Assembly (NCBI RefSeq): GCF_000710615.1
Contig: NZ_JDTH01000002.1
Coordinates: forward strand, 1,542,082 to 1,606,081
Direction: 5' to 3'
DNA length: 64,000 bases
DNA from: Haladaptatus cibarius D43
GTDB lineage: Archaea; Halobacteriota; Halobacteria; Halobacteriales; Haladaptataceae
The stretch's first letter is position 1, and each line of letters begins with the position of its first letter. The notes under the pieces are model-generated. The model did no database searches. It had not been told where the DNA came from and worked only from the letters and a program-made list of their open reading frames with translations. Of the stretch, positions 1 to 64,000 are shown one piece after another. Position numbers and translations under genes: made by a program.

Positions 1-192
1 CGCGACGGCAAGAACGTCTTCGCCAAATTCGTGGACGAGGCTGACGGCGACATTCGCGCTGGCGACGAAGTGCTCGTGACCCACAAAAACGGCGACCTAC
101 TCGCGGTCGGCCGCGCCGAACTCGACGCGGACGCCATCCTCGATTTCACGACCGGAATGGCGGTCAAAGTGCGGGACAGCGCGGGCAAGTAA
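1..192 (+). CDS. PUA-domain protein, C-terminal part
   Basis: The reading frame is open from the window edge to TAA at 190-192, giving the last 63 residues. It begins [11 protein letters not shown] and continues with an alternating strand pattern ([25 protein letters not shown]) typical of a PUA RNA-binding domain, as in archaeosine transglycosylase-type and small stand-alone haloarchaeal PUA proteins. Stand-alone PUA proteins with this ending commonly precede nac in haloarchaea (recollection). RNA binding is inferred from the fold. The N-terminus lies outside the window, so fusion to a catalytic domain cannot be excluded. Confidence 0.7.
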
Positions 193-277
193 GTTCGGCG
201 AGGTCGCCCGAAGAAAACGGTCGATATCCCGCCGCGTTTGCGTCACGTTTTTTGCCCTCCGTTCCGACGATTCAGGT

Positions 278-670
278 ATGTTTGGAGGAGGCGGTGGCGG
301 ACTCAACCCACGAAAGATGCAACAGATGATGAAGCAAATGGGTATCGACGTAGACGACGTCGATGCCGAAGAAGTGGTCATCCGCACCGCTGACGGCGAG
401 GAACTCGTCTTCAGCGACCCGGAAGTCACCCGGATGGATGCCCGCGGTCAGCAGACCTATCAAATCGTCGGCGACGCCGAGTCGCGCGAAGCGACCGGCG
501 GCGCAAGCGGTGCGGTCGAGGCGGGCGATGCAGATTCGTCCGCGGGCGCAATTCCGGATGCAGACGTCGAAATCGTCGCCCAGCGAACGGGTGCAAGCGA
601 GGACAAAGCCCGTGAGGCGCTCGAAGCGGTCGATGGCGACCTTGCGGCGGCGGTCGAGCGACTGGAGTGA
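278..670 (+). CDS. nac: Nascent polypeptide-associated complex protein (NAC)
   Basis: 130 aa. It begins with a glycine-rich stretch and [10 protein letters not shown], followed by the NAC beta-barrel (about residues 25-65, with [13 protein letters not shown] and [10 protein letters not shown]). An alanine- and acid-rich linker leads to a C-terminal UBA domain (about 90-130, [25 protein letters not shown]). Archaeal NAC is a homodimer that binds nascent chains at the ribosome exit tunnel. The next gene starts inside its stop codon, so the two are co-transcribed. A TATA-like T-run lies at 247-252. Confidence 0.93.
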
Positions 671-1389
671 CGATACTGCTCACGCACGGCGACCGGGAAT
701 ACCTGCGCGACCCCGGCGAGGAACTGCAAACCGACCTCGGTGTCCTCACCGTTCCGGAAGACGTGGAACCGGGAGACATCCTGTCTACGCATTTGGACGA
801 GGAGTTTACGGTTCGCAGACTTCGCGGCCCCGACCTGTTTCACCATTTCGACCGAACCGGCGCGCCGATGCTCCCGCGCGACATCGGACTCGTGGTTGGC
901 GAAACGGGCGTATCTGCGGGCGACCGCGTCCTCGATGCCGGAACCGGAACCGGCGTTCTCGCGGGCTATCTCGGTCGAATCGGCGCGGACGTCGTCACGT
1001 TCGAGCGCAAAGCCGACTTCGCGGAGGTCGCCCGTGAGAACATCGAGATGGCCGACGTGGCCGACCGAGTCGATGTCAGAACTGGCGATATAACCGAGGA
1101 AGTGGACGAACTCGGCGAGTTCGACGTACTCACGCTGGACACGCCGGATGCCCCGGATGTCGTCGCACACACGCCAGAGTTGCTCGCAGACGGCGGGTCG
1201 CTCGGGGTGTACGCCCCGTTCGTGGAGAGCGCGCGCGATGTCGAGATGGCCGCGAGAGAGGCCAATCTGAACAACATTCGAACCATGGAAACCATCCAGC
1301 GCGAGATGGATTTCGACGACAGAGGCACGCGCCCCACGACGACCGGTGTCGGTCACACCGGCTATCTGACGTTCGCGCGAAAAGTGTAA
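667..1389 (+). CDS. trmI: tRNA (adenine-N1)-methyltransferase, TrmI-like
   Basis: 240 aa, SAM-dependent Rossmann methyltransferase. An N-terminal beta domain (about 1-75) precedes motif [17 protein letters not shown] (about 90-105), then an acidic SAM-ribose position (VTFER) and a post-I motif ([12 protein letters not shown]). The family methylates A57/A58 in the tRNA T-loop. It starts at GTG 667, overlapping the nac stop by 4 nt (GTGA), so translation is probably coupled. The family is sometimes annotated as protein-L-isoaspartate methyltransferase-like, but the arrangement fits TrmI better. Confidence 0.85.
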
Positions 1390-1642
1390 CTCCGCGTTTT
1401 CGACTCTCTTTTGTGGTCTTTCAGCCAGCGAGCGCAGTAAGCGATAGGCAGCGACGCAACCGCCAAGTCTGCAGGCTACACAGTCATTAGTTTCGTGGAT
1501 ATTCACAACCGCCAGAAACAGCAACCAGAACCACTACTCAACTTAGCACTCTACACATCCACTTGCGACCAGCACACTCTCCGCGAACGAAGTGAGCGGG
1601 CCGACGAGCGACCGTCAGGAGCGAGGAGTGCTTTTGGTCGAG

Positions 1643-1689
1643 CTTTTTATCGAACAGGTCGGCACCGCCGACCTGTTCGCAATAAAAAG
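1643..1689. repeat. Long hairpin between trmI and tfs
   Basis: A perfect 13-bp stem (1651-1663 with 1667-1679, loop ACC) is extended by an 8-bp outer stem, CTTTTTAT (1643-1650) with ATAAAAAG (1682-1689), with only a 2-nt bulge on one side. It lies between the convergent trmI and tfs genes and could act as a terminator for both strands. Each strand carries T-rich sequence before the stem and A-rich sequence after it, so it is not a classic hairpin plus T-tract. The rest of 1390-1642 holds low-complexity haloarchaeal intergenic sequence (AGCGAG-type words) and no convincing gene. Confidence 0.7.
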
Positions 1690-1696
1690 GTCGTGG

Positions 1697-2008
1697 TTAA
1701 TGATCGTCTTCGCGCCACTTGTGTTCGCACTCGGTACAGACGAAGAACCGGGTTTCGCTCTCGTCGGCGGAGCGAATCTGTTGCATGTACCAGTAGGCTT
1801 GGTCGTTGTCACAGTTCGGACACTGCGCGCTGGTGGTCGGTAGGCCGTTGGTGCCGCCGCCGCTTTCGATTATCTCGCTAACCTCTTGGTCTTCGGTGAT
1901 GGTGTAGTCGCTGGCGTCGCCTTTGGGCTTTTCGTAGCCACAGCTTCCGCAGACCCAAAGACCATCGTCGGCTTTCATCATGGAACCGCACTCGTCACAG
2001 AACTCCAT
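1697..2008 (-). CDS. tfs: Transcription factor S (TFS)
   Basis: 103 aa, the usual length. An N-terminal zinc ribbon (Cys4, Cys7, Cys20, Cys23; RPB9-like) and a C-terminal zinc ribbon (CPNC ... CTEC) are both complete. The loop QQIRSADE carries the acidic pair that stimulates transcript cleavage by backtracked RNA polymerase, as in TFIIS. Its own promoter lies just upstream. It is convergent with trmI, with a large hairpin between them. Confidence 0.95.
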   Translation of the reverse strand: MEFCDECGSMMKADDGLWVCGSCGYEKPKGDASDYTITEDQEVSEIIESGGGTNGLPTTSAQCPNCDNDQAYWYMQQIRSADESETRFFVCTECEHKWREDDH

Positions 2009-2035
2009 TGTTGTCCCGGGATAGCCGACGCGCCC

Positions 2036-2042
2036 ATTTAAA
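2036..2042 (-). promoter_or_regulatory. TATA box of tfs
   Basis: On the minus strand this reads TTTAAAT, centred about 30 nt before the tfs ATG (2008). This is the spacing expected for a short-leader or leaderless haloarchaeal transcript. Confidence 0.55.
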
Positions 2043-2053
2043 CGACGTGCTTC

Positions 2054-2311
2054 TTAGCCCTCGCCTTCCGACTGGTACGGTTCGCCCACTGCTTCCCGCG
2101 GCAGGACGTTGTTGATTTCTGCATCGATGTCCTCTACGGACTCGTACTCTGCTTGTTCGGTCTGTGAAACGAGTTTGCCGAGGTTCTCTTCCCCCTCCGC
2201 GAACAGAACGGTTACGTCGTCCAGTTTCTCTGTAGCCTCCTCACGCGACACCGGATAGGACAGCCGTTGGAGTTCGGACTCCAGATGACTGAACTTGACG
2301 CTACGTGCCAT
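2054..2311 (-). CDS. DUF5789 family protein
   Basis: 85 aa from MARSVKFSHLESEL; an upstream in-frame ATG at 2326 would add five residues. The pattern LQRLSYPVSREEATEKLDDV, then FAEGEENLGKLV, ending in NVLPREAVGEPYQSEGEG matches the small Halobacteria-restricted family DUF5789 as I remember it. The protein is soluble, acidic and largely helical. Function is unknown. It follows tfs at 45 bp on the same strand but tfs has its own TATA. Confidence 0.8.
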   Translation of the reverse strand: MARSVKFSHLESELQRLSYPVSREEATEKLDDVTVLFAEGEENLGKLVSQTEQAEYESVEDIDAEINNVLPREAVGEPYQSEGEG

Positions 2312-2418
2312 GAGAACAGTGAACAACGTGGAGTGTCTTAGCTGTTATTACGGCTACTGTCGGAAACCACGGACACCACCACAATCGTCTTGCGTGCAGG
2401 CCCGGTATTTCGAACCGA

Positions 2419-3687
2419 ATGTTTGGTACCGACAGACGAGTGTTAGCGCTGGCGCTGGCGCGGATGGCGGACGCAGTCGGCAACTCCTTCCTTATCGTCG
2501 TCCTCCCAGTATACATCGCAAGTGGAACCGTCTCCGGTAGTACGTTCGGCCTTGCAGAAGCGATGGTGACGGGTATCGTTCTCTCGCTGTTCGGCTTTCT
2601 CAACAGCTTCACGCAACCCTTCGCCGGGCGAATCTCCGACCGAACCGGGAAACGCAAGCTGTTCATCCTGCTCGGACTGGCGATTCTAACGGCGACGAAT
2701 ATCGCCTACGCGTTCGCCGGAAGCTACCTGTCGCTCGTCGCAATTCGGGCACTTCAGGGCGTTGGTGTCGCGTTCACGATACCGTGTACCATCGCGTTGG
2801 TCAACGAACTCGCCACGTCCGACAACCGTGGCGGAAACATGGGTATTTTCAACACCTTCCGACTGCTGGGATTCGGTCTCGGCCCGATTGCGGCGGGGTC
2901 TGTCGTCGATGGCGGCCCATACACCCTCGCAGGAATCCAACTGAGTGGTTTCGACGCCGCATTCTACTTTGCGGCAGTCGGCGCGTTCGTCAGCTATTTG
3001 CTCGTCACCCTGCTGGTGAGCGACCCGGAACAAACCCAAGCGAGTGCTGGCGAAGAGTTCGACCTCTCGCTCCGCGATTCGGAGGGTGGCCTCGACCCCG
3101 TGTTCACACTCGGTCTCACGACGCTGTTTTTGGCCATCAGCATCGCGCTGTTGGCGACCATCGAACCGACAATCAACGACCGATTGGATCAGGGAAAAAC
3201 GTGGTTCGGTCTCCAGTTCGCGGCGTTCGTTCTCGCGCAGGTCGCGCTTCAGGCCCCGGTTGGCCGCGCCAGCGACCGATTCGGACGACGCCCGTTCATC
3301 ATCGCCGGGATGGTGATTTTAGTTCCGGCAACGTTCGTGCAGGGATTCGTCGATACCTCCGTCCAAATGCTCGTTGCCCGCCTTTTGCAGGGTGTCGCAG
3401 GCGCGCTGGTGTTCGCGCCCGCGCTGGCACTCGCGGGCGACCTCGCACGGGAAGGTCAGTCCGGAACCCAACTGTCGATTTTGACGATGGCGTTCGGATT
3501 GGGAACCGCAATCGGCCCGCTGGCGTCCGGATTTTTGGTTCGATACGGCTTCGAAATGCCGTTCGAGTTCGGGGCGGCACTGGCCGCCCTCGGCGCGGTG
3601 CTGGTCTATACTCAGGTCGAAGAAACGGTGGCGGTCGGTGCTGACGGAGAGGCGGAAACCGATTCGCGGCCGACGCCGCAGGATTAA
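2419..3687 (+). CDS. MFS transporter
   Basis: 422 aa, 12 predicted membrane segments. The MFS loop 2-3 signature GRISDRTGKRKLF follows TM2, and its repeat GRASDRFGRRPFI occurs in the second half. It starts MFGTDRRVLALALARMADAVGNS, typical of haloarchaeal drug/metabolite-efflux-type MFS proteins. The substrate cannot be told from sequence. It is convergent with the crotonase gene, the stops being only 5 bp apart. Confidence 0.9.
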   Translation: MFGTDRRVLALALARMADAVGNSFLIVVLPVYIASGTVSGSTFGLAEAMVTGIVLSLFGFLNSFTQPFAGRISDRTGKRKLFILLGLAILTATNIAYAFAGSYLSLVAIRALQGVGVAFTIPCTIALVNELATSDNRGGNMGIFNTFRLLGFGLGPIAAGSVVDGGPYTLAGIQLSGFDAAFYFAAVGAFVSYLLVTLLVSDPEQTQASAGEEFDLSLRDSEGGLDPVFTLGLTTLFLAISIALLATIEPTINDRLDQGKTWFGLQFAAFVLAQVALQAPVGRASDRFGRRPFIIAGMVILVPATFVQGFVDTSVQMLVARLLQGVAGALVFAPALALAGDLAREGQSGTQLSILTMAFGLGTAIGPLASGFLVRYGFEMPFEFGAALAALGAVLVYTQVEETVAVGADGEAETDSRPTPQD

Positions 3688-3692
3688 TTTTT

Positions 3693-4469
3693 CTACTCGA
3701 AATCCGGTTCCCGGTCGTCCAAGAACGCCGCCATTCCCTCTCGCTGGTCGTGCGTACCGAACAGCGAACTCCAGAGGCGGCGCTCGTAGCGCAGGCCCGC
3801 GGATTGGGTTCCCTCGTGTGCCTGATTCAGCGCCTCTTTCGCGGCTTGAAGGGCGAAAGCCGGGCGTTCTGCGAGATCTGCCGCCATCTCCGCGACGTGG
3901 GAGTCGATTTGATCGTGGGCGACGATTTCGCCGACCAGTCCGATTTCGTGGGCATCCTGCGCGTCGATCCGCTCGCCGAAGAAGATGAGTCGGCGGGCCA
4001 GTTCGTCGCCGACCAGTCGGGTGAGTCGTTGGGTGCCACCCCACCCCGGAATGATGCCGAGGTCGATTTCGGTCTGGCCGATGACTGCGTCCTCGCTGGC
4101 GACGCGGAAATCGCAGGCCAGTGCAAATTCGCAACCGCCGCCGAAGGTGTAGCCGTTCATCGCCGCGATGACGGGGCCGGGGAACGCCTCCAGCATGTCC
4201 GCGATTTCGTGGCCCAGTTCGGCGTACTCCTGTGCCTCTGCCACTGAGAGGTCTTGCATGTGGCTGATGTCGGCCCCCGCGATGAACGCCTTCTCGCCAG
4301 CGCCCGTGAGGACGAGCACGCGGGCATTCTCTGATTCGGCCTCGGAAATCGCTTCGCGCAGTGCGTGCAGTGTCTCGACGTTCAAGGCGTTGAGTCGGTC
4401 GGGGCGGTCAACCGTCAGCGTGGCTACGTCGTCGTCGAAATCGAGTCGTACCGTATCCCATTCAGGCAT
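3693..4469 (-). CDS. Enoyl-CoA hydratase/isomerase family protein
   Basis: 258 aa from MPEWDTVRLDFDD, the natural crotonase length; longer in-frame starts are unlikely. The oxyanion-hole segment is KAFIAGADISHM. Both catalytic glutamates are present: Glu114 in GGGCEFALACD and Glu134 in GQTEIDLGIIPGWGGTQRL. A role in beta-oxidation of acyl-CoA (hydration of 2-enoyl-CoA) is expected. The substrate is unassigned because no other fatty-acid genes are adjacent. Confidence 0.9.
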   Translation of the reverse strand: MPEWDTVRLDFDDDVATLTVDRPDRLNALNVETLHALREAISEAESENARVLVLTGAGEKAFIAGADISHMQDLSVAEAQEYAELGHEIADMLEAFPGPVIAAMNGYTFGGGCEFALACDFRVASEDAVIGQTEIDLGIIPGWGGTQRLTRLVGDELARRLIFFGERIDAQDAHEIGLVGEIVAHDQIDSHVAEMAADLAERPAFALQAAKEALNQAHEGTQSAGLRYERRLWSSLFGTHDQREGMAAFLDDREPDFE

Positions 4470-4605
4470 ACGTGGGATGTCTCGCGGAACTCGGTTAATC
4501 GTTCCGGAGATGTGGGTCTTGGTTTGAAGGCGGGTCGGTATCCGGGTACTGTGGACTGTCGGCATGGAGTCGAAGTTAAAAACAGGGTCGGTCGTGACTA
4601 CTGGT

Positions 4606-4862
4606 GCTAGACGCAATGAACGGCCGAAACCGCAGGACGGGCAGGCCAGCGGCCTGCCCGCTCAATCCAAACTCGACCGGGCGATTTCGGGACGAAAACC
4701 CGTCCTGCCGTGACACGATAGCAGTCACGTTCAATCATTGGGCGGGCGAGTGCGGCGCACTCGCCCGCCCTGCGGTTTTGGCTGGGAACGGGCGAACGAC
4801 AGCGGGAGCGAATGGCGAAGCCATGAGCGACTGATGGAGTTCGGGCGTCCATTGCGCCTAGC
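4606..4862. repeat. Inverted-repeat (MITE-like) element, 257 bp
   Basis: The terminal inverted repeats are gctagacgcaatgaacg (4606-4622) and the complement of 4846-4862, with 15 of 17 positions matching. A second inverted pair, AAACCGCAGG near 4628-4637 and CCTGCGGTTTT near 4769-4779, lies further in. Inside are strong hairpins: 4639-4647/4651-4659 (9 bp) nested in 4632-4641/4699-4708 (10 bp), and 4740-4753/4757-4770 (14 bp perfect). There is no coding sequence and no obvious target-site duplication. It occupies most of the 561-bp gap 4470-5030; the remainder shows nothing recognisable. Confidence 0.6.
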
Positions 4863-5030
4863 AACCGCAAACACCATGCCCGTACAAGCGAGTTCGTCGC
4901 ACCCGGAATGTCTCCTCGGCGTTCTTCGAAATACGGTGTCTCCACCGTGATACCTCCATCACCATATTCATCGTCGTCGCCGAAACTGCTCCGGAACTGG
5001 GAAATAACACGCCCGCATAGCCTCCCCACA

Positions 5031-5531
5031 ATGACGCTGTCCGAGGACGCCCGCGAGCGACTCGCCGACTTGGTCGAACTGCAACCGACGAAAAACAGTG
5101 AACTACAGGACAGGTGGGGGTTAGAGAGCGGGAGCGAAGTCCACCAGTATCTAGAAAACGAACTAAAAGAGTACTACTACCGCGACGAGAACAGTTACAT
5201 CTGCGCGACGACTGAGGCGAACGACCTCGTGGACGTGGAACCCGGAATGGTCGCCGACGAGGACGGAGAGACACCGAGCGTGGTTCGTGTTCCGAAACTC
5301 CAGCAGCAGGTGTTCTCCGTGCTTGCTGGCCCGGACGAGCGCTCCGAAAGCGTCGTCTCGGTGCTCCACGACCTCCGCGAAGAGTTCGATATCGACCCGG
5401 ACGTTGACGACGTGCGTTCTGCCCTCCAAAGCCTGAAACGGAAAGGCGTCGTGAAAGTCGTCTACCGAACCGTCCCGACGTTCAAACTCGCCGTTTCGCG
5501 CGAGGACATTACGGTCGAAGCGTCAGGCTGA
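5031..5531 (+). CDS. DUF5797 family protein
   Basis: 166 aa from MTLSEDARERLADLVELQPTKN. The N-terminal part (about 5-50) looks like a winged helix (KNSELQDRWGLESGSEVHQYLENEL), and the C-terminal part (about 90-155) contains a second helical/winged segment (DVRSALQSLKRKGVVKVVYRT). This matches the Halobacteria-specific DUF5797 as I recall it. A nucleic-acid-binding or regulatory role is inferred from the HTH-like segments. It stands alone, convergent with the DUF5787 gene. Confidence 0.75.
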   Translation: MTLSEDARERLADLVELQPTKNSELQDRWGLESGSEVHQYLENELKEYYYRDENSYICATTEANDLVDVEPGMVADEDGETPSVVRVPKLQQQVFSVLAGPDERSESVVSVLHDLREEFDIDPDVDDVRSALQSLKRKGVVKVVYRTVPTFKLAVSREDITVEASG

Positions 5532-5550
5532 GAACTGCGAAACCAATTCG

Positions 5551-6612
5551 CTACTCCGGGCGGAATCGCTCTCGACGGGAGTCGAGCAGTCGCCGAATCG
5601 CCTTGCCGGGGCCGCCCTCGATTGGCCACTCCTTCTGTCGCCACGCGGGGGGTTCGGGTTCGAAGTCGGAACAGCGCCCGGAACAGTTGCTCGCGGTTTG
5701 CGAACACGATTTCGCCGAGCAGTACGGAAGCAGCATCTCGTTTTCGTGCCGAAGTTCGAAATATCGACAGTCGGGGCGCATGGTTCGGATGTACGACCGC
5801 CAGCCGCGTTCGTAGGCCCGTTCCGCGATTTCCAGTCGCTTTTTTCGTTTTCGCGCCGGTTCGACGTACTCGAACGTGGCGGCAGACTGGTCGTACTTCC
5901 CGCCGCTCGGACGTTCCACGATTCGGGTGCCGGGGGCGTCAACGTCGAGCGTTCGAGGAAACCACGCAACCTCTGTCTGCTGTTCATTGAATCCGCCGTA
6001 ATCGTCGCTTTCGTCGCCCGAAAGCGTCAGAATCCCTGCTTCGACCGGCAGGGATTCGAGCAGTGCGGGTTCGATTTTGTCCCCCGTTGCGCGCGTTGCG
6101 ACCCACACCTCGTCGGCCAGCGCGAGGGCGACGTCTCGCTCCATCTGCGGGCGGAGATTTCGCGCCGCGCTGGCGTCCAAATCGGGCTTGTTCTCGATGG
6201 CAACGATGCGACGAACCCAGTCGGGATACTCCCAACGGCGTCTAATTTCGAGTTTTCGCCCGCGTTTTCGAACATCCAAAATTCCCCGATCGTCCGCCTC
6301 GTGAATCGTTTCTCGCACATAGCGCCATGGATAGCCGGGGTCGGGGAGGGCGTCCTGATACCACTCCCACGCCTCCGGTGCGTTTCGAACGACGTGCAAG
6401 AAATTACCGTCGAGTCGCTCTCGTCCGAACTTGGCGCGTCGAGCGAACGCATCGGCGTCTACCTCCACCACGACCGTATCCCATCGCCTGCGTTTCGTGC
6501 CGAGTTGTCGGGAGACGAGCACCGGGCGTTCACGGCCTTCGGGCGGCCAGCATCGCTCCGCCCACCGACAGGTTCGCAGTTCGAACGTGAACTCCGGTTC
6601 GGCCATACTCAC
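5551..6612 (-). CDS. DUF5787 protein, possible Fe-S PD-(D/E)XK nuclease
   Basis: 353 aa. The family assignment is from recollection of haloarchaeal DUF5787. A central segment, YPDWVRRIVAIENKPDLD, carries an E140-x-K142 signature after a hydrophobic strand, as in PD-(D/E)XK nucleases, followed by QMERDVALALADEVWVATRA. Cysteines occur at 15 and 21 and in a C-terminal cluster at 282, 298, 303, 310 and 314. This split N-/C-terminal layout recalls the Fe-S clasp of Cas4/AddB-type nucleases. The nuclease activity is an inference; no partner genes are adjacent. Confidence 0.65.
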   Translation of the reverse strand: MSMAEPEFTFELRTCRWAERCWPPEGRERPVLVSRQLGTKRRRWDTVVVEVDADAFARRAKFGRERLDGNFLHVVRNAPEAWEWYQDALPDPGYPWRYVRETIHEADDRGILDVRKRGRKLEIRRRWEYPDWVRRIVAIENKPDLDASAARNLRPQMERDVALALADEVWVATRATGDKIEPALLESLPVEAGILTLSGDESDDYGGFNEQQTEVAWFPRTLDVDAPGTRIVERPSGGKYDQSAATFEYVEPARKRKKRLEIAERAYERGWRSYIRTMRPDCRYFELRHENEMLLPYCSAKSCSQTASNCSGRCSDFEPEPPAWRQKEWPIEGGPGKAIRRLLDSRRERFRPE

Positions 6613-6745
6613 TCATCGACCCCCGTGCTGGTAAGCGGTTCGACTGGCTCATAGCAGAAAATATTTGTTTCCCGCTACGAAAGTTCAAGCGACGCTCGTC
6701 ACGCGACGGGCAAGCGCGGTTTTACCGCAAACTATTCCGATAGCT

Positions 6746-7444
6746 ATGAACATCCGACACGCTCTGACCTCCTTGGTGATCGTCTCGCTCCTCGCAGGAA
6801 CTGCCGCCGCAGGTACTGCTGGAACCGCGACGAACACCGACCAGAATCCCGAAGTACAGTCTCCTCTTTCCCTCCAACAGGAAGGAGATGGTAACGGAAC
6901 AGTCTCGCTCAATCGCTCCATCTATCAGGTGCAACAGGGCGAAACGGCCGCGATGAACTTCAGCCTGAGCAACCTCGACGAAATGACCGTCCAACTCGGC
7001 GGCGGCCAAGCCGACTACAAACTGAACGCGACCGTCACTGACGGTAACGGCGACGGACAGGTCACGCTGCTGTTCGACACGTCGGCAGCAGGAAGTGGCG
7101 ATGGGTCTGCGCTGACGACGCAGTCCGACGCCGACAACCTCTCCATCGAAAACGAGACGGAGATGGACTCGTTGGAACCCGGAATGTACGGTATCACGGT
7201 TTACTCGGGCACTGACGAGAACGTCTCGCAAATCGCCTACGGTGGCGTCAACGTCCAAGGCGACGAAACGACAGAGACGACGGACGATGGAATGACGACC
7301 GAAGAAGGCAATTCGTCTAACGGAACCACGACGACGGAAGACGGAACCACCGAAAGCACCGAATCCGACGGTCAACCCGGCTTCGGCATCGGTCTTGCAC
7401 TGACTGCGCTCGCAGGAGTCGCACTGCTGGCGCGGCGTCGATAA
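6746..7444 (+). CDS. PGF-CTERM surface protein
   Basis: 232 aa from MNIRHALTSLVIVSLLAG, a Sec-type signal peptide ending near AAAGTAG. The mature part (about 35-175) is a beta-rich domain resembling the BGTF/surface-glycoprotein module (NRSIYQVQQGETAAMNFSLS). A Thr/Glu-rich stalk suited to O-glycosylation follows (about 178-210), then the archaeosortase signal DGQPGFGIGLALTALAGVALLARRR: PGF motif, hydrophobic helix, basic tail. It should be processed by ArtA and lipid-anchored to the cell surface. The same tail type occurs at 22492-24129. Confidence 0.85.
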   Translation: MNIRHALTSLVIVSLLAGTAAAGTAGTATNTDQNPEVQSPLSLQQEGDGNGTVSLNRSIYQVQQGETAAMNFSLSNLDEMTVQLGGGQADYKLNATVTDGNGDGQVTLLFDTSAAGSGDGSALTTQSDADNLSIENETEMDSLEPGMYGITVYSGTDENVSQIAYGGVNVQGDETTETTDDGMTTEEGNSSNGTTTTEDGTTESTESDGQPGFGIGLALTALAGVALLARRR

Positions 7445-7475
7445 CTCCGAAAAACCGGTTTTGCTTCTTGTTTTT

Positions 7476-7904
7476 TTAGCTGTCCTCGGCATCGTTGAGG
7501 AACTCGTGTGCATCCCGGAGGATGTCCCGTGGACCGTCCTGCGTGATGGTGTTTATCGCCTGTTCGTAATCACGCCACTGCAAGTCGCGGTGTTCGTTCG
7601 AGAGTTCCGCGCTGGCCTCATACGATTTGGCGATGAACAGATGCACCGTCTTGTGAATCGTGGTTCCGTTCGCTTCGAAGACGTAGCTGTAGTCGTCGCG
7701 GAACCCGTCGAGGAGCCGAAAATCTTCGATTCCGGCCTCCTCCTCTACTTCTCTTATTGCCGTTTGCTGTAGCTCTTCGTTGCCCTCCACGCCGCCTTTG
7801 GGGAACTCCCAATCGCCGGGACGACTTTTAAGGAGGAGGTATTCCCTTCGACCACGGGTATCCCGAAACAGGATGGCACCCGCGCTCGTAGCTTTGACTG
7901 CCAT
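7476..7904 (-). CDS. Nudix hydrolase (Ap4A pyrophosphatase-like)
   Basis: 142 aa. The complete Nudix box GGVEGNEELQQTAIREVEEE (followed by AGI) carries the metal-binding glutamates. The preceding LLKSRPGDWEFPKG and the short length are typical of bis(5'-nucleosyl)-tetraphosphatase-type Nudix enzymes. It probably clears dinucleoside polyphosphates or damaged nucleotides in the cytoplasm. It is convergent with the surface-protein gene. Confidence 0.88.
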   Translation of the reverse strand: MAVKATSAGAILFRDTRGRREYLLLKSRPGDWEFPKGGVEGNEELQQTAIREVEEEAGIEDFRLLDGFRDDYSYVFEANGTTIHKTVHLFIAKSYEASAELSNEHRDLQWRDYEQAINTITQDGPRDILRDAHEFLNDAEDS

Positions 7905-8097
7905 TGTGCCCTCGTATGCGGTTGGCCATTAAAGGAATGTCGAACCAACACAGTCGTTTTCGGCCATTTCTCGTTCAGTACGCCGAATGAAACGATATAT
8001 GCGACCAGTGAACAGGCTGAACAAATATAGATAGTCGCTACGAAGCAGAAGCAGGAATTTTACGTACTGTGAATCTCTATACTCTACAGAGCCAGCC

Positions 8098-8430
8098 ATG
8101 ACCTTCATTACAAAAATGCTTCTCCAGAGCGGGAATCGGCCCGTACTGGACAAAGTCGTATCGGAAATTCGCTCGAAAGCGGAGCGAAAAGGAGCAGACC
8201 TACGCGGCCCGCACTCCGAACCGCCGGAACGGATTCGGGTACCGCAGTACAAAACGCTCTCCGGGGACGAGGGCCAACAGTTCCGGAGTTGGGATTACAC
8301 GGTGTACACGCGAAAGATAGAAATCGTCGGGCACAATGCCGTCTCACGACAGGTTGCCGAGATGGATTTCCCCCCTGGAATCCGCGTCGAGGTCGAACTC
8401 GAACAGGTACAGGGAATGGGGAAAGCATAA
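8098..8430 (+). CDS. uS10/NusE-family paralogue
   Basis: 110 aa. The C-terminal half (YTVYTRKIEIVGHNAV ... PPGIRVEVELEQ) resembles the uS10 ribosomal-protein fold, and the N-terminal half has SGNRPVLDKVVSEIRSKAERKGADLRGPH as in S10 (PPTVRR-type loop region). It is longer than and distinct from canonical rpsJ and stands alone rather than next to EF-1A. It is a haloarchaeal S10 paralogue; whether it joins the ribosome or acts elsewhere is unknown. Confidence 0.75.
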   Translation: MTFITKMLLQSGNRPVLDKVVSEIRSKAERKGADLRGPHSEPPERIRVPQYKTLSGDEGQQFRSWDYTVYTRKIEIVGHNAVSRQVAEMDFPPGIRVEVELEQVQGMGKA

Positions 8431-8486
8431 CGTCGTTTCTTCTCGCTTCGACTGATTTGCAGTAAAAAAGAGCACGCGTCTCGAAC

Positions 8487-8990
8487 CTAGTTGTTGCCAA
8501 CGCGATTGACCGTCGCACTGACGAGGTTGAGTCGCCCGCTGAAGATGTTCGCATCCGTCGAGAAGCGGTATCGATTGCCGTCCTGAAGCGTTCCCTGCGT
8601 GAACACGTAACTAGCTCCGAGGACGGTACCGCCACCGCCGTATCGAATACTATACCCGTTGTAGTCGTCGGGTTGTGAGATTTCAGGAACTTCGTTTCCG
8701 TTCGGAAGCTGAAGCAGTCGAATCGTAATGGATTGCGGTAGTTCCGAGATGACGCGGAACGGCGTTCGCGCGATGTAGTCGTCGGTGTACACCAGCACTT
8801 CGTCGTCGTCCTGTGTCGTGGCGGTTCCAGTCGCCGAGTAACCGAGTGCGAGTACCCCTGCAGTCAACGCCCCCTTCCGCATAAAATCCCGTCGTGAGTC
8901 GTTCGGTTGAATGTCTTTTCGTTCTCCCGTCTCACCTGTTTCGCCCGTCTCGTCCGGTCGTTTCCCAGTGTCGCTCCGTTCTAACTCCAT
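8487..8990 (-). CDS. Tat-exported hypothetical protein
   Basis: 167 aa. An unusual N-terminal tail of about 30 residues with TGETGETGE repeats precedes the Tat motif SRRDFMRKG and a hydrophobic segment (ALTAGVLALGYSATGTA). The mature domain, about 110 residues, is beta-rich (EVLVYTDDYIARTPF ... ITIRLLQL) and has no recognised family. Its minus-strand start lies just after a gap (8991-9134) with no other features. Function is unknown; it is probably extracellular. Confidence 0.7.
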   Translation of the reverse strand: MELERSDTGKRPDETGETGETGERKDIQPNDSRRDFMRKGALTAGVLALGYSATGTATTQDDDEVLVYTDDYIARTPFRVISELPQSITIRLLQLPNGNEVPEISQPDDYNGYSIRYGGGGTVLGASYVFTQGTLQDGNRYRFSTDANIFSGRLNLVSATVNRVGNN

Positions 8991-9134
8991 TGGTGATACC
9001 CCCCGGGTACACCGTGTGAACCGAGGAGGGCGATGTCAATAACTATACCCTGAGTAAATGGTTACCACGTTACCAACTCGTACCGACTTTTCGCGGTGAC
9101 CACGACTGCGAAAAATAGTGAAAATTCGACGCGC

Positions 9135-9401
9135 TCAGAACGTCTGGCCGTCTATCGTTTCGACGAACGTCGCTTCGCCGATGTGGTCGTTCGCGTCGAA
9201 CTCCTCGACACGGAGTCGGACGCGGGTGTCGAGCGCGTCCGGCGGTGCGTCCTCGACGTGGATGATGGTGTCACCGACGCGGGCACGCGCGGTACCGTTG
9301 GTGTAATCCGTGAGATACACGTCGATTTCTTGGCCGATATCGAATTTCGGCTTGTTCGTCCGGAACGTCCAGCCTGCGAGATATTTGTCCAGTAGGCTCA
9401 T
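9135..9401 (-). CDS. Small TRAM/OB-like protein (DUF7513-type)
   Basis: 88 aa from MSLLDKYLAGWTFRTNKPKF. The beta-rich sequence IGQEIDVYLTDYTNGTARARVGDTIIHVEDA ... RVRLRVEEFD looks like a TRAM/OB barrel, in line with a small Halobacteria family (DUF7513, from memory). Its ATG overlaps the stop of the upstream nhaC by 4 nt (9398-9401), so it is translationally coupled to the antiporter. A longer in-frame start at 9515 would sit inside nhaC and is unlikely. Confidence 0.75.
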   Translation of the reverse strand: MSLLDKYLAGWTFRTNKPKFDIGQEIDVYLTDYTNGTARARVGDTIIHVEDAPPDALDTRVRLRVEEFDANDHIGEATFVETIDGQTF

Positions 9402-10972
9402 ACTCGTGCCACCTCCTCGGCTTTGCGGTCGGAAACGTATTCCAGTCCGAACCCGGTCAGCGCGGAGAGGAGGAACACGCCAAACAGGAACCAGCCGTGG
9501 AAGACGAACGGCCAAACTTCGGCGGGATTGACCAGCATCGCCTGCGTGAACCAGTCGAACTGGTCAACTAGCCCGACCATCGTCGCGTAGCCGACCAGCA
9601 CGCCGCCGCCCCACGGGAAGATGTACCCCATCGCGGAGGAGTTCGCGTCGAGGATGTTCGCACGGCGGTAGCCGTTGATGTTGAACTTCTGGCCGATGCG
9701 AGCGACGTATGGTGCGATTGCGATTTCCGCGGCGGTGTTGATGGTAATCATCGCGTTGACGCTCGCGGTTCCCATGACCATCGTCGTCTCCGCACGGCGG
9801 ACGTTCGTTGCCACGCTGTTCAGCAACCAGTTCTGAAGCGCTTCGAAGCCGCCGCCGCGAATCATGATTCGTGCGCCCGCCACGATGAGGAGAGTGAGCA
9901 CGATGAGCGGGAAAAAGCCCAGTGCGCCGTTGTACAGGCTCCCGCTCACCGTCCCGGCGATTTCGGCGTCGGGCGCAACGACCTGAACCATCGGCAGGAA
10001 GGCCAACTCTTGCGCGAACGGCCCGTTTTCCGGCGCGTAAAAGACCAGCATCTGCTGGAGTTGGGCCAGTCCGAACGCCAAGTTCGCGCCGATTGCGAAG
10101 ATGAGGCCCCACGAAATCGCTTCGACGATGTGTCTGCCGGAAATGGCCGTTACGATAACGATGAGCATGGAGACGAGGTGGATGAGGCCAATCGGATTTC
10201 CTTCGAAGGCGGCCTGACCGGAGACGGTGATACCGTCCATCATCGACCCCGCGACGACGTAGCCGGCGAGGGCGAACACCGCCGCGAAGATTGCGTACTT
10301 GAAACGCGATGCCACGACGCCGCCGATGTCGGAATCCTGGGTCACAGCGCTCACGATTGTCGTGTCGCTGACCGGCGCGAGATTGTCGCCGAACACTGCA
10401 CCCGAGAGAATTGCACCAAACATCAACACCGGATTCGCGCCGATGAGGATTCCCGCCGGGAAGAACAGCCCGGTAAATGCAATCGTCGTCCCGTAGCCGG
10501 TTCCGATACCGGTTGCGAGCAGTGCGGCGAGGATGAACGTCGCCGCGGGAAACAGCGCCGCGCCGATGCTCAATGCCTCTGCGGCCCACACGAGTCCCTC
10601 GACGAAGCCGCCGTCTTGGAGTACTTGTGCGAACATGCCCGCCCAGAGCCATGCCACGATGGCCGTCGCGGCCACGCGCTGTGTCATCCCTTCGAAGATG
10701 GTGTTCGCGTAGGTTTTCCAGTCGCCTTTGGCGAACAGCATTCCGATAATGAGCGAAACGAGCATCCCGATAACGAGTCCCGTCGTATCGCCGATTCCGA
10801 GGAGTCCACTCTGGAACACTGCCCAGACGATGAACAGCGCGATGGGAATCGTACTCATCCACTTCCCGCCGTAGAACTCGATTTGCGGCTCGCTCCGCGC
10901 CCGCTCCGCTTCCATCAGCTCTTCTTCTACTTCATCTCCCGGTTCATCCTGCCTATCGCCTGAAGAACCCAT
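9398..10972 (-). CDS. Na+/H+ antiporter, NhaC family
   Basis: 524 aa with about 12 membrane segments after an acidic, soluble N-terminus (1-30). Conserved NhaC blocks are visible: GTGIGTGYGTTIAFTGLFFP, GAILSGAVFGDNLAPVSDTT (with the functional Asp in GDN), and YIFPWGGG near the C-terminus. It is expected to exchange cytoplasmic Na+ for H+ across the membrane, although some NhaC-family members exchange organic acids. It is divergent from an M20 amidohydrolase; the shared 229-bp spacer holds an AT-rich promoter (11010-11042) and a direct repeat. Confidence 0.9.
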   Translation of the reverse strand: MGSSGDRQDEPGDEVEEELMEAERARSEPQIEFYGGKWMSTIPIALFIVWAVFQSGLLGIGDTTGLVIGMLVSLIIGMLFAKGDWKTYANTIFEGMTQRVAATAIVAWLWAGMFAQVLQDGGFVEGLVWAAEALSIGAALFPAATFILAALLATGIGTGYGTTIAFTGLFFPAGILIGANPVLMFGAILSGAVFGDNLAPVSDTTIVSAVTQDSDIGGVVASRFKYAIFAAVFALAGYVVAGSMMDGITVSGQAAFEGNPIGLIHLVSMLIVIVTAISGRHIVEAISWGLIFAIGANLAFGLAQLQQMLVFYAPENGPFAQELAFLPMVQVVAPDAEIAGTVSGSLYNGALGFFPLIVLTLLIVAGARIMIRGGGFEALQNWLLNSVATNVRRAETTMVMGTASVNAMITINTAAEIAIAPYVARIGQKFNINGYRRANILDANSSAMGYIFPWGGGVLVGYATMVGLVDQFDWFTQAMLVNPAEVWPFVFHGWFLFGVFLLSALTGFGLEYVSDRKAEEVARV

Positions 10973-11103
10973 CTAACTCACCTCTGTCGTCCTGTGGCAA
11001 GACGGCCCGGAATTATAAATTATAGTTAATAAGGAATGATACGTTGGCGAAAGATGCAACACAGTGTACAAAATATCCGAATGGTTTCGGCATCAGCGAT
11101 ACG

Positions 11104-11141
11104 ATTACCCGATTCCCACTGAAATTACCCGATTTCCACTG
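11104..11141. promoter_or_regulatory. 18-bp direct repeat, possible operator
   Basis: ATTACCCGATTCCCACTG (11104-11121) recurs at 11124-11141 with one mismatch and a period of exactly 20 bp, about two helical turns. It lies upstream of the TATA-like GTTTAAG (11171-11177) that serves the M20 gene (start 11202, leaderless spacing 28 nt). It is also upstream of nhaC on the other strand. Its form suits a dimeric regulator controlling one or both genes. Confidence 0.55.
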
Positions 11142-11201
11142 GAAGATGCAACGCCTGCCCACTCGTGAGGGTTTAAGCCCGCACCGGCCGTCAGCCCTGC
11201 C

Positions 11202-12485
11202 ATGAGTCAACAGACCCACCGTGACCGATTGGTCGAACTACGACGGGAGTTACACCAGTATCCGGAACCGGCGTGGCGCGAGTTCTACACCACCAGCCGA
11301 ATCGTGGACGAACTCGAAACAATCGGCGTAGACGAACTGTACGTCGGCCCAGAAGTCCTCGCGGAGGAAGAACGGATGTCGGTTCCCGACGACGACGAAC
11401 TGGGTCGCTGGTACGAACAGGCCCGGCAGGAGGGTGCTCGCGAGGACATCCTCGAACAATTGGAGGGCGGCAAAACCGGCGCGATTGCCGTTATCGAACG
11501 CGGCGAGGGGCCGACGGTTGCCCTCCGCGTGGACATCGACGGCTTGCTCCGCGAGGAGTCCATCGACGACGACCACGTTCCGGCGACGGAAGGGTTCCGC
11601 TCCGAGCACGCGGGCGCGATGCACGCCTGCGGGCACGACGCCCACGCGACCATCGGAATCGGCGTGCTGGAAGCCATCAAGGACAGCGACTTCGAGGGCA
11701 CGCTGAAAGTCCTCTTCCAACCCGGCGAGGAGATGGTCGCCGGAGGCAAGCCGATGGCGAAAAGCGGTCATCTGGACGACGTGGACTACCTCCTCGCGGT
11801 TCACATCGGCCTCGACCACCCGACCGGCGAAGTCGTCGCGGGCGTCGATGGCTTCCTCGCGGTGAGCCATTTCCTCGCCGAATTTACCGGCGAACCGGCC
11901 CACGCGGGCGGGAAACCCAACGCCGGAGAAAATGCAGTGCAGGCGATGGCGGCCGCGGTTCAGAACCTCTACGCCATCCCGCGCCACGAGGACGGCGCAA
12001 CGCGAATCAACGCTGGGGACGTCGGCGGCGGGTCGGCCACGAACATCATCCCCGAACAGGCCTACATCGAGGGCGAAGTTCGCGGCGAGACGACCCACCT
12101 CAAGGATTACATGCAAGAGCGCGCAGACCGCGTCCTCGAAAGCGCCGCGGCCATGCACGGCTGTTCGGTCGAACAGAGCAAAGAGGGCGAAGCCCCAAGC
12201 GCGGAAAGCGACGAGGGACTGGTCGAAATCGTTCACGACGTTTCGACGAACACCCGTAGCGTCGAGAATCCGATTCGTCGGGACTCCCTCGGCGGGAGCG
12301 AGGACGCGACGTATCTCATGCAGGAAGTCCAGCAAAACGGCGGCCTCGCGGCCTACGTCGGTGTCGGCACCGACCACCCCGGCGGCCACCACACATCGAC
12401 GTTCGACGTGGACGAGGACAGTCTTCCAATTGCGGTCGATTTGTTGTCCTCCTCGATTCGGGAGATTGCGAACAAACGACCTTGA
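11202..12485 (+). CDS. M20 family amidohydrolase (AbgA-like)
   Basis: 427 aa. Zinc-site blocks of the M20D amidohydrolases are present: MHACGHDAHATIGIGVL (His and Asp ligands), FQPGEEMVAGGKPM (general base Glu), and HPGGHHTSTFDVDE near the end. The middle (about 225-335) is the dimerisation/lid domain. The 60-residue insert after the start (EVLAEEERMSVPDDDELGRW) matches the aminobenzoyl-glutamate hydrolase branch rather than plain aminoacylases. It probably hydrolyses an N-acyl amino acid in the cytoplasm. Divergent from nhaC. Confidence 0.88.
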   Translation: MSQQTHRDRLVELRRELHQYPEPAWREFYTTSRIVDELETIGVDELYVGPEVLAEEERMSVPDDDELGRWYEQARQEGAREDILEQLEGGKTGAIAVIERGEGPTVALRVDIDGLLREESIDDDHVPATEGFRSEHAGAMHACGHDAHATIGIGVLEAIKDSDFEGTLKVLFQPGEEMVAGGKPMAKSGHLDDVDYLLAVHIGLDHPTGEVVAGVDGFLAVSHFLAEFTGEPAHAGGKPNAGENAVQAMAAAVQNLYAIPRHEDGATRINAGDVGGGSATNIIPEQAYIEGEVRGETTHLKDYMQERADRVLESAAAMHGCSVEQSKEGEAPSAESDEGLVEIVHDVSTNTRSVENPIRRDSLGGSEDATYLMQEVQQNGGLAAYVGVGTDHPGGHHTSTFDVDEDSLPIAVDLLSSSIREIANKRP

Positions 12486-12581
12486 GAGTGCTTCGAGTGT
12501 CGTGAAACGGTTTGGCTGATTTTCGAGTGAGTCGAAGAAGGGCGAGACGGGTCGCTGTGGAACAGTTGGTGTAGCCGAGTC

Positions 12582-12895
12582 CTTTGCAAATCACGTCTGC
12601 AAATACGCCTCGCTCACTCTTCGCTCGGCCAAAATCCAGCAGGCTGCCGGGGCCGGGCGCGCTCGCGCGCCCGGCCACCCTAAATTTAACCAGTCGTTTT
12701 CTCCCAAATTCGGCTTCCGACACATGACGGCAAGCCAATCAGTCGCTTGGCGGTTCCCGGTGTCTCAAAATCGCCTTGCGATTTTGATGGCAGGGAAGAA
12801 CTTGTTCTTCCCGTGGTCTCGGACGAGCGAGGAATGAGCAACTGCAAGGAGCGAATGACGAGTGAGGGCGTGGTGTGGAGTCGTGATTTGCAACG
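12582..12895. repeat. Inverted-repeat element C
   Basis: The ends are ctttgcaaatcacgtctgca (12582-12601) and the complement of 12876-12895, with 17 of 20 positions matching. The right end contains TGGAGTCGTGA, the same terminus as elements at 33702-34022 and 44811-45336. Internal hairpins are 12651-12661/12666-12676 (11 bp, GC-rich), AAAATCGC-CTT-GCGATTTT near 12766, and GGGAAGAA/TTCTTCCC near 12793-12811. No coding sequence is seen. It fills most of the 552-bp gap 12486-13037; the flanks hold nothing recognisable. Confidence 0.6.
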
Positions 12896-13037
12896 TCCAT
12901 AATCAGCTCATTGTCGAGAAATCCGAACTCCGAGCAACCAAAACGACAATCGCTCCAAAATCCAGTTCTCCTTGAAATGCGCACCCAAAATCCACACGGG
13001 CGTAATTGCCTTTGCGGAGAATCCCGACTAGTCCACT

Positions 13038-13613
13038 ATGGGGGGAACTGAAACGACGCGACGGGGGTTCCTTCGGGGACTCTCGGGAGGAACAGCAGTT
13101 GCGTCCACGGCGGGAGTGGCATCTGCACAGAATCAACAGACGGTCGAGATGACGGACAGTCTGGTCTACGAACCGGAGTCGATTACGGTGTCGCCCGGAA
13201 CGACGGTCGTCTGGGACAACGTGGGGTCGGTCGGCCACTCCGTCACGGCTTACGAGGACGAGATTCCGGAGGAAGCAGGGTACTTCGCAAGCGGTGGTTT
13301 CGATAGTGAACAGGCGGCGCGGGACGCCTACCCCGAGGGCGACATCGGCGGGGGCGAACAGTACGAACACACATTCGACGTGGAAGGCACCTACGAGTAT
13401 TTCTGCATTCCACACGAGTCGGCCGGGATGGTCGGAACCGTCGAAGTCGGTGCAGGTGGCGGAGGCGAGGGTGGCGGTGGAGGCGGCGGTGCCCTTCCGT
13501 CGGTTCCGAACAGCGCGATAACGCTCGGGGTTGCGACGATGTCCGCGATGGTCACGGTGCTGGTTCTGTCGTACTTCTTCCTGAAGTACGGGGGCGACTA
13601 CGGATTGGACTGA
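13038..13613 (+). CDS. Halocyanin-like blue copper protein, membrane-anchored
   Basis: 191 aa. The Tat signal TTRRGFLRGL is followed by an Ala-rich cleavage region (about 31). The cupredoxin domain (about 34-137) has the type 1 copper ligands His67 (VGHSV), Cys123, His126 (FCIPH) and Met131. A glycine-rich linker leads to a C-terminal membrane helix (about 161-182) with a short acidic tail. It should be a periplasm-side electron carrier tethered to the membrane. It stands alone next to a HalOD1 gene. Confidence 0.9.
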   Translation: MGGTETTRRGFLRGLSGGTAVASTAGVASAQNQQTVEMTDSLVYEPESITVSPGTTVVWDNVGSVGHSVTAYEDEIPEEAGYFASGGFDSEQAARDAYPEGDIGGGEQYEHTFDVEGTYEYFCIPHESAGMVGTVEVGAGGGGEGGGGGGGALPSVPNSAITLGVATMSAMVTVLVLSYFFLKYGGDYGLD

Positions 13614-13741
13614 GTAGCAGACATCTACGGAGACATATGTTGGCACCGCAACTATTTCAAAGATAGACGGCAATTTTTATTAGCCTCTGTCGCAAGGCTC
13701 TGTATACACCGAACAGTATTGCAGTCCCCGAGGTCAGCAAC

Positions 13742-14059
13742 ATGAACGAGAACATCAACCACAGTGACGACGGCGGCGTTATCACAAACACAGCACCGAA
13801 CAACCAGTACACTTGCTACACGGAAGACGAAAAACTCAGCACCGCAGTAGTGATGGCACTCGCGGAAATGGCTGGGGACGACCCCGCGGAAATCGGCGTC
13901 CCGCTATACGACGCCATCGACCCAGACGCACTAGACAATCTATTCAGCGACAAACACGACGGCTCACCCCGAATGGGTGGCAAAGTCGTTTTCGACATTC
14001 TCGACTATCGCGTGACGGTGCACAGTTACGGTCAAATCGTCGTGAAAGAACTCGATTGA
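13742..14059 (+). CDS. HalOD1 output domain protein
   Basis: 105 aa. LSTAVVMALAEMAGDDPAEI, PLYDAIDPDALDNLF and the C-terminal FDILDYRVTVHSYGQIVV match the haloarchaeal HalOD1 domain, which occurs alone or at the end of signalling proteins. Its molecular role is not established. The gene has its own upstream AT-rich TATA region (near 13672-13682). The following 189-bp gap (14060-14248) holds nothing recognisable. Confidence 0.88.
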   Translation: MNENINHSDDGGVITNTAPNNQYTCYTEDEKLSTAVVMALAEMAGDDPAEIGVPLYDAIDPDALDNLFSDKHDGSPRMGGKVVFDILDYRVTVHSYGQIVVKELD

Positions 14060-14248
14060 CACATTTTCGACGGCGTAGCTCATTTCGCTTTTCATCGCTA
14101 CGTCACGTCTTCGTTTTCCACGACTGAAGATTGTGCTAAGACGCCGAATACTGAATAGTGGGAAGACGACAAGTAAGCAGCATGGTCTAAGTGCGAGAGA
14201 TGTACAAGACTGTTCATTACTAAGCGAAAGAAAGCAAATAGGTCGTAG

Positions 14249-15616
14249 TCAGTATTTCGGCGGCGCGCCGGTCGTCTCGTACACGCTGTCCATCAGGTCG
14301 TCGCGTACCTCCTGCCATGCCGGAAGCCCTCGCGGGTCGGTCGGATAGTGGTCGTAGTGGTCGATGATGTCGTCGGCCAACTCTTTCGTCTGGTAGAGGT
14401 CGTAGATGAGACGCCAGTGGTCGCGGGCGTCGATGGCAGTCTGAAGTTTGAGTTTCCACCCGATGTTCGCACTACCTGAATACAGCGCCTCGGAGAGTTT
14501 TTCGGTCGGGAGCGCCCCGAGCATTCCCATCAGGTCGTCCACTTCCACGGCGGTCGTGAAGATGTTGTAGATGTCCAGTCCCGCGTAGCGCGCGCCGAAG
14601 TGATCCATGACGCGCTGGTTGTACTGCCACAGGGCTTGTTCGCTCACGTCACCTGATTCGAAGGCTTCGATGGCTTGCTCGCCCGCGTACTTGCCCGCGT
14701 AGGCCGCGCCCGCGATGCCGCCGCCGGTCGTCGGGTTGACGTGGCCTGCGGCGTCTCCGACCGCGATGAATCCGGACGCGACGGCGGAGTCGTAGGGACG
14801 GCGGGTCGGCAGCGCCGCGCCGAGTTTGTCCTCGACGGTTGCCCCTTTGAACTCGGGTCGATTGCGCAAGTCCACTTTCAAGTCCTCGACCAACTTCATC
14901 GGTTCCTCGTTCATCTGAAAGCCGAGTCCGGCGTTGATTTCCGTGCTGGTGCGCGGGAAGTACCAGAGGTAGCCCGCGGCGCGGTCGGTCGGTTTGAACA
15001 CGAGCGCGTCGTCCCATTCGACCGGTTCATCGACGTGAAGCACTTCTCGGTAGGCCGAACAGAACTGCGAATAGGTGACGTTCGTGTCGAAGGTCGCGTT
15101 CGAGAAGTCCGTCTTGTCCTGCAGAAGCGAGAGCGCCCCGGCGGCGTCGATGAGCAGTTCGGATTCATACTCCACGACTTCGGCGTTGTGCTTGGCGCGA
15201 ACACCTGTGACGCGACCGGCGTCGTCCTGCGTCACGTCCTGAACGACGGTGTCGTAGTGGAACTCCGCGCCCGCTTCTTTTGCACCCTCGATGATGAGTC
15301 GTCCGTACTCCCAACGGTCGATGACGGCGAGTTCGCCCGGCACCGGGATTTCGAGGATGGTGTCCTCTTTCGGAATCTCGAACCGGCCGTGGTCTACGTC
15401 CGTGTTGGTGAACGCGGGCTGAATTTTCTCCTTTGGAATCGCTTCGGGGAAGGCGTCTGCGCCTTTCAGTGCATCTCCACAGGCGATGTGGCCCGCTTCT
15501 TCCTCCGTCTTCCGCTCCACGATGACAACGTCGTAGCCCTCGCGTGCGACAGTCGCCGCGGCGTAACACCCCGAGGTTCCTGCGCCGACGACGACCATAT
15601 CGTACTGCTCGGTCAT
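14249..15616 (-). CDS. Geranylgeranyl reductase family (archaeal lipid saturation)
   Basis: 455 aa flavoprotein. The N-terminal FAD Rossmann motif VVVGAGTSGCYAAATVAREG (about 8-27) is followed by an ERK acidic strand end. A second FAD motif, GFIAVGDAAGHVNPTTGGGI, lies at about 285-304. The family reduces geranylgeranyl chains of archaeol precursors (digeranylgeranylglycerophospholipid reductase), acting at the membrane surface, and archaeal members take electrons from ferredoxin. A 2Fe-2S ferredoxin is encoded divergently 124 bp away. Menaquinone or other isoprenoids are alternative substrates. Confidence 0.88.
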   Translation of the reverse strand: MTEQYDMVVVGAGTSGCYAAATVAREGYDVVIVERKTEEEAGHIACGDALKGADAFPEAIPKEKIQPAFTNTDVDHGRFEIPKEDTILEIPVPGELAVIDRWEYGRLIIEGAKEAGAEFHYDTVVQDVTQDDAGRVTGVRAKHNAEVVEYESELLIDAAGALSLLQDKTDFSNATFDTNVTYSQFCSAYREVLHVDEPVEWDDALVFKPTDRAAGYLWYFPRTSTEINAGLGFQMNEEPMKLVEDLKVDLRNRPEFKGATVEDKLGAALPTRRPYDSAVASGFIAVGDAAGHVNPTTGGGIAGAAYAGKYAGEQAIEAFESGDVSEQALWQYNQRVMDHFGARYAGLDIYNIFTTAVEVDDLMGMLGALPTEKLSEALYSGSANIGWKLKLQTAIDARDHWRLIYDLYQTKELADDIIDHYDHYPTDPRGLPAWQEVRDDLMDSVYETTGAPPKY

Positions 15617-15740
15617 GCGTTTCGCTACGAGAGGGAAGCGAGAAAACTCTTTATCCCCTAATGTGTCCTTTTCAAAGCAACAGTAAAAACGGGACAGCGT
15701 GGATAAAGAGTTTTGTCAGGGAGTTTCGTATCTCCGGAGT

Positions 15741-16076
15741 ATGACCGATTACACCGTTGAGTTCGTCGGAACCGGGGAAGAAACCGAGGTGTCCGACAAG
15801 CAAACCATCCTCAAGGCGTGTATCGAGGAGGGTATCGCACAGGAATACTCGTGTCGAGTCGGCATGTGTCTCGCATGCTCCGCCGAAATCGTGGAAGGAG
15901 AAGTCACGCAACCGGCGGCCCGCGGCCTGACCGACGAAGAAGCCGAAAACTACGCACTCACCTGCATGGCGCGCCCGCAAAGCGACCTGAAACTCGACCG
16001 CGGCGAATATCCACCGAGCATCGAGGCCGATGCGGAAGCGATGGATTCCGACGCCGCAACTGCGGACGACGATTAA
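15741..16076 (+). CDS. 2Fe-2S ferredoxin (plant type)
   Basis: 111 aa from MTDYTVEFVGTGEET; an in-frame extension to 15699 is not needed. The cluster ligands are Cys38, Cys43, Cys46 and Cys75 (C-X4-C-X2-C ... C). An acidic C-terminal extension (DAEAMDSDAATADDD) is typical of halophiles. It is a one-electron carrier, and its divergent position next to the geranylgeranyl reductase suggests it may be that enzyme's donor. It is shorter than the main haloarchaeal ferredoxin, lacking the N-terminal insertion. Confidence 0.9.
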   Translation: MTDYTVEFVGTGEETEVSDKQTILKACIEEGIAQEYSCRVGMCLACSAEIVEGEVTQPAARGLTDEEAENYALTCMARPQSDLKLDRGEYPPSIEADAEAMDSDAATADDD

Positions 16077-16134
16077 GCAACAGGTATAACGAATACCGAC
16101 GCGACGACAATCGACGCGACGACTACCGCGACGA

Positions 16135-16944
16135 TTACCGATTTTCGCTGAACCACTCGCTGGCGAAATCGACCAGTTCTCGCTGGCGCATCGCAACCGC
16201 GTCAGCACTACCGACACGTCCTCGAGTGACTGCTTCCGGACGTTCCGTTTCGAAGGCTTCGCCCACCTGTTCAAAGTCGTCGTCCGAAAGCGCCAGTCCC
16301 GTCAGTTGAATCCATTCGCGTTCACCGTCTTTCAGCACTGGCGCGCCGTCGGTGTCGTTTTCCTTTTCGTAGTCGCCGCGGTGTTCCGCGAGGTGGAGCG
16401 AAGTGTTCGAATCGTAGCCTGCACCGAGCAAAAGAACGGTTCCATCCCTGTCGTACACGTCGGCGAGCGGTGACGACTCACCCAATCCGAAATCGTACTC
16501 ATGGTCTGCGACGATTGATTCTGCGTCCGTTCCCCACGCCGCGAAGGAGTGGTGTGGATGCCGACTTCGAACCACATCGGGATAACTCCGGAACGTCTCC
16601 GGAATCGCGCCCATGCCCCGCGTTGGCGTTATTTCGGGGCGATAGGGCGACATCGTCGCCCGAATCGTCTCCTTCCAGTCGTCCGGCACTGGTGGGTTCT
16701 GCCAACTCTCCGGGTCGGAAAGTCCCGTGTGGGTCGGCAGTACGAGCGTTCCGTCGTCGGTGACGACGGAACGCAAGGCGTCCACGACAGCAGGCGCACC
16801 GCCACTGACCCATCCGAGGGCGGAAAGCGACGAGTGAACGAGAAGGGTGTCGCCTGCCGAGATTCCGAGGGTGCGGAGGTCGTCCGCGATTCGTTCGCCG
16901 GTAATCGGTTCGTCGCTCTGCTCGATTGTTTCTTGTTCGCTCAT
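16135..16944 (-). CDS. AAC(3) family N-acetyltransferase
   Basis: 269 aa from MSEQETIEQSDEPITGERI. Family motifs are LLVHSSLSALGWVSGGA (about 32-48), GTLVLPTHTG, ETFRSYPDVVRSRHPHHSFAAWG and LLLGAGYDSNTSLHLAEH. The fold transfers acetyl from acetyl-CoA to an amine. In archaea an antibiotic-resistance role is unlikely and the natural substrate is unknown. Its ATG overlaps the stop of the upstream flavin reductase by 4 nt, so the two form one transcription unit. Confidence 0.87.
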   Translation of the reverse strand: MSEQETIEQSDEPITGERIADDLRTLGISAGDTLLVHSSLSALGWVSGGAPAVVDALRSVVTDDGTLVLPTHTGLSDPESWQNPPVPDDWKETIRATMSPYRPEITPTRGMGAIPETFRSYPDVVRSRHPHHSFAAWGTDAESIVADHEYDFGLGESSPLADVYDRDGTVLLLGAGYDSNTSLHLAEHRGDYEKENDTDGAPVLKDGEREWIQLTGLALSDDDFEQVGEAFETERPEAVTRGRVGSADAVAMRQRELVDFASEWFSENR

Positions 16945-17525
16945 GGAGGACGCTCTAGCGAAAAGCGGTCGTCCGTCGTCGCATATAAGCTTCCTGAAAG
17001 GCGACCGACTGCATCTATTTTTTCCACGTCGAGTTTCCCGTCGGTCGTTACTGCGTCGTCGATATGTACCCATTCGACTTCGCCGAGAACCATCGTGGAC
17101 GCGCCGATGTCAACCATCTCGTATAGCGAGCATTCGAATGCGACTGGAGTTTTTGCAACGCGTGGAGCATCGACAACTGTCGATTCCGCGCGGTCAAGTC
17201 CGGCGTGGTCGAACTCGCTTTCGCCGTGGGGGAGTGTCGCGCTCGTCTGATTCATCGCCTCGGCCAGCGGTTCCGTGACGACGTTGACGACAAAGTTCTC
17301 GGTTTCCCTGATGTTTGCGGGAGTGTCTTTCAAGCCGTCCTGTCCGTCCACCGGAGCGAACATCACGACGGGTGGCACGACGCTGACGACGTTGAAAAAG
17401 CTGTACGGTGCGAGATTGTCCACACCGTCGGGATTGCGGGTGCTGACCCACGCAATCGGTCGGGGGACGACCGCGCCCGCCAGCGTTCGATAGAGCGACT
17501 GAACCTCCGTGGGGTCGATTTCCAT
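16941..17525 (-). CDS. Flavin reductase family protein
   Basis: 194 aa. The split-barrel FMN-binding pattern is clear: LAGAVVPRPIAWVSTRNPDG, NLAPYSFFNVVSVVPPVVMF and DTPANIRETENFVVNVV. FMN-dependent reductases of this type supply reduced flavin to partner oxygenases or act alone. It is the first gene of a two-gene unit with the AAC(3) acetyltransferase. Confidence 0.9.
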   Translation of the reverse strand: MEIDPTEVQSLYRTLAGAVVPRPIAWVSTRNPDGVDNLAPYSFFNVVSVVPPVVMFAPVDGQDGLKDTPANIRETENFVVNVVTEPLAEAMNQTSATLPHGESEFDHAGLDRAESTVVDAPRVAKTPVAFECSLYEMVDIGASTMVLGEVEWVHIDDAVTTDGKLDVEKIDAVGRLSGSLYATTDDRFSLERPP

Positions 17526-17929
17526 GCTGGATGATGGTAGCGGGGTCGCAAGCCAGTTGTGGGTGCAGTCGATTCTGCCGGAAGACTGATCATATATATG
17601 ATGTTATCTCCCAGATTATCGCAGACGGAAGCCAGATTATTCGTATTCTGTATGTGCCATATTATCTATCCCTCAAAATGGAGAACAATGTACAACAATA
17701 CTTTTGCATATTTACCCAGTCGATTATGAAATTATCGAACACATTTATGTGGATTATAGTAAACTATGGCGGCATAGTTGAAAAGATCGTATCCAATCGG
17801 GTAGCAATCCGACACGGTATCGGACGTGACTCCGGTGACTCCGACGCAGTTTCGGTGACGCGTTTCCGCGCTGTGTCGGATGTGGCTCCCCCTCTGCGGG
17901 TACGAACGCGGATGGAGTGAATCCAGACA
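17526..17929. other. AT-rich intergenic region with palindrome and direct repeat
   Basis: 404 bp without a gene, markedly AT-rich between 17580 and 17770. It contains a perfect 14-bp palindrome ATCATATATATGAT (17589-17602), a direct repeat CCAGATTAT at 17611-17619 and 17632-17640 (period 21 bp), and a small hairpin AACTATG/CATAGTT (17762-17768/17773-17779). It lies between the divergent flavin reductase and secreted-protein genes, so both promoters must be here. The composition differs from the neighbours. Confidence 0.6.
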
Positions 17930-18613
17930 ATGGTACACAAAATCAAAAGTGTCCTACTGACAGCAGTACTACTGATGTCTGCCGTGGCTGGCGTTGCAGT
18001 TGCTACGGACCACGGTGCTAACGTAACCGCGGTCAATGATACCGTCGAGCAGTCTGCCGACGGTTCATATGACTGCGACAACGACGGGGACGACGACGAC
18101 CCCGGCGATTGTGATGAACAAAACTCGGACGACTCCGATAACTCGGACTCCAACAGCACGGATTCCGACGACTCTGACAACTCTGACGACAGCAAAACCG
18201 GCGAAGACTGCGAAGACGATGCGCTGAAAGCGAGCGTCACCTTCGACAAACAGGAGAGTGACGGTGAATCGGTGATGGTGCAGGAAGCAACGCTTGAAGA
18301 AGACGGTTACATCGTCATCTACGACCAAGACGGCAACGTGGTCGGGCAGTCTGACCACCTCGAAGCCGGAACGCACGAAGACGTTCACGTCGAACTGAAC
18401 GACAAGTACTGCGAAGACACGAAGCTCAAGGCAGTGCTCTACGCCGACAGCAACGGTAACGGCGACGCAGACTGGAACGACGGCTCCTACGACTGTGACA
18501 ACGACGGGGACGACGACGACCCTGGCGACTGTGACGGCTCGGGGAACCTCGACCAGTCCGTGACCGACGACGGTAACTCCGTTTCGGACTGGGCGTGCAT
18601 CTGCATCGAGTAA
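17930..18613 (+). CDS. Secreted acidic protein with duplicated Asp-rich motif (DUF7282-like)
   Basis: 227 aa. The Sec signal peptide is MVHKIKSVLLTAVLLMSAVAGVAVA. The core domain (about 100-175: KASVTFDKQESDGESVMVQ, DGYIVIYDQDGNVVGQS, LKAVLYADSNGNGDADW) resembles haloarchaeal DUF7282. The motif GSYDCDNDGDDDDPGDCD occurs twice, before the core (about 45-62) and after it (about 185-202), with a Ser/Asp/Asn linker. The Asp spacing suggests calcium loops and the Cys pairs disulfides. It ends WACICIE without an anchor signal, so it is probably released. Confidence 0.75.
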   Translation: MVHKIKSVLLTAVLLMSAVAGVAVATDHGANVTAVNDTVEQSADGSYDCDNDGDDDDPGDCDEQNSDDSDNSDSNSTDSDDSDNSDDSKTGEDCEDDALKASVTFDKQESDGESVMVQEATLEEDGYIVIYDQDGNVVGQSDHLEAGTHEDVHVELNDKYCEDTKLKAVLYADSNGNGDADWNDGSYDCDNDGDDDDPGDCDGSGNLDQSVTDDGNSVSDWACICIE

Positions 18614-18712
18614 CGACTTATTCGACCGCAGTTTCCTTTTCTTCGCGAACGAGTGCGAATACGTCATTCAGATAGCCGAACCAAACATTAGGAGGGACGA
18701 CCATTTTCACCT

Positions 18713-19501
18713 ATGAGCGTAACCACGACGGCCCGGTCGGTCATTGATGTCGTGCAAGAGCGCAACATCACGTTCCTCGCGGCGAGTTTCGCGTACTACG
18801 CCTTCGTGTCGGTATTCCCACTGGCCCTCCTCGCACTGACGGTCGGAACACTCATCGGCGGACAGGAGTTCGCAAACGCACTCGTCCAGCAAGCGCAGGG
18901 CTTGCTCTCCGAACAAGGCGCGTCCTTCCTCGAACAGGCGGTACAGAACTCCTCGGCACGAACGAGCGCCTCCCTCCTGAGCGTCGTCGTCCTGCTTTGG
19001 AGCGCACTGAAACTGTTCCGGGGACTACTCCTCGCCTTCGAGGAAGTGTACCAGCGCGACCCCGACGCGGGTATCGTGGAACAGCTAAAGAAAGGATTTG
19101 TGACACTAATCGCGGTCGCTATCGGAATCGCCCTGATGATTGCCATCGGGGTCGTCATTCGGTCGTCCGCATTCGAGGCGATTCCGTTCATCGACTTTGC
19201 TGGCACTCTCGCCCTGCTTTTCGGCCTCGTTCTGGTCTTCCTGCCGCTCTACTACGTGCTCCCGCCGGTGAGCATGACGGTTCGAGAAGCAATTCCGGGC
19301 ACGCTCGTCGCGGCAGTCGGTTGGATTATCCTTCAGGCTGGCTTCCAAGCCTACGCTGGGGCCGCGAGCAAAGCACCCGTTTACGGGGCGCTCGCCGGAG
19401 TTATCCTGTTTCTCACGTGGCTCTACTTCGCGGGCGTCCTCCTGCTCGTCGGTGCCGTGGTAAACGTCGTCGTTGCCGGGCGAAGCGCGGCGACAGTATA
19501 A
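18713..19501 (+). CDS. YihY/BrkB family membrane protein
   Basis: 262 aa with six predicted membrane helices. The family start ITFLAASFAYYAFVSVFPLALLAL (about 20-43) and the conserved LWSALKLFRGLLLAFEEVYQ and WIILQAGFQAYAG segments are present. The family was once called RNase BN in error; its real function (possibly transport or envelope) is not settled. Single gene, convergent with the rhodanese-MBL gene. Confidence 0.88.
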   Translation: MSVTTTARSVIDVVQERNITFLAASFAYYAFVSVFPLALLALTVGTLIGGQEFANALVQQAQGLLSEQGASFLEQAVQNSSARTSASLLSVVVLLWSALKLFRGLLLAFEEVYQRDPDAGIVEQLKKGFVTLIAVAIGIALMIAIGVVIRSSAFEAIPFIDFAGTLALLFGLVLVFLPLYYVLPPVSMTVREAIPGTLVAAVGWIILQAGFQAYAGAASKAPVYGALAGVILFLTWLYFAGVLLLVGAVVNVVVAGRSAATV

Positions 19502-19540
19502 TGAGGGCCAGCAGAAATCCGAGCGAACCGCAGTGAAATT

Positions 19541-20764
19541 CTACTGCACCGCGCAGTTGTTCGGCCCGAGTTCGAGTTCGAACGCGGTTTCTCCATCGAC
19601 GCTCTTCTCGCCCAGATTCACCGCCACGATGTCCTCGTAGTTGGCAGGTCGCGGTGGCAGGTCGTCCGCAACTCGCGCGACGAACTCTTCTCGGTCGAGC
19701 GAGAGGAGGGGAACCGACTCGCGTACCGAGTCCAACTGCGCGGTGAACGTTCCATCTTCCCGCCGCGGTGTTTCCGCGTGGACGTGTCCCGGCGCGACGA
19801 GCGTTTCGTCCGGAAGCGTCAGAACGCGCTCGTGAAGCGTTTCGTGGAGGTCGGCCGCCAGTTCGTTCGCACCATCCGAAGCGGGTCGCGGATCGTTGCT
19901 CGCGGTTTCACCGCTCGGAGACTCCGTCTCACCTTCCCCGCTCGCGCGTTGCGAGACGCGCCGTGTCTCGCGCTCCAAGTCTGGCCGTCCAATGCCGTCC
20001 AAGAACAGCGTGTCCGCGCTAAACAGCGTGTTTCCGACCCGGAACAGCGTCATCTCGCTGGTGTGTCCCGGTGCGTGGATAGCGACCAATGTCAACCCAC
20101 CAACTGCGAGTTCGTCGCCTACGACGAGTTTCGCGTCGAACGAGAGTCCCCGATGTCGCGCCCCTTCGGGCAAAACCGCCTCCGCGTCGGTCGCGTCTGC
20201 GACCTCGCGGAGGCCGCTGACGTGGTCTGCGTGGACGTGCGTGTCGATGGCGTATTTCAGTTCTGCGCCGAACTCGCAAGCGTCTTCGGCATAGCGGTCG
20301 GCGAACGCTCGAAGCGGGTCGATGACGGCGGCCTCACCACCCGAAACGACGAGGTAGGACAGACAACCACTGGACGGGCGTTCGTACTGGAGGACTGTTT
20401 CGTCACCCTCGCTTTCCGTGGGGAGTTCGCGGGCGACGTACACTCGCGCCCAACCGTCCATTCCGTCGGCCAGATTCCGCGCGTCGATGCCGCTTTCGCG
20501 GAGCATCTCGGCGACTTGGTCGCTCGCTTCGCCGCGAGGACAGACCGCGACGACCGGTTCTTCGAGATTAAGCGAATCCGCGAGATCGGGAATCCCATCT
20601 TTCACCTTCGCGCTCATGAACTCGGCGTAGGGCGTCTGAGCCGTGTTTTCGGCGTCGATGTGCCACGTTTCGTATTCGTCGCGATTGCGCACGTCGAGAA
20701 CCGTAAGCGACTCACCGCGCTGGAGTCGGTCGTACAGTTCTCGGGCGGAGAGGGCGTTTTCCAT
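19541..20764 (-). CDS. Rhodanese and metallo-beta-lactamase fusion protein
   Basis: 407 aa from MENALSARELYDRL; a longer in-frame start at 20824 is improbable. Residues 1-105 are a rhodanese domain with the active-site loop CPRGEAS (Cys persulfide carrier). Residues about 120-400 are an MBL fold with the zinc motif THVHADHVSG, then HAPGHTSEM, DTLFLDGIGRPDL and APGHVH. This pairing is typical of persulfide dioxygenase/sulfur-transfer enzymes. A low-complexity insert (RASGEGETESPSGETASND) interrupts the MBL domain. It probably acts in sulfide/persulfide detoxification. Confidence 0.88.
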   Translation of the reverse strand: MENALSARELYDRLQRGESLTVLDVRNRDEYETWHIDAENTAQTPYAEFMSAKVKDGIPDLADSLNLEEPVVAVCPRGEASDQVAEMLRESGIDARNLADGMDGWARVYVARELPTESEGDETVLQYERPSSGCLSYLVVSGGEAAVIDPLRAFADRYAEDACEFGAELKYAIDTHVHADHVSGLREVADATDAEAVLPEGARHRGLSFDAKLVVGDELAVGGLTLVAIHAPGHTSEMTLFRVGNTLFSADTLFLDGIGRPDLERETRRVSQRASGEGETESPSGETASNDPRPASDGANELAADLHETLHERVLTLPDETLVAPGHVHAETPRREDGTFTAQLDSVRESVPLLSLDREEFVARVADDLPPRPANYEDIVAVNLGEKSVDGETAFELELGPNNCAVQ

Positions 20765-20865
20765 GCACCGAATACGCGATTCGAGGGGAAAAACGGTCGC
20801 CCGAGAAGTGCGACCTCTCGCCATCGCCGCCCAAACGTTATGCTCCGCCTCGCCGTTTCAATGGT

Positions 20866-21480
20866 ATGAACGGAGACGATTTCGCCGACTCGGTACGGGA
20901 TGCCAAATCGACCGAACTCGACCGTCTCGGCTCCCAACAACTGCTCGTCGCGCTCACGGATGCCGACCTCGAACCTGAAGTCGTTCTCACGGCAGTCGCG
21001 GGAAGCGAACGCACCGCGGCAGAGACGTTCGCAGAGTGGGCCGAGTCATCAGAACGGGGGTTGTTCAACCAACTGGAAACACAGGAACGCGACCACTACG
21101 AGCGCGTCGTAGCGGAACTGGACGAGTTCGAACCCGCCGGGGTGGACTCCATGCACGAACGACTCCGCGAACTAGAAGACGACGTTTCGCGGGCGGGCGG
21201 CCTCGTCGGACGCTCGCTCGTCGGCGACAGAACCCTGCTTCAAGTCGTGAACTTCTTCGTCAACAGGGCGGACGAACGCCGGGCGAACCTCTTTCGTGAT
21301 TTGCGCGAGGATACCCAGCAAAACGTCGGAGACGGCGTTTCCCTGCTTTCTGCCTGCTGCGAGGACGATTCGGAGTGGGACGAGGCGCGGAAAATCGCGG
21401 AAGAAATCGTCCAGATTGCATACGACAACTACGCTGATACTTTGACCGACATGGGACTCGACCCGAAACCCATCTGTTAA
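20866..21480 (+). CDS. Rubrerythrin/ferritin-like protein
   Basis: 204 aa, largely helical. AVAGSERTAAETFAEWAES and QERDHYERVVAEL supply the E-x(n)-ExxH-like residues of a four-helix ferritin-like bundle; ExRRANLFRDL and EWDEARKIAEEIVQIAYDNY form the second helical pair. It lacks the C-terminal rubredoxin domain. It is divergent from the rhodanese-MBL gene, which makes a shared stress context plausible. Its stop overlaps the convergent DUF6141 stop within TTAA (21477-21480). Confidence 0.7.
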   Translation: MNGDDFADSVRDAKSTELDRLGSQQLLVALTDADLEPEVVLTAVAGSERTAAETFAEWAESSERGLFNQLETQERDHYERVVAELDEFEPAGVDSMHERLRELEDDVSRAGGLVGRSLVGDRTLLQVVNFFVNRADERRANLFRDLREDTQQNVGDGVSLLSACCEDDSEWDEARKIAEEIVQIAYDNYADTLTDMGLDPKPIC

Positions 21481-22025
21481 TCGGTTCCGCTATCCGCGCT
21501 GAAACGCCGCGCGTCTGCAATCGCCCGCCGGAGTTCGTCCGCGCGCTGTGACCCGACCAGCAACGGGCGTTTTCCTTCCCGTTCGATTTTGACGCCTTCG
21601 TTTCCGCTGACGATGTAGGCCACTCCTTTTTCGTCTAACGAGATTCCCCGACGAGAGAACGAGAGGCCGAACCTGATTCCCCAACCGCCGTAGTCACGCA
21701 TCGGACTGTAGCTAACTCGTTCGACGCGCGTCATCTCCGAAAACGGAATTCGCCGGAATCGGAGATGGAAAGGAAAAAACTTGCAGTACAGACCGTCCTC
21801 GCGGACTTCGGTGACGAGTCCAGCGCGGTAGAAAAGTACCAACGGCGCGAAAAGTGCGAATAGTACCGCCGCCAGTGTCGTGAGTGCATCGCGGGTGAAA
21901 CCGCCCGCCTCCTCTATCGTCACGACGGACACCAGCAGACCGACTGGAATGGTCGAGAAAACTAACAGTGCCCAGAGCCATCCCTGCCGGAATCGCTGTA
22001 CTTCGCGGAACCGCGGTTCGCTCAT
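21477..22025 (-). CDS. DUF6141 family membrane protein
   Basis: 182 aa. Two hydrophobic helices (about 16-36 and 44-66) are followed by a soluble beta-rich region: GLYCKFFPFHLRFRRIPFSEM, a GGWGIRF turn, YIVSGNEGVKIEREG, and SQRADELRRAIADARR. This layout matches DUF6141 proteins with a PH-like C-terminal domain. Function is unknown. Its stop codon overlaps that of the convergent rubrerythrin-like gene. Confidence 0.75.
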   Translation of the reverse strand: MSEPRFREVQRFRQGWLWALLVFSTIPVGLLVSVVTIEEAGGFTRDALTTLAAVLFALFAPLVLFYRAGLVTEVREDGLYCKFFPFHLRFRRIPFSEMTRVERVSYSPMRDYGGWGIRFGLSFSRRGISLDEKGVAYIVSGNEGVKIEREGKRPLLVGSQRADELRRAIADARRFSADSGTD

Positions 22026-22103
22026 TCGTTTCTCGATTTGGTCGCCATACTATAAAAACCTCTAGTTGGCTACATTTATCCGACGAGGCTACCAACTCGT
22101 CGC

Positions 22104-22466
22104 ATGGTTTCCGGTTTTCGTCTCGTGAGCGTCACTCTCGCACTGAATTTAGCCTTGATCACCCTCGTTGGCCCGCTGGCGGATGCATTCGGTGTGACTG
22201 GTCTGCGATGGTCGGTGGTCGCCATTGCCGTCTCGCTGGCACTCGGATTCGCCCTCCTCTCGTACAATTCGGAGTTGTACGTCGATGGCGTCTGGCATTT
22301 CGGATTTCTCGTCTTCTTGCTCTCGATTGGTGTTCACACCATCGTCGGAACCGGACTAACTTCCGGGGACGCAACAGCCACGGAAATCACCGTGGTGTGG
22401 CTGTTTGCGGTCGGTGCGGTGCTGGTTGCGTTCAAGGAGACGGTGAGAGAGCAGTTGCGAGCCTAA
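22104..22466 (+). CDS. Four-helix membrane protein, unknown
   Basis: 120 aa with four hydrophobic segments (about 5-28, 34-53, 62-80, 92-110) and a short basic C-terminus KETVREQLRA. No family was recognised. A leaderless promoter is plausible, with AT-rich sequence at 22051-22078. It is convergent with the PQQ-propeller gene, 25 bp between stops. Confidence 0.65.
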   Translation: MVSGFRLVSVTLALNLALITLVGPLADAFGVTGLRWSVVAIAVSLALGFALLSYNSELYVDGVWHFGFLVFLLSIGVHTIVGTGLTSGDATATEITVVWLFAVGAVLVAFKETVREQLRA

Positions 22467-22491
22467 AACCGAGTTGTCAACGCTTTCGAAC

Positions 22492-24129
22492 TCATTCTTC
22501 CCGCTCGACGCGACGACGGAGATACGCACCGACGCCCGCAAGCCCGCCGATTGTGGTGAGGATTCCGAATCCGGGTTGGCCATCCGTGGTGGTTGTGGTG
22601 GTGCTATCTTCATCACCCGGCGATTCAAACGTGGTCGTTCCCTTCGTTTGTATCGTGGTCGTTTGCGTAGTTTCGGTTGTCTCGGTAACTGTTCGTTCGC
22701 TCGTCGTGGTTTCCGCGGGCGTTTCACTCGTCGTTCCGTCAGTTGTTGTCCCGTCGTCTGTTGTGGTGGTTGTCTTTGTCGTTCCATCGTCTGTTGTCGT
22801 CGTCTCGCTCTCCATCCCTTCGGTCGTCGCTGTCGTCTCCTCGTCCGTCGTCTCGGTCGATTGGGATGTCGTTTCGTTCGACTCGGCCGCCCCGAGAACG
22901 TGAAAATCGGCATACTCGGTGTACATCCAGTCGATGGTTGACCGAAGCGGAAAGGTGGCAGTGTACACTTTCCCGTTGGCGATAACGGGTGTTCCGGCGG
23001 CAGGGCCGATCTCATCGAACTCCCACGCTCCGAACGAATGGTGCCACTTCCGTTCGCCGGACGCGGTGTCGATTGCGATGATGAGTGCAATCCCTACGTC
23101 CGGTTCGGGGGTCGTCCGCCCACCGACGTAGAGTGCATCGTTCGCGACTGTCAGGTCGCCCGCGAGTTCCGCATTCGCTTCATACACCCACGCTTCCTCG
23201 CCCGTTTTCGCGTCGAGTGCCCGTACCGTATTGTCCACGCGGAAGAAGACGCGTCCGTCAGCGGCCGTGAGTTGCGCACCCCACCAGTATCCCTCGATAC
23301 CGAGCGACTGCGACCACAGAACCGTCCCGTCGTCTGCCGACCGCGCACGAACCTCTGTTCCGGTGTCTCTGTCGCTTTTGACGCTGTACACCTGCCCACC
23401 GGAAACAGTCTGGAGACGGTCTTCGTCCCCGGAGACGTCCCACAAGACGGAGCCATCTTTTGCGGAAAGCGCGATACCGTCGCCATAAAACAGTGTTCCG
23501 TCGGCGTAGCACGTCGCACCACCGACGTTTTGCGTCTTCCAGACCACGTCACCGGTTTCGGGGTCGATTTCGCACGCATCCCCGGCCACGGTGCAGTACA
23601 ATCCACCGTCGGCAACCAGTGCACCGCCGAACCCGGAAGACGAGGGTTTGTGCCACTTCGTTTCGCCGGTTTCGCTATCGAGCGCAAAAAATCCAGTCGA
23701 GTCGGCGTCCTCGGCACCGAACGTATCGAAATAGATGGCACCATCCCCGAGGGTCGGCGTTCCGGGACGAGAAATCCCGCCTCGTTTCCATATCTCGTTT
23801 CCGGCCGAATCGTAGGCGGCGACGTATCCCTCACTGGTCGAGGGTGTGTTCGCCGTCGCTACCGCCAAATATATTATGTCGTTTCCCACGATTGGTTCGT
23901 TGGCGTACATTCCGCCACCCATATCGAACGACCATTTGGTCGTCACGGACGAATCGGGGCCGCGGTCTGCGGTTGCCCCGGTTCGTCCGGCGTTTCCGCG
24001 GCGTGTCGGCCACGAACTGTCGGATTCGTCGGTGTCTGTCGCGCTGAGCGCGAATCCAGTTCCGACCGTGGCCATCGCCCCGAGAACGCCGGCCGTTTTG
24101 AGGAACTTCCGCCGATGTGTCCCGTTCAT
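22492..24129 (-). CDS. PQQ-like beta-propeller surface protein, PGF-CTERM
   Basis: 545 aa from MNGTHRRKFLKTAGVLGA, a Tat-like signal. Residues about 40-425 contain repeated WxxG-type blades (GNEIWKRGG, GETKWHKPS, GDVVWKTQN, GSVLWDVSG, GTVLWSQSL, GEEAWVYEA, GERKWHHSF), giving a PQQ/BamB-like propeller. A long Thr/Glu/Ser stalk (about 430-510) leads to DGQPGFGILTTIGGLAGVGAYLRRR, the PGF-CTERM archaeosortase signal. It is probably a cell-surface scaffold or dehydrogenase-like protein; cofactor binding is not shown. The long ORFs on the opposite strand are composition artefacts. Confidence 0.87.
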   Translation of the reverse strand: MNGTHRRKFLKTAGVLGAMATVGTGFALSATDTDESDSSWPTRRGNAGRTGATADRGPDSSVTTKWSFDMGGGMYANEPIVGNDIIYLAVATANTPSTSEGYVAAYDSAGNEIWKRGGISRPGTPTLGDGAIYFDTFGAEDADSTGFFALDSETGETKWHKPSSSGFGGALVADGGLYCTVAGDACEIDPETGDVVWKTQNVGGATCYADGTLFYGDGIALSAKDGSVLWDVSGDEDRLQTVSGGQVYSVKSDRDTGTEVRARSADDGTVLWSQSLGIEGYWWGAQLTAADGRVFFRVDNTVRALDAKTGEEAWVYEANAELAGDLTVANDALYVGGRTTPEPDVGIALIIAIDTASGERKWHHSFGAWEFDEIGPAAGTPVIANGKVYTATFPLRSTIDWMYTEYADFHVLGAAESNETTSQSTETTDEETTATTEGMESETTTTDDGTTKTTTTTDDGTTTDGTTSETPAETTTSERTVTETTETTQTTTIQTKGTTTFESPGDEDSTTTTTTDGQPGFGILTTIGGLAGVGAYLRRRVEREE

Positions 24130-24345
24130 AGGGAATTGAACGAATCGACACTGAATAAGTTTTGTGACCACATATTTGTAGAATCGAATCCAAAGAGTAG
24201 TATTATTTCAAAATATCTGCCGATTGTCAGTGAGAGACAAAAATACAACCGTCGGTCGGTGAGGAGCGACTACGGTCGCAACTCCCGTTTGTCACATCTC
24301 AGCTACCTTTCGCTCATCTGTTCGTGTTTGGCTGACTCGACGAAA

Positions 24346-25584
24346 CTACGTTTCATCGAACAACGTCTCACCTTCGACCATTTTTTCCCCCACGACATCC
24401 ATATCGAGCGTCACGCCGAGTCCCGGTTTCTCCGGTATTTCGATGTAGCCGTCCTCGATAACGTCCTCTTCTACGAGGTCTTCCCACCAGCCGAGTTGGT
24501 AGGAGTGGTACTCCACCGCCAGCGAGTTCGGAATCGCAGTGCCAACGTGGGCGCTGGCCATGGTCGCAACCGGGGACGAGACGTTGTGCATGGCGACCGG
24601 GACGTAGTACTGGTTCGCAACGTCGGCGATTTTCCGGGTTTCGCGCATGCCGCCGACCTTGGGCAGGTCGGGCGCGATGATGTCTACGGCGAGGTTCTCG
24701 ATGAGGCGACGTTCTTCGGTAACGCGATATCGGTTTTCACCGACCGTAATCGGCGTTGAGGTTGATTTCGTCACTTCCTCCTGCACGTCGAGATTTTCCG
24801 GGGGAACAGGGTCTTCGAGCCACCACACGTCGTAGTCTTCGATTTCCTTTGCGAGTCGCTTTGCGCTCCCGGCGGAGAACGTCCAGTGGCAGTCGAACGC
24901 CACGTCCGCGCGGTCTTTCACGCGCTCGGTGACCTTCTCCACGATTTCAGCTTTGTGACGGATTTCGCCGGGACGGAGGTGACGGTTTGCGCGGTCTTTT
25001 TCGAGTCCGGACGGAACGTCCAAATCGAACTTCAGGGCGTCGTAACCGAGTTCTTCCACGACGCGCTCCGCTTCGTCGGCGCAGGCTTCGGGGTCTGCCT
25101 CGTCCGCAGTGTGGCAGTCGCAGTAGACGCGAACCTCGTCGCGGTACTTGCCGCCGAGGAGTTGGTAGGCCGGAATGTCGAGAATCTTGCCCGCGAGGTC
25201 GTGCAGTGCGATTTCGATGCCGGAAATCGCGGTTACCGTGACGCCCTCGACCGAGCCCTCGCCGGACATCTTCTGAATGAGATGTTCGAACAGTCGGTCG
25301 ATGTCAAGTGGATTTTCGCCGACGACGAACGGTTTCATCCGTTCGATGAGTTCGGGGACGCCAGCGCCCCAGTAGGCCTCACCCGTGCCGACGATTCCGG
25401 CGTCGGTGTAGACGCGAACGAGCGTCCACGGGAAGTTCCCATCCACCATCGTCGTCTGCACGTCGGTGATTTCGACATCGCGTGCGCCGCTTCGCGTCGT
25501 CGTCGCGCCCATCGTCTCGGCGGAGAGGTTCCGCATGGTGTACTCCGCGTTCGGGTCGTGAAGCGTGGAATAATCGCGTCCCAT
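24346..25584 (-). CDS. Sugar-acid dehydratase, enolase superfamily (gluconate/xylonate)
   Basis: 412 aa. The start MGRDYSTLHDPNAEYTMRN and the overall pattern resemble the haloarchaeal gluconate/xylonate dehydratases (GnaD/XacD type). Enolase-superfamily residues are visible: YDALKFDLDVPSG (general acid-base Lys), the metal ligands in AFDCHW, WWLEDPVPPEN and TVGENRYR, and a catalytic His in VAMHNVSSPV. It dehydrates a C5 or C6 aldonate to the 2-keto-3-deoxy acid. A TATA-like CTTTTACT lies 26 nt upstream. A KdgA-type aldolase 4.4 kb away would act later in the same route. Confidence 0.85.
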   Translation of the reverse strand: MGRDYSTLHDPNAEYTMRNLSAETMGATTTRSGARDVEITDVQTTMVDGNFPWTLVRVYTDAGIVGTGEAYWGAGVPELIERMKPFVVGENPLDIDRLFEHLIQKMSGEGSVEGVTVTAISGIEIALHDLAGKILDIPAYQLLGGKYRDEVRVYCDCHTADEADPEACADEAERVVEELGYDALKFDLDVPSGLEKDRANRHLRPGEIRHKAEIVEKVTERVKDRADVAFDCHWTFSAGSAKRLAKEIEDYDVWWLEDPVPPENLDVQEEVTKSTSTPITVGENRYRVTEERRLIENLAVDIIAPDLPKVGGMRETRKIADVANQYYVPVAMHNVSSPVATMASAHVGTAIPNSLAVEYHSYQLGWWEDLVEEDVIEDGYIEIPEKPGLGVTLDMDVVGEKMVEGETLFDET

Positions 25585-26192
25585 GCCACCGAGTACTCAG
25601 GCCAGAGTAAAAGTTTGACTGGTATCGGCCACTCACTGCAGCACGTCAACCGGTTTTTCCGCGCTTATCCACGCGTGGACGGAATCCTCTGTTCGGAGTT
25701 CGTACCGACCGCGGCGATAGTAGCCAACGACCCGTGGGACGGTCTGCTGTTCTGGCATCTCGTTTGTCCCTTCTACTCCCGTCGTCGTTACTATTGACCA
25801 GTTAACCAACAGCGCGGTCGGATAGGCCGACCGTTCCTGTCTGTTGGTGGACGAACGCCCGTTTGGGCGAATCCACTTCGTGCTCCCCCCTGCTGTCGAT
25901 TAAGGATTCTCTAAGTGAAAATCAGACCCGAGAACGATCATTTTTGCGACCATTCATCGTCGATTTGACCGTTTCTTGCCGATTGTCCACCGAACGTACG
26001 CCGGAAAGTTGGCGGTTCGATTCAGCGACGCCGAATCGAACCGCGCGAAACAGAGCCACCGCGCGAAGCGACATTTCTGCTTCGCATGGGCGAACAGCAC
26101 GATTTGGACATCCGCTGGTTCGACAAAACGCAATTCCTCAAATTCCGTAGATCCTCAACCGCGTCAGCCACTGAGTTGCTGGCTTTCGATGT
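25585..26192. other. 608-bp intergenic region with hairpins
   Basis: No convincing gene. It contains a hairpin GCGGTTCGATTC/GAATCGAACCGC (26012-26023/26033-26044, 12 bp, loop 9), a second GCGAAGC/GCTTCGC pair just downstream, and a compound inverted repeat around 25806-25851 (ACCAACAG ... CTGTTGGT enclosing CGGTCGG/CCGACCG). The promoter of the dehydratase lies at about 25607-25615 on the minus strand. A 36-codon ORF at 26086-26196 is weak. Confidence 0.5.
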
Positions 26193-27761
26193 TTAGGCGT
26201 CGAAAACCAGATATCCGACCGATTCGGCTCGGTGGACGACTTCGGCGTCCTCGCTTTGCTCCTCCTCGACTTTGACTTCGACACTCGAACTCGTGAGGTT
26301 TCGGTATCGGATTTGGGAACTGTCCCATCCGTTGTACGTCTGGATATCGGCGACGAACGACGGGTCGCTGTACGACCCGTCGAAGCGGATTTCGTGCCAG
26401 TCCTCGGTCACCGACTCGGATGTTCGGCCCGCTTCGAACGACGACCCGCCGAGAGTACCGAATCCTTCTTCGACTGCGAGATAGCCGACCGATTCGTCGG
26501 TGTGCGCCCCGTAGCTGTCCTGTTCTTTCAGACATACTCGCATTCCATTCCGGGAAACGTCGTCGTTGCGCGTCACGACGGCGTCGAGTCCTCTGCGCGA
26601 TTGCGCCTGACTGAAGACGACTGGACGGTCGGAGAAATCCTGTTGGAACGAAACGGACTGGAAATCGTCGTCCGTCGTCACACGCCCCGATTCGGTTTTT
26701 ACTCCGTCGAGCGAGTGCGTCCCTGCTTCGAGCACCGCGTACCCGAACGTCTCGCTGGTGTGTGGGCCGTCTTCGTACTCCCACTCCTCGATTCGGTACT
26801 GGAATCCGTCGTTTCCGACGTTTCGTAGTCGGACGTGGGCGGGTTCGGCACCGTCGTAGGTCAGCGATTTGGCGATAACTGTTGGCGAATCGTAGGAGGT
26901 AGAAAGACTCTCGCTGAACCAATCGTCCCTATCGGGTTGACTGGTGGTTATCGACCCGGCTTCGCCGGATTTGCCGGACGACCCGCCGCCACTGCCGCCG
27001 TCGTCGGGCAGTCGGTTTTCTATCCAATTCAGAATATCTTGCGTGTCGTGATGCGGTGGCGTCGTGTCACCATCCAGTTCGAATATCGGCGTGTACGTCA
27101 CGCCGTCGTCGCCAGCGGCGTATCGCGTCTGATAGACAGTGTCCTCGTACCGGCTGTCTTTCGCCCACGAGATTGCCGTCCCTCGCTCTTCGAGGTCAGA
27201 CTGGTTCATCCGGGCGCGCATGTCGTCGTATGAGACGTTCCCGGACACCTTGTTTTCGAACATGTCGCGGAAGAAGGCCCAGTATTCGTTCGCTTCGGCG
27301 TTCCACGCGCCCATCGCGGATTCGGAGATGAGAGGGTCGCTGTCGGAGATGAAGTAGTACGAAGAACCGTGAGAAGAGCGTCCCGGCGGTTCGTATGCGA
27401 GTGCCCGGAAGCGAATATCGAGGCGGCCGGATTCGACGAACTCCCGAATGACGTCCTCCAAATTGTTGAGGACGAAATCCTGCGTGTACGGACATTTGAA
27501 ATTCCCGTACAGGGTCGCGGTCGGATTGCCGCCGTGACCCATCGTCGCGTATGTGTACTGCCCCGGATTGTTGGGGATTGGTGCACCGGACACCGGGTCT
27601 GCGGTCGTGTGGTCTGCACTCGCGGTGCCCGCAAAGCCGAGAAGAGCAGTTCCGCCGGTGAGTCGCATGAAGGTTCGTCGTGTCGTGTTCCGCGTGTCGT
27701 TTCGTTCCGAAGTTGATTTTTTGTTTTCCGCCGTGTTTCGGGTAGGGTTGTGCTGCGTCAC
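26193..27761 (-). CDS. Tat-exported DsbA-like protein with beta-sandwich repeats
   Basis: 522 aa. The long polar N-terminus leads to the Tat motif TTRRTFMRLTGG. Residues about 75-255 are DsbA/thioredoxin-like: ATLYGNFKCPYTQDFVLNN at the active-site position, a helical insertion, and VTYTPIFELDGD (cis-Pro loop). Only one cysteine is present in KCPYT, so a CxxC disulfide cannot form. After a Gly/Ser linker (about 258-275) comes a repeat region with HTSETFGYAVLEAGTHSLDG, HTDESVGYLAVEEGFGTLGG and HRAESVGYLVFDA. The repeats suggest an extracellular binding module; the whole protein has no assigned function. Confidence 0.7.
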   Translation of the reverse strand: MTQHNPTRNTAENKKSTSERNDTRNTTRRTFMRLTGGTALLGFAGTASADHTTADPVSGAPIPNNPGQYTYATMGHGGNPTATLYGNFKCPYTQDFVLNNLEDVIREFVESGRLDIRFRALAYEPPGRSSHGSSYYFISDSDPLISESAMGAWNAEANEYWAFFRDMFENKVSGNVSYDDMRARMNQSDLEERGTAISWAKDSRYEDTVYQTRYAAGDDGVTYTPIFELDGDTTPPHHDTQDILNWIENRLPDDGGSGGGSSGKSGEAGSITTSQPDRDDWFSESLSTSYDSPTVIAKSLTYDGAEPAHVRLRNVGNDGFQYRIEEWEYEDGPHTSETFGYAVLEAGTHSLDGVKTESGRVTTDDDFQSVSFQQDFSDRPVVFSQAQSRRGLDAVVTRNDDVSRNGMRVCLKEQDSYGAHTDESVGYLAVEEGFGTLGGSSFEAGRTSESVTEDWHEIRFDGSYSDPSFVADIQTYNGWDSSQIRYRNLTSSSVEVKVEEEQSEDAEVVHRAESVGYLVFDA

Positions 27762-27986
27762 GGTTCATTGGCAAACAGGTCGGTAGTATAAAACGTGAGA
27801 ATCGTTGAACGTTGCTAAACGCCTCCTAAGCCGTTGCATACTGTTTCAAACCGTTAGAGTGCTGTATTCGGCGGTTTCACAGGAAGTCGGAATATTCTAC
27901 TCAGATGGGAAACACGTGTCAAGTTTTGACAGAGTATCAGTAAACAAACCATCACTTTCAGGTAGAACGGGGTTGTCCGCGAGTGT

Positions 27987-29102
27987 ATGACTCGTCGGTG
28001 TACGAGACGGGGGTTCCTCGCTACCGGCGTCGCATCTGCGGTTTCACTCGCGGGATGCGTAGCCGATGCTCAAGAACCGCCAGTCGATGTCCGCGGTGCG
28101 ATGTACCTTCCAGCACGAGCGATGAACTCGTTCCAGATGTGGCACACCTACGAACGCGGTGTCACGGAGCGCGACATGGGGTTTGCCACCCGACTCAATC
28201 TGAACGGCCTCAGGACGTGGCTGAGTTACGAAGCGTGGCACAAGGACAAAGAATCGTTTGGCCGGGCGGTAGACCACTTCCTGCGAACCGCGGAATCCCA
28301 CGAAATCCGGATTATCCTCGGGATTTTCGAGGGAGTCGGACGCCCGCCGGTTCCGAAAAACCTCTACGACACAGACCCGTGGACGGGTACCTCGGTCTGG
28401 TCGCCGGGAAAACAGGTGATGAGAAATCCCGACAGATGGGGCGGGCCGACCCGATTCGCGGAGTGGGTGATGAACCGCTACCGCGACGACGAACGCGTGC
28501 TCGCTATCGAAGTGATGAACGAACCCGGATGGCGACAGTGGAAAAAGCGGTTCGCCCGCGAGATGTTCCGCGTCGTCCGCGAAGAGCGCGGAGATGTCCC
28601 GCTGACGGTCGGTGCAACGAGTTTGGCGAACGTTGCCGACTACTACGATTGGGGAGTCGATGTAATGCAGTTTCACTACAACTATCCGAATACGCAGGCC
28701 ATCTATCGGGACGTTCTCGCGCAAGCCAACAAACTTCAACAAAGCGCCGGAATGCCAGTGTGGCTCACCGAGTGGCAACGAATCGCTAATTTCGGTTGGG
28801 GACAGAAAAACGTTCCACCGACCAAACGCGGCCCGCGCTATGCGTCGCTCGTGCCGCCCATCCGCGAGGCAGGGGTCGGCAACTTCTTCTGGTCACTCAT
28901 GCTCAAACCGGCCTACATGCTCAGTCAGCGCAAACGCGGGATTTTGAACGGCGTCTTCCACGAGGACGGCGTAGTGTGGAGCAAGAAGGACGCTCGCGCA
29001 ATCAAGTCGATGTCTGGCGACGACTCCTTCTCGGGAGAACAGAGAAAAGAGTGGCCAGAATGGGCGAACGAAGTGCCAGAGCGGGCAAACGAAGAGTCGT
29101 AA
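27987..29102 (+). CDS. GH5-like glycoside hydrolase lipoprotein
   Basis: 371 aa. A Tat-type signal, RRCTRRGFLATGVAS, is joined to a lipobox LAGC with Cys24, so the protein is probably lipid-anchored outside the cell. The (beta/alpha)8 barrel has an acid-base candidate Glu179 in IEVMNEPGW and a nucleophile candidate Glu262 in VWLTEWQR, with QFHYN between them, as in clan GH-A/GH5. The polysaccharide substrate is unknown. The next gene, convergent, is a beta-helix protein with dockerin-like repeats, which suggests polysaccharide handling at the cell surface. Confidence 0.8.
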   Translation: MTRRCTRRGFLATGVASAVSLAGCVADAQEPPVDVRGAMYLPARAMNSFQMWHTYERGVTERDMGFATRLNLNGLRTWLSYEAWHKDKESFGRAVDHFLRTAESHEIRIILGIFEGVGRPPVPKNLYDTDPWTGTSVWSPGKQVMRNPDRWGGPTRFAEWVMNRYRDDERVLAIEVMNEPGWRQWKKRFAREMFRVVREERGDVPLTVGATSLANVADYYDWGVDVMQFHYNYPNTQAIYRDVLAQANKLQQSAGMPVWLTEWQRIANFGWGQKNVPPTKRGPRYASLVPPIREAGVGNFFWSLMLKPAYMLSQRKRGILNGVFHEDGVVWSKKDARAIKSMSGDDSFSGEQRKEWPEWANEVPERANEES

Positions 29103-29137
29103 TCGAAACAGGTCACCGAAGCACGACGCGGCCGGAT

Positions 29138-29959
29138 TCAGGCCGTCGGCTTGAGTCCGGCATAGGCCAGCAGGTCGCCGTGGTCTAAAGTACCGTCTCC
29201 GTCGAAGTCGAGGGCCGTGCGCTGTTCCGTCGGAATGTCGGCGAGGCCAATCGCGTCGGCCACGACGACGACGGGAAACGCCACAACGTCCAAGACACCA
29301 GCATCACCACTTCCGGTCAAATCCTCGTACCGCCCGTCTCGGTCGAGGTCGAGGGGCGGGCCGAGCGTGAGTTGAACGCCGAAAACGTCCACGACCGCGA
29401 GCGGCGCGTAGACGTTTTCGACGTGGTTGCCCCGAATGTCGTTATTTACGAGGTCGTCGTCCCACGGGTCGTCGAGGACGAGTCCTTTCAAATCGCCACG
29501 AACGGTGTTTCCGACCAGCCGAGCATCGGAACCGGTTACGTCGATGCCAATCGCGTTGTTCGACGCGTCCACGTTACGAACCGCCACGTTTTCCGCGTTT
29601 CTGACGGCGATACCGCGATTCCAGTCCTGAACGCGGAGATTTCTGACGGTCACGTTCGAAGCATCTTCGACCAGCACGCCGCTGGTGTCGCTAACCCCGA
29701 ATCCGTCGAGGAGGTGGCCGCGCCCGTCGAGGACGACGTCGTCAGCCTGAATGTCGATACAACCGGTGGAGATGCGCGTCTTGCCGTTGTTGATGTCCTG
29801 TCCGAGGGTGTAGTGGCCCGGACTGGTTATTTTCGTACAGGAACCGATACGGGAGGCCTGAGTTCCGTCGAGGGACGAATCGAACGGTCGAGCGTCGGCG
29901 ACACCACCGAGTAAACACAGCACAACTACTCCGACTGCGAGGACGCGCGAGGGAGCCAT
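29138..29959 (-). CDS. Secreted parallel beta-helix protein with dockerin-like repeats
   Basis: 273 aa from ATG 29959, preceded at 28 nt by a TATA-like element on the minus strand (29985-29989). An upstream in-frame GTG would add two residues. A signal peptide (VLAVGVVVLCLLGG) is followed by a NosD-like right-handed beta-helix (about 50-180: VVLDGRGHLLDGFG, VTVRNLRVQDWNRGI, VAVRNVDASNNAIGI). The C-terminus holds two Ca-binding dockerin-type loops, LDLDRDGRYEDLTGSGD and LDFDGDGTLDHGDLLAYAG. Carbohydrate recognition and calcium-dependent docking are inferred. Convergent with the GH5-like gene. Confidence 0.8.
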   Translation of the reverse strand: MAPSRVLAVGVVVLCLLGGVADARPFDSSLDGTQASRIGSCTKITSPGHYTLGQDINNGKTRISTGCIDIQADDVVLDGRGHLLDGFGVSDTSGVLVEDASNVTVRNLRVQDWNRGIAVRNAENVAVRNVDASNNAIGIDVTGSDARLVGNTVRGDLKGLVLDDPWDDDLVNNDIRGNHVENVYAPLAVVDVFGVQLTLGPPLDLDRDGRYEDLTGSGDAGVLDVVAFPVVVVADAIGLADIPTEQRTALDFDGDGTLDHGDLLAYAGLKPTA

Positions 29960-30026
29960 AGCCACCCGGACAACGCCCTCCGTGTTATAGCCACTCCCCG
30001 AAAGAACGGCCTACCCGGGAGAAACG

Positions 30027-30941
30027 TTAGAGTAAATCCAGCGCGCGGAGGTCGGATTCGAGTTCCGCCCTATCGGAGTCGTCCATTTTTCGAAGTGGAC
30101 TCCGGAGCGGGCCGGGAGAAAAGTCGAGGTTCCGAACGTCGAGCGCCGTCTTCACTCCGGCCATGTACGACCCGCCCTTCAGAGCGTCCCGAACGTCGTA
30201 CACTTTGCTTTGGAGTTCTCGCGCACGAGCCTCGTCGCCGTCGTCGTAGGCGTCGTAGAGGGAGACGACCAGTTCGGGGAAGACGTTGGCAACCGCGCTG
30301 ACCATGCCCGAGCAGCCGATTTCGAGGCCGGGGAAGAGCAGGGAGTCCGAGCCTGCGAGGAAGGTAAGCTCGGGATGTGCGTCGATGGCTTGCCCTAACC
30401 ACGGCACGTCTTTGCTCGAATCCTTGAGTCCCGCGAGGTTCGGAATCTCGGCAAGGTCGGAAAGCGTGCCGAGCGACAGCGAGTTCCCGGTTTTGCTCGG
30501 AATGTGGTAGACGTACACTGGGACATCAACGGCCTCGCAGACGCGTCGGTAGTGCGAAACTGCGGCGTCGTGGTCGAGCGGGAAGTAGTACGGCGTGACG
30601 ACGACGAGGCCGTCCGCACCGACGGATTCCGCGTGTTCCGCGTGGGACACGGTTTCGTAGGTGCTCGGCGCACCGACGCCCGCGATAACCGGCACCTCGT
30701 CTACGGCGTCCACGACGGCCTCGATTACACCGCGCTTCTCTTCGCTCGTCAGGAGCGGGAACTCGCCGTTCGTTCCGAGCGGGAAAACGCCATGCGCGCC
30801 GCCGTCCACGACGAACTCGGCGTGGGCCGCCGTCGCGTCGTAATCAACCGATTCGTCCTCGTGAAACGCCGTAATCGTGGGCGGGACGACGCCGTGCAGG
30901 GACAGCGGGTCGTCCGACCCCGGTTCGGGTGCGTGCGACAT
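30027..30941 (-). CDS. kdgA: 2-keto-3-deoxy-(6-phospho)gluconate aldolase, DapA family
   Basis: 304 aa from MSHAPEPGSDDPLSLHG. A class I aldolase barrel of the DHDPS family: FPLGTNGEFPLLTSEEK, Tyr in VVTPYYFPLD and YVYHIPSKTG, and the Schiff-base lysine in NLAGLKDSSKD. Haloarchaeal homologues cleave KD(P)G to pyruvate and a glyceraldehyde (phosphate). The true lysine-biosynthesis DapA is a less likely alternative. TATA-like CTTATGAG is 26 nt upstream. The gluconate/xylonate dehydratase at 24346-25584 makes the matching substrate. Confidence 0.83.
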   Translation of the reverse strand: MSHAPEPGSDDPLSLHGVVPPTITAFHEDESVDYDATAAHAEFVVDGGAHGVFPLGTNGEFPLLTSEEKRGVIEAVVDAVDEVPVIAGVGAPSTYETVSHAEHAESVGADGLVVVTPYYFPLDHDAAVSHYRRVCEAVDVPVYVYHIPSKTGNSLSLGTLSDLAEIPNLAGLKDSSKDVPWLGQAIDAHPELTFLAGSDSLLFPGLEIGCSGMVSAVANVFPELVVSLYDAYDDGDEARARELQSKVYDVRDALKGGSYMAGVKTALDVRNLDFSPGPLRSPLRKMDDSDRAELESDLRALDLL

Positions 30942-31035
30942 ACTCGAAGGCTCATTCTCCGGCCTCATAAGCGGTTTCGTCCCGGCAGGACTTTTTCGAG
31001 TATGAGTAAACTTTTTGTTGCAGGGGGACAACAGT

Positions 31036-31314
31036 ATGAGTATGAACGTCACAGTTAAACTTACCGGCCCAATGGTGGCGCGAACAGGAACCCGCGACGC
31101 CCGCGTTGCAGTGCCAGAAGCGGCAACCGTCGAGGATGTCGTGAACCGACTCGGCGAACAGTACGGCCAGCAAGTCAGCGCCGGAATCGTGGACGGTTTC
31201 GGCCTCCGCTCCGACACTCGCGTCCTCCGCGAGTCGGGACGTAACGCCGAACCACTTTCGGCCCACAGTTCCGTCGAAGCGGGCGACACGGTGCGCGTTC
31301 AAGTGAACGCCTGA
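31036..31314 (+). CDS. MoaD/ThiS-like beta-grasp protein without C-terminal Gly-Gly
   Basis: 92 aa from MSMNVTVKLTGPMVARTG. The ubiquitin-like fold is recognisable (VPEAATVEDVVNRLGEQYG, SSVEAGDTVRVQVNA). The C-terminus ends QVNA, not the GG needed for adenylation, sulfur carriage or SAMP-type conjugation. It is therefore probably not a standard molybdopterin carrier or SAMP. AT-rich sequence about 25 nt upstream fits a leaderless start. Divergent from kdgA. Confidence 0.75.
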   Translation: MSMNVTVKLTGPMVARTGTRDARVAVPEAATVEDVVNRLGEQYGQQVSAGIVDGFGLRSDTRVLRESGRNAEPLSAHSSVEAGDTVRVQVNA

Positions 31315-31422
31315 GTCGTCCATTTCGGCACGCTTACCTCGGTTTCTCCGCCCCGTGATTCTACATTCTGTGGTTATGTTTCTATAGACACATTTATCAA
31401 CAATATTCACAACAGATTCTAC

Positions 31423-31977
31423 GTGTCCTCCAACAAGCGAACTCGTCGGCGCGTTCTCAAACGCGCCACGACAATCAGTGTCGCCGCTACGGCAGTTTCA
31501 CTGGGTGGTTGCTCGGATATGATAGCGAATGGTTCCGAGGACGAACCGGCCGTTCGTTCCGGATGGCAATTTCGCGTCTCCGAGTCCGTCTATCGGTATT
31601 CTCCGTTACGAGACAAAACCTCGGGCGAAATTGCGAGTGCGACACTGCTCACAAACCCCAAGCATAGGGTCGGAGTTCGATGGAAAACATTGGAGGAGAA
31701 GGGATTCGGTTTCGCTAGTGATTTCAAGGATGTCGATTTTGACGACGGTGAGTTCCTGACACTCGTCGAGATCCTGCTCCCCGAGTCGCGGGAACTGGAA
31801 TTTTCAGATACCAAATTCGAGGGTGGTGTGATGACACAGCAGTATGACGTGGTCGATTCAGACACGCAAGAACGCGAATAAATCGTCGCCGGATCAATCC
31901 AAAAGTGGCAAGCAAGCGATGGAGAACTGCCGGAATCCCTCGAAGTCGAGTTTTCCTATCGGGCGAGTTCGGTGTAG
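31423..31977 (+). pseudogene. Lipoprotein gene interrupted by an in-frame stop
   Basis: A GTG start at 31423 (TATA-like ACATTTATCAAC about 28 nt upstream) opens a 152-aa frame. It has a Tat-type signal, TRRRVLKRATT, and a lipobox LGGC (about residue 29). The frame stops at TAA 31879-31881. The same frame continues without further stop to TAG 31975-31977, coding 31 more residues that begin IVAGSIQKWQASDGELPESL and look like a genuine protein end. A single base change creating TAA is the simplest explanation; readthrough or a sequencing error are alternatives. No family was recognised. Confidence 0.6.
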
Positions 31978-32091
31978 AGGGCGGTTTCGGCACCCGCTTC
32001 GTCCGGACTGTTGCTTTCCCTTCGAGTGTTCCTCTGGCTCACGACGATTCCCCCTCTCGGTTGCCAGTTTCGTCTACTGGTACGGCCGAGT

Positions 32092-32235
32092 TCAGACGAA
32101 CTCGCCAGGCGACTGTTCGAACTGCTCTCGGTGCTCCGCCGAGCAAAACCGATGTTGTTCGCCGAGATGACGGCTGACGAATTCCGTTTCCCGATTCTCG
32201 TACAGTTCCGTGCCGCAGACTGGACATTCGTTCAT
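32092..32235 (-). CDS. 47-aa zinc-binding YHS/TRASH-like protein
   Basis: It starts MNECPVCGTELYENRE and ends QFEQSPGEFV before TGA (32092-32094). Cys4 and Cys7 (CPVC) and Cys31 with His35 (RFCSAEHREQF) form a TRASH/YHS-type treble-clef site. The pattern FCSAEHREQFEQSPGEFV is the usual end of a YHS domain. Such small proteins are linked to metal handling. Only about 60 bp separate it from the HAD gene on the same strand. Confidence 0.75.
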   Translation of the reverse strand: MNECPVCGTELYENRETEFVSRHLGEQHRFCSAEHREQFEQSPGEFV

Positions 32236-32296
32236 AGAACTCGATACGAATGCGGAACGAAAACGCACTCTGCCTGCGTTGGCAAGCGGTACGCGA

Positions 32297-33556
32297 TTAT
32301 CCCAGTTTCGCCAACCGGTTCATCGCGTAGACGGTTCGAAGCACGTCGCCCGCCTTCCCTTGGTCGTAGACGAGTTCGTCGGTTCTGACGACGTGGTCTA
32401 ACACGTCGCGCGAGGAGTGCTCCGGGGCGGCGGCGATACCGGCGTCGGTTTCGTCCACCCACTGCATAACTCGGAGGTCGCTCTTGCTGTCGCCCATGAC
32501 GAGCGTGAATGGGTCGTCAATACCCAGCACGTCCAGCGCGCCTTTCACGCCGACCACCTTGTTCAACTCCCGACTGCCGATTTCGGCGGCGTCACCCTCG
32601 TAGTAGGCCACGTCGATTCGGTCGAAGGTGTCCTGCACCTCTTCGGGAATCGCTTCCACGTCGTTTTCCGGAGTTTCACCCTGTTCTTCCAGCACGCCGC
32701 GGATTTCCGGGTCGCTATCGGCGTAGTACGCTCGCGCCCAGTCACTTCCACTTCCGTTTCCGCTTTCAGAGTTGCTTTCCGCACCAGTTTCGGCGACCGT
32801 CCCGCCGAGCAAATCCAGCAGATAGACCAACGCGTCGTCGATGATTTCGACGGCCCGCGAACTGCCGGTTTCGAAGTTCGGCTTCATCGTGACGTTGAAC
32901 TCGTTGCCCTGCAGGTGGGTACACCGCCGGAGTTCGTCGGGTGCCGAAGAAAGCACCTGCGAGCGAACCGTATCGAAGATGTTCCGAATCTCGTCGTCCA
33001 ACTCCTCGTACAGCAGTCGCTTCGTTTCCGCGCCGTGGCCCGGCGTGAACACGCCCGTCCCGGCCTCGTAGACGATGCTCAGATTGCCCGAGTGGACGAT
33101 TTCGTTGCCGAGGCCCTGAATAGCGAATCCCTTCACGTTCTCAAGCGTCTGTCCCGTACAGACGACGATTGGCATCCCGTTTTCGTGAAACTCGGTCAGC
33201 AGGTGGAGCGTCTCCCGCGGAATCTCGTTGTCGGTTCCTCCGGCAGAGCGCAGGGTTTCGTCCACGTCGAGCACCAGCGCGTTCACCCCTCGCCCGTATT
33301 TCGAGTAGAGGTCGAGCGCGGTGAACGACTGGTCGCGCGTGGCGTGCGCGGCGATGGTGGCGTAGGTTTCGCCCGCGTCGAACGCCCCGCGAATCTCGTC
33401 CTTTCGCTGGTCTAACTCCTCGCTCGCCGACTGCCAGTGTTCCAGCGCGACGCGGGAATCGACTGGTGGAAAGAGGTCAACGAAATCCTGATATGCCCGG
33501 AGGGTTTTCGCGTCGAACTCGTCGTAGAGGCGATAGAGGGCGTCGTAGCGTTCCAT
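32297..33556 (-). CDS. HAD family hydrolase
   Basis: 419 aa. An N-terminal helical domain (1-90, MERYDALYRLYDEFDAKTLR) precedes HAD motif I, NALVLDVDETL (Asp97 nucleophile, Asp99). Motif II is in MPIVVCTGQTLENV, and motifs III and IV are in NKVVGVKGALDVLGI and FTLVMGDSKSDLRVM. The long cap region (about 150-345) contains a Ser/Gly-rich insertion (ESNSESGNGSGSD). The layout suggests a sugar-phosphate or mannosyl/trehalose-type phosphatase, but the substrate is unassigned. OtsA lies 4 kb away, not in the same operon. Confidence 0.82.
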   Translation of the reverse strand: MERYDALYRLYDEFDAKTLRAYQDFVDLFPPVDSRVALEHWQSASEELDQRKDEIRGAFDAGETYATIAAHATRDQSFTALDLYSKYGRGVNALVLDVDETLRSAGGTDNEIPRETLHLLTEFHENGMPIVVCTGQTLENVKGFAIQGLGNEIVHSGNLSIVYEAGTGVFTPGHGAETKRLLYEELDDEIRNIFDTVRSQVLSSAPDELRRCTHLQGNEFNVTMKPNFETGSSRAVEIIDDALVYLLDLLGGTVAETGAESNSESGNGSGSDWARAYYADSDPEIRGVLEEQGETPENDVEAIPEEVQDTFDRIDVAYYEGDAAEIGSRELNKVVGVKGALDVLGIDDPFTLVMGDSKSDLRVMQWVDETDAGIAAAPEHSSRDVLDHVVRTDELVYDQGKAGDVLRTVYAMNRLAKLG

Positions 33557-33701
33557 ACAGGAGTATGGCTTTTCACGGGAGATAAAGTTCGGGGGCTGAG
33601 ATGGTGTGGATATGCGAGATGGTTTCGTGCAGTATGTGATTTATCGCGGCAAGTTGACGATATGCCAACGGCTTTTCGAAGTCTGTTCGGAGATGGTGGT
33701 T

Positions 33702-34022
33702 GCACGTCACAACTCCAATCAAACCGTCACCGTACCCGCAGGGCCTCGGCCCTCCCCAACCGATTCGCTCACTCGCTGGTGCTCGTTTACTCATCCCTCG
33801 CGCGGGCGAACCGAGAGTTCGCCTTCGCGCGCCGTATCGTCATATTCGAGTGCTGTGGATTTTCACTAAATCCAATGGCGCGTGCGTTGGCAAGCCTGAG
33901 GACTCGTCGTCCGAAGGCTTGCTGATTATCGCGCGAGGGATGACCGAGTGAAACGAGGGAATCGGTTGGGGAGGGTCGTGGCTTGCGGTTGCGGTGGCGG
34001 TTTCAGTGGAGTCGTGACGTGC
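33702..34022. repeat. Inverted-repeat element A carrying the GA-hairpin module
   Basis: 321 bp bounded by GCACGTCAC and GTGACGTGC. The 38-nt arms from 33703 and up to 34021 match at 32 of 38 positions. Two inner perfect inverted pairs follow: ccctccccaaccgattc (33750-33766/33959-33975, 17 bp) and tcatccctcgcgcg (33791-33804/33930-33943, 14 bp). The centre holds the structured module at 33877-33944. A second, simpler hairpin on the opposite strand is GGCGAAC/GTTCGCC (33806-33824 region). The element occupies most of the 735-bp gap 33557-34291; a further terminus-like GCAGTCGTGGCTTGCAACC lies at about 34060-34078. Confidence 0.65.
33877..33944 (+). ncRNA. GA-hairpin module, copy A (putative structured RNA)
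   Basis: Box 1 GGCGCGTGCG (33877-33886). The 11-bp outer stem is 33887-33897 with 33915-33925 (nine Watson-Crick and two G-U). A symmetric GA/GA internal loop is at 33898-33899/33913-33914. The inner stem is GGAC/GTCC with loop TCGTC. Box 2 GCGAGGGATGAC is at 33933-33944. Copies at 41662 and 45079 share the layout and spacing. Transcription is not shown by the sequence. Confidence 0.5.
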
Positions 34023-34291
34023 CAACAACAGCGTCCAAAATTTGAGAGCGTGCTGTTCTGCAGTCGTGGCTTGCAACCATCATCTCGAAACAAACCGCAG
34101 GAATTCCATATCCGAACAAACCTCAGAAACTCGTCGTCGGATTTTCTACGGTGACAGTTTTATTCGAGTCTGTAACGCCCCATCTCACGGTCCCTAGATG
34201 CCCTTTTGCCCGCGCAACCCGTCTCTTTCTGCGAGCAGAGGGGGAAATCGCGTGCCTACCACCAAACCATCAACCAGGAGAGGCGAACCCG

Positions 34292-35701
34292 ATGAATAAC
34301 AAAGGAAAACGAACCGACTATCTCGTCATCTTCGTCCTCTGGCTGTTGGTGTTCATCGTCGCCAGCCAAGCCCTCATCATCGCGCCCATCCTTCCGCGAA
34401 TCGCGGAGCAACTGTCGGCCCCGGAAGCCGTACTTGGTACGCTCATCACCTCCTATGCGGTGGCAGTCGGAGCCTTCTCGCTCGTCGTCGGCCCGATTTC
34501 AGACCACGTGGGTCGTCGCCGGATTCTGCTGGTCGGCACCGCCCTCCTCGCGATTTCACTCGCGGCCCACGGATTGGCGTGGGATTTCGCTTCCCTGCTG
34601 GCAGTCCGAGGTCTGGCCGGAATCGCTGGCGGCGTGCTGAACGGCGCGGCAGTCGCCTACGTCGGGGACTACTTCCCGCGCGAACAGCGCGGTTGGGCGA
34701 ACGGCTGGGTGTTCAGCGGCTTCGCGGCCGGGCAAATCGCCGGGATTCCGCTGGGTGCGATTCTCGCCGAACGACTCGGCTTCCGGATTCCGTTCCTCCT
34801 CTTCGCCGTGCTGATGGCCGTGACGTTCGTTCTCGTCTGGACGACGGTGCCGAAACCGGACGTGCAGTTGGCGACCGGGAAACTCTCCTTTCGGTCGGCT
34901 ATCGGAGCCTACGCGACGCTCCTCCGGCGGCCCGAAATCGCCGCCGCGACGGTGGTGTTCATCGTGATGTTCATGGGCAACGCGCTCTACACGACCTACC
35001 TCCCGACGTGGCTGGAAGCTACCCTCGGCATGAACGGCACCGCAATCGGCGCGATGTTCTTCGTAGGAGGCATCGCCAACGTTCTGGCAGGGCCGCAGGC
35101 CGGGACGCTCTCCGACCGCGTGGGCCGCAAGCGCGTCATCGTCGCGGCGTCAATCGGCATCGCGCTGGTCATGTTCGCCACGCCGTTTCTCGCGATGGGC
35201 GTCCTCGCTGTCTACGCCCTCTTCTTCGTCGTGATGGGACTGTTCGCCTCGCGGGCGACTCCCTTCCAGACGATGTTGACCGAACTGGTGTCGGGCGACC
35301 AGCGCGGGTCGCTGATGAGCCTCACGGTCGGTATCGGGCAGGTCGGTTCCGGCATCGGCGGCGCGCTCGCCGGGGGTGCCTACGTCGCCGTCGGCTACGA
35401 CGGAACCACGGCGATTGCTGGTGGCGCAATGGTTTGCATCGTCGTTCTCGTCTGGCGGTATCTGCCTGAGACGGCCAACATCGACGTTCGACCGGGAGCG
35501 GAGCACCCGGAAAGATCCGGCCATCTGGCCGCGGACTCCGCTACCGAAATCGCCTGCGGGCAGACACACGACGCCTTCTGCGGGCCGACCGCGGAGGGTG
35601 GTTACTCGCTGGAAAAGACGGTTGCCTACGAACAAGCGCGACGGGACGCAGATGGGGAAATTCGTCCGCGGAGCGCGGGCGAATTTCCCGGCGACCGATA
35701 A
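34292..35701 (+). CDS. MFS transporter
   Basis: 469 aa from MNNKGKRTDYLVIFVLWLL; an AGGAG-like site (34276-34281) lies about 10 nt before this ATG. Twelve membrane segments are present, with GPISDHVGRRRILLVG after TM2 and GTLSDRVGRKRVIVAA in the second half. A soluble C-terminal tail of about 65 residues (from TANIDVRPGAEHPERSG) is unusual for the family and contains two cysteines. The substrate is unknown. Confidence 0.88.
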   Translation: MNNKGKRTDYLVIFVLWLLVFIVASQALIIAPILPRIAEQLSAPEAVLGTLITSYAVAVGAFSLVVGPISDHVGRRRILLVGTALLAISLAAHGLAWDFASLLAVRGLAGIAGGVLNGAAVAYVGDYFPREQRGWANGWVFSGFAAGQIAGIPLGAILAERLGFRIPFLLFAVLMAVTFVLVWTTVPKPDVQLATGKLSFRSAIGAYATLLRRPEIAAATVVFIVMFMGNALYTTYLPTWLEATLGMNGTAIGAMFFVGGIANVLAGPQAGTLSDRVGRKRVIVAASIGIALVMFATPFLAMGVLAVYALFFVVMGLFASRATPFQTMLTELVSGDQRGSLMSLTVGIGQVGSGIGGALAGGAYVAVGYDGTTAIAGGAMVCIVVLVWRYLPETANIDVRPGAEHPERSGHLAADSATEIACGQTHDAFCGPTAEGGYSLEKTVAYEQARRDADGEIRPRSAGEFPGDR

Positions 35702-35719
35702 TCAGGAACTGCCAGTAAC

Positions 35720-35851
35720 CTATCGAACGCGGTCGAAAACTGTGTTCTGACAGTTCCGGCACTGTCGTCGGTTGCGCCAGTATTTCTTGCCGCACGCGTT
35801 GCATTTCCAGTTCGGTGTGAGGAAGTCGGGTTTCAGCGATTCCAAGTTCAT
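35720..35851 (-). CDS. 43-aa zinc-finger micro-protein
   Basis: The frame starts MNLESLKPDFLTPNWKC and ends TVFDRVR before TAG (35720-35722). Two CxxC knuckles, CNAC (17-20) and CRNC (31-34), are separated by the basic stretch GKKYWRNRRQ, so a single zinc ribbon of rubredoxin-like spacing is likely. It is convergent with the MFS gene, 18 bp from its stop. No family was recognised; the basic centre could bind nucleic acid. Confidence 0.65.
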   Translation of the reverse strand: MNLESLKPDFLTPNWKCNACGKKYWRNRRQCRNCQNTVFDRVR

Positions 35852-35937
35852 GCCATCACTAGGAAGCGAGTGAATAAACGCCTCACGCCGCAGAAGATGA
35901 ATATTCGGGTGCGAAAAATCGAGGCTTGGACTGTAGG

Positions 35938-35959
35938 AGACAGTCGCTAGCGACTGTCT
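35938..35959. repeat. 22-bp perfect palindrome upstream of nicotinate phosphoribosyltransferase
   Basis: The half-site AGACAGTCGCT and its exact complement form a perfect palindrome with CTAG at the centre. It lies 45-66 nt before the start codon at 36004, just upstream of the expected promoter. It could be an operator or a methyltransferase-sensitive site. Confidence 0.55.
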
Positions 35960-36003
35960 TCCACGCCCACAGCTATTACTGATTTCCCGTCGTCCCGAAG
36001 GCT

Positions 36004-37440
36004 ATGGTGGGGAGCGAGCAAAAAAACGGGGAGCCGAACTTCGGGTACGTCACGCCCGAGAATTTGGGACTGTTTACCGACCTCTACGAACTGACGATGT
36101 TACAGGGGTATCACGGTGCGAATCACAATCCAATGGCCACGTTCAGCCTGTTTTTCCGCGAACTACCGACGGACAGAGGCTACGTGCTCACGGCGGGATT
36201 GGAGCAGGTAATCGCCAGCATCGAAACGCTGTCGTTCGGCGAGGAAGCACTTTCGTACCTCGAAAAGAGGGGATTCGAATCTGATTTTCTCGACACACTC
36301 GCAAACTTCGAGTTCACGGGGGGACTGCGGGCACTTCCGGAAGGAACCCCGGTGTTTCCGAACGAGCCGATTCTGGAGGTGACAGCCCCGATTTTCGAAG
36401 CTCAACTCCTCGAAACCCTGCTTTTGAATCAAGTCGGCTTCGAGAGTCTCGTGGCGACGAAAGCGGCGCGAATGCGCGAAGCCGTCGACCGCCACGGAAA
36501 CGATCAGTCGCTCGTCGATTTCGGTTCCCGGCGCGCCCACGGCACCGATGCCGGAATGAAAGCCGCCCGCGCCGCCGTCATCGGTGGCTTCGACGGAACC
36601 TCGCTCGTTTCGGCGGGGGAGGCCTTCGACATCCCCGTCCACGGAACGATGGCCCACTCGTGGGTGCAAAGCTTCGAAGACGAGCGCGAGTCGTTTTCCA
36701 CGTTCACCGAACAGTACGGCGACGATTCGATTTTGCTAGTCGATACCTACGACACCGTCGAAGGGGCCCGGATTGCGATGGACGTAGCCGACGAACACGA
36801 CGCCGAGGTCGGGGTACGCCTCGATTCGGGCGACCTCGCAACGCTTTCGAAGGAAGTCGCGGAAATCGTCGGGGACGCACCGATTTTCGTCTCCTCCGGA
36901 ATGGACGAGTACAAAATCGCGGACTTCCTCGAACGCGGCGGCGTCGCTACTGGCTTCGGCCCCGGAACCGCGCTCACGACGAGCGAGGACGCGCCCTCGC
37001 TCGACCTCGTCTACAAACTCACCGAAATAGAGCGCGACGGCGAGATGGTGCCGAGCATGAAACTCTCCTCGGGCAAAGTTACCTACCCCGGCGCGAAAAG
37101 TCTTCGGCGCGTCCATCACGGAGAAGAAGACGAGTATCGAAAGGACATCCTCGCCCTGCGGGGAGAGGTTGTCGGGAGCGAAGATGAGGATGTCCGGGAC
37201 GGAAGCGAGGGCGATTCTGGGGGAGAAGAACAACTCGTCACGGTGTTCGAAAACGGAACGCGGGTGTACGACTCGCCGGGCCTCGACGCGATTGCAGACC
37301 GGGCACGAGAAGGTCGCCGAAACTTGCCAGCTGAATGTCGGTCGCTTCGGAATCCCGCCGAGTATCCAGTCGAAATCAGCGAGGGGCTTCGAGAACTGAC
37401 GAACGAGGTGCAGACCCAGTTGGAAGCGAGGAACCAATAA
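36004..37440 (+). CDS. pncB: Nicotinate phosphoribosyltransferase
   Basis: 478 aa. The N-terminal block FTDLYELTMLQGYH is diagnostic, followed by FFRELPTDRGYVLTAGLEQV. The catalytic region DFGSRRAHGTDAGMKAAR and GTMAHSWVQSF carries the active-site His and Arg residues. LVDTYDTVEGA and VGVRLDSGDLA belong to the PRPP-binding barrel. It makes nicotinate mononucleotide from nicotinate and PRPP in NAD salvage. The C-terminal part (about 395-415, SEDEDVRDGSEGDSGGEE) is an acidic halophile insertion. Confidence 0.92.
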   Translation: MVGSEQKNGEPNFGYVTPENLGLFTDLYELTMLQGYHGANHNPMATFSLFFRELPTDRGYVLTAGLEQVIASIETLSFGEEALSYLEKRGFESDFLDTLANFEFTGGLRALPEGTPVFPNEPILEVTAPIFEAQLLETLLLNQVGFESLVATKAARMREAVDRHGNDQSLVDFGSRRAHGTDAGMKAARAAVIGGFDGTSLVSAGEAFDIPVHGTMAHSWVQSFEDERESFSTFTEQYGDDSILLVDTYDTVEGARIAMDVADEHDAEVGVRLDSGDLATLSKEVAEIVGDAPIFVSSGMDEYKIADFLERGGVATGFGPGTALTTSEDAPSLDLVYKLTEIERDGEMVPSMKLSSGKVTYPGAKSLRRVHHGEEDEYRKDILALRGEVVGSEDEDVRDGSEGDSGGEEQLVTVFENGTRVYDSPGLDAIADRAREGRRNLPAECRSLRNPAEYPVEISEGLRELTNEVQTQLEARNQ

Positions 37441-37447
37441 CGAATCG

Positions 37448-38899
37448 TCACTGCTGTTCCAGAATTTCACTCGCTTCTTGTAGTACGTCGTGCTTCCATC
37501 GACCGATGTCGTTCGTTGCGACCTGTTCTCGGAGTCGGTTCATTCGGTTCGACCGCTCCGCTGGTTGCATCTCCCGTGCGTCTTCGATGGTGGCCGCGAA
37601 CGCTTCCGTATCGTTCGGATGCACCGTCAGCGCGAGTTCTCCGAGTGCTTCGTGCGCGCCGACGAGTTCGCTCAGAACCAGCACGCCCGGGTCGTTCACC
37701 TGCGAGGCGACGAACTCCTTCGCCACGAGATTCATTCCGTCTCGAAGCGAACTGACGAGACAGATGTCGGCTTCCCGGTACAGCGCGGCCAGCGCCGACT
37801 GCGGGAGGTGGTCGTCGATGGGGACGATGGGTTGCCACGTCTCCGTTGCGAACCGATCGTTGATTCGTTCGACCCGCTCTTCGACGCTCTCCTGTAGGTG
37901 CTGGTACTCGTCGATTTGACTCCGGCTCTCGGTCACTTTCTGCACGTAAGTGAGTCGTTCCCGACAGTCGGGATACCACTCCCAGAGGTGTGAAAGGGCA
38001 TCGAGGCGCTGTTCGATTCCTTTCGTGTAGTCCAACCTATCGACGCCGAGCGCGAGCTGTCCCTCGTCGGGAATCGGATACGTTTCGCGTAGGGACTGCC
38101 ACTGGTCGTCCGCTTCGCTCGACTCCGCGAGCCGTCGTCGCTCCGCGGTGTCGATGCCGAGCGGGAACGCCTCGACGCGGATAGTTCTCCCGTCGTAGTC
38201 GATGCGACCGCGGTTCCGGTCTACGTCCGCATCGAGCGCGTGGGAAACGCAATCGAGGAAGTTCAGACAGTACTGGTCGAGATGGAAGCCGAGCAGGTCG
38301 TTCGCTAACAGTCCGGAAAGCAGTTCGTCGTACTGCGGACAGCTTTGGAACACGTCCCACGACGGCCACGGAATGTGCCAAAACTGCATGCAGAAGGCGT
38401 CAGGAGCTTGCTCGCGCACCATCCGCGGTGCGAGCGCGAAGTGGTAGTCCTGAAACCAGACGACGGCGTTCGACGGGTCGATTCGGGAGCAAATCGCGTC
38501 CGCAAACTGCTGGTTCGTGTTCCGGTACTGCCGCCAGTATCTCGCGTTCGGCGTCATCTTCGCGGTGTCGGAGTGACACAGCGGCCACAGAACCTTGTTG
38601 CTGTAGCCGTAGTAGTAGTTCGACACCTGTTCGTCGCTCAAGAGCACGCGTTTCAGTTCGTAGGACGGCGATTCCGGCGGCACGCGCACGCAGTCGTTTT
38701 CGTCGGTCACGTCGGCATCCGCGTCGCCGCTTCCCCACGCAACCCACGTTCCGCCGGTATCCGCCATCATCGGGTCGAGCGCGGATGTTAAACCACCTGC
38801 CGGTCTAACGACGCTAACCGACCCGTCGTCGCGTTCGTGCGTGTACGGCTCTCGGTTCGAAACCAGCACGAACTCCCTGCTTTCGAACAAATCGGACAT
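37448..38899 (-). CDS. otsA: Trehalose-6-phosphate synthase
   Basis: 483 aa from MSDLFESREFVLVSNREPY. GT20 blocks are present: RPAGGLTSALDPMM, GYSNKVLWPLCH, WFQDYHFALAPRMVRE, GVDRLDYTKGIEQRL (sugar-phosphate/UDP site) and LRDGMNLVAKEFVAS. It forms trehalose 6-phosphate from UDP-glucose and glucose 6-phosphate, the first step to the compatible solute trehalose. No OtsB-type phosphatase is adjacent. The longer in-frame N-terminus is not used because MSDLF gives the family start. Confidence 0.93.
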   Translation of the reverse strand: MSDLFESREFVLVSNREPYTHERDDGSVSVVRPAGGLTSALDPMMADTGGTWVAWGSGDADADVTDENDCVRVPPESPSYELKRVLLSDEQVSNYYYGYSNKVLWPLCHSDTAKMTPNARYWRQYRNTNQQFADAICSRIDPSNAVVWFQDYHFALAPRMVREQAPDAFCMQFWHIPWPSWDVFQSCPQYDELLSGLLANDLLGFHLDQYCLNFLDCVSHALDADVDRNRGRIDYDGRTIRVEAFPLGIDTAERRRLAESSEADDQWQSLRETYPIPDEGQLALGVDRLDYTKGIEQRLDALSHLWEWYPDCRERLTYVQKVTESRSQIDEYQHLQESVEERVERINDRFATETWQPIVPIDDHLPQSALAALYREADICLVSSLRDGMNLVAKEFVASQVNDPGVLVLSELVGAHEALGELALTVHPNDTEAFAATIEDAREMQPAERSNRMNRLREQVATNDIGRWKHDVLQEASEILEQQ

Positions 38900-39055
38900 T
38901 GTCGGAGGATGACCGCTCGATTCCGCGAGCGCGTTCGGGACGGACTTATCGGTGTTACTCACTTGATTACATTGGGAGCGACAGCCCAATCATTTCGTGG
39001 CTTGCGTTGGCAAGTTCATCTCTTTCGATAGAACGGACAGTTCGTTCACAAACTG

Positions 39056-39568
39056 CTACGCGAACAGTTCCTCGTGTTGTTCCACGAGGTCTGTGTACGC
39101 TCCGGAGGAGTACGCTTCGAAGATTTCCTCGGGGTCGATAGCCGTCTCCGAAAGCGGCGTCACATGCGCAGGAATTCCCCTGACGAACGATTCGGGCGGG
39201 ATGTCGAATGCCTCTGGCGTGACGGTTCCCGCCGCGACGATGCTTCGCTCGCCGACTCGCACGTCACTATTTATTGTCGTGTTGAACCCAATCAGCGCGC
39301 CGTTCCCGACTTCGGCGTCGTTCAGCACCGCGCCGTGACCGACCATCACTCGGTCGCCGACGATCGAGGCGTGGACAACCGCGTTGTCGCCGACGTGCGA
39401 CTCTCGACCGATTCGCACCGACGATACATCCCCCCGCAAAACCACGCCGGGCCAGATGCTCGCGTCGGCCTCGATTTCCACGTCCCCCACCAGCGTCGTC
39501 TCTCGACTGACGTGGGCGTCCTCGTGAATCGACGGCTCTGTCCCTTCGAATCCGTAGATCCGGGCCAT
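39056..39568 (-). CDS. Gamma-carbonic-anhydrase-like hexapeptide protein
   Basis: 170 aa left-handed beta-helix (VGDVEIEADASIWPGVVLRG, IGRESHVGDNAVVHASIVG, VMVGHGAVLNDAEVG). Two of the three zinc histidines of the gamma-CA family are kept (His66, His78). The third, normally His in LHGC, is Asn83. Catalysis as a carbonic anhydrase is therefore doubtful, and an acyltransferase-like or structural role is possible. It is divergent from a 56-aa gene. Confidence 0.85.
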   Translation of the reverse strand: MARIYGFEGTEPSIHEDAHVSRETTLVGDVEIEADASIWPGVVLRGDVSSVRIGRESHVGDNAVVHASIVGDRVMVGHGAVLNDAEVGNGALIGFNTTINSDVRVGERSIVAAGTVTPEAFDIPPESFVRGIPAHVTPLSETAIDPEEIFEAYSSGAYTDLVEQHEELFA

Positions 39569-39644
39569 GACAGGGACACAACGTTCTCGAAGTAAAAGCT
39601 ACCCCCGGCAGAGCTTTGCGGATGAACGTCGTGTATTTACGGCG

Positions 39645-39815
39645 ATGTTCAAGGCACAACTCTCCGACGGTGAACAGATTCGGTGTGCCGACTACGAGAT
39701 GGAAGAGGTCGGTGTCAGACTCTTCGACGAGGAGGGCGGCTTCCTGACATTCGTCCCGTTCACGCACCTGCTCTGGGTCGGGCGCGTGGACGACGCCGGA
39801 CGAACGCTCTGGTAG
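39645..39815 (+). CDS. 56-aa small conserved-type protein
   Basis: MFKAQLSDGEQIRCADYEME through VGVRLFDEEGGFLTFVPFTHLLWV. The compact beta-strand pattern resembles small haloarchaeal hypothetical proteins with the same layout (ARLSDGE, then LYDEDEEFIAFVPY), from memory. Function is unknown. It is convergent with the broken NmrA-like gene, 12 bp from its stop. Confidence 0.6.
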   Translation: MFKAQLSDGEQIRCADYEMEEVGVRLFDEEGGFLTFVPFTHLLWVGRVDDAGRTLW

Positions 39816-39827
39816 TCGGTTTCCCGT

Positions 39828-40261
39828 TCACTCGGCCCACTCGTGTTCGCGCAGGTAGTCCGCGAACAGCGTGAACGAAACGTCGTGATTCGTCCGTAGT
39901 TCCGCCAGGTCGATTGGGCCTCGTTCCGGTTGAACCAGCGGTACATATCGGCATACGCTTCGCCCGCGCGCTCTTCGAATTTCTCGATTGGAACGTGGTC
40001 GGCCAGCACGTCGATTCCTATACTTTCCGACAGTCGAGCCGCCATCGCCGACATGGTGAGTTCGTCGCCAGCCAACTCGAACGTCTTTCCGGCGTAGCGA
40101 TTTCGGTCGTGAAAGGCCTCCGCGACGAACGCACCGATGTCGTCCACGTCGATGATGTAGAGCGGAACGCGCGGTTCGAGCCCGCGCTCCATGAGGTGTC
40201 GCGTGACTGCCCCACCCTGATTCCCCGTTGCTCCCGCCACGAGCACTCGTTCCGGTGGCAT
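39828..40261 (-). pseudogene. NmrA/NAD(P)-binding reductase remnant
   Basis: It begins MPPERVLVAGATGNQGGAVTRHLMERG, a complete nucleotide-binding start. After residue about 28 it jumps directly to PLYIIDVDDIGAFVAEAFHD, which in the family comes about 100 residues later, so the middle is deleted. The frame is then lost after YRWFNRNEA (near 39924). The natural end, DLAELRTNHDVSFTLFADYL followed by REHEWAE and TGA at 39828-39830, continues in a different frame. Internal deletion plus frameshift mark a pseudogene. Confidence 0.8.
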
Positions 40262-40340
40262 GGTGAGTCAGAGACGACGGGACTGTTCTTAGCTGTTCTC
40301 GCCCTTCTTCGACTGACTTCCATCCCAAACCGACGGTCGG

Positions 40341-40348
40341 TTTTTTAA
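40341..40348 (+). promoter_or_regulatory. TATA box of rbcL
   Basis: TTTTTTAA is centred 28 nt before the ATG at 40373, the leaderless haloarchaeal spacing. It is too close to the upstream in-frame ATG at 40352 (about 7 nt), which supports 40373 as the real start. Confidence 0.6.
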
Positions 40349-40372
40349 CCAATGCCGACGAAGTATCATGTT

Positions 40373-41620
40373 ATGCCGGGAATCACATACGAAGACTTCC
40401 TGAATTTGGATTACACGCCCGCCGACTCCGAACTCGTCTGCACCTTCTACATCGACCCTGCAGAAGATATGGACATGGAAGACGCCGCCTCGCGCGTCGC
40501 CAGCGAGAGTTCCAACGGAACGTGGGCAGAGCTACAGGTCGAAGGCGGCATCACCGACCTGAGTGCCACGACGTTCGACATTGAGGGCAACACGATTCAA
40601 GTCGCCTACCCCGACGAACTGTTCGAGGGCGGCAACATGGCGCAGGTGCTCTCTTGCATCGCGGGCAACATCATGGGCATGAAGGCGGTTGACCGCATCC
40701 GCCTCCTCGACTGCGAGTGGCCCGAAGCACTCACGAACTCCTTCCCCGGCCCGCAGTTCGGAAGCGACGTTCGAAACGAGATTTTCGACGCGGGCGACCG
40801 CCCGATTACGGCGACGGTGCCGAAACCCAAGGTCGGCCTCTCGACCGACCAGCACGCGAAAATCGGCTACGAGGCGTGGATGGGCGGCTTAGACCTCCTC
40901 AAAGACGACGAGAACTTGACCGACCAGGCGTTCAACCCCTTCCACGACCGACTCACGGAGAGTCTCTCCTACCGCGACGACGCGCAGGACGAGACGGGCG
41001 AGAAAAAGAGCTACCTCATCAACATCACCGCCGACGCGAACACCATGCTCGAACGCGCCGACGTGGTAGCAAAACAGGGCTGTGAGTACGTGATGGTTGA
41101 CGTGGTGACATCTGGTTGGGCCGCCGTGCAGGCGGTGCGAGAGCGCTGTGAGGAACTCGGCCTCGCAATCCACGCGCACCGCGCGATGCACGCCGCCTTC
41201 GACCGACTCGAAGACCACGGCGTCTCGATGCGCGTCATCGCACAAATTACCCGCCTCTGCGGCGCAGACCAACTCCACACCGGAACCACAGACCTCGGCA
41301 AACTCGCAAACGAGGACACGGTGGGCATCAACGAATGGCTCTACTCCGACCTGCACGGCATGACCGACGTGCTCCCGGTCGCCTCCGGCGGACTCCACCC
41401 CGGACTCGTCCCCGAACTCATTGAGCGCGAAGGACAGAACATCGCTATTCAGGCCGGTGGCGGCGTCCACGGCCACCCCGACGGAACGCGGGCGGGTGCG
41501 ACGGCGCTTCGACAGGCGGTCGATGCCTCGGTCGCTGGCACACCAATCGAGGAGTATGCGGAAGACCGCCCAGAACTGAAGACAGCGCTCGACAAGTGGG
41601 GCACCGAGACACCGCGATAA
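40373..41620 (+). CDS. rbcL: Ribulose-1,5-bisphosphate carboxylase, type III
   Basis: 415 aa from MPGITYEDFLNLDY. All catalytic elements are visible: Glu45, Thr50 and Trp51 (SESSNGTW), Lys151 and Lys153 (PKPKVGLS), the carbamylated Lys177 with Asp179 and Glu180 (GGLDLLKDDEN), His269-Arg270 (HAHRAMHAAF), His302 and Lys310 (LHTGTTDLGKL), Ser338 (VASGGLH), and QAGGGVHGHPDG. Archaeal type III enzymes convert nucleoside-derived RuBP plus CO2 to 3-phosphoglycerate in AMP salvage. AMP phosphorylase and the isomerase are not in this window. A GA-hairpin module lies 42 nt past its stop. Confidence 0.95.
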   Translation: MPGITYEDFLNLDYTPADSELVCTFYIDPAEDMDMEDAASRVASESSNGTWAELQVEGGITDLSATTFDIEGNTIQVAYPDELFEGGNMAQVLSCIAGNIMGMKAVDRIRLLDCEWPEALTNSFPGPQFGSDVRNEIFDAGDRPITATVPKPKVGLSTDQHAKIGYEAWMGGLDLLKDDENLTDQAFNPFHDRLTESLSYRDDAQDETGEKKSYLINITADANTMLERADVVAKQGCEYVMVDVVTSGWAAVQAVRERCEELGLAIHAHRAMHAAFDRLEDHGVSMRVIAQITRLCGADQLHTGTTDLGKLANEDTVGINEWLYSDLHGMTDVLPVASGGLHPGLVPELIEREGQNIAIQAGGGVHGHPDGTRAGATALRQAVDASVAGTPIEEYAEDRPELKTALDKWGTETPR

Positions 41621-41661
41621 GCAACGAGACGCCGTTCCTCGAACTGGACTCCGATTTCTAT

Positions 41662-41729
41662 GGCGCGTGCGCCAGCGGGCCCGAGGCGTTTACCGCCGAG
41701 GGTCTGCTGGGTATCACGCGAGGGATGAC
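41662..41729 (+). ncRNA. GA-hairpin module, copy D (3' of rbcL)
   Basis: Box 1 GGCGCGTGCG (41662-41671). The 11-bp outer stem is 41672-41682 with 41700-41710 (nine Watson-Crick, two G-U). A GA/GA internal loop is at 41683-41684/41698-41699. The inner stem is GGCG/CGCC with loop TTTAC. Box 2 GCGAGGGATGAC is at 41718-41729. It is on the same strand as rbcL and could lie in its 3' UTR. The rest of the gap 41621-41972 shows no gene. Confidence 0.5.
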
Positions 41730-41972
41730 TGAGGAGGAGGTGGCTGTAGCGGTGGCGGTGCTGTGGGTGGGATCGAAAGGGGCCGTCAACTCGCGTTCAT
41801 CGTGGTCGTCTGCGCGAGCTACTATTCCGGTCGGGCGTTGCTGAGAGACCGGAATATCTCGCGCCAGCGACCGTGAGCGGGCGGACAGGGGATTTCTGCG
41901 TCCGTTACCCTGTGTTTATTACTGCCCCATTCAGCACCGACAAGACGAACCGAGCGAGGATGTTCCGTGGTG

Positions 41973-43604
41973 CTACATCGCGCCGCCCATCCCGCCCATT
42001 CCGCCCATCTCGGGTTCCTCCCCACCTTCGCTTTTGCCGAGGTCACCTGCCGAAATCACGTCGTCGATGCGGAGCAGGAGTTCCGCGGCGTCCGTTGCGC
42101 TCTGGATGGCTTGGGTTTTCACGCGGAGGGGTTCGACCACGCCGGCGTCCAGCATGTCGGTCACCTCGCCGGTTTCGGCGGTGAGTCCGGCGTCTTCTTC
42201 TCCGGCGTCGTGCTGGCTTCGAAGGTCGGTCAAGGCATCGATCGGGCCGACGCCCGCGTTCTCCGCGAGGGTGCGCGGAATGGCCTCCATCGCGTCGGCG
42301 AAGGCTTCGACGGCGAGTTGTTCCCGCCCGCCGACGCTGTCGGCGTAATCGCGGATAGCGAGGGCCAGTTCCGTTTCGGGCGCACCGCCGCCCGGAAGGA
42401 CTTGTCCGTCGAGGAGGGTCACGCGAACCACGCCCAGACTGTCCTCTACGGCGCGTTCGACCTCTTCTACGACGTGTTCTGTTCCGCCGCGGAGGAGCAG
42501 GGTGACGCTTTTCGGATTCTCGCAGTCCTCCACGAAAATCATGGTGTCGCCTCCGACATCGCGTTCGCCGACGGTTCCCGCCTCGCCGAGGTCTTCGGGG
42601 TCGATGTCGTCCAAACTGGAGACGACTTTGCCGCCCGTTGCCCGCGCGAGTTGGTTCATGTCGCTCGCTTTCGTTCGGCGAACGGCGAGGACGCCTCCCT
42701 TGGCGAGTAAGTGTTGGGCCATGTCGTCGATTCCTTTCTGGCAGAAGACAACGTTCGCGTCGCTGTCGGTGATTCTATCGACCATCTCGCGGAGTTGCGC
42801 TTCCTCGCGCTCGATGAACGTCGTCAGTTGGTCGGGGTCGGTGACGCTGACAGAAGTGTCCGTTTCGGTTTCGCGCACCTCTATCGGCGTATCGATGAGC
42901 GCGATTTTGGCGTCATCGACCTGCCACGGCATGTTGTCGTCGGCCCGTTCTTTGTCTACGACGATGCCTTCTACGAGTTCGGAATCAGAAATACCACCTC
43001 CGACGATGGTTTCGACGGCAACGTTTGACAGATCGATTTCCTCCTCGTCCTGAACCGCCCGTACCGCGGTGACGACGAGTTCCGAAAGCGCCTCCTTCGC
43101 GGCTTCCGCCCCCTTTCCGGTCATGGCAGTTTGTGCGATTTCGGTCAGCAACCCAGCCTCTTCGACCGGATACGATTTCGATTGGAGAACATCGCGCGCC
43201 TCCTCGCTGGCCAGTCGATAGCCACGGGCGACGACGGTCGGGTGGACGCCCTGTTCGAGTAAGTCTTCTGCCCGCTTCAGCAGCTCGCCAGCGAGAATGA
43301 CCGCGCTGGTCGTTCCATCCCCGGTTTCGTCTTCCTGTGTTTCCGCGACTTCGACCACCATAGTCGCCGCCGGGTGCTCGATGTCCATCTGCTTGAGGAT
43401 GGTGACGCCGTCGTTCGTGATGACCACGTCCCCCATCGAATCGACGAGCATCTTGTCCATCCCTCGCGGCCCAAGGGTAGTTCGTACCGCCTCGGCGACG
43501 GCCTTCGCCGCCGTGACGTTCATCTCGCGGGCGTCGCGCCCGCTGGTTCGCTGTGCATCCTCTCCGAGTATCAGAATCGGTCCCGTCTGCATTCTGTCTG
43601 CCAT
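41973..43604 (-). CDS. Thermosome subunit (group II chaperonin)
   Basis: 543 aa. ATPase motifs are present: [36 protein letters not shown], and [17 protein letters not shown] near the C-terminal equatorial domain. [21 protein letters not shown] is the family N-terminal signature. The C-terminus ends with the Gly-Gly-Met repeat [10 protein letters not shown]. It forms the two-ring cytoplasmic folding chamber together with other Cct subunits encoded elsewhere. It is divergent from the AIR-synthase-like gene. Confidence 0.95.
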
Positions 43605-43734
43605 GGTACCCCCGACCGAGGTACGAGGGCATCCACAAAAGAACTATCCCGACTCAGTCGAAGCGTTTCCGAACCCGTTCTCACCGTGTCTCGTGGCGAA
43701 ACGCACATCCCCCCGCCGTGAGAAATTTCAGGAA

Positions 43735-44682
43735 ATGATAGGCAAACTCGACCCCGACGATCTTGCGATGGTCGTCTCGCGCACGGGTGCGCGAGACGAC
43801 GACGTACAGGTCGGTCCCGGATACGGCGAGGACGCCGCCGAAATTCGCGTCGGCGACCAGTCGCTCGTCGTGAGCTCCGACCCGCTGTCGCTGGCCCGCG
43901 AACGACTCGGAACCTTGGCCGTCAACGTCGCCTGCAACGACGTGGCCGCCTCCGGCGCAGACCCGCGCTGGTTGACGAACGTCGTGTTTTTGTCGGACGA
44001 CGACCCAGAAACGCTGGACGTGGTGACCCAGCAGATAGACGATTCTGCCCGTGAGTTGGGCGTCGCAATCGTCGGCGGCCACTCCGAATACGCCCCCGAC
44101 CTCTCGCGACCGATGGTAACGATGACCGCCATGGGACTTACCGACGCGTTCGTTCCGACCGGCGGGGCGGAACCCGGCGACAGACTGATTCTGACCAAGG
44201 GGGCCGGAATCGAAGGCACGGCCATCCTCGCAACCGATTTCCGGGACGAAGTCGGCGAGAATGCGAACCGGGGCGAATCCTTCTTCGAGGAAATCAGCGT
44301 GGTCGAAGATGCCCGAATTCTACGTGAGGATGCCACGGCCATGCACGACCCGACCGAGGGTGGGGTGGTCACCGGCCTGCTGGAGATGGCCGAAGCCTCC
44401 GGCGTGTGTCTCGAAGTCGCGCGCGAGGACGTGCCGGTTCGGGACGTAACGCGGGAGCTTTGTGACACGATGGGCGTCGACCCACTCCGGATTTTCGGGT
44501 CTGGAGCATTGTTGGCCGCGGTTCCGGAGGACGCAGTTTCGGCGGTTCTTTCAGACCTATACGAGGCGGGGATTTCGGCGGATGAGATTGGTCGAGTCGT
44601 GGACGGGGATGGCGAACTGGTGGTGGACGAAGAGGTGGTTTCAGAACCGCCTCGGGACGATTTGTACCACCTCTGGGAATAG
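43735..44682 (+). CDS. AIR synthase-related (PurM/HypE fold) protein
   Basis: 315 aa from [14 protein letters not shown]. The PurM-like fold is clear: [20 protein letters not shown] (metal/ATP loop), [45 protein letters not shown], and [15 protein letters not shown]. Members include HypE, ThiL, SelD and PurM; this stand-alone haloarchaeal type is annotated as AIR synthase family. ATP-dependent chemistry is likely, the substrate unknown. The hydrogenase genes that would suggest HypE are absent. Confidence 0.85.
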
Positions 44683-44810
44683 CCATCAAAAGACGGGTTT
44701 CATAGCATTATTTGGGTTTTATTGACTGTCGAACTGTTAGAACAGTTATTGTCTCGTGGATGGCCAATCTTTAGATACGGGAGGGTTCAGGTCTATTTTC
44801 GGTGTTGTCC

Positions 44811-45336
44811 GCAAGTCACGACTCCAAACGAAGCCCTCAGTCGTCACTCCCTCCGGTCGCTCCTCCCTCGCCCTTCATCCACCGTCAGAGACAAGCTCTG
44901 ACGAGCCCTCGCTCACTTCGTTCACGAGGACACCGAGGAACCACCACCGCCTCCGCACCGCAACGGCAGTCTCCCCACACCTCCCCGCCAGCGCAGGTTT
45001 GGGCTACATGCCTCACTGTCGTTCGTCACTCGCCCGAGTGCGCTGGCGCAACCATGCGGCAGGTCAGTCAAACGACACGGCGCGCGCTGGCGAACCGTCG
45101 AGGAGTTCACCTCCGAGAAGGCGAACCAAAACCGCGCGAGGGATGACAGAAGCGAGTGTCAGCGAGCAAAGGAATTGGTTGGGGAGGCGTGTGGCGAACG
45201 AGATTTCGAAGAAATCTCGAACGCGAGTAGCGCGGAACTGTGTTCCGCGGACAGTCGAGCGGCGAAGCCGCGAGACGACGCTGCAACCGCGAGCAGGCGG
45301 TGCGGTGGCGGAGCGGTTTGATTGGAGTCGTGATTA
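44811..45336. repeat. Inverted-repeat element B carrying the GA-hairpin module
   Basis: About 526 bp. Both ends carry TCACGACTCCAA in inverted orientation (44816-44827; complement at 45322-45333), preceded on the left by GCAAG as in element C. Several small hairpins decorate it: CGTCAGAG/CTCTGACG (about 44884-44902), CGAGATTT/AAATCTCG (about 45199-45219) and CGCGGAAC/GTTCCGCG (about 45231-45249). The module at 45079-45147 lies inside. It fills most of the gap 44683-45463 between convergent genes. No coding sequence is convincing. Confidence 0.6.
45079..45147 (+). ncRNA. GA-hairpin module, copy B
   Basis: Box 1 variant GGCGCGCGCT (45079-45088). The outer stem of 11 positions (45089-45099 with 45117-45127) has only six pairs kept. 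A GA/GA internal loop is at 45100-45101/45115-45116. The inner stem is GGAG/CTCC with loop TTCAC. Box 2 GCGAGGGATGAC is at 45136-45147, one base further away than in the other copies. The weaker outer stem suggests decay or a looser requirement. Confidence 0.4.
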
Positions 45337-45463
45337 CCTAGCGGCAACTCTACTGCACCTCAAATTACGTGACACAACCATCACCCCGATGTGGTACACA
45401 CAGAGTCAGAACTACCGAGCAATACAAAAGGCGAGATTTCCAAAAAGAAAACTAATTCTCGTG

Positions 45464-46087
45464 TTAGTGACGACCGGTGTCGTACTTGTAGGTCGCCTCG
45501 TCGGGGTCGATACCGAACTCTTCGGCCATTCCTTCGGTGTCGTTCTCCACCGACTCCGAAACCGCCCGTTCCCGTGCTTGCTTAAATCGTTCGCGCAGTC
45601 GGTCGGGCATCTCGAACTCGCCGACCGAAAGCACCATTGGGATGGCGTCGGGTTCCGTCTGTTCGCGCTTCGATTCGAGTCTGTCCCGAAGTTTCTCGGG
45701 CAGGTCACTCGTGTCGATGGGTTCGAATCCGAACTGCGCGAGGTAGTCGGGAACGCCGACGAGGGCGTACACCTCCTCGAAATCGTTGTCCCCGGCTTTG
45801 TCGATGAGTCGTTCTACGACGTGCGCGCCGACGCCCTGCTCGCGCCACGCGGAGACGACGCCGATGCTGGTCAACTCACAGATGTCGGGCGAATCGTCGG
45901 GTTTGTGGATTCGAATTCGTCCGAACCCGGCTTTCGTTCCGGAATCCTCGTCGATGGCGATGACGTAATCCCGGGAGCGGAAGGCGGTTTCGTCCAGTCC
46001 CATCGCCTCGATGTTATCGAGTAGCCAGACTTCCTCTCTGTTTTTGGCATCCCGGACGTACATGGGGAGAGATACGTTCGCGGTCAT
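45464..46087 (-). CDS. GNAT family N-acetyltransferase
   Basis: 207 aa from MTANVSLPMYVRDAKNREE; MYVRDAKN (46063) is an alternative start. The acetyl-CoA site is ELTSIGVVSAWREQGVGAHVVERLI (R/Q-x-x-G-x-G/A type), followed by YALVGVPDYLAQFGFEPID. An extra C-terminal region of about 80 residues (PEKLRDRLESKREQTEPDA onward) goes beyond the GNAT core. It resembles N-acetylglutamate-synthase-type GNATs; the substrate is unknown. Confidence 0.85.
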   Translation of the reverse strand: MTANVSLPMYVRDAKNREEVWLLDNIEAMGLDETAFRSRDYVIAIDEDSGTKAGFGRIRIHKPDDSPDICELTSIGVVSAWREQGVGAHVVERLIDKAGDNDFEEVYALVGVPDYLAQFGFEPIDTSDLPEKLRDRLESKREQTEPDAIPMVLSVGEFEMPDRLRERFKQARERAVSESVENDTEGMAEEFGIDPDEATYKYDTGRH

Positions 46088-46144
46088 CAAAAAGTCATCC
46101 ACCGCAATAGCAAGGGAAGTTCGATGGGGAAAACGAGAAAGAAA

Positions 46145-46606
46145 TTACAACCCTTCCAGCGACCGCAACTTCTGTTCCACATCCGGCGGTGCCGCACTCG
46201 GCCCGTCACGAATCCGATGGTCGGGAACCAGAAGGGGCGCGGGATTCGCGTCCAAGGCAGTCCGGGCGAGTTCCAAATCCGCCTCCTCGGTGTGGTCGAG
46301 TCCGGATGTCATCCGGGTCAGGGTTTCGACGTTCACCTGTTCGCCGTAGGGAACGTTTCGCACCGCTTCGAGAACGCCTCGCTGGTCGGTGGGAAGCGTC
46401 AGTGCAACCTGCACGTCTTCGAAATCATCCTCGACACCTTCTAGATACGCGATGATTCTGTCGAGCACCGCGTGGTCTTCCTCGGCGTCGTCGTCCGCTT
46501 CGCGGGGGAACGTGACGCGTAAAACGCGACCGCTCGCCACCCCGATTTGCACGAACCGGCCCAGATAGGCCGATTCCTGCGCGTAGATCCCGGCATTCTC
46601 GTCCAT
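46145..46606 (-). CDS. MGMT/alkyltransferase-like protein lacking the active cysteine
   Basis: 153 aa from MDENAGIYAQESAYLG. The C-terminal MGMT DNA-binding domain is recognisable: RGVLEAVRNVPYGEQVNVETL (HTH), ARTALDANPAPLLVPDHRI. The family active site PCHR is PDHR here, with Asp129 replacing the methyl-acceptor Cys. It therefore cannot repair O6-alkylguanine by transfer and is analogous to alkyltransferase-like (ATL) proteins that only flag lesions. Function is inferred. Confidence 0.85.
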   Translation of the reverse strand: MDENAGIYAQESAYLGRFVQIGVASGRVLRVTFPREADDDAEEDHAVLDRIIAYLEGVEDDFEDVQVALTLPTDQRGVLEAVRNVPYGEQVNVETLTRMTSGLDHTEEADLELARTALDANPAPLLVPDHRIRDGPSAAPPDVEQKLRSLEGL

Positions 46607-46661
46607 ACCGGAGAAAACGCACGTCCGACTATTCAAGATTGGCGTCTCGTGGACACAAGTC

Positions 46662-46690
46662 TTATGTACAAACTAGTTCGTTAATGTACG
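46662..46690 (+). promoter_or_regulatory. Paired TGTAC boxes at the trpCBA promoter
   Basis: TTATGTAC (46662-46669) and TAATGTAC (46682-46689) lie exactly 20 bp apart, separated by the palindrome AACTAGTT. The first copy overlaps the TATA position (about 27 nt before ATG 46691) and the second abuts the start codon. TGTACA is the TRP-box word bound by TrpY in Methanothermobacter (established knowledge). A repressor here would block TATA access. Confidence 0.6.
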
Positions 46691-47449
46691 ATGATGGACG
46701 CAGAAGGCGAACTCGCACCCGCGGTGCAGTCCATACTTCGGGACGCGAGAAAACGAGACACACCCGACGAGCGCGTGTCGGTAGACGCGCGCTCGTTTTC
46801 CGACGCGATTGCACGCACGGAGTCGGTGGGCAAAATGCCGGTCGTCGCGGAAGTAAAGCCGACGAGTCCGACGACGGATGGCAACCGAACCGACGACCCA
46901 GTCGAACTGGCGAAAGAGATGGTCGAAGGCGGGGCAACCGCGTTGTCGGTGCTGACCGAACCGGAGCATTTCGGCGGGTCGGCCGAGAACCTGCGCCGGG
47001 TTCGTGAAGCCGTGGGCGTTCCGGTTCTCCGCAAGGATTTCGTCGTGGAGGAAGCGCAACTGGACGTGGTGGAAGCCGACCTCGTCCTGCTCATCGCGCG
47101 GTTCGTGGGTGACAACCTTTCGGAACTGGTCACAGCAGCAAGAGCGCGCGGCTTTCAGGTTCTCGTCGAGGTTCACACGCACCAGGAACTGGAAAAAGCG
47201 ATAGACGCGGGCGCAGACATCCTCGGCGTGAACAACCGCGACCTCGGCAAACTGGAAGTAAACCTCGACACCTTCGAGTCAGTTGTACCCGAAGTGCCGG
47301 ACGATATGACCTGCATCGCGGAAAGCGGAATCACGACGCCCGAGGACGCCCGACGAATGCGTGAGGCGGGCGCAGACGCTCTTCTCGTCGGGAGCGCGAT
47401 TATGGACGGCGACGTGGCCGAGAACACGCGGAGGTTGGTTTCCGCATGA
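46691..47449 (+). CDS. trpC: Indole-3-glycerol phosphate synthase
   Basis: 252 aa. TrpC barrel motifs are present: [11 protein letters not shown] (catalytic Lys), [60 protein letters not shown] and [13 protein letters not shown]. It converts CdRP to indole-3-glycerol phosphate. The leaderless start at 46691 fits the TATA spacing. The last four bases overlap the trpB start, so trpCBA is one operon. trpD/E/F/G are not in this window. Confidence 0.95.
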
Positions 47450-48705
47450 GCGACGCCGAGTTCGAAAAAGAAGGAAAATTCGGCGACTACGGCGGCCAGT
47501 ACGTCCCGGAAGTCCTCATGCCCGCCATCGAGGAACTTCAATCGGCCTACGAGCGATACGTCCTTGAAAACGAGGATGGCTTCATGGACGAGTTTCGTCG
47601 CCACCTCCGCGACTTCGGCGGGCGACCGACGCCCCTCCAGCGCGCCGACGCCCTGAGCGAGCGATACGACCGCGACATCTATCTGAAACGGGAAGACCTG
47701 CTCCACGGCGGGGCGCACAAGCTGAACAACGCGCTCGGACAGGTCTTGCTGGCGAAGTACATGGGCAAAGACCGAATCGTGGCTGAAACCGGCGCGGGCC
47801 AACACGGCACGGCAACCGCGATGGCCGCGACTTACCTCGGCATCGACTGCGAGGTGTACATGGGCCGCACCGACATCAACCGCCAGCGCCCGAACGTCTT
47901 CCGAATGCGAACCCACGACGCGGAAGTGAATCCCGTGGACGTTGGCTCGGGAACGCTCAAAGAGGCCATCAACGAGACGATGCGCGACTGGGCGACGAAC
48001 GTGGAGGACACCCACTACGTCATCGGGAGCGTCGTCGGCCCGCACCCCTTCCCGCAGATGGTTCGGGATTTTCAGGCGATCATCAGCAAGGAAGTGAGAG
48101 AACAGATTCAGGAACAGGCCGGACGATTGCCGGACAGTGTTGTGGCCTGCGCGGGCGGCGGGTCGAACACGATGGGCGCGTTCCACGAATTCGTCTCCGA
48201 CGAGAACGTGTCCCTGTTCGCAGTCGAAGCAGGTGGGTCGGGCCTGACGATTGAGGAGGACGAAGGACTCGCTCCGCACTCCGCGTCACTTTCGACGGGT
48301 GAAGACGGCGTGCTTCACGGCGCACGAACCAAACTGCTTCAGAGCAGAGACGGCCAAGTTCTCGAATCTCACAGCGTGAGCGCGGGATTGGACTACTCCG
48401 GCGTCGGCCCGGAACTCGCGCATCTCGCGGAAACCGGTCGCGTGACGCCCGTGAGCGTCGGCGATGACGCCGCGCTCAAAGCGTTCCACCGACTGTCGAA
48501 ATTGGAGGGAATTATCCCCGCGCTGGAATCGAGTCACGCGATTGCCTACGTAGAAGAAGCACGAAATTCGGACGAAGCCGACGACTTGGGCGACCTCGTC
48601 GTCGTCAACGTCTCTGGACGAGGGGACAAAGACCTCGATACGGTCATCGAGGAAAGCGAGAAGCGGGGCATCGACACCGCGCCGAGCATGGAGGTATTCA
48701 AATGA
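47446..48705 (+). CDS. trpB: Tryptophan synthase beta chain
   Basis: 419 aa, type 1 TrpB. The PLP lysine lies in [14 protein letters not shown], with [16 protein letters not shown] (catalytic Glu), [14 protein letters not shown] (phosphate loop) and [16 protein letters not shown]. It joins indole and serine in the alpha2beta2 complex with TrpA. It overlaps trpC and trpA by 4 nt on each side. Confidence 0.97.
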
Positions 48706-49520
48706 GCAATCAACAATCGGCCCTCGAATCCGCTTTCTCCGACGAACCGGCTTTGATTCCCTACGTCGTCGCTGGCGACCCGGATCCGGAATCGACGAAG
48801 GAATACGTCCGCGCCCTCGCGGAGGGTGGCGCGGACGTCATCGAACTCGGCCTACCGTTTTCGGAACCGATTGCGGACGGCCCGACGATTCAGAACGCCA
48901 TCCAGCGCGCGCTTTCCGGCGGGATGACGCCCGACAAATATCTCGACCTTGTGGCCGAGTTGGACGTGGATGTCCCAATCGTCTGCATGACCTACTACAA
49001 CCTCATCTACCAGTATGGTGAATCCGAGGGGGTCGAATCCTTCGTTTCCGCCGCCGGAGAGGCCGGGGTTTCGGGACTCATCGTCCCCGACCTCCCAGTC
49101 GAAGAAAGCGACCCGCTTCGGGAGGCCTGCGACGAACACGGCCTCGACCTCGTGTTCATCGTCGCGCCGACCACCACGGACGAGCGCGAGGCCAAAATTC
49201 TCTCGCAGGCGTCGGGATTCGTTTACGTGCAAGCCCGGATGGGAACCACCGGGGCGCAGGCCGACGTGAGCAGTGCAACCCACGACAGTCTCGGGCGACT
49301 CGCCGAAACTGACCTGCCGAAGGTGGTCGGTTTCGGCGTGAGCGAGGGCGACCACGCCAAAGAAATCATCTCGGCGGGCGCTTCCGGCGTCGTCGTCGGA
49401 AGCGCCCTCGTGGACATCATCGCCTCGGGCGAGAACGTCGCCGAACGCCTCGAATCGAAAGCCGCGGAACTCAAATCCGGGGCACGCAACGGGACACAGG
49501 AAGTACCGCAACCGGAATGA
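48702..49520 (+). CDS. trpA: Tryptophan synthase alpha chain
   Basis: 272 aa. Catalytic residues are in [20 protein letters not shown] (Glu and Asp), with [37 protein letters not shown] and [12 protein letters not shown] forming the barrel and phosphate site. It splits indole-3-glycerol phosphate into indole, channelled to TrpB, and glyceraldehyde 3-phosphate. It is the last gene of trpCBA; aroA' follows after 31 bp and may be read through. Confidence 0.97.
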
Positions 49521-49551
49521 ATTTCACACTAGCTTGCTACACAGTCACACA

Positions 49552-50346
49552 ATGAACACTGGAATTGCAGCACGACTCGACCGCATCGGACGGGACGGAC
49601 GCTTCGTCATCGTTCCGATGGACCACGGCATTACACTGGGCGCAGTACGCGGCCTGAAAGACATCGAATCGACGATCGACGCAGTGACACGGGGCGGCGC
49701 GGACGCCGTTCTCACGCAAAAGGGAATCGCACCACGCGTCCATCCGAACAAAAACGATGCGGGCTACATCGTCCATCTAAATGCCTCCACATCTATCGGC
49801 CCGGACGCGAACGACAAACGAATGACCGGCACCGTCGAGGAAGCGATTCGGGCCGGTGCCGACGCCGTCTCTTTTCATATCAACGTCGGAAGCAACTACG
49901 AACCCAAGCAAATCACCGACCTCGCGGAAGTCTGTAGCAAGGCCGACAAGTTCGGCATGCCCGTCCTCGCCATGTCCTACGCCCGCGGCCCGGATATCGA
50001 TGCACACGACGCGGAAAACCTCGGCCACGCAGTACGACTCGCGGAAGAGGTCGGCGCGGATGTCGTGAAAACAGCCTACAGCGGCGATTCGGAGAGCTTC
50101 GAACACGTCGTGGAATCGACGCGCCTCCCCGTGGTGATTGCGGGCGGCGCGCCGGAAGGCGACGAAGCAACCCTCGATGCGGTTCGCGGCGCGATGGACG
50201 CGGGCGCGGCGGGCGTTTCTATCGGCCGCTCCGTCTTCCAGCACGACAATCCGGAAGCGATTGCACGCGCGGTTTCCGGCGTCGTTCACGACGATTTGTC
50301 CGCTGAAGACGCGCTTTCCGAAGTCGGCCTGTTGGCGAATGTGTAA
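49552..50346 (+). CDS. aroA': 2-amino-3,7-dideoxy-D-threo-hept-6-ulosonate synthase
   Basis: 264 aa from MNTGIAARLDRIGRDGR. A class I aldolase barrel of the DhnA/ADH-synthase family: VIVPMDHGITLGAVRGL, Lys in DAVLTQKGI, Tyr in AMSYARGPDID, and the Schiff-base lysine in DVVKTAYSGD. It forms ADH, the archaeal precursor of 3-dehydroquinate that replaces DAHP. The next gene encodes the following step. A fructose-bisphosphate aldolase is the less likely alternative for the family. Confidence 0.92.
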   Translation: MNTGIAARLDRIGRDGRFVIVPMDHGITLGAVRGLKDIESTIDAVTRGGADAVLTQKGIAPRVHPNKNDAGYIVHLNASTSIGPDANDKRMTGTVEEAIRAGADAVSFHINVGSNYEPKQITDLAEVCSKADKFGMPVLAMSYARGPDIDAHDAENLGHAVRLAEEVGADVVKTAYSGDSESFEHVVESTRLPVVIAGGAPEGDEATLDAVRGAMDAGAAGVSIGRSVFQHDNPEAIARAVSGVVHDDLSAEDALSEVGLLANV

Positions 50347-50415
50347 GCTGTAATTTTCCGTAGAAACATCGCCGTATTCGCCACGTTGAAGCCACCCCGA
50401 TTCGACCGTGAAAAC

Positions 50416-51588
50416 ATGACACGCTCCGTGTGGCTGAAAGCCGACTCCGAGGTCGGCGACTGGGACGACCGCCGCAAACGAATTACCGCCGGGTTGGAAG
50501 CTGGTGTTGACTGGGTGCTGGTTGACGAACGCGACGTAGAGCGCGTGCGAAAACTCGGCGAAGTCAACGTCGCGGCGTTTCGTGCCGACAGCGACGTTCA
50601 CGTTTTCGACGTGGAAGCGAACGATGAAGTGCCCGAACCGGACGCTAGAATCGTCGGCAAGGACGGCGAGGGCGACGGCACGGTTGACCTTCCATCCGAC
50701 TTCTCCGGTTCCGCCGACCTCTCGACGCTCCGGCGCGAGGGCGCGGCGGAAGGTGCCTTCGTCCGTATCCTGAGCGAAGAGTACGAAGCGTTCGCCGAGG
50801 CCGCGGCAGAAGAAGCGGAGTACACCATCGTCGTCGGCGAGGATTGGACGATAATCCCGCTCGAAAACCTCATCGCCAGAATCGGCGAAGAAACCGATTT
50901 GGTCGCGGGCGTTACGAACGCCGAGGAGGCCCGAACCGCGTTCGAGACGCTGGAACTCGGTGCCGATGCGGTACTGCTCGACAGCGACAGCCCGGACGAA
51001 ATTCGCGCGACGGTGGACGTTCGGGACGCTGCGGAGCGCGAAACGCTCGACTTGGAGTGGGGAGAGGTACTAACCATCGAACAGACCGGAAGTGCAGACC
51101 GCGTCTGCGTCGATACCGGGTCGTTGATGGAACACGACGAGGGCATGCTCGTCGGGTCGATGTCGCGGGGCCTCTTTTTCGTTCATGCGGAAACCGCCGA
51201 ATCGCCATACGTCGCCTCACGGCCGTTCCGGGTGAACGCGGGCGCAGTCCACGCCTACGTTCGTGTGCCGGATGGCGGGACGAAATACCTCGCCGAACTT
51301 CAGAGCGGCGACGAAGTTCAGTTGGTTGACACCGACGGCAACACCCGTGAGGCAGTCGTCGGACGAGTGAAAATCGAGAAGCGCCCGATGTTTCGCGTCG
51401 AAGTCGAAACCGCGAACGGCGACCGAGTTGAAACACTGCTTCAGAACGCAGAAACCATCAAAGTCGCCACGCAGGACGGCAGAAAAGCAGTGACCGACCT
51501 CGAAGTCGGCGACGAACTGAAGCTCTATCTGGAAGGCGGTGCGCGCCACTTCGGCGAAAGCGTCGAAGAGAGCATCATCGAGCAGTAG
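50416..51588 (+). CDS. aroB': 3-dehydroquinate synthase II
   Basis: 390 aa from MTRSVWLKADSEVGDWDDRR. Family signatures are SVWLKAD at the start, YTIVVGEDWTIIPLENLIA, GADAVLLDSDSP, DRVCVDTGSLMEHDEGMLVG (nucleotide region) and FRVNAGAVHAYVRVPDG. It oxidatively deaminates and cyclises ADH to 3-dehydroquinate using NAD+. It is 69 bp after aroA' on the same strand and ends before the convergent zinc-ribbon gene. Confidence 0.95.
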   Translation: MTRSVWLKADSEVGDWDDRRKRITAGLEAGVDWVLVDERDVERVRKLGEVNVAAFRADSDVHVFDVEANDEVPEPDARIVGKDGEGDGTVDLPSDFSGSADLSTLRREGAAEGAFVRILSEEYEAFAEAAAEEAEYTIVVGEDWTIIPLENLIARIGEETDLVAGVTNAEEARTAFETLELGADAVLLDSDSPDEIRATVDVRDAAERETLDLEWGEVLTIEQTGSADRVCVDTGSLMEHDEGMLVGSMSRGLFFVHAETAESPYVASRPFRVNAGAVHAYVRVPDGGTKYLAELQSGDEVQLVDTDGNTREAVVGRVKIEKRPMFRVEVETANGDRVETLLQNAETIKVATQDGRKAVTDLEVGDELKLYLEGGARHFGESVEESIIEQ

Positions 51589-51615
51589 TTCGGAAAAGAG
51601 AAATTCGAACTCGAT

Positions 51616-52035
51616 TTACTGGGCCGCCGGTTCGGTGTCGATTGGATTCGTACACCAGTGACAGAAGTCGAGGTCTTCGTCCACGTTCCTCCGACAGTGC
51701 GGACAGCGCACTTCGCCCTCGCCGTCCGTCGTCGTCGTGGCCGACGCCCGGTTGTTCCGGAGTGCAGACCAGTAGGCATCAATGACGTTACACAACTGGA
51801 CGACGAGAATCGGGAGGGTAACCTCGAAGGGCAGTGCCTGCAATTGCTCGTAGTAGGCGGAGAACCCGGCACCCTCAACCGCCTGAAACGTCTCCGGCGG
51901 GATGAAGACCATGGCGGTGACGAGGGCGAAGGCAAACCAGAGAAGCGCGCGAAGCCACTGACGCAGATAGGCGTGTCCGAACCCGGGATAGACGAGAGCC
52001 AAGACTGCCGCCAGCCACGGGCGCTTTCGTGTCAT
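51616..52035 (-). CDS. Membrane protein with C-terminal zinc ribbon
   Basis: 139 aa. The N-terminus has two or three hydrophobic segments (RPWLAAVLALVYPGFGHAYL; LRALLWFAFALVTAMVFI; LPILVVQLCNVIDAYW), resembling the TM2-like fold. After a Thr/Gly linker the C-terminus is a zinc ribbon, CPHCRRNVDEDLDFCHWC. The family is common in haloarchaea and of unknown role. It is convergent with aroB'. Confidence 0.8.
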   Translation of the reverse strand: MTRKRPWLAAVLALVYPGFGHAYLRQWLRALLWFAFALVTAMVFIPPETFQAVEGAGFSAYYEQLQALPFEVTLPILVVQLCNVIDAYWSALRNNRASATTTTDGEGEVRCPHCRRNVDEDLDFCHWCTNPIDTEPAAQ

Positions 52036-52226
52036 TTTTCGTGGGTTGTTGGCGGGCGGTGTTAAATCCTTGCAATACGGCTTTCGAGGCGGCGATGTTT
52101 ATGATGGGAAATAATTGATACAAATCAGTTTTGGCGAGTTGCAACTAGCTCTCTATCAGCTTCGACTCTACAACTCACTGGCAATGTGACTTGCAGTCGG
52201 TATCAGCAACCGATCAAAAATCGGCG

Positions 52227-52901
52227 TCATCTCTGAAGTTCTCGAACCAACCGCGACAGTGTTACCAAATCGTACTGCCCCGGAGCCGTCGCGTCCGCCG
52301 AATCCAGCGGCGCGTAGCCGATTTTCGACCCGTAAATCGGGGCGACGGCGCGCGAATGGCGACCGATTTCGCCCATCGCCATCGTCGCCACGGTTCGCCC
52401 GCGCTCGGTCAGTCGATTCGTCACCGAGAGCAAATCGAGAACGTCGGAACGCGAATCCGCGGTGACCGCGAGTTTTCCCACGTCGGCGTAGTCGGTAGCC
52501 TGTTCCAGCAGTTCCCGCATCCGTTTTCCGCCGGGCGTTTCCTCGAAATCGTGAATCGAGGCGACGACTGCCGAGCCGTGCTTGCGAGCATGTTCGATTA
52601 CTCGGTTGCCCTCCCCCGACAGCAGACACTCCAGTTCGAGGTCGATTGCGGCGACAGCGTCGTACTCCACGGCGGTTTCGAGGGCGTTCAATCTCGATTC
52701 GTCGCCGGTAGCCTCACCACCCTCCCACGACGCACGATTCGTGGCGAGAACCGGAAGGTTGCCGTCGTAATTAGCCAGTTGAGTGAGTGGGTCGTCCGCC
52801 AAATCCATGCGAAATTCGACCACGTTGGCGTGGTCGCGGGCGCGCGGTTCGTCCGCGAGAACCGCGGTGCTCGCCGCGAGGGTGAACGAATCGAAGGTCA
52901 T
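52227..52901 (-). CDS. aroD: 3-dehydroquinate dehydratase, type I
   Basis: 224 aa. Type I features are VVEFRMDLADDPLTQL, AIDLELECLL, the catalytic His in VASIHDFEETPGGKRM and the Schiff-base Lys in DVGKLAVTADSR; the end is SKIGYAPLDSADATAPGQYD. It dehydrates 3-dehydroquinate to 3-dehydroshikimate, the step after aroB'. It sits 0.6 kb from that gene on the opposite strand. The 191-bp gap downstream (52036-52226) holds nothing recognisable. Confidence 0.94.
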   Translation of the reverse strand: MTFDSFTLAASTAVLADEPRARDHANVVEFRMDLADDPLTQLANYDGNLPVLATNRASWEGGEATGDESRLNALETAVEYDAVAAIDLELECLLSGEGNRVIEHARKHGSAVVASIHDFEETPGGKRMRELLEQATDYADVGKLAVTADSRSDVLDLLSVTNRLTERGRTVATMAMGEIGRHSRAVAPIYGSKIGYAPLDSADATAPGQYDLVTLSRLVRELQR

Positions 52902-52959
52902 ACCGTGGTGTCGGTTCGGCGGGACAAAAGGCTACCCGGAAGGGGAAAAGAGCGAAAAG

Positions 52960-53988
52960 TCACTCGGAGTACGGTTCGTGCGCGGCGAAAAACCGATTCC
53001 CGTCGCGGGTCACGTCGGCCACTTCGTAAAATTGTAGCTCTCTCTCTTGGGCCGTTTTGACCGGGAAATCGTAGTGGTCTGAGTTGTAGGCGAGCGCCCC
53101 GTCGTGTTCAGCGACGAACTCGCGGTGGTCGTCGAGTCGTCGCTGAATGACATCGTGTGAAAGACCAGCCACCTGTTCGGTGCGCTCTTCGAACACGGCA
53201 GTAAAGTCGGATTCGAGTTCGTAGCCGACCGAATTTCTCCCCGCGACCATCGCCGCGATGGAGGTTGTTCCGGTTCCCCAGAACGGGTCGAGGACGGTGT
53301 CGCCGTAGACGGAAAACATCGAAATGAGACGATAGGGGAGTTCGAACGGAAACGCCGCGGAGCGTTCGCGCAGGTCGCCATGGTCGAGTTCCTGTATCTC
53401 GCCCCGAACCGCAGTCCAGAGGTCTGAAAACCAGTCGTTTCGCTCCTCCCAGAAGTACGCCGCCTCGTACCGCCGGTCAGCACCGGGTTCGAACCGCCGC
53501 GAATCGCCGTTTCGGAAGACGAGCAGATATTCGTGTTCGAGGGCGGTGTAGGCGTTCGGCGGGAGCATCCCCGACCCCATGAACTTCGTCAGACGGTTCG
53601 AGGGTTTTCGCCAGAGAATATCGGGAAGCGGGCGAAGCCCCTGCGTTCGTAGCCTTTGAAGGATTTGGGAATGATTCGGAAACAGTTGAAAGGTTCCATC
53701 GACCTTGCGGGTCGCATCGCCGACGTTGACGACTGCAATGCCGCCCGGTTTTAGCACGCGGGCGAGTTCCGACCACACGCCGTCGAGTTCGTCGTGCATC
53801 AACTCGAAAGCGGTGTCCCCGTCCTCACGTTCCAGTGCCGACGCGATGTCCGGGTTCAGCCCGGAAAACAGGTCGTCCCACATCTCTATCATCGGGTACG
53901 GCGGAGAAGTGACGACGAGGTCTATCGAATCGTCGGGAAGCGCACAGTCGCTTGCGTCCCCGACGTGAATCTCGTGCTCGGTTTCCAT
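52960..53988 (-). CDS. DNA (cytosine-N4/adenine) methyltransferase, probable CTAG-specific (Zim-like)
   Basis: 342 aa from METEHEIHVGDASDCALPDD. Catalytic motif IV, LVVTSPPYPMIEMWDDL, is near the N-terminus. The SAM motif, DTVLDPFWGTGTTSIAAM, is at about 245-262, the beta-class order. SPPY favours N4-cytosine. Orphan enzymes of this type and position in haloarchaea (Zim) are thought to modify CTAG. No restriction partner is adjacent. CTAG is visibly rare across the window. Confidence 0.8.
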   Translation of the reverse strand: METEHEIHVGDASDCALPDDSIDLVVTSPPYPMIEMWDDLFSGLNPDIASALEREDGDTAFELMHDELDGVWSELARVLKPGGIAVVNVGDATRKVDGTFQLFPNHSQILQRLRTQGLRPLPDILWRKPSNRLTKFMGSGMLPPNAYTALEHEYLLVFRNGDSRRFEPGADRRYEAAYFWEERNDWFSDLWTAVRGEIQELDHGDLRERSAAFPFELPYRLISMFSVYGDTVLDPFWGTGTTSIAAMVAGRNSVGYELESDFTAVFEERTEQVAGLSHDVIQRRLDDHREFVAEHDGALAYNSDHYDFPVKTAQERELQFYEVADVTRDGNRFFAAHEPYSE

Positions 53989-54053
53989 TGCAGTTGCTGT
54001 GTGGACGTATCGGCGCACCGCAAAAACATCTTTTCAAACTGGTCGGGGAGAAA

Positions 54054-55016
54054 TTACAGCGCGACGGTTCCTTCTTCCGCTTCGAGCAGTTCGTGGTAGC
54101 GGTTGCGAATCGTGACTTCGCTGATGTCGGCGACTTCGCTCACTTCCGCCTGCGTCGTCTTCTCGTTGGTCAGGAGCGCGGCAGCGTACACCGCCGCGGC
54201 GGCGAGTCCGACCGGCGATTTACCGCTGTGGACGCCCTGTTCTTTCGCGTTCTTCAGGAGTTCGCGGGCGCGGTGCTCGGCCTCGTCCGAAAGGTCGAGT
54301 CCGGATGCGAACCGTGGGACGTAGCTTTCGGGGTCAGCGGGGCGAACTTCCAACTTGAGCTCGCGCACGACGTAACGGTAGGTGCGCGCCACTTCGCTTT
54401 TCTCGACTCGGCTCACATCCGTGATTTCGTCCAAACTGCGCGGGACACCGGCCTGTCGCGCGGCGGCGTAGACGCAGGCCGTCGAGACGCCCTCGATGGA
54501 ACGTCCGGGGAGCAGGTCTTCGTTCAGCGCACGTCGGTAGATGACGCTTGCCATCTCCCGGACGTTGTTCGGCAGACCGAGGGCGCTTGCCATGCGGTCG
54601 ATTTCGCCGAGCGCCTGTTTGAGGTTACGCTCCTTGCTGTCGCGGGTGCGGAAGCGCTCGTTCCACTTGCGGAGTCGCTGCATCTTCTCGCGCTGGCGTG
54701 ACCCGAGCGAATTGCCGTAGGCGTCCTTGTTTCGCCAGTCGATGTTGGTCGAGAGACCCTTGTCGTGCATCGTGTTCGTCGTCGGCGCGCCGACGCGGGA
54801 TTTCTCGTTCTTTTCTTTGGCGTCGAACGCGCGCCATTCCGGGCCGCGGTCGACGTTGTCCTCATCGACGACCAGTCCGCAGTCTTCACAGAGGGTTTCG
54901 CCGTGGCCGGAATCGGCGACGAGTTTGCCGCCGCATTCGGGACAGCTCTGGCCTTCGTTTCGTTGCTCTTCGACTTCGGTTTCTTCGGTTCTCGTTCGGA
55001 TTGACGTTTTTGGCAT
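54054..55016 (-). CDS. tfb: Transcription initiation factor IIB (TFB)
   Basis: 320 aa from MPKTSIRTRTEETEVEEQ. The N-terminal zinc ribbon CPECGGKLVADSGHGETLCEDC is followed by the B-finger/linker (RGPEWRAFDAKEKNEKSRVG) and two cyclin repeats (about 120-215 and 220-310, with VSTACVYAAARQAGVPRSL and VGLAAAAVYAAALLTNEKT). It recruits RNA polymerase to TATA/TBP. Haloarchaea encode several TFBs; this one has the full canonical layout. A GC-rich hairpin lies upstream near 55025-55041. Confidence 0.96.
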   Translation of the reverse strand: MPKTSIRTRTEETEVEEQRNEGQSCPECGGKLVADSGHGETLCEDCGLVVDEDNVDRGPEWRAFDAKEKNEKSRVGAPTTNTMHDKGLSTNIDWRNKDAYGNSLGSRQREKMQRLRKWNERFRTRDSKERNLKQALGEIDRMASALGLPNNVREMASVIYRRALNEDLLPGRSIEGVSTACVYAAARQAGVPRSLDEITDVSRVEKSEVARTYRYVVRELKLEVRPADPESYVPRFASGLDLSDEAEHRARELLKNAKEQGVHSGKSPVGLAAAAVYAAALLTNEKTTQAEVSEVADISEVTIRNRYHELLEAEEGTVAL

Positions 55017-55271
55017 GTGAAACATCCCTCCGGGGGGAGGGAGCGTCGGCTACCGGGCAGGGAATAGCCTGAAAAACCCGGACGCCGCTACTCTTAACTC
55101 GTCGTTAGGACGAAACATACTTAAAGGATTCGTTTTTGGCCCGCCATTCGTTCGTGAAACAGTCACACACGCCGTGAAATAGCCGTCCGGCGTCAGACGA
55201 GCGAAATGTTTAAGCCCCCATTTCCATCGGGTAAGGGAACGTTTACTTCCGTTCGAATCAGTGCCAAACCA

Positions 55272-56021
55272 ATGGTAGAAGACCGCATCGTCTCGCTTGC
55301 GCCAAGTGCGACGGAAACGCTCCGCGAACTCGACGCGACGAACCGACTCGTCGGCGTCACGCACCATTGCTCGGTCGATGCGACCGGAGTCGGCGGCTGG
55401 TTGAACCCGGATTTCGACGCAGTCGAAGCGTGCGACCCCGACCTCGTGCTCACTGCCGACCCGTTGCAGACGGAAGTGCGCGACGAACTTCGCAACCGCG
55501 GGCATCGAGTCGTCCACGTCGAACCACGGACGCTCGGAGAAGCAATCGAATCGTTCGCCACGCTCGGGCAAGCAATCGGGCAACCGCGCGAGGGCCACGA
55601 CCTCGCGTGGCGCGCACGAAGTCGAGTCGAGCGCGTTCGGCGACTGGTCGCGGATTTTCCGCGACCAGTCGTTTACTGCGAAGAGTGGTCTGACCCACCG
55701 ACTGCGGCCGGAAACTGGGTTCCCGATGCGGTTCGCGCCACAGGCGGTCGCTATCCGTTTTCGTCGCCGGGCGAGCGTTCGACTGCGGTCGAACGCTCGC
55801 TGGTGGAGGAGGTCGAACCGGAACACGTCTTCCTCCACGTCTGTGGCTACGGCGAGCGAAGCGACCCTGAAGTCGTGTTGAATCGAGACTGGTCGATTCC
55901 GGCGATAGAAGATGAGGCAGTTCACGTACTGGACGATTCGCTGTTGAACCAACCGAGTCCGCGACTCATCGACGGAATCGAAGAGATGGCCGCGAGGATT
56001 CATCCGGAAGCACTGGAGTAG
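55272..56021 (+). CDS. BtuF-like cobalamin/metal-binding protein (no signal peptide)
   Basis: 249 aa from MVEDRIVSLAPSATETLREL. The helical-backbone receptor fold of ABC-type B12/iron-binding proteins is clear: IVSLAPSATETL, RLVGVTHHCSVDA, DPDLVLTADPLQTEV, and AAGNWVPDAVRATGGRYPF. No Tat signal, lipobox or membrane helix is seen, so it is probably cytoplasmic, unlike transport BtuF. It might be a corrinoid carrier or repurposed. DUF84 follows 35 bp downstream. Confidence 0.85.
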   Translation: MVEDRIVSLAPSATETLRELDATNRLVGVTHHCSVDATGVGGWLNPDFDAVEACDPDLVLTADPLQTEVRDELRNRGHRVVHVEPRTLGEAIESFATLGQAIGQPREGHDLAWRARSRVERVRRLVADFPRPVVYCEEWSDPPTAAGNWVPDAVRATGGRYPFSSPGERSTAVERSLVEEVEPEHVFLHVCGYGERSDPEVVLNRDWSIPAIEDEAVHVLDDSLLNQPSPRLIDGIEEMAARIHPEALE

Positions 56022-56056
56022 AAAACGCCAAATCCGACGAACAACAGGTGAAAGAT

Positions 56057-56596
56057 ATGCGAGTCGGAGTCGGCAGTCGAAATCCAGTGAAAATTGCGGC
56101 GGTAGAAACGGTGTTCGAGAGCCTCGATGCTAATCCAGAACCGGTCGTTGTCGAACCGGTAGCCGTCGAATCGGGCGTTTCGGAACAGCCGTTCGGCGAA
56201 GCGGAAACGATTGCGGGTGCAGAAAATCGCGCCCGCCGTGCCCAAGACAGCCAGCGCGACGATTCCGACTACGACCTCGGCGTCGGGTTAGAAGGTGGCG
56301 TCGCGGAGGTGCCCGGTTCCGACGGTCTGTACCTCATTATGTGGGCAGCAGTGACCGACGGCAAAACGGTCGGACGCGGTGCAGGGCCGCGCCTGCAACT
56401 ACCGGAGTCCGTCGCCCGACGGATTCGGGACGATGAGGAACTCGGGCCAGTGATGGACGACACACTCGGCGAATCGGATGTAGCCAAAAAACAGGGCGCA
56501 GCGGGTGCGCTTACGGCAGGAATAATCGACCGGCAGGAAGCGTTGGAACACGCAGTTGCCGGGGCACTCGCCCCGTTTGTCACGGATTTCTACTGA
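56057..56596 (+). CDS. Inosine/xanthosine triphosphatase, DUF84 (YjjX) family
   Basis: 179 aa from MRVGVGSRNPVKIAAVETVF. Typical features are SRNPVK at the start, SEQPFGEAETIAGAENRARR, LGVGLEGGVAEV (active-site Glu region) and AAVTDGKTVGRGAGPRLQLP. The family hydrolyses ITP/XTP to protect the nucleotide pool. It is probably co-transcribed with the BtuF-like gene. Confidence 0.88.
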   Translation: MRVGVGSRNPVKIAAVETVFESLDANPEPVVVEPVAVESGVSEQPFGEAETIAGAENRARRAQDSQRDDSDYDLGVGLEGGVAEVPGSDGLYLIMWAAVTDGKTVGRGAGPRLQLPESVARRIRDDEELGPVMDDTLGESDVAKKQGAAGALTAGIIDRQEALEHAVAGALAPFVTDFY

Positions 56597-56620
56597 CCGT
56601 AAAAATAGAACCCGACCAGT

Positions 56621-58447
56621 TCAGTCGTCGAGCGACGACGCGGGGTCGGATTCGACCGACATCTCGCTGCCTTCTTCGACGGCCTGCGTGAGCGAGACGT
56701 TGAGCGAGAACATCGACGCGACGCCACCGATGAGCGTGACGATGTTTTTCACCGCGTGGTCGAGAATCGCCGCGCCGAGTGCAATCTGCCACGAGATTGG
56801 GGTCAGGCCAGCAACGAAGACGGTAAACGCCGCTTCGTACAGGCCGACACCGCCGGGCGAGAGCGGAAGCACTTTTGCGAGGTTGCCGACGCTCACCGCG
56901 AAGAACCCGACTGCGACCAGCGTGATGGGGTCGAGCGAAACGTCGGGGAAGGCAACCAGTACGAGGATGGCCGTCAGCACGTCGAGCGACCAGATAGCCA
57001 GACTGCTCAGGCCGACGCGGACGAACGCCTTCTTGTCGCTTGCGACGGTTTGCACGTCGCCGGTAAATCGCTCGATGAGGCTGGCCACGTAGTCGGCGTA
57101 GGAGTCCGAACTGACTTTCATGACGGCTTCGCGGACGAGATTCCGGTCGGAGCGCGCGCTGGCGACGATGACGCCGACCGCCGCGATTGCCGCCCCGCCG
57201 ACGCCCGCTGCGACGAACACCGCTGTTTGTGCGGCCTCTTGCTGTTCCGCGCCCGTAATCGCTTGGACGATGTCCGCGGCCTGCCCGCTGGCAGTCAAGC
57301 CGAGCAGCACCGTCCCGGCCATCACGGTGATCGTGAGCAGATCGAACACGCGCTCGACGGCGAGCGAAGCGAAACCGGAGGGATACGGAATGTTCCGGCG
57401 CGCTTTCACGACGTAGGCGCGAACGCCGTCACCGAGTCGGGCGGGGAAGACGAGGTTCCCGGTTTGGCTGATGAATATCGCGCCGGTGAGGAACTGCGTC
57501 GTCTCGGTAAAGCCGAGTTCTTCGAGAATATCTTTGTACCGCGCACCGCGCAGTGGCCACGAAACGACGTAGATGAGCGCCGCAACGCCGACGAGGAGGG
57601 GATTCGCCTTGCTCATCTGGGTCAGCACGCTTTCCATCGGGAGATAGAGGCTCATCAGCGCGACGGCGATGACGGTCAGTAGAACCCCGACGGCCATCGA
57701 CACGCGGCGGGTGATTCGCGGTTCGACGGAGAACTCCCACCAGCAGCGTCCGATTTGACTCCCCATGCCGAACACGTCGCGGACGAGGTCGACTTTCGTA
57801 TCTCCTTTCGGCGTCCAGTCCACCGAGAACTCCTTGATTTTGTAGCCTCTGCGCTGGGCGCGCACGAGAACCTCGGTGTCCCAGAACCAGTGTTTGTCCT
57901 CGACGTTCGACAGCACGTCGAACAGCGCCGTCCTGTCGAAGGCCTTGAACCCACACTGATGGTCGCGCAAGTCGGAACGCAAAAAGAGGCGCGTCAGGCC
58001 GTTGAAACCTCTGCTCGCAAAGTCGCGTTTCGCCGGACGGTCGGCCACGTTTTCGGGCATCCACCGCGACCCGGTTGCGAAGTCGTAGTCGTCGGAGCGA
58101 ACGCTTTCGACCAGTTCCTCCAAATGCGACATATCCGTCGCCAAATCCGTGTCGAAGTAGACCAACGTCTCGCCGTGTGCGGCCTCGAATGCGTGATTCA
58201 GTGCGCCCCCGCGCCCCAGTCGTTCGTCGCTGTGGAAGTGACGAACTCGACTATCCTGTTCTGCCATTCTGTCTGCGATTTCCGGCGTTCGGTCGTCACA
58301 GCCGTCTTCCGCGACGATGACCTCGAAGCTATCGGAGGGTAAAAACGATGCAAGCGTGTCGAGGGTCGTCTCGACGGTGTTCTCTATGGTCGCCTCCTCG
58401 TTGTACGCTGGAAGGACGACACTCACCTCTACGGAACCACCGCTCAT
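56621..58447 (-). CDS. aglD: AglD-type glycosyltransferase/flippase fusion
   Basis: 608 aa. Residues 1-230 form a GT2 domain (VSVVLPAYNEEATIENTVE; Asp99 and Asp101 in VYFDTDLATD; GFKAFDRTALF; FWDTEVLVRAQRRGYK). Residues about 245-590 are a membrane region of the UPF0104/LPG-synthase type with about eight helices (GDGVRAYVVKARRNIPYPSG, LPLSPGGVGLYEAAF). Haloferax AglD attaches the last hexose of the S-layer N-glycan via dolichol phosphate. A role in N-glycosylation is therefore likely. TATA-like CTACTTAC lies 27 nt upstream. Confidence 0.88.
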   Translation of the reverse strand: MSGGSVEVSVVLPAYNEEATIENTVETTLDTLASFLPSDSFEVIVAEDGCDDRTPEIADRMAEQDSRVRHFHSDERLGRGGALNHAFEAAHGETLVYFDTDLATDMSHLEELVESVRSDDYDFATGSRWMPENVADRPAKRDFASRGFNGLTRLFLRSDLRDHQCGFKAFDRTALFDVLSNVEDKHWFWDTEVLVRAQRRGYKIKEFSVDWTPKGDTKVDLVRDVFGMGSQIGRCWWEFSVEPRITRRVSMAVGVLLTVIAVALMSLYLPMESVLTQMSKANPLLVGVAALIYVVSWPLRGARYKDILEELGFTETTQFLTGAIFISQTGNLVFPARLGDGVRAYVVKARRNIPYPSGFASLAVERVFDLLTITVMAGTVLLGLTASGQAADIVQAITGAEQQEAAQTAVFVAAGVGGAAIAAVGVIVASARSDRNLVREAVMKVSSDSYADYVASLIERFTGDVQTVASDKKAFVRVGLSSLAIWSLDVLTAILVLVAFPDVSLDPITLVAVGFFAVSVGNLAKVLPLSPGGVGLYEAAFTVFVAGLTPISWQIALGAAILDHAVKNIVTLIGGVASMFSLNVSLTQAVEEGSEMSVESDPASSLDD

Positions 58448-58510
58448 TATTCACTCAGGTCATCCTCTCGCCGTAAGTAGCTTCTGGGCCACGACTGTCA
58501 CGAAACGAGC

Positions 58511-58609
58511 CGTTAACCAACCGTACCAACCCACCCCACGGGGGAGGTTATATTCACCGCGAACAGTGGAGAAATCACGAGAGGGCGCGGCGTTAACTAC
58601 TCGTACCAA
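58511..58609. promoter_or_regulatory. Direct repeat in the aglD/DUF7123 spacer
   Basis: The word CGTTAAC-nAnn-CGTACCAA occurs at 58511-58529 and 58591-58609, same orientation, period 80 bp, with 16 of 19 positions identical. The second copy ends 35 nt before the DUF7123 start and the first is about 64 nt upstream of the divergent aglD start. A TATATT element lies between them (about 58549-58554). It could be a shared regulator site. Confidence 0.45.
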
Positions 58610-58643
58610 ACCCACTAAGGTCGTCTCCGCCCTCTCCGTAGGT

Positions 58644-58883
58644 ATGAGCACTACCACTGCTGGCACGACGACCCTCACCGACAAGCAACAGCGCATCCTT
58701 CGCTACCTCCGTGAGAACGGCGAGACGAAGACGTATTTCAAATCGCGACTCATCGGAAGCGAACTCGGACTCACCGCGAAGGAAGTCGGAACGAACATGA
58801 CCGCCATCGCGGACGGCGATTTCGACGTGGAAGTCGAAAAGTGGGGCTACTCCTCTTCGACGACGTGGAAAGTCAGCGCCTGA
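58644..58883 (+). CDS. DUF7123 family small protein
   Basis: 79 aa from MSTTTAGTTTLTDKQQRILR. A single winged-helix-like domain: LTDKQQRILRYLRENGETKT, then SRLIGSELGLTAKEVGTNM, and the wing VEVEKWGYSSSTTWKVSA. This matches the haloarchaeal DUF7123 as I recall it. DNA binding is inferred from the fold. The gap 58884-59169 holds two TCGTTCCAGTC words and nothing else notable. Confidence 0.78.
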   Translation: MSTTTAGTTTLTDKQQRILRYLRENGETKTYFKSRLIGSELGLTAKEVGTNMTAIADGDFDVEVEKWGYSSSTTWKVSA

Positions 58884-59169
58884 GTTCGGGTAGTTCGTCG
58901 CAGTGGACAGTCGAGCGCATCGTTCCAGTCAGCGCTCGATTGCGTCGTTCCAGTCGTTTCGCTGTGTTTCGTTTTCGCTGATTTCTGGCGACGCTCGATG
59001 TTGGATAATCCGTACCGACGGTACTGACAAGTAGCGAAGAGCAATGCAATATTTCTCCTGTCGAGTAATCGGAAAGTGGAACCGAAATCGGATGTGCTAG
59101 TTCACCAATTGCACCAATCGACTGATTCGGGCAGAGTTCGAGAGACGAAAACCAGTGGAAGCGAAAATA

Positions 59170-59784
59170 TCAAGGGTCGAACGAAATCAAACCGGCCGCC
59201 TCGCCCGCAAACTGCTCTGCGTTCGCATCGAACGAGTCGGCGTAGCGAACGAGCAGAGTGATGAGCGTCTCGGGATGCCGAGCGGCGTAGCCGTCCTCGC
59301 GGGAAAGCAGGCCTTTTTCGTCCAAATCCGCGGCGTACTTGCTCACAGTCGGACGGGAAACGTCGAGCGCGCTTGCGAGGTCGCTTCCAGTCGCGTCCGG
59401 ATTTCGGAGGAGTTCGATGAGCATCCCGCGCGGCGTCTCGCGGCGGAGGTAGCTCAGCGCGACTTGTTCGAACGCGGAAAACTGCCCGGCGGGGAAAAAC
59501 CGCCGGTAGTCGCCGTCTCGGTGGCTCTCGACGACGCCCGCCTCCACGAGCTGTCGGAGGTGGTGTTGTGTCTCGCCGGTTCCGAGTTGCAGGTCGTCGC
59601 GTACCTTCGAAAAGTGAGCGCCCGGCGTGGTGGTGACGTATCCGGCAATCGCATCCCGGGCCTCGCTTCGCTCGCCCGTGCGGTCTGCGTCTGCGAATTT
59701 CGCCAGCGGCGTGGCCGCCCCCATAACCGCAAACCGGCGGAGGGTGGCACGCTTATTTTCATCCACGTTACCGGGTTCAACCAT
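59170..59784 (-). CDS. Transcriptional regulator with two winged helices
   Basis: 204 aa. The first HTH is at about 45-95 (RDAIAGYVTTTPGAHFSKVR, TGETQHHLRQLVEAGVVESH) and the second at about 115-170 (RGMLIELLRNPDATGSDLAS, SRPTVSKYAADLDEKGLLSR). This paired MarR/ArsR-like layout is common in haloarchaeal regulators. No ligand domain is seen. It lies upstream of no obvious operon; the SPFH gene is next on the same strand beyond it. Confidence 0.85.
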   Translation of the reverse strand: MVEPGNVDENKRATLRRFAVMGAATPLAKFADADRTGERSEARDAIAGYVTTTPGAHFSKVRDDLQLGTGETQHHLRQLVEAGVVESHRDGDYRRFFPAGQFSAFEQVALSYLRRETPRGMLIELLRNPDATGSDLASALDVSRPTVSKYAADLDEKGLLSREDGYAARHPETLITLLVRYADSFDANAEQFAGEAAGLISFDP

Positions 59785-59865
59785 CTACACACTCGTAGGC
59801 GAGGGGGACGTAAAATAGCTTCGCTTGATAGACAGTTACAAACGAAAAACGAAACGAGGGAGACG

Positions 59866-61005
59866 TTATTCGACTTCGGTTTCCATCTCGGCTTCTTCGT
59901 CCATCTCCTCGATGACTTCGTCCGCACTCTTAATTTGGGCTTTGTCCTCGCCCTCTTTGATGGCTTGTGCTTCCTTTTCCATCGCTTCCACGTCCATCTC
60001 GGCTTCCTCGTCGATTTGGCCGAGGATTTCGTCGATGTCGTCCAGTCCGAGCAGTTCGCGGGTTTCCTCGTCGAAGTCGAGGCTGTTCAACTGCTGGTTG
60101 TCCGCCTTCACGTCGCTTCCGGTCAGATGTTTGCCGTACCGGCCGACGAGCGACGAGAGTTCCTGCGGCAGCACGAACGTCGTGGATTCACCCTGTCCGA
60201 TGCTTTCGAGCGTCTCCATTCCCTTTTCGATGACGGCGCGTTCGCCCATCGATTCGGCGGATTTCGCGCGGAGGACGGTCGAAACTGCGTCACCCTGCGC
60301 TTCGAGGATCTGGCTCTGCTTTTCACCCTGTGCGCGGATGATGTTGGACTGTTTGTCACCCTCCGCCGTCTCGATAGCACTGCGGCGTTCACCTTGTGCT
60401 TCGAGAATCATGGCGCGGCGTTTGCGCTCTGCGGAGGTCTGCTGTTCCATCGCCTGCTGAACGTCCTTGGACGGGTTGACTTCACGGACTTCGACGCTTT
60501 CGACGCGAATCCCCCACTCGTCGGTGGGTTCGTCCAGTTCGCGGCGGATTTTCGCGTTGATTTCCTGGCGCTTGTTGAGCGTATCGTCGAGTTCCATGTC
60601 ACCGAGGACGGCGCGGAGCGTCGTCTGGGCGAGGTTCGAAACGGCGCGTTTGTAATCCTCGACTTCGAGGAACGCCTTCTTCGCGTTCATCACCTTGATG
60701 TAGACGACGGCGTCCGCGGTCACGGGCGAGTTGTCGCGCGTGATGGCTTCCTGTCGCGGCACGTCGAGCGTCTGTGTCCGCATGTCGAAGCGGTACGTTT
60801 TGCTGACGAACGGCGGCACGAAGTTGATACCCGGTTCGAGGAGTTTCCGGTACTCACCGAAGACGGTCAGTGCGCGCTTCTCGGTCGCTTGCACGATTTC
60901 GACCGCCGACCAGACTGTGACGATGGCGAGAACCAGAAATAGCAGTGCAACTATCGTTATGAGTCCGCCAGCGGCGACGGATTGTAGAGGTACTAGGGGC
61001 AGCAT
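59866..61005 (-). CDS. SPFH/Band 7 (stomatin-like) membrane protein
   Basis: 379 aa. One N-terminal membrane helix (about 12-36, GLITIVALLFLVLAIVTVW) precedes the SPFH domain (about 40-200: RALTVFGEYRKLLEPGINFV, FDMRTQTLDVPRQEAITRDN, WGIRVESVEVREVNPSKDVQ). A coiled-coil stretch with AQGE repeats follows (about 200-270). The C-terminal tail is strongly acidic (QIDEEAEMDVEAMEKEAQAI). It probably forms membrane microdomain scaffolds. The NfeD partner gene lies just upstream on the same strand. Confidence 0.92.
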   Translation of the reverse strand: MLPLVPLQSVAAGGLITIVALLFLVLAIVTVWSAVEIVQATEKRALTVFGEYRKLLEPGINFVPPFVSKTYRFDMRTQTLDVPRQEAITRDNSPVTADAVVYIKVMNAKKAFLEVEDYKRAVSNLAQTTLRAVLGDMELDDTLNKRQEINAKIRRELDEPTDEWGIRVESVEVREVNPSKDVQQAMEQQTSAERKRRAMILEAQGERRSAIETAEGDKQSNIIRAQGEKQSQILEAQGDAVSTVLRAKSAESMGERAVIEKGMETLESIGQGESTTFVLPQELSSLVGRYGKHLTGSDVKADNQQLNSLDFDEETRELLGLDDIDEILGQIDEEAEMDVEAMEKEAQAIKEGEDKAQIKSADEVIEEMDEEAEMETEVE

Positions 61006-61096
61006 ACATCCGAATGTTGGGATAGCTACCTGTTAAGTATTTTGCTACTTTGTACGCTGAGAGTTAGTGGGAAAATATCCGGAGGGCGAAGACGTG

Positions 61097-61630
61097 TCAG
61101 AGTTCTTCCGTCTCTTTCTCGCGCTTCGAGCGTCCTCTGGCCAGTTCGCGGTCGATACTGTCTTCGATGTGGCCGAGCGGTTCGACAGTGACGACGTTGC
61201 CGCCGCCGGGGTCGATGACCATTACTTCCGTTCCTTCCGGAATTTCGCCGTCCATCGACCGCGCGGCGTAGTGGGGATTGAATCCGCCACCGGACAGTTT
61301 CACCTGTCCTTCGGAGGGGGTGACGCGCTCGGTAACACGTCCGGTCGTTCCTTTGAGCGAGTCAGAATCTTTCGTCCGTCCGGTTCCTTTGCCGCCGTAC
61401 AGGTCGAGTTCGCGGTAGGCGTACAGCGATAGACCGCCGAACGCGAGGACGAGGAAGGCCAACACGAACGGCGTTGCTAGCGGCGGGAATGCGAGCGCCG
61501 CCAGACCTGCGAGCAGGAGCGCGACGCCGAGGACGATGAAATGCGCTCCGGGGATGAGCGCCTCCGCGAGCGCGAGCCCCGCACCCGCGAGGACGAGCAA
61601 AAGCGGGAGCGAATCGAGGGGCGATGCCAT
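61097..61630 (-). CDS. NfeD family protein
   Basis: 177 aa. Membrane helices at about 8-24, 28-47 and 52-72 are followed by an OB-fold domain (about 90-150: SLKGTTGRVTERVTPSEGQV, GGGFNPHYAARSMDGEIPEG, GTEVMVIDPGGGNVVTVEPL) and a charged tail. Short NfeD proteins partner stomatin-like SPFH proteins; the SPFH gene follows 91 bp downstream. The pair is a conserved membrane-homeostasis module. Confidence 0.9.
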   Translation of the reverse strand: MASPLDSLPLLLVLAGAGLALAEALIPGAHFIVLGVALLLAGLAALAFPPLATPFVLAFLVLAFGGLSLYAYRELDLYGGKGTGRTKDSDSLKGTTGRVTERVTPSEGQVKLSGGGFNPHYAARSMDGEIPEGTEVMVIDPGGGNVVTVEPLGHIEDSIDRELARGRSKREKETEEL

Positions 61631-61668
61631 GATTGGGAGTTGGTGTCGAACGATTAAGGGTTTGTGGG

Positions 61669-61860
61669 TTACGCCAGTCCGGTCAACCGAAGAAACACGA
61701 ACACCATCGTAAGCGCGCCGAGGACGACGAACAGGATGTTTTCCGCCGAGGGAGTGCCCGGTTCGAGAGGTTCGTCCATGGGATACATCTGTGAAGCGTC
61801 GTCGCCGTTTTCGTCATCATCCTCCCCAACATCCTCCACATCAAACTTCCAGTCGGACAT
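61669..61860 (-). CDS. DUF7312-like small membrane protein
   Basis: 63 aa from MSDWKFDVEDVGEDDDENGD; a longer in-frame start at 61887 adds nine basic residues and is less likely. An acidic soluble N-terminus and PLEPGTPSAENILFVVLGAL lead to a single C-terminal membrane helix. This matches a small haloarchaeal family (DUF7312, from memory). It is upstream of nfeD and SPFH on the same strand, possibly the same unit. Function is unknown. Confidence 0.7.
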   Translation of the reverse strand: MSDWKFDVEDVGEDDDENGDDASQMYPMDEPLEPGTPSAENILFVVLGALTMVFVFLRLTGLA

Positions 61861-61907
61861 ACGCCGCGATACGAGTCGGTCGGACAAAAGGCTGGCTACG
61901 GGACGGA

Positions 61908-63656
61908 CTATGGACGGTCGTGTGACCGAACGTCACCGTGGTAGACGACGCCGCGTTCCGCGTCGATAGTCACTTCGTCGCCGCTTTCTACTTCCGGGCC
62001 GAGCGGCGCGCCGCTCACCATCGGAATGTCGAGTTCGCGGGCGACTAGTGCCGGATAGCCGGTCATTCCCGGTCGAGCATCGACAATACCGGCGAGGTTC
62101 GACGTATCGCCCGTGAACTCGCCGTCGAACTCCGGTTCGAGGACGAGTATCGTCCCCTCTGGAACGTCGACGAAGTCGCCGGTCGAACTACGCAGAACCG
62201 GCCCCGCAACCTGCCCGCGAACGACGCCGCGACCGGTTGCGATGGTTTCGGCGGCGACGTGGACTTTCAGCATGTTGGCCGTATCGGAGCCTTCGAGTTC
62301 GGTCATCATGCCGGAGAGGACGACCACTGTATCGCCGCTCTTCGCAACGTCTGCGTCGAGGGCGGCCTGCACCCCGTCCTCGATGATAGTTTCGGCGCTT
62401 GGGCCGAGATTCGTGTATTGGGCGTTGACGCCCCACGAAAGCGCGAGTTTTCGGCGGACGCGGTCGTTCGGCGTCGTCGCCACGACGGGAACCCCGGGGC
62501 GGAACTTCGCCACCTTCAGCGCGGTGTAGCCGGATTCGCTGGCGGCGACCACGGCACTCGCGCCGATGTCGCGAGCGAGATACCGCGCGGAACGTGCGAT
62601 GGCGTCGGTTCTGGTGTCATCGCTCGTCGGAACGCGCTGTTCGAGCGTTTCCTCGTACTCGTCGCTCTCCTCGACTTCGCGGACGATGCTGTCCATCGTT
62701 TCGACCACGCGAACCGGATGGTCGCCGATTGCCGTCTCGCCCGAAAGCATGACGGCGTCCGTCCCGTCGAGAACCGCGTTCGCCACGTCGGAGGCCTCTG
62801 CGCGCGTCGGCCTGCGCGAGTGAACCATCGAATCGAGCATCTCGGTGGCAGTGATGACGGGGACACCTGCTCGCTGGCAGGTTCGAATGATGCGCTTTTG
62901 AATCATCGGCACGTCCTCCATCGGACATTCGACGCCGAGGTCCCCGCGGGCCACCATCACGCCGTAGGCGGCGTCAACGATTTCCTCCAGATTCTCGACC
63001 GCGCCGCGCCGCTCGATTTTTGCGATAATCGGGATGTCTGCCCCGTTGTCTTCAAGCACTTTGCTGACCTCGAACACGTCGTCGGCGTCGCGGACGAAAC
63101 TCGCCGCGACGAAATCGACGTTCGCTTCTGCGGCCAATTTGAGGTCGTCGCGGTCTTTTTCGGTGACGACATCCAAATCGAGTTCGACGCCGGGAACGTT
63201 AACGCCTTTCCGACTGCTGAGTTCGCCGCCGCTTTCGACGTGTGCGACGACGGCGTCGTCGTCGACTTTTTCCACCGTCGTCTCGATTCGGCCGTCGTCC
63301 AAGAGAACCGAGTCGCCTGATTCGGCGTTCGTGATGGCGACCGACAGGCCGACCTCCTCCGGTGTCGCGTCGTTGCCTTCGATGAATCGAACCGTCGAAC
63401 CGGTTTCGAGCATGATTGGCTCTTCGATTTCGGCGGTTCGAATTTCCGGCCCTTGGAGGTCGAGCATCGCCGCAAGGGGATTTTCGGTCGCTTCGTCAAC
63501 CCGCCGAACCGTGTCGATGATGTCCGCTCGGTCGTCACGCGACCCGTGGCTTGCATTGACCCGAGCGACCGTCATTCCGGCGTCTGCGAGTTCCCGAACC
63601 GAACTCTGCGAATCCGACGCAGGACCGAGGGTACAGACGATTTTCGCATTTCTCAT
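61908..63656 (-). CDS. pyk: Pyruvate kinase with C-terminal PEP-utiliser domain
   Basis: 582 aa from MRNAKIVCTLGPASDSQSSV. The TIM barrel, B domain and C domain are complete, with MLDLQGPEIRTAEI, the catalytic Lys in IIAKIERRGAVENL, metal/PEP residues in MVARGDLGVECP, and TATEMLDSMVHSRRPTRAE. Residues about 480-575 are an extra PEP-utiliser-like domain (DARPGMTGYPALVARELDIP) whose usual phospho-His is absent. It makes pyruvate and ATP from PEP. It is single-copy style, 47 bp upstream of the DUF7312 gene. Confidence 0.95.
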   Translation of the reverse strand: MRNAKIVCTLGPASDSQSSVRELADAGMTVARVNASHGSRDDRADIIDTVRRVDEATENPLAAMLDLQGPEIRTAEIEEPIMLETGSTVRFIEGNDATPEEVGLSVAITNAESGDSVLLDDGRIETTVEKVDDDAVVAHVESGGELSSRKGVNVPGVELDLDVVTEKDRDDLKLAAEANVDFVAASFVRDADDVFEVSKVLEDNGADIPIIAKIERRGAVENLEEIVDAAYGVMVARGDLGVECPMEDVPMIQKRIIRTCQRAGVPVITATEMLDSMVHSRRPTRAEASDVANAVLDGTDAVMLSGETAIGDHPVRVVETMDSIVREVEESDEYEETLEQRVPTSDDTRTDAIARSARYLARDIGASAVVAASESGYTALKVAKFRPGVPVVATTPNDRVRRKLALSWGVNAQYTNLGPSAETIIEDGVQAALDADVAKSGDTVVVLSGMMTELEGSDTANMLKVHVAAETIATGRGVVRGQVAGPVLRSSTGDFVDVPEGTILVLEPEFDGEFTGDTSNLAGIVDARPGMTGYPALVARELDIPMVSGAPLGPEVESGDEVTIDAERGVVYHGDVRSHDRP

Positions 63657-63770
63657 ACGCCACGATTGGTCGGTGCCTGCCAAAAAACCCCGCAGTTACC
63701 GCGGCGGAGAGTAATGATTGGGGACATCTGGCCACAATCGCTATTTGTGTCCCATTCAAAACGGGAAAAT

Positions 63771-64000
63771 ATGTCCAAATACGCATCACTGGTCACTATC
63801 GAACAAAATTATCAGAACGTCCAGGAACTCGCGTCCATCTGGGGAGACATCCGAAACGAACTGGAAACCCACGAGGCAACACTGGAAGAAACCTACGCCA
63901 TCCTCGGCGAATACGATTTCCTTCTCGTCATCGACGCCGAAGATAGGGATTCGGCGTATCAGGCCTCGCTGTGTATCGAACGCTACGGACTCGACATGCA
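63771..64000 (+). CDS. GYD-domain protein, N-terminal part
   Basis: ATG at 63771 opens a frame running to the window end, 76 codons visible. MSKYASLVTIEQNYQNVQEL, then WGDIRNELETHEATLEETYA and LGEYDFLLVIDAEDRDSAY match the GYD family (about 95-100 aa), small ferredoxin-like fold proteins of unclear role. A TATA-like AT stretch lies 25-30 nt upstream. The C-terminus is outside the window. Confidence 0.85.
   Translation, partial: MSKYASLVTIEQNYQNVQELASIWGDIRNELETHEATLEETYAILGEYDFLLVIDAEDRDSAYQASLCIERYGLDM

Follow-up and report, generated by a model that had tools for sequence, protein, structure and literature searches.

A conserved 10-bp-phased array of TRP-box-like sites over haloarchaeal trp promoters as a putative tryptophan operator

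The region upstream of trpC in Haladaptatus cibarius D43 contains two copies of an extended TGTAC word, TTATGTAC and TAATGTAC, and an earlier note on this DNA proposed that they might mediate a tryptophan-responsive control similar to that exerted by the repressor TrpY. In Methanothermobacter thermautotrophicus such control of the trpEGCFBAD operon by TrpY through TRP boxes is said to have been described by Xie and Reeve in 2005 and by Karr in 2008, and a summary is given in PMC6737238. This locus therefore raises the question of whether the two words belong to a genuine operator, and if so which regulator might occupy it. The window analysed here, a stretch of 64,000 nucleotides, encodes the following genes downstream of the two words:

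46694..47449 (alternative start 46691), plus strand: trpC, indole-3-glycerol phosphate synthase (equivalog match to NF041303, 432 bits, cut-off 380; start aligned with relatives)
47446..48705, plus strand: trpB, tryptophan synthase beta (TIGR00263, 608 bits)
48702..49520, plus strand: trpA, tryptophan synthase alpha (TIGR00262, 265 bits)
49552..50346, plus strand: ADTH synthase, first step of the aromatic pathway (TIGR01949, 369 bits; 31-bp gap after trpA)

The ADTH synthase gene probably belongs to the trpCBA operon as its last, fourth member; a trpCBA-OE1472F operon has been described in Halobacterium (PMC4162585). The closest named TrpC is that of H. litoreus, with 90% identity. The start of trpC reads ATGATG (46691-46696), while the closest relatives have ATAATG and a few other genera likewise show ATGATG. 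The upstream ATG at 46691 looks peculiar to H. cibarius within its genus, and the second ATG, at 46694, is the conserved start, from which promoter positions are numbered below. On its upstream side trpC is separated by an 84-bp intergenic region from a divergent gene (46145-46606, minus strand), which recovered no NCBIfam match at 1e-10 and whose product resembles DNA alkyltransferase-like (MGMT/ATL) proteins.

Direct reading of the sequence from 46660 onward (tcttatgtacaaactagttcgttaatgtacgatgatgg) places the two words at 46662-46669 and 46682-46689, with their starts exactly 20 bp apart as originally proposed, and the first of them indeed overlaps the TATA box (46661..46666). The second had been thought to touch the start codon of trpC, but it ends at 46689, short of both the first ATG at 46691 and the relatives-aligned ATG at 46694. 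Within an array that repeats exactly every 10 bp, TGTACA (-29), nGTNCR (-19) and TGTACA (-9), the two words constitute boxes 1 and 3; the middle box, lying halfway between them, was previously overlooked. The elements of this promoter are:

46654..46659, plus strand: BRE-like element CACAAG (class consensus CGCAAG), -40 to -35; A-37 and A-36 invariant in 99 trpC promoters
46661..46666, plus strand: TATA box CTTATG, -33 to -28; T-32 and G-28 invariant in 99 trpC promoters
46665..46670, plus strand: box 1, TGTACA, overlapping the TATA box; TGNNC[AG] in 94% of 99 sequences
46675..46680, plus strand: box 2, AGTTCG (class form [AC]GTNC[AG]); G-18 and C-15 invariant in 99/99
46685..46690, plus strand: box 3, TGTACG (class form TGTACA); G-8 invariant, C-5 in 97%
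46695..46700, plus strand: possible box 4, TGGACG, over the start codon and in 10-bp register with boxes 1 to 3; C+6 in 92/99; tentative

A lone TGTAC word carries no weight in this context, because the word is frequent in the window (94 matches versus 48 expected from dinucleotide shuffles, about twofold), an excess that is probably a coding effect. The composite TWATGTAC-N12-TWATGTAC is present a single time in the window, where the shuffles predict 0.00, and an extended composite of both words has a single match in the 3.9-Mb genome, at trpC. With respect to the possible fourth box (class form TGRACG, +2 to +7), every one of the 86 Asn/Asp codons has C as its last base, but the background codon bias is already 0.89-0.92; this bias accounts for most of the signal over the start codon, and the box is no more than suggestive. 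A central palindrome, ACAAACTAGTTCGT, was also considered as the operator and rejected, as relatives do not retain it.

The earlier note had staked its proposal on the persistence of the boxes and their spacing in relatives, and upstream regions of trpC from about 100 haloarchaeal genomes (families f1-f5 and f7-f9; 99 sequences in the profile) retain both in every family sampled. When anchored on the start codon these regions align without gaps from -42 to +3, and G is found at -28, -18 and -8 in 100% of the sequences and C at -25, -15 and -5 in 95%, 100% and 97% respectively. The mean information content is 1.29 bits per base at -40..-1 versus about 0.1 at -250..-51; at similar depth the trpC promoter yields 1.37 bits per base, versus 0.35 for the trpY promoter from 30 genomes, which served as a control. 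Conservation extends to -4, its -40 to -30 portion corresponding to the BRE and TATA box. One relative (L056) with a diverged TATA box (ctcttg) still possesses the boxes TGTACA, CGTGCA and TGTACA. Given this conservation across relatives, a chance origin of the boxes is untenable. Thus, the array is real and deeply conserved, while its role as an operator is putative.

A comparable array is present in the second trp operon, trpDFEG, which is unlinked to trpCBA, has a conserved promoter of its own and whose gene families were confirmed. Alignment of 38 loci revealed boxes of the form TGTAC, TGTNCA, a degenerate AANNCR, [AC]GTNCA and TGTYC at relative positions 0, 10, 20, 30 and 40, with a C at 4, 14, 24, 34 and 44 that varies little or not at all; the central box, at position 20, retains only this C. 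Compared with the trpC array, that of trpD starts at a distance from the TATA box that is about 6 bp greater, and this difference in placement indicates that the array is separate from the core promoter. A common internal phase combined with a differing distance from the TATA box is what would be expected of a separate DNA-binding protein. In one Haladaptatus genome a second trpD-like copy (L120, G006:C5), on a contig other than that of the chromosomal copy, is preceded by a TGTAC word but lacks the conserved array. A triple-box scan of nine Haladaptatus genomes recovered no further member of the regulon, and nearly all of the non-trpC matches examined lay inside long ORFs.

The trp operons were also located in 30 other Halobacteriota genomes, including methanogens, and rows of three boxes were scored in the 500 bp upstream. 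The mean best array score was 11.4 at period 10, versus 4.9-5.8 at periods 7-9 and 11-14; period 15 gave 7.7, probably since it too accommodates boxes at a distance of 30 bp. Scores of at least 15 bits were attained by nine regions at period 10 and by none at periods 7-9 or 11-14, and 18 of the 32 trp upstream regions reached a shuffle p <= 0.02. Representative rows are TTATGTACATCATTGAGCATTGTTGTACATAAG (L305) and TTATGTACATTTTTGTACATTACAGAACATA (L308). A weak row of boxes was also observed near 12948 of L298 (family f14), upstream of a second trpB-like gene situated ahead of the trp operon; the TrpY of Methanothermobacter reportedly controls trpB2 as well.

The genome-wide search for a TrpY-like regulator that the earlier note had suggested recovered a full-length TrpY-family protein of 167 residues, the only one in the genome (G000:C1, near 153,077; L145:1195-1695). 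It matches the NCBIfam model TrpY_fam (NF053754) end to end with 241.7 bits (cut-off 180), and its C-terminal ACT domain (PF01842) scores just above the cut-off. Proteins of this family, which combine an HTH with an ACT domain, were found in 222/222 Halobacteria genomes searched, nearly always in single copy, and in 192/197 genomes drawn across the phylum Halobacteriota; because of this universality no correlation of presence and absence is possible within the class. In the genome studied here trpY adjoins neither trp operon, being located on a contig other than that of trpC and at about 0.6 Mb from trpD; no array was detected upstream of trpY in 30 haloarchaeal loci, and in methanogens its neighbors include no evident trp gene. 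Haloarchaeal homologs of TrpY have been mentioned in print but never studied (PMC6737238), and no description of the array was found in the literature searched, subscription journals lying outside its coverage. Membership in the family is by itself no proof of role, since the homolog in Thermococcus kodakarensis does not regulate trp (PMC6737238). In family f15 the array is absent upstream of the two trp operons tested (L325, L326), and the TrpY homologs of this family are altered at otherwise invariant positions of the HTH (R56K, T61A) and the ACT domain (Q125Y), affecting the DRRVVD and IRQ motifs. This comparison covers one clade and two operons, with a single genome (G259) common to the array and TrpY analyses, and gives a hint that loss of the array and changes in TrpY co-vary; possibly the regulator of this clade has changed or it recognizes a new target site.

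Taken together, the conserved boxes, the array at trpDFEG and the encoded TrpY-family protein support the proposal of a TrpY-like tryptophan control, in an enlarged form in which the two boxes become three or four, phased at 10 bp. We accordingly favor, with a probability of about 0.72, the reading that the array is the operator of a haloarchaeal tryptophan regulon, in which a TrpY-family protein would repress trpCBA and trpDFEG when tryptophan is plentiful; here we infer TrpY as the binder, tryptophan as the ligand and the cause of the response, cooperative filling of the sites, and repression rather than activation. The target would be a row of TRP-box-like sites with a GTNC core within TGTACA, all of which, given the exact 10-bp repeat, lie on one face of the helix. 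The HTH-ACT protein of the TrpY family, whose gene lies elsewhere in the genome, would bind plentiful tryptophan through its ACT domain and cooperatively occupy these boxes, such that its dimers might line the whole stretch between TATA box and start codon, excluding TBP/TFB and RNA polymerase. In this manner trpCBA, the aromatic-pathway gene behind it and trpDFEG could be repressed together. The published rise of both operons in Halobacterium upon omission of aromatic amino acids (PMC4162585) speaks for this reading and lends indirect support to tryptophan as the putative co-repressor. Repression is the simplest reading because the trpC boxes extend from within the TATA box as far as the start codon. 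The TrpY of Methanothermobacter is said to need further assembly on its TRP boxes to repress, a requirement that a phased row would suit. More speculatively, TrpY-family proteins might assemble into a phased filament along a ladder of boxes that has 10-bp steps and spans the entire promoter, constituting an ancient tryptophan switch of Halobacteriota with a register almost unchanged from methanogens to haloarchaea, and with the trpC ladder entering the coding sequence and constraining codon 2; we regard this extended version as somewhat less likely to hold than to fail.

That the array is instead the operator of another regulator, whether of the Lrp/FFRP type (for instance LrpA2, or Trh1) or of the TrmB type (for instance HAH_0923), appears unlikely to us, as the TGTACA box matches the TRP box of TrpY and the array and the TrpY family extend together across Halobacteriota. 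There are, nevertheless, published grounds for such candidates. In Halobacterium salinarum the absence of aromatic amino acids induces trpCBA-OE1472F and trpD1FE1G1, and thus each of the seven trp ORFs, as well as LrpA2, which is induced 14.9-fold and was suspected by the authors to be the regulator (PMC4162585); however, the sites predicted for haloarchaeal FFRP proteins are rich in AT (nAAn(1-5)TTn; PMC4177876), whereas the conserved trpC positions are GTNC cores. Likewise, a 2024 study of Haloarcula hispanica found its trp operons to depend on TrmB only indirectly, with no TrmB site at them, and invoked additional factors, suggesting HAH_0923 (PMC10817205). Activation in place of repression, with transcription raised when tryptophan is scarce, is a still less probable alternative. 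It finds a precedent in Tar (TK0271) of Thermococcus, an activator of trp, aro and tyr-phe operons that acts through TGGACA-N8-TGTCCA, the half-sites of which resemble the array boxes (PMC6737238); but Tar sites lie upstream of BRE/TATA, while the boxes described here overlap the TATA element and continue as far as the start codon, an arrangement that favors steric repression. Least probable of all is a strongly conserved core promoter (BRE, TATA and initiator) that has no dedicated regulator. Such a promoter would account for the conservation at -40 to -30, and the trpCBA promoter of Haloferax volcanii is called not tightly regulated (PMC13147458, citing Large 2007), a description that also counts against the favored TrpY-type control. 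Against it stand the extension of conservation to -4 with an exact 10-bp repeat, the similar trpD array at another distance from the TATA box, the retention of boxes in L056 despite its diverged TATA box and the low information content of the control promoter.

The favored TrpY-type control resembles the Methanothermobacter system in the presence of TGTACA boxes over a trp operon promoter and of a TrpY-family HTH-ACT protein in the genome. It differs in that the haloarchaeal trp genes are divided between two separate operons and in that trpY is neither beside trpC or trpD nor furnished with an array of its own. In Methanothermobacter trpY is reportedly divergent from the trp operon and autoregulated; this arrangement is a trait of one species and not required by the NCBIfam family. 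The boxes of the present arrays stand strictly at 10 bp, which may be a further difference. Like the proposed operator, Tar of Thermococcus kodakarensis uses TGNNCA half-sites at operons for aromatic amino acids, but as a single inverted pair 14 bp apart serving an activator, rather than as 10-bp boxes over and downstream of the TATA box; its homologs are reported in Thermococcales, inside aro operons (PMC6737238). With Lrp/FFRP proteins such as LrpA2, which responds to aromatic amino acid starvation, the candidate would share the character of a small archaeal amino-acid-responsive regulator.

In conclusion, the layout of the array is more regular than the earlier note saw, and TrpY-type tryptophan control is its most likely function. 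Haloarchaea are model archaea whose tryptophan-controlled genes serve as laboratory tools, and the present analysis names a candidate regulator of trp biosynthesis together with the exact bases to mutate. Control of the TrpY type would thereby extend from one methanogen to a phylum, and would offer a clean case of a helix-phased repressor array.
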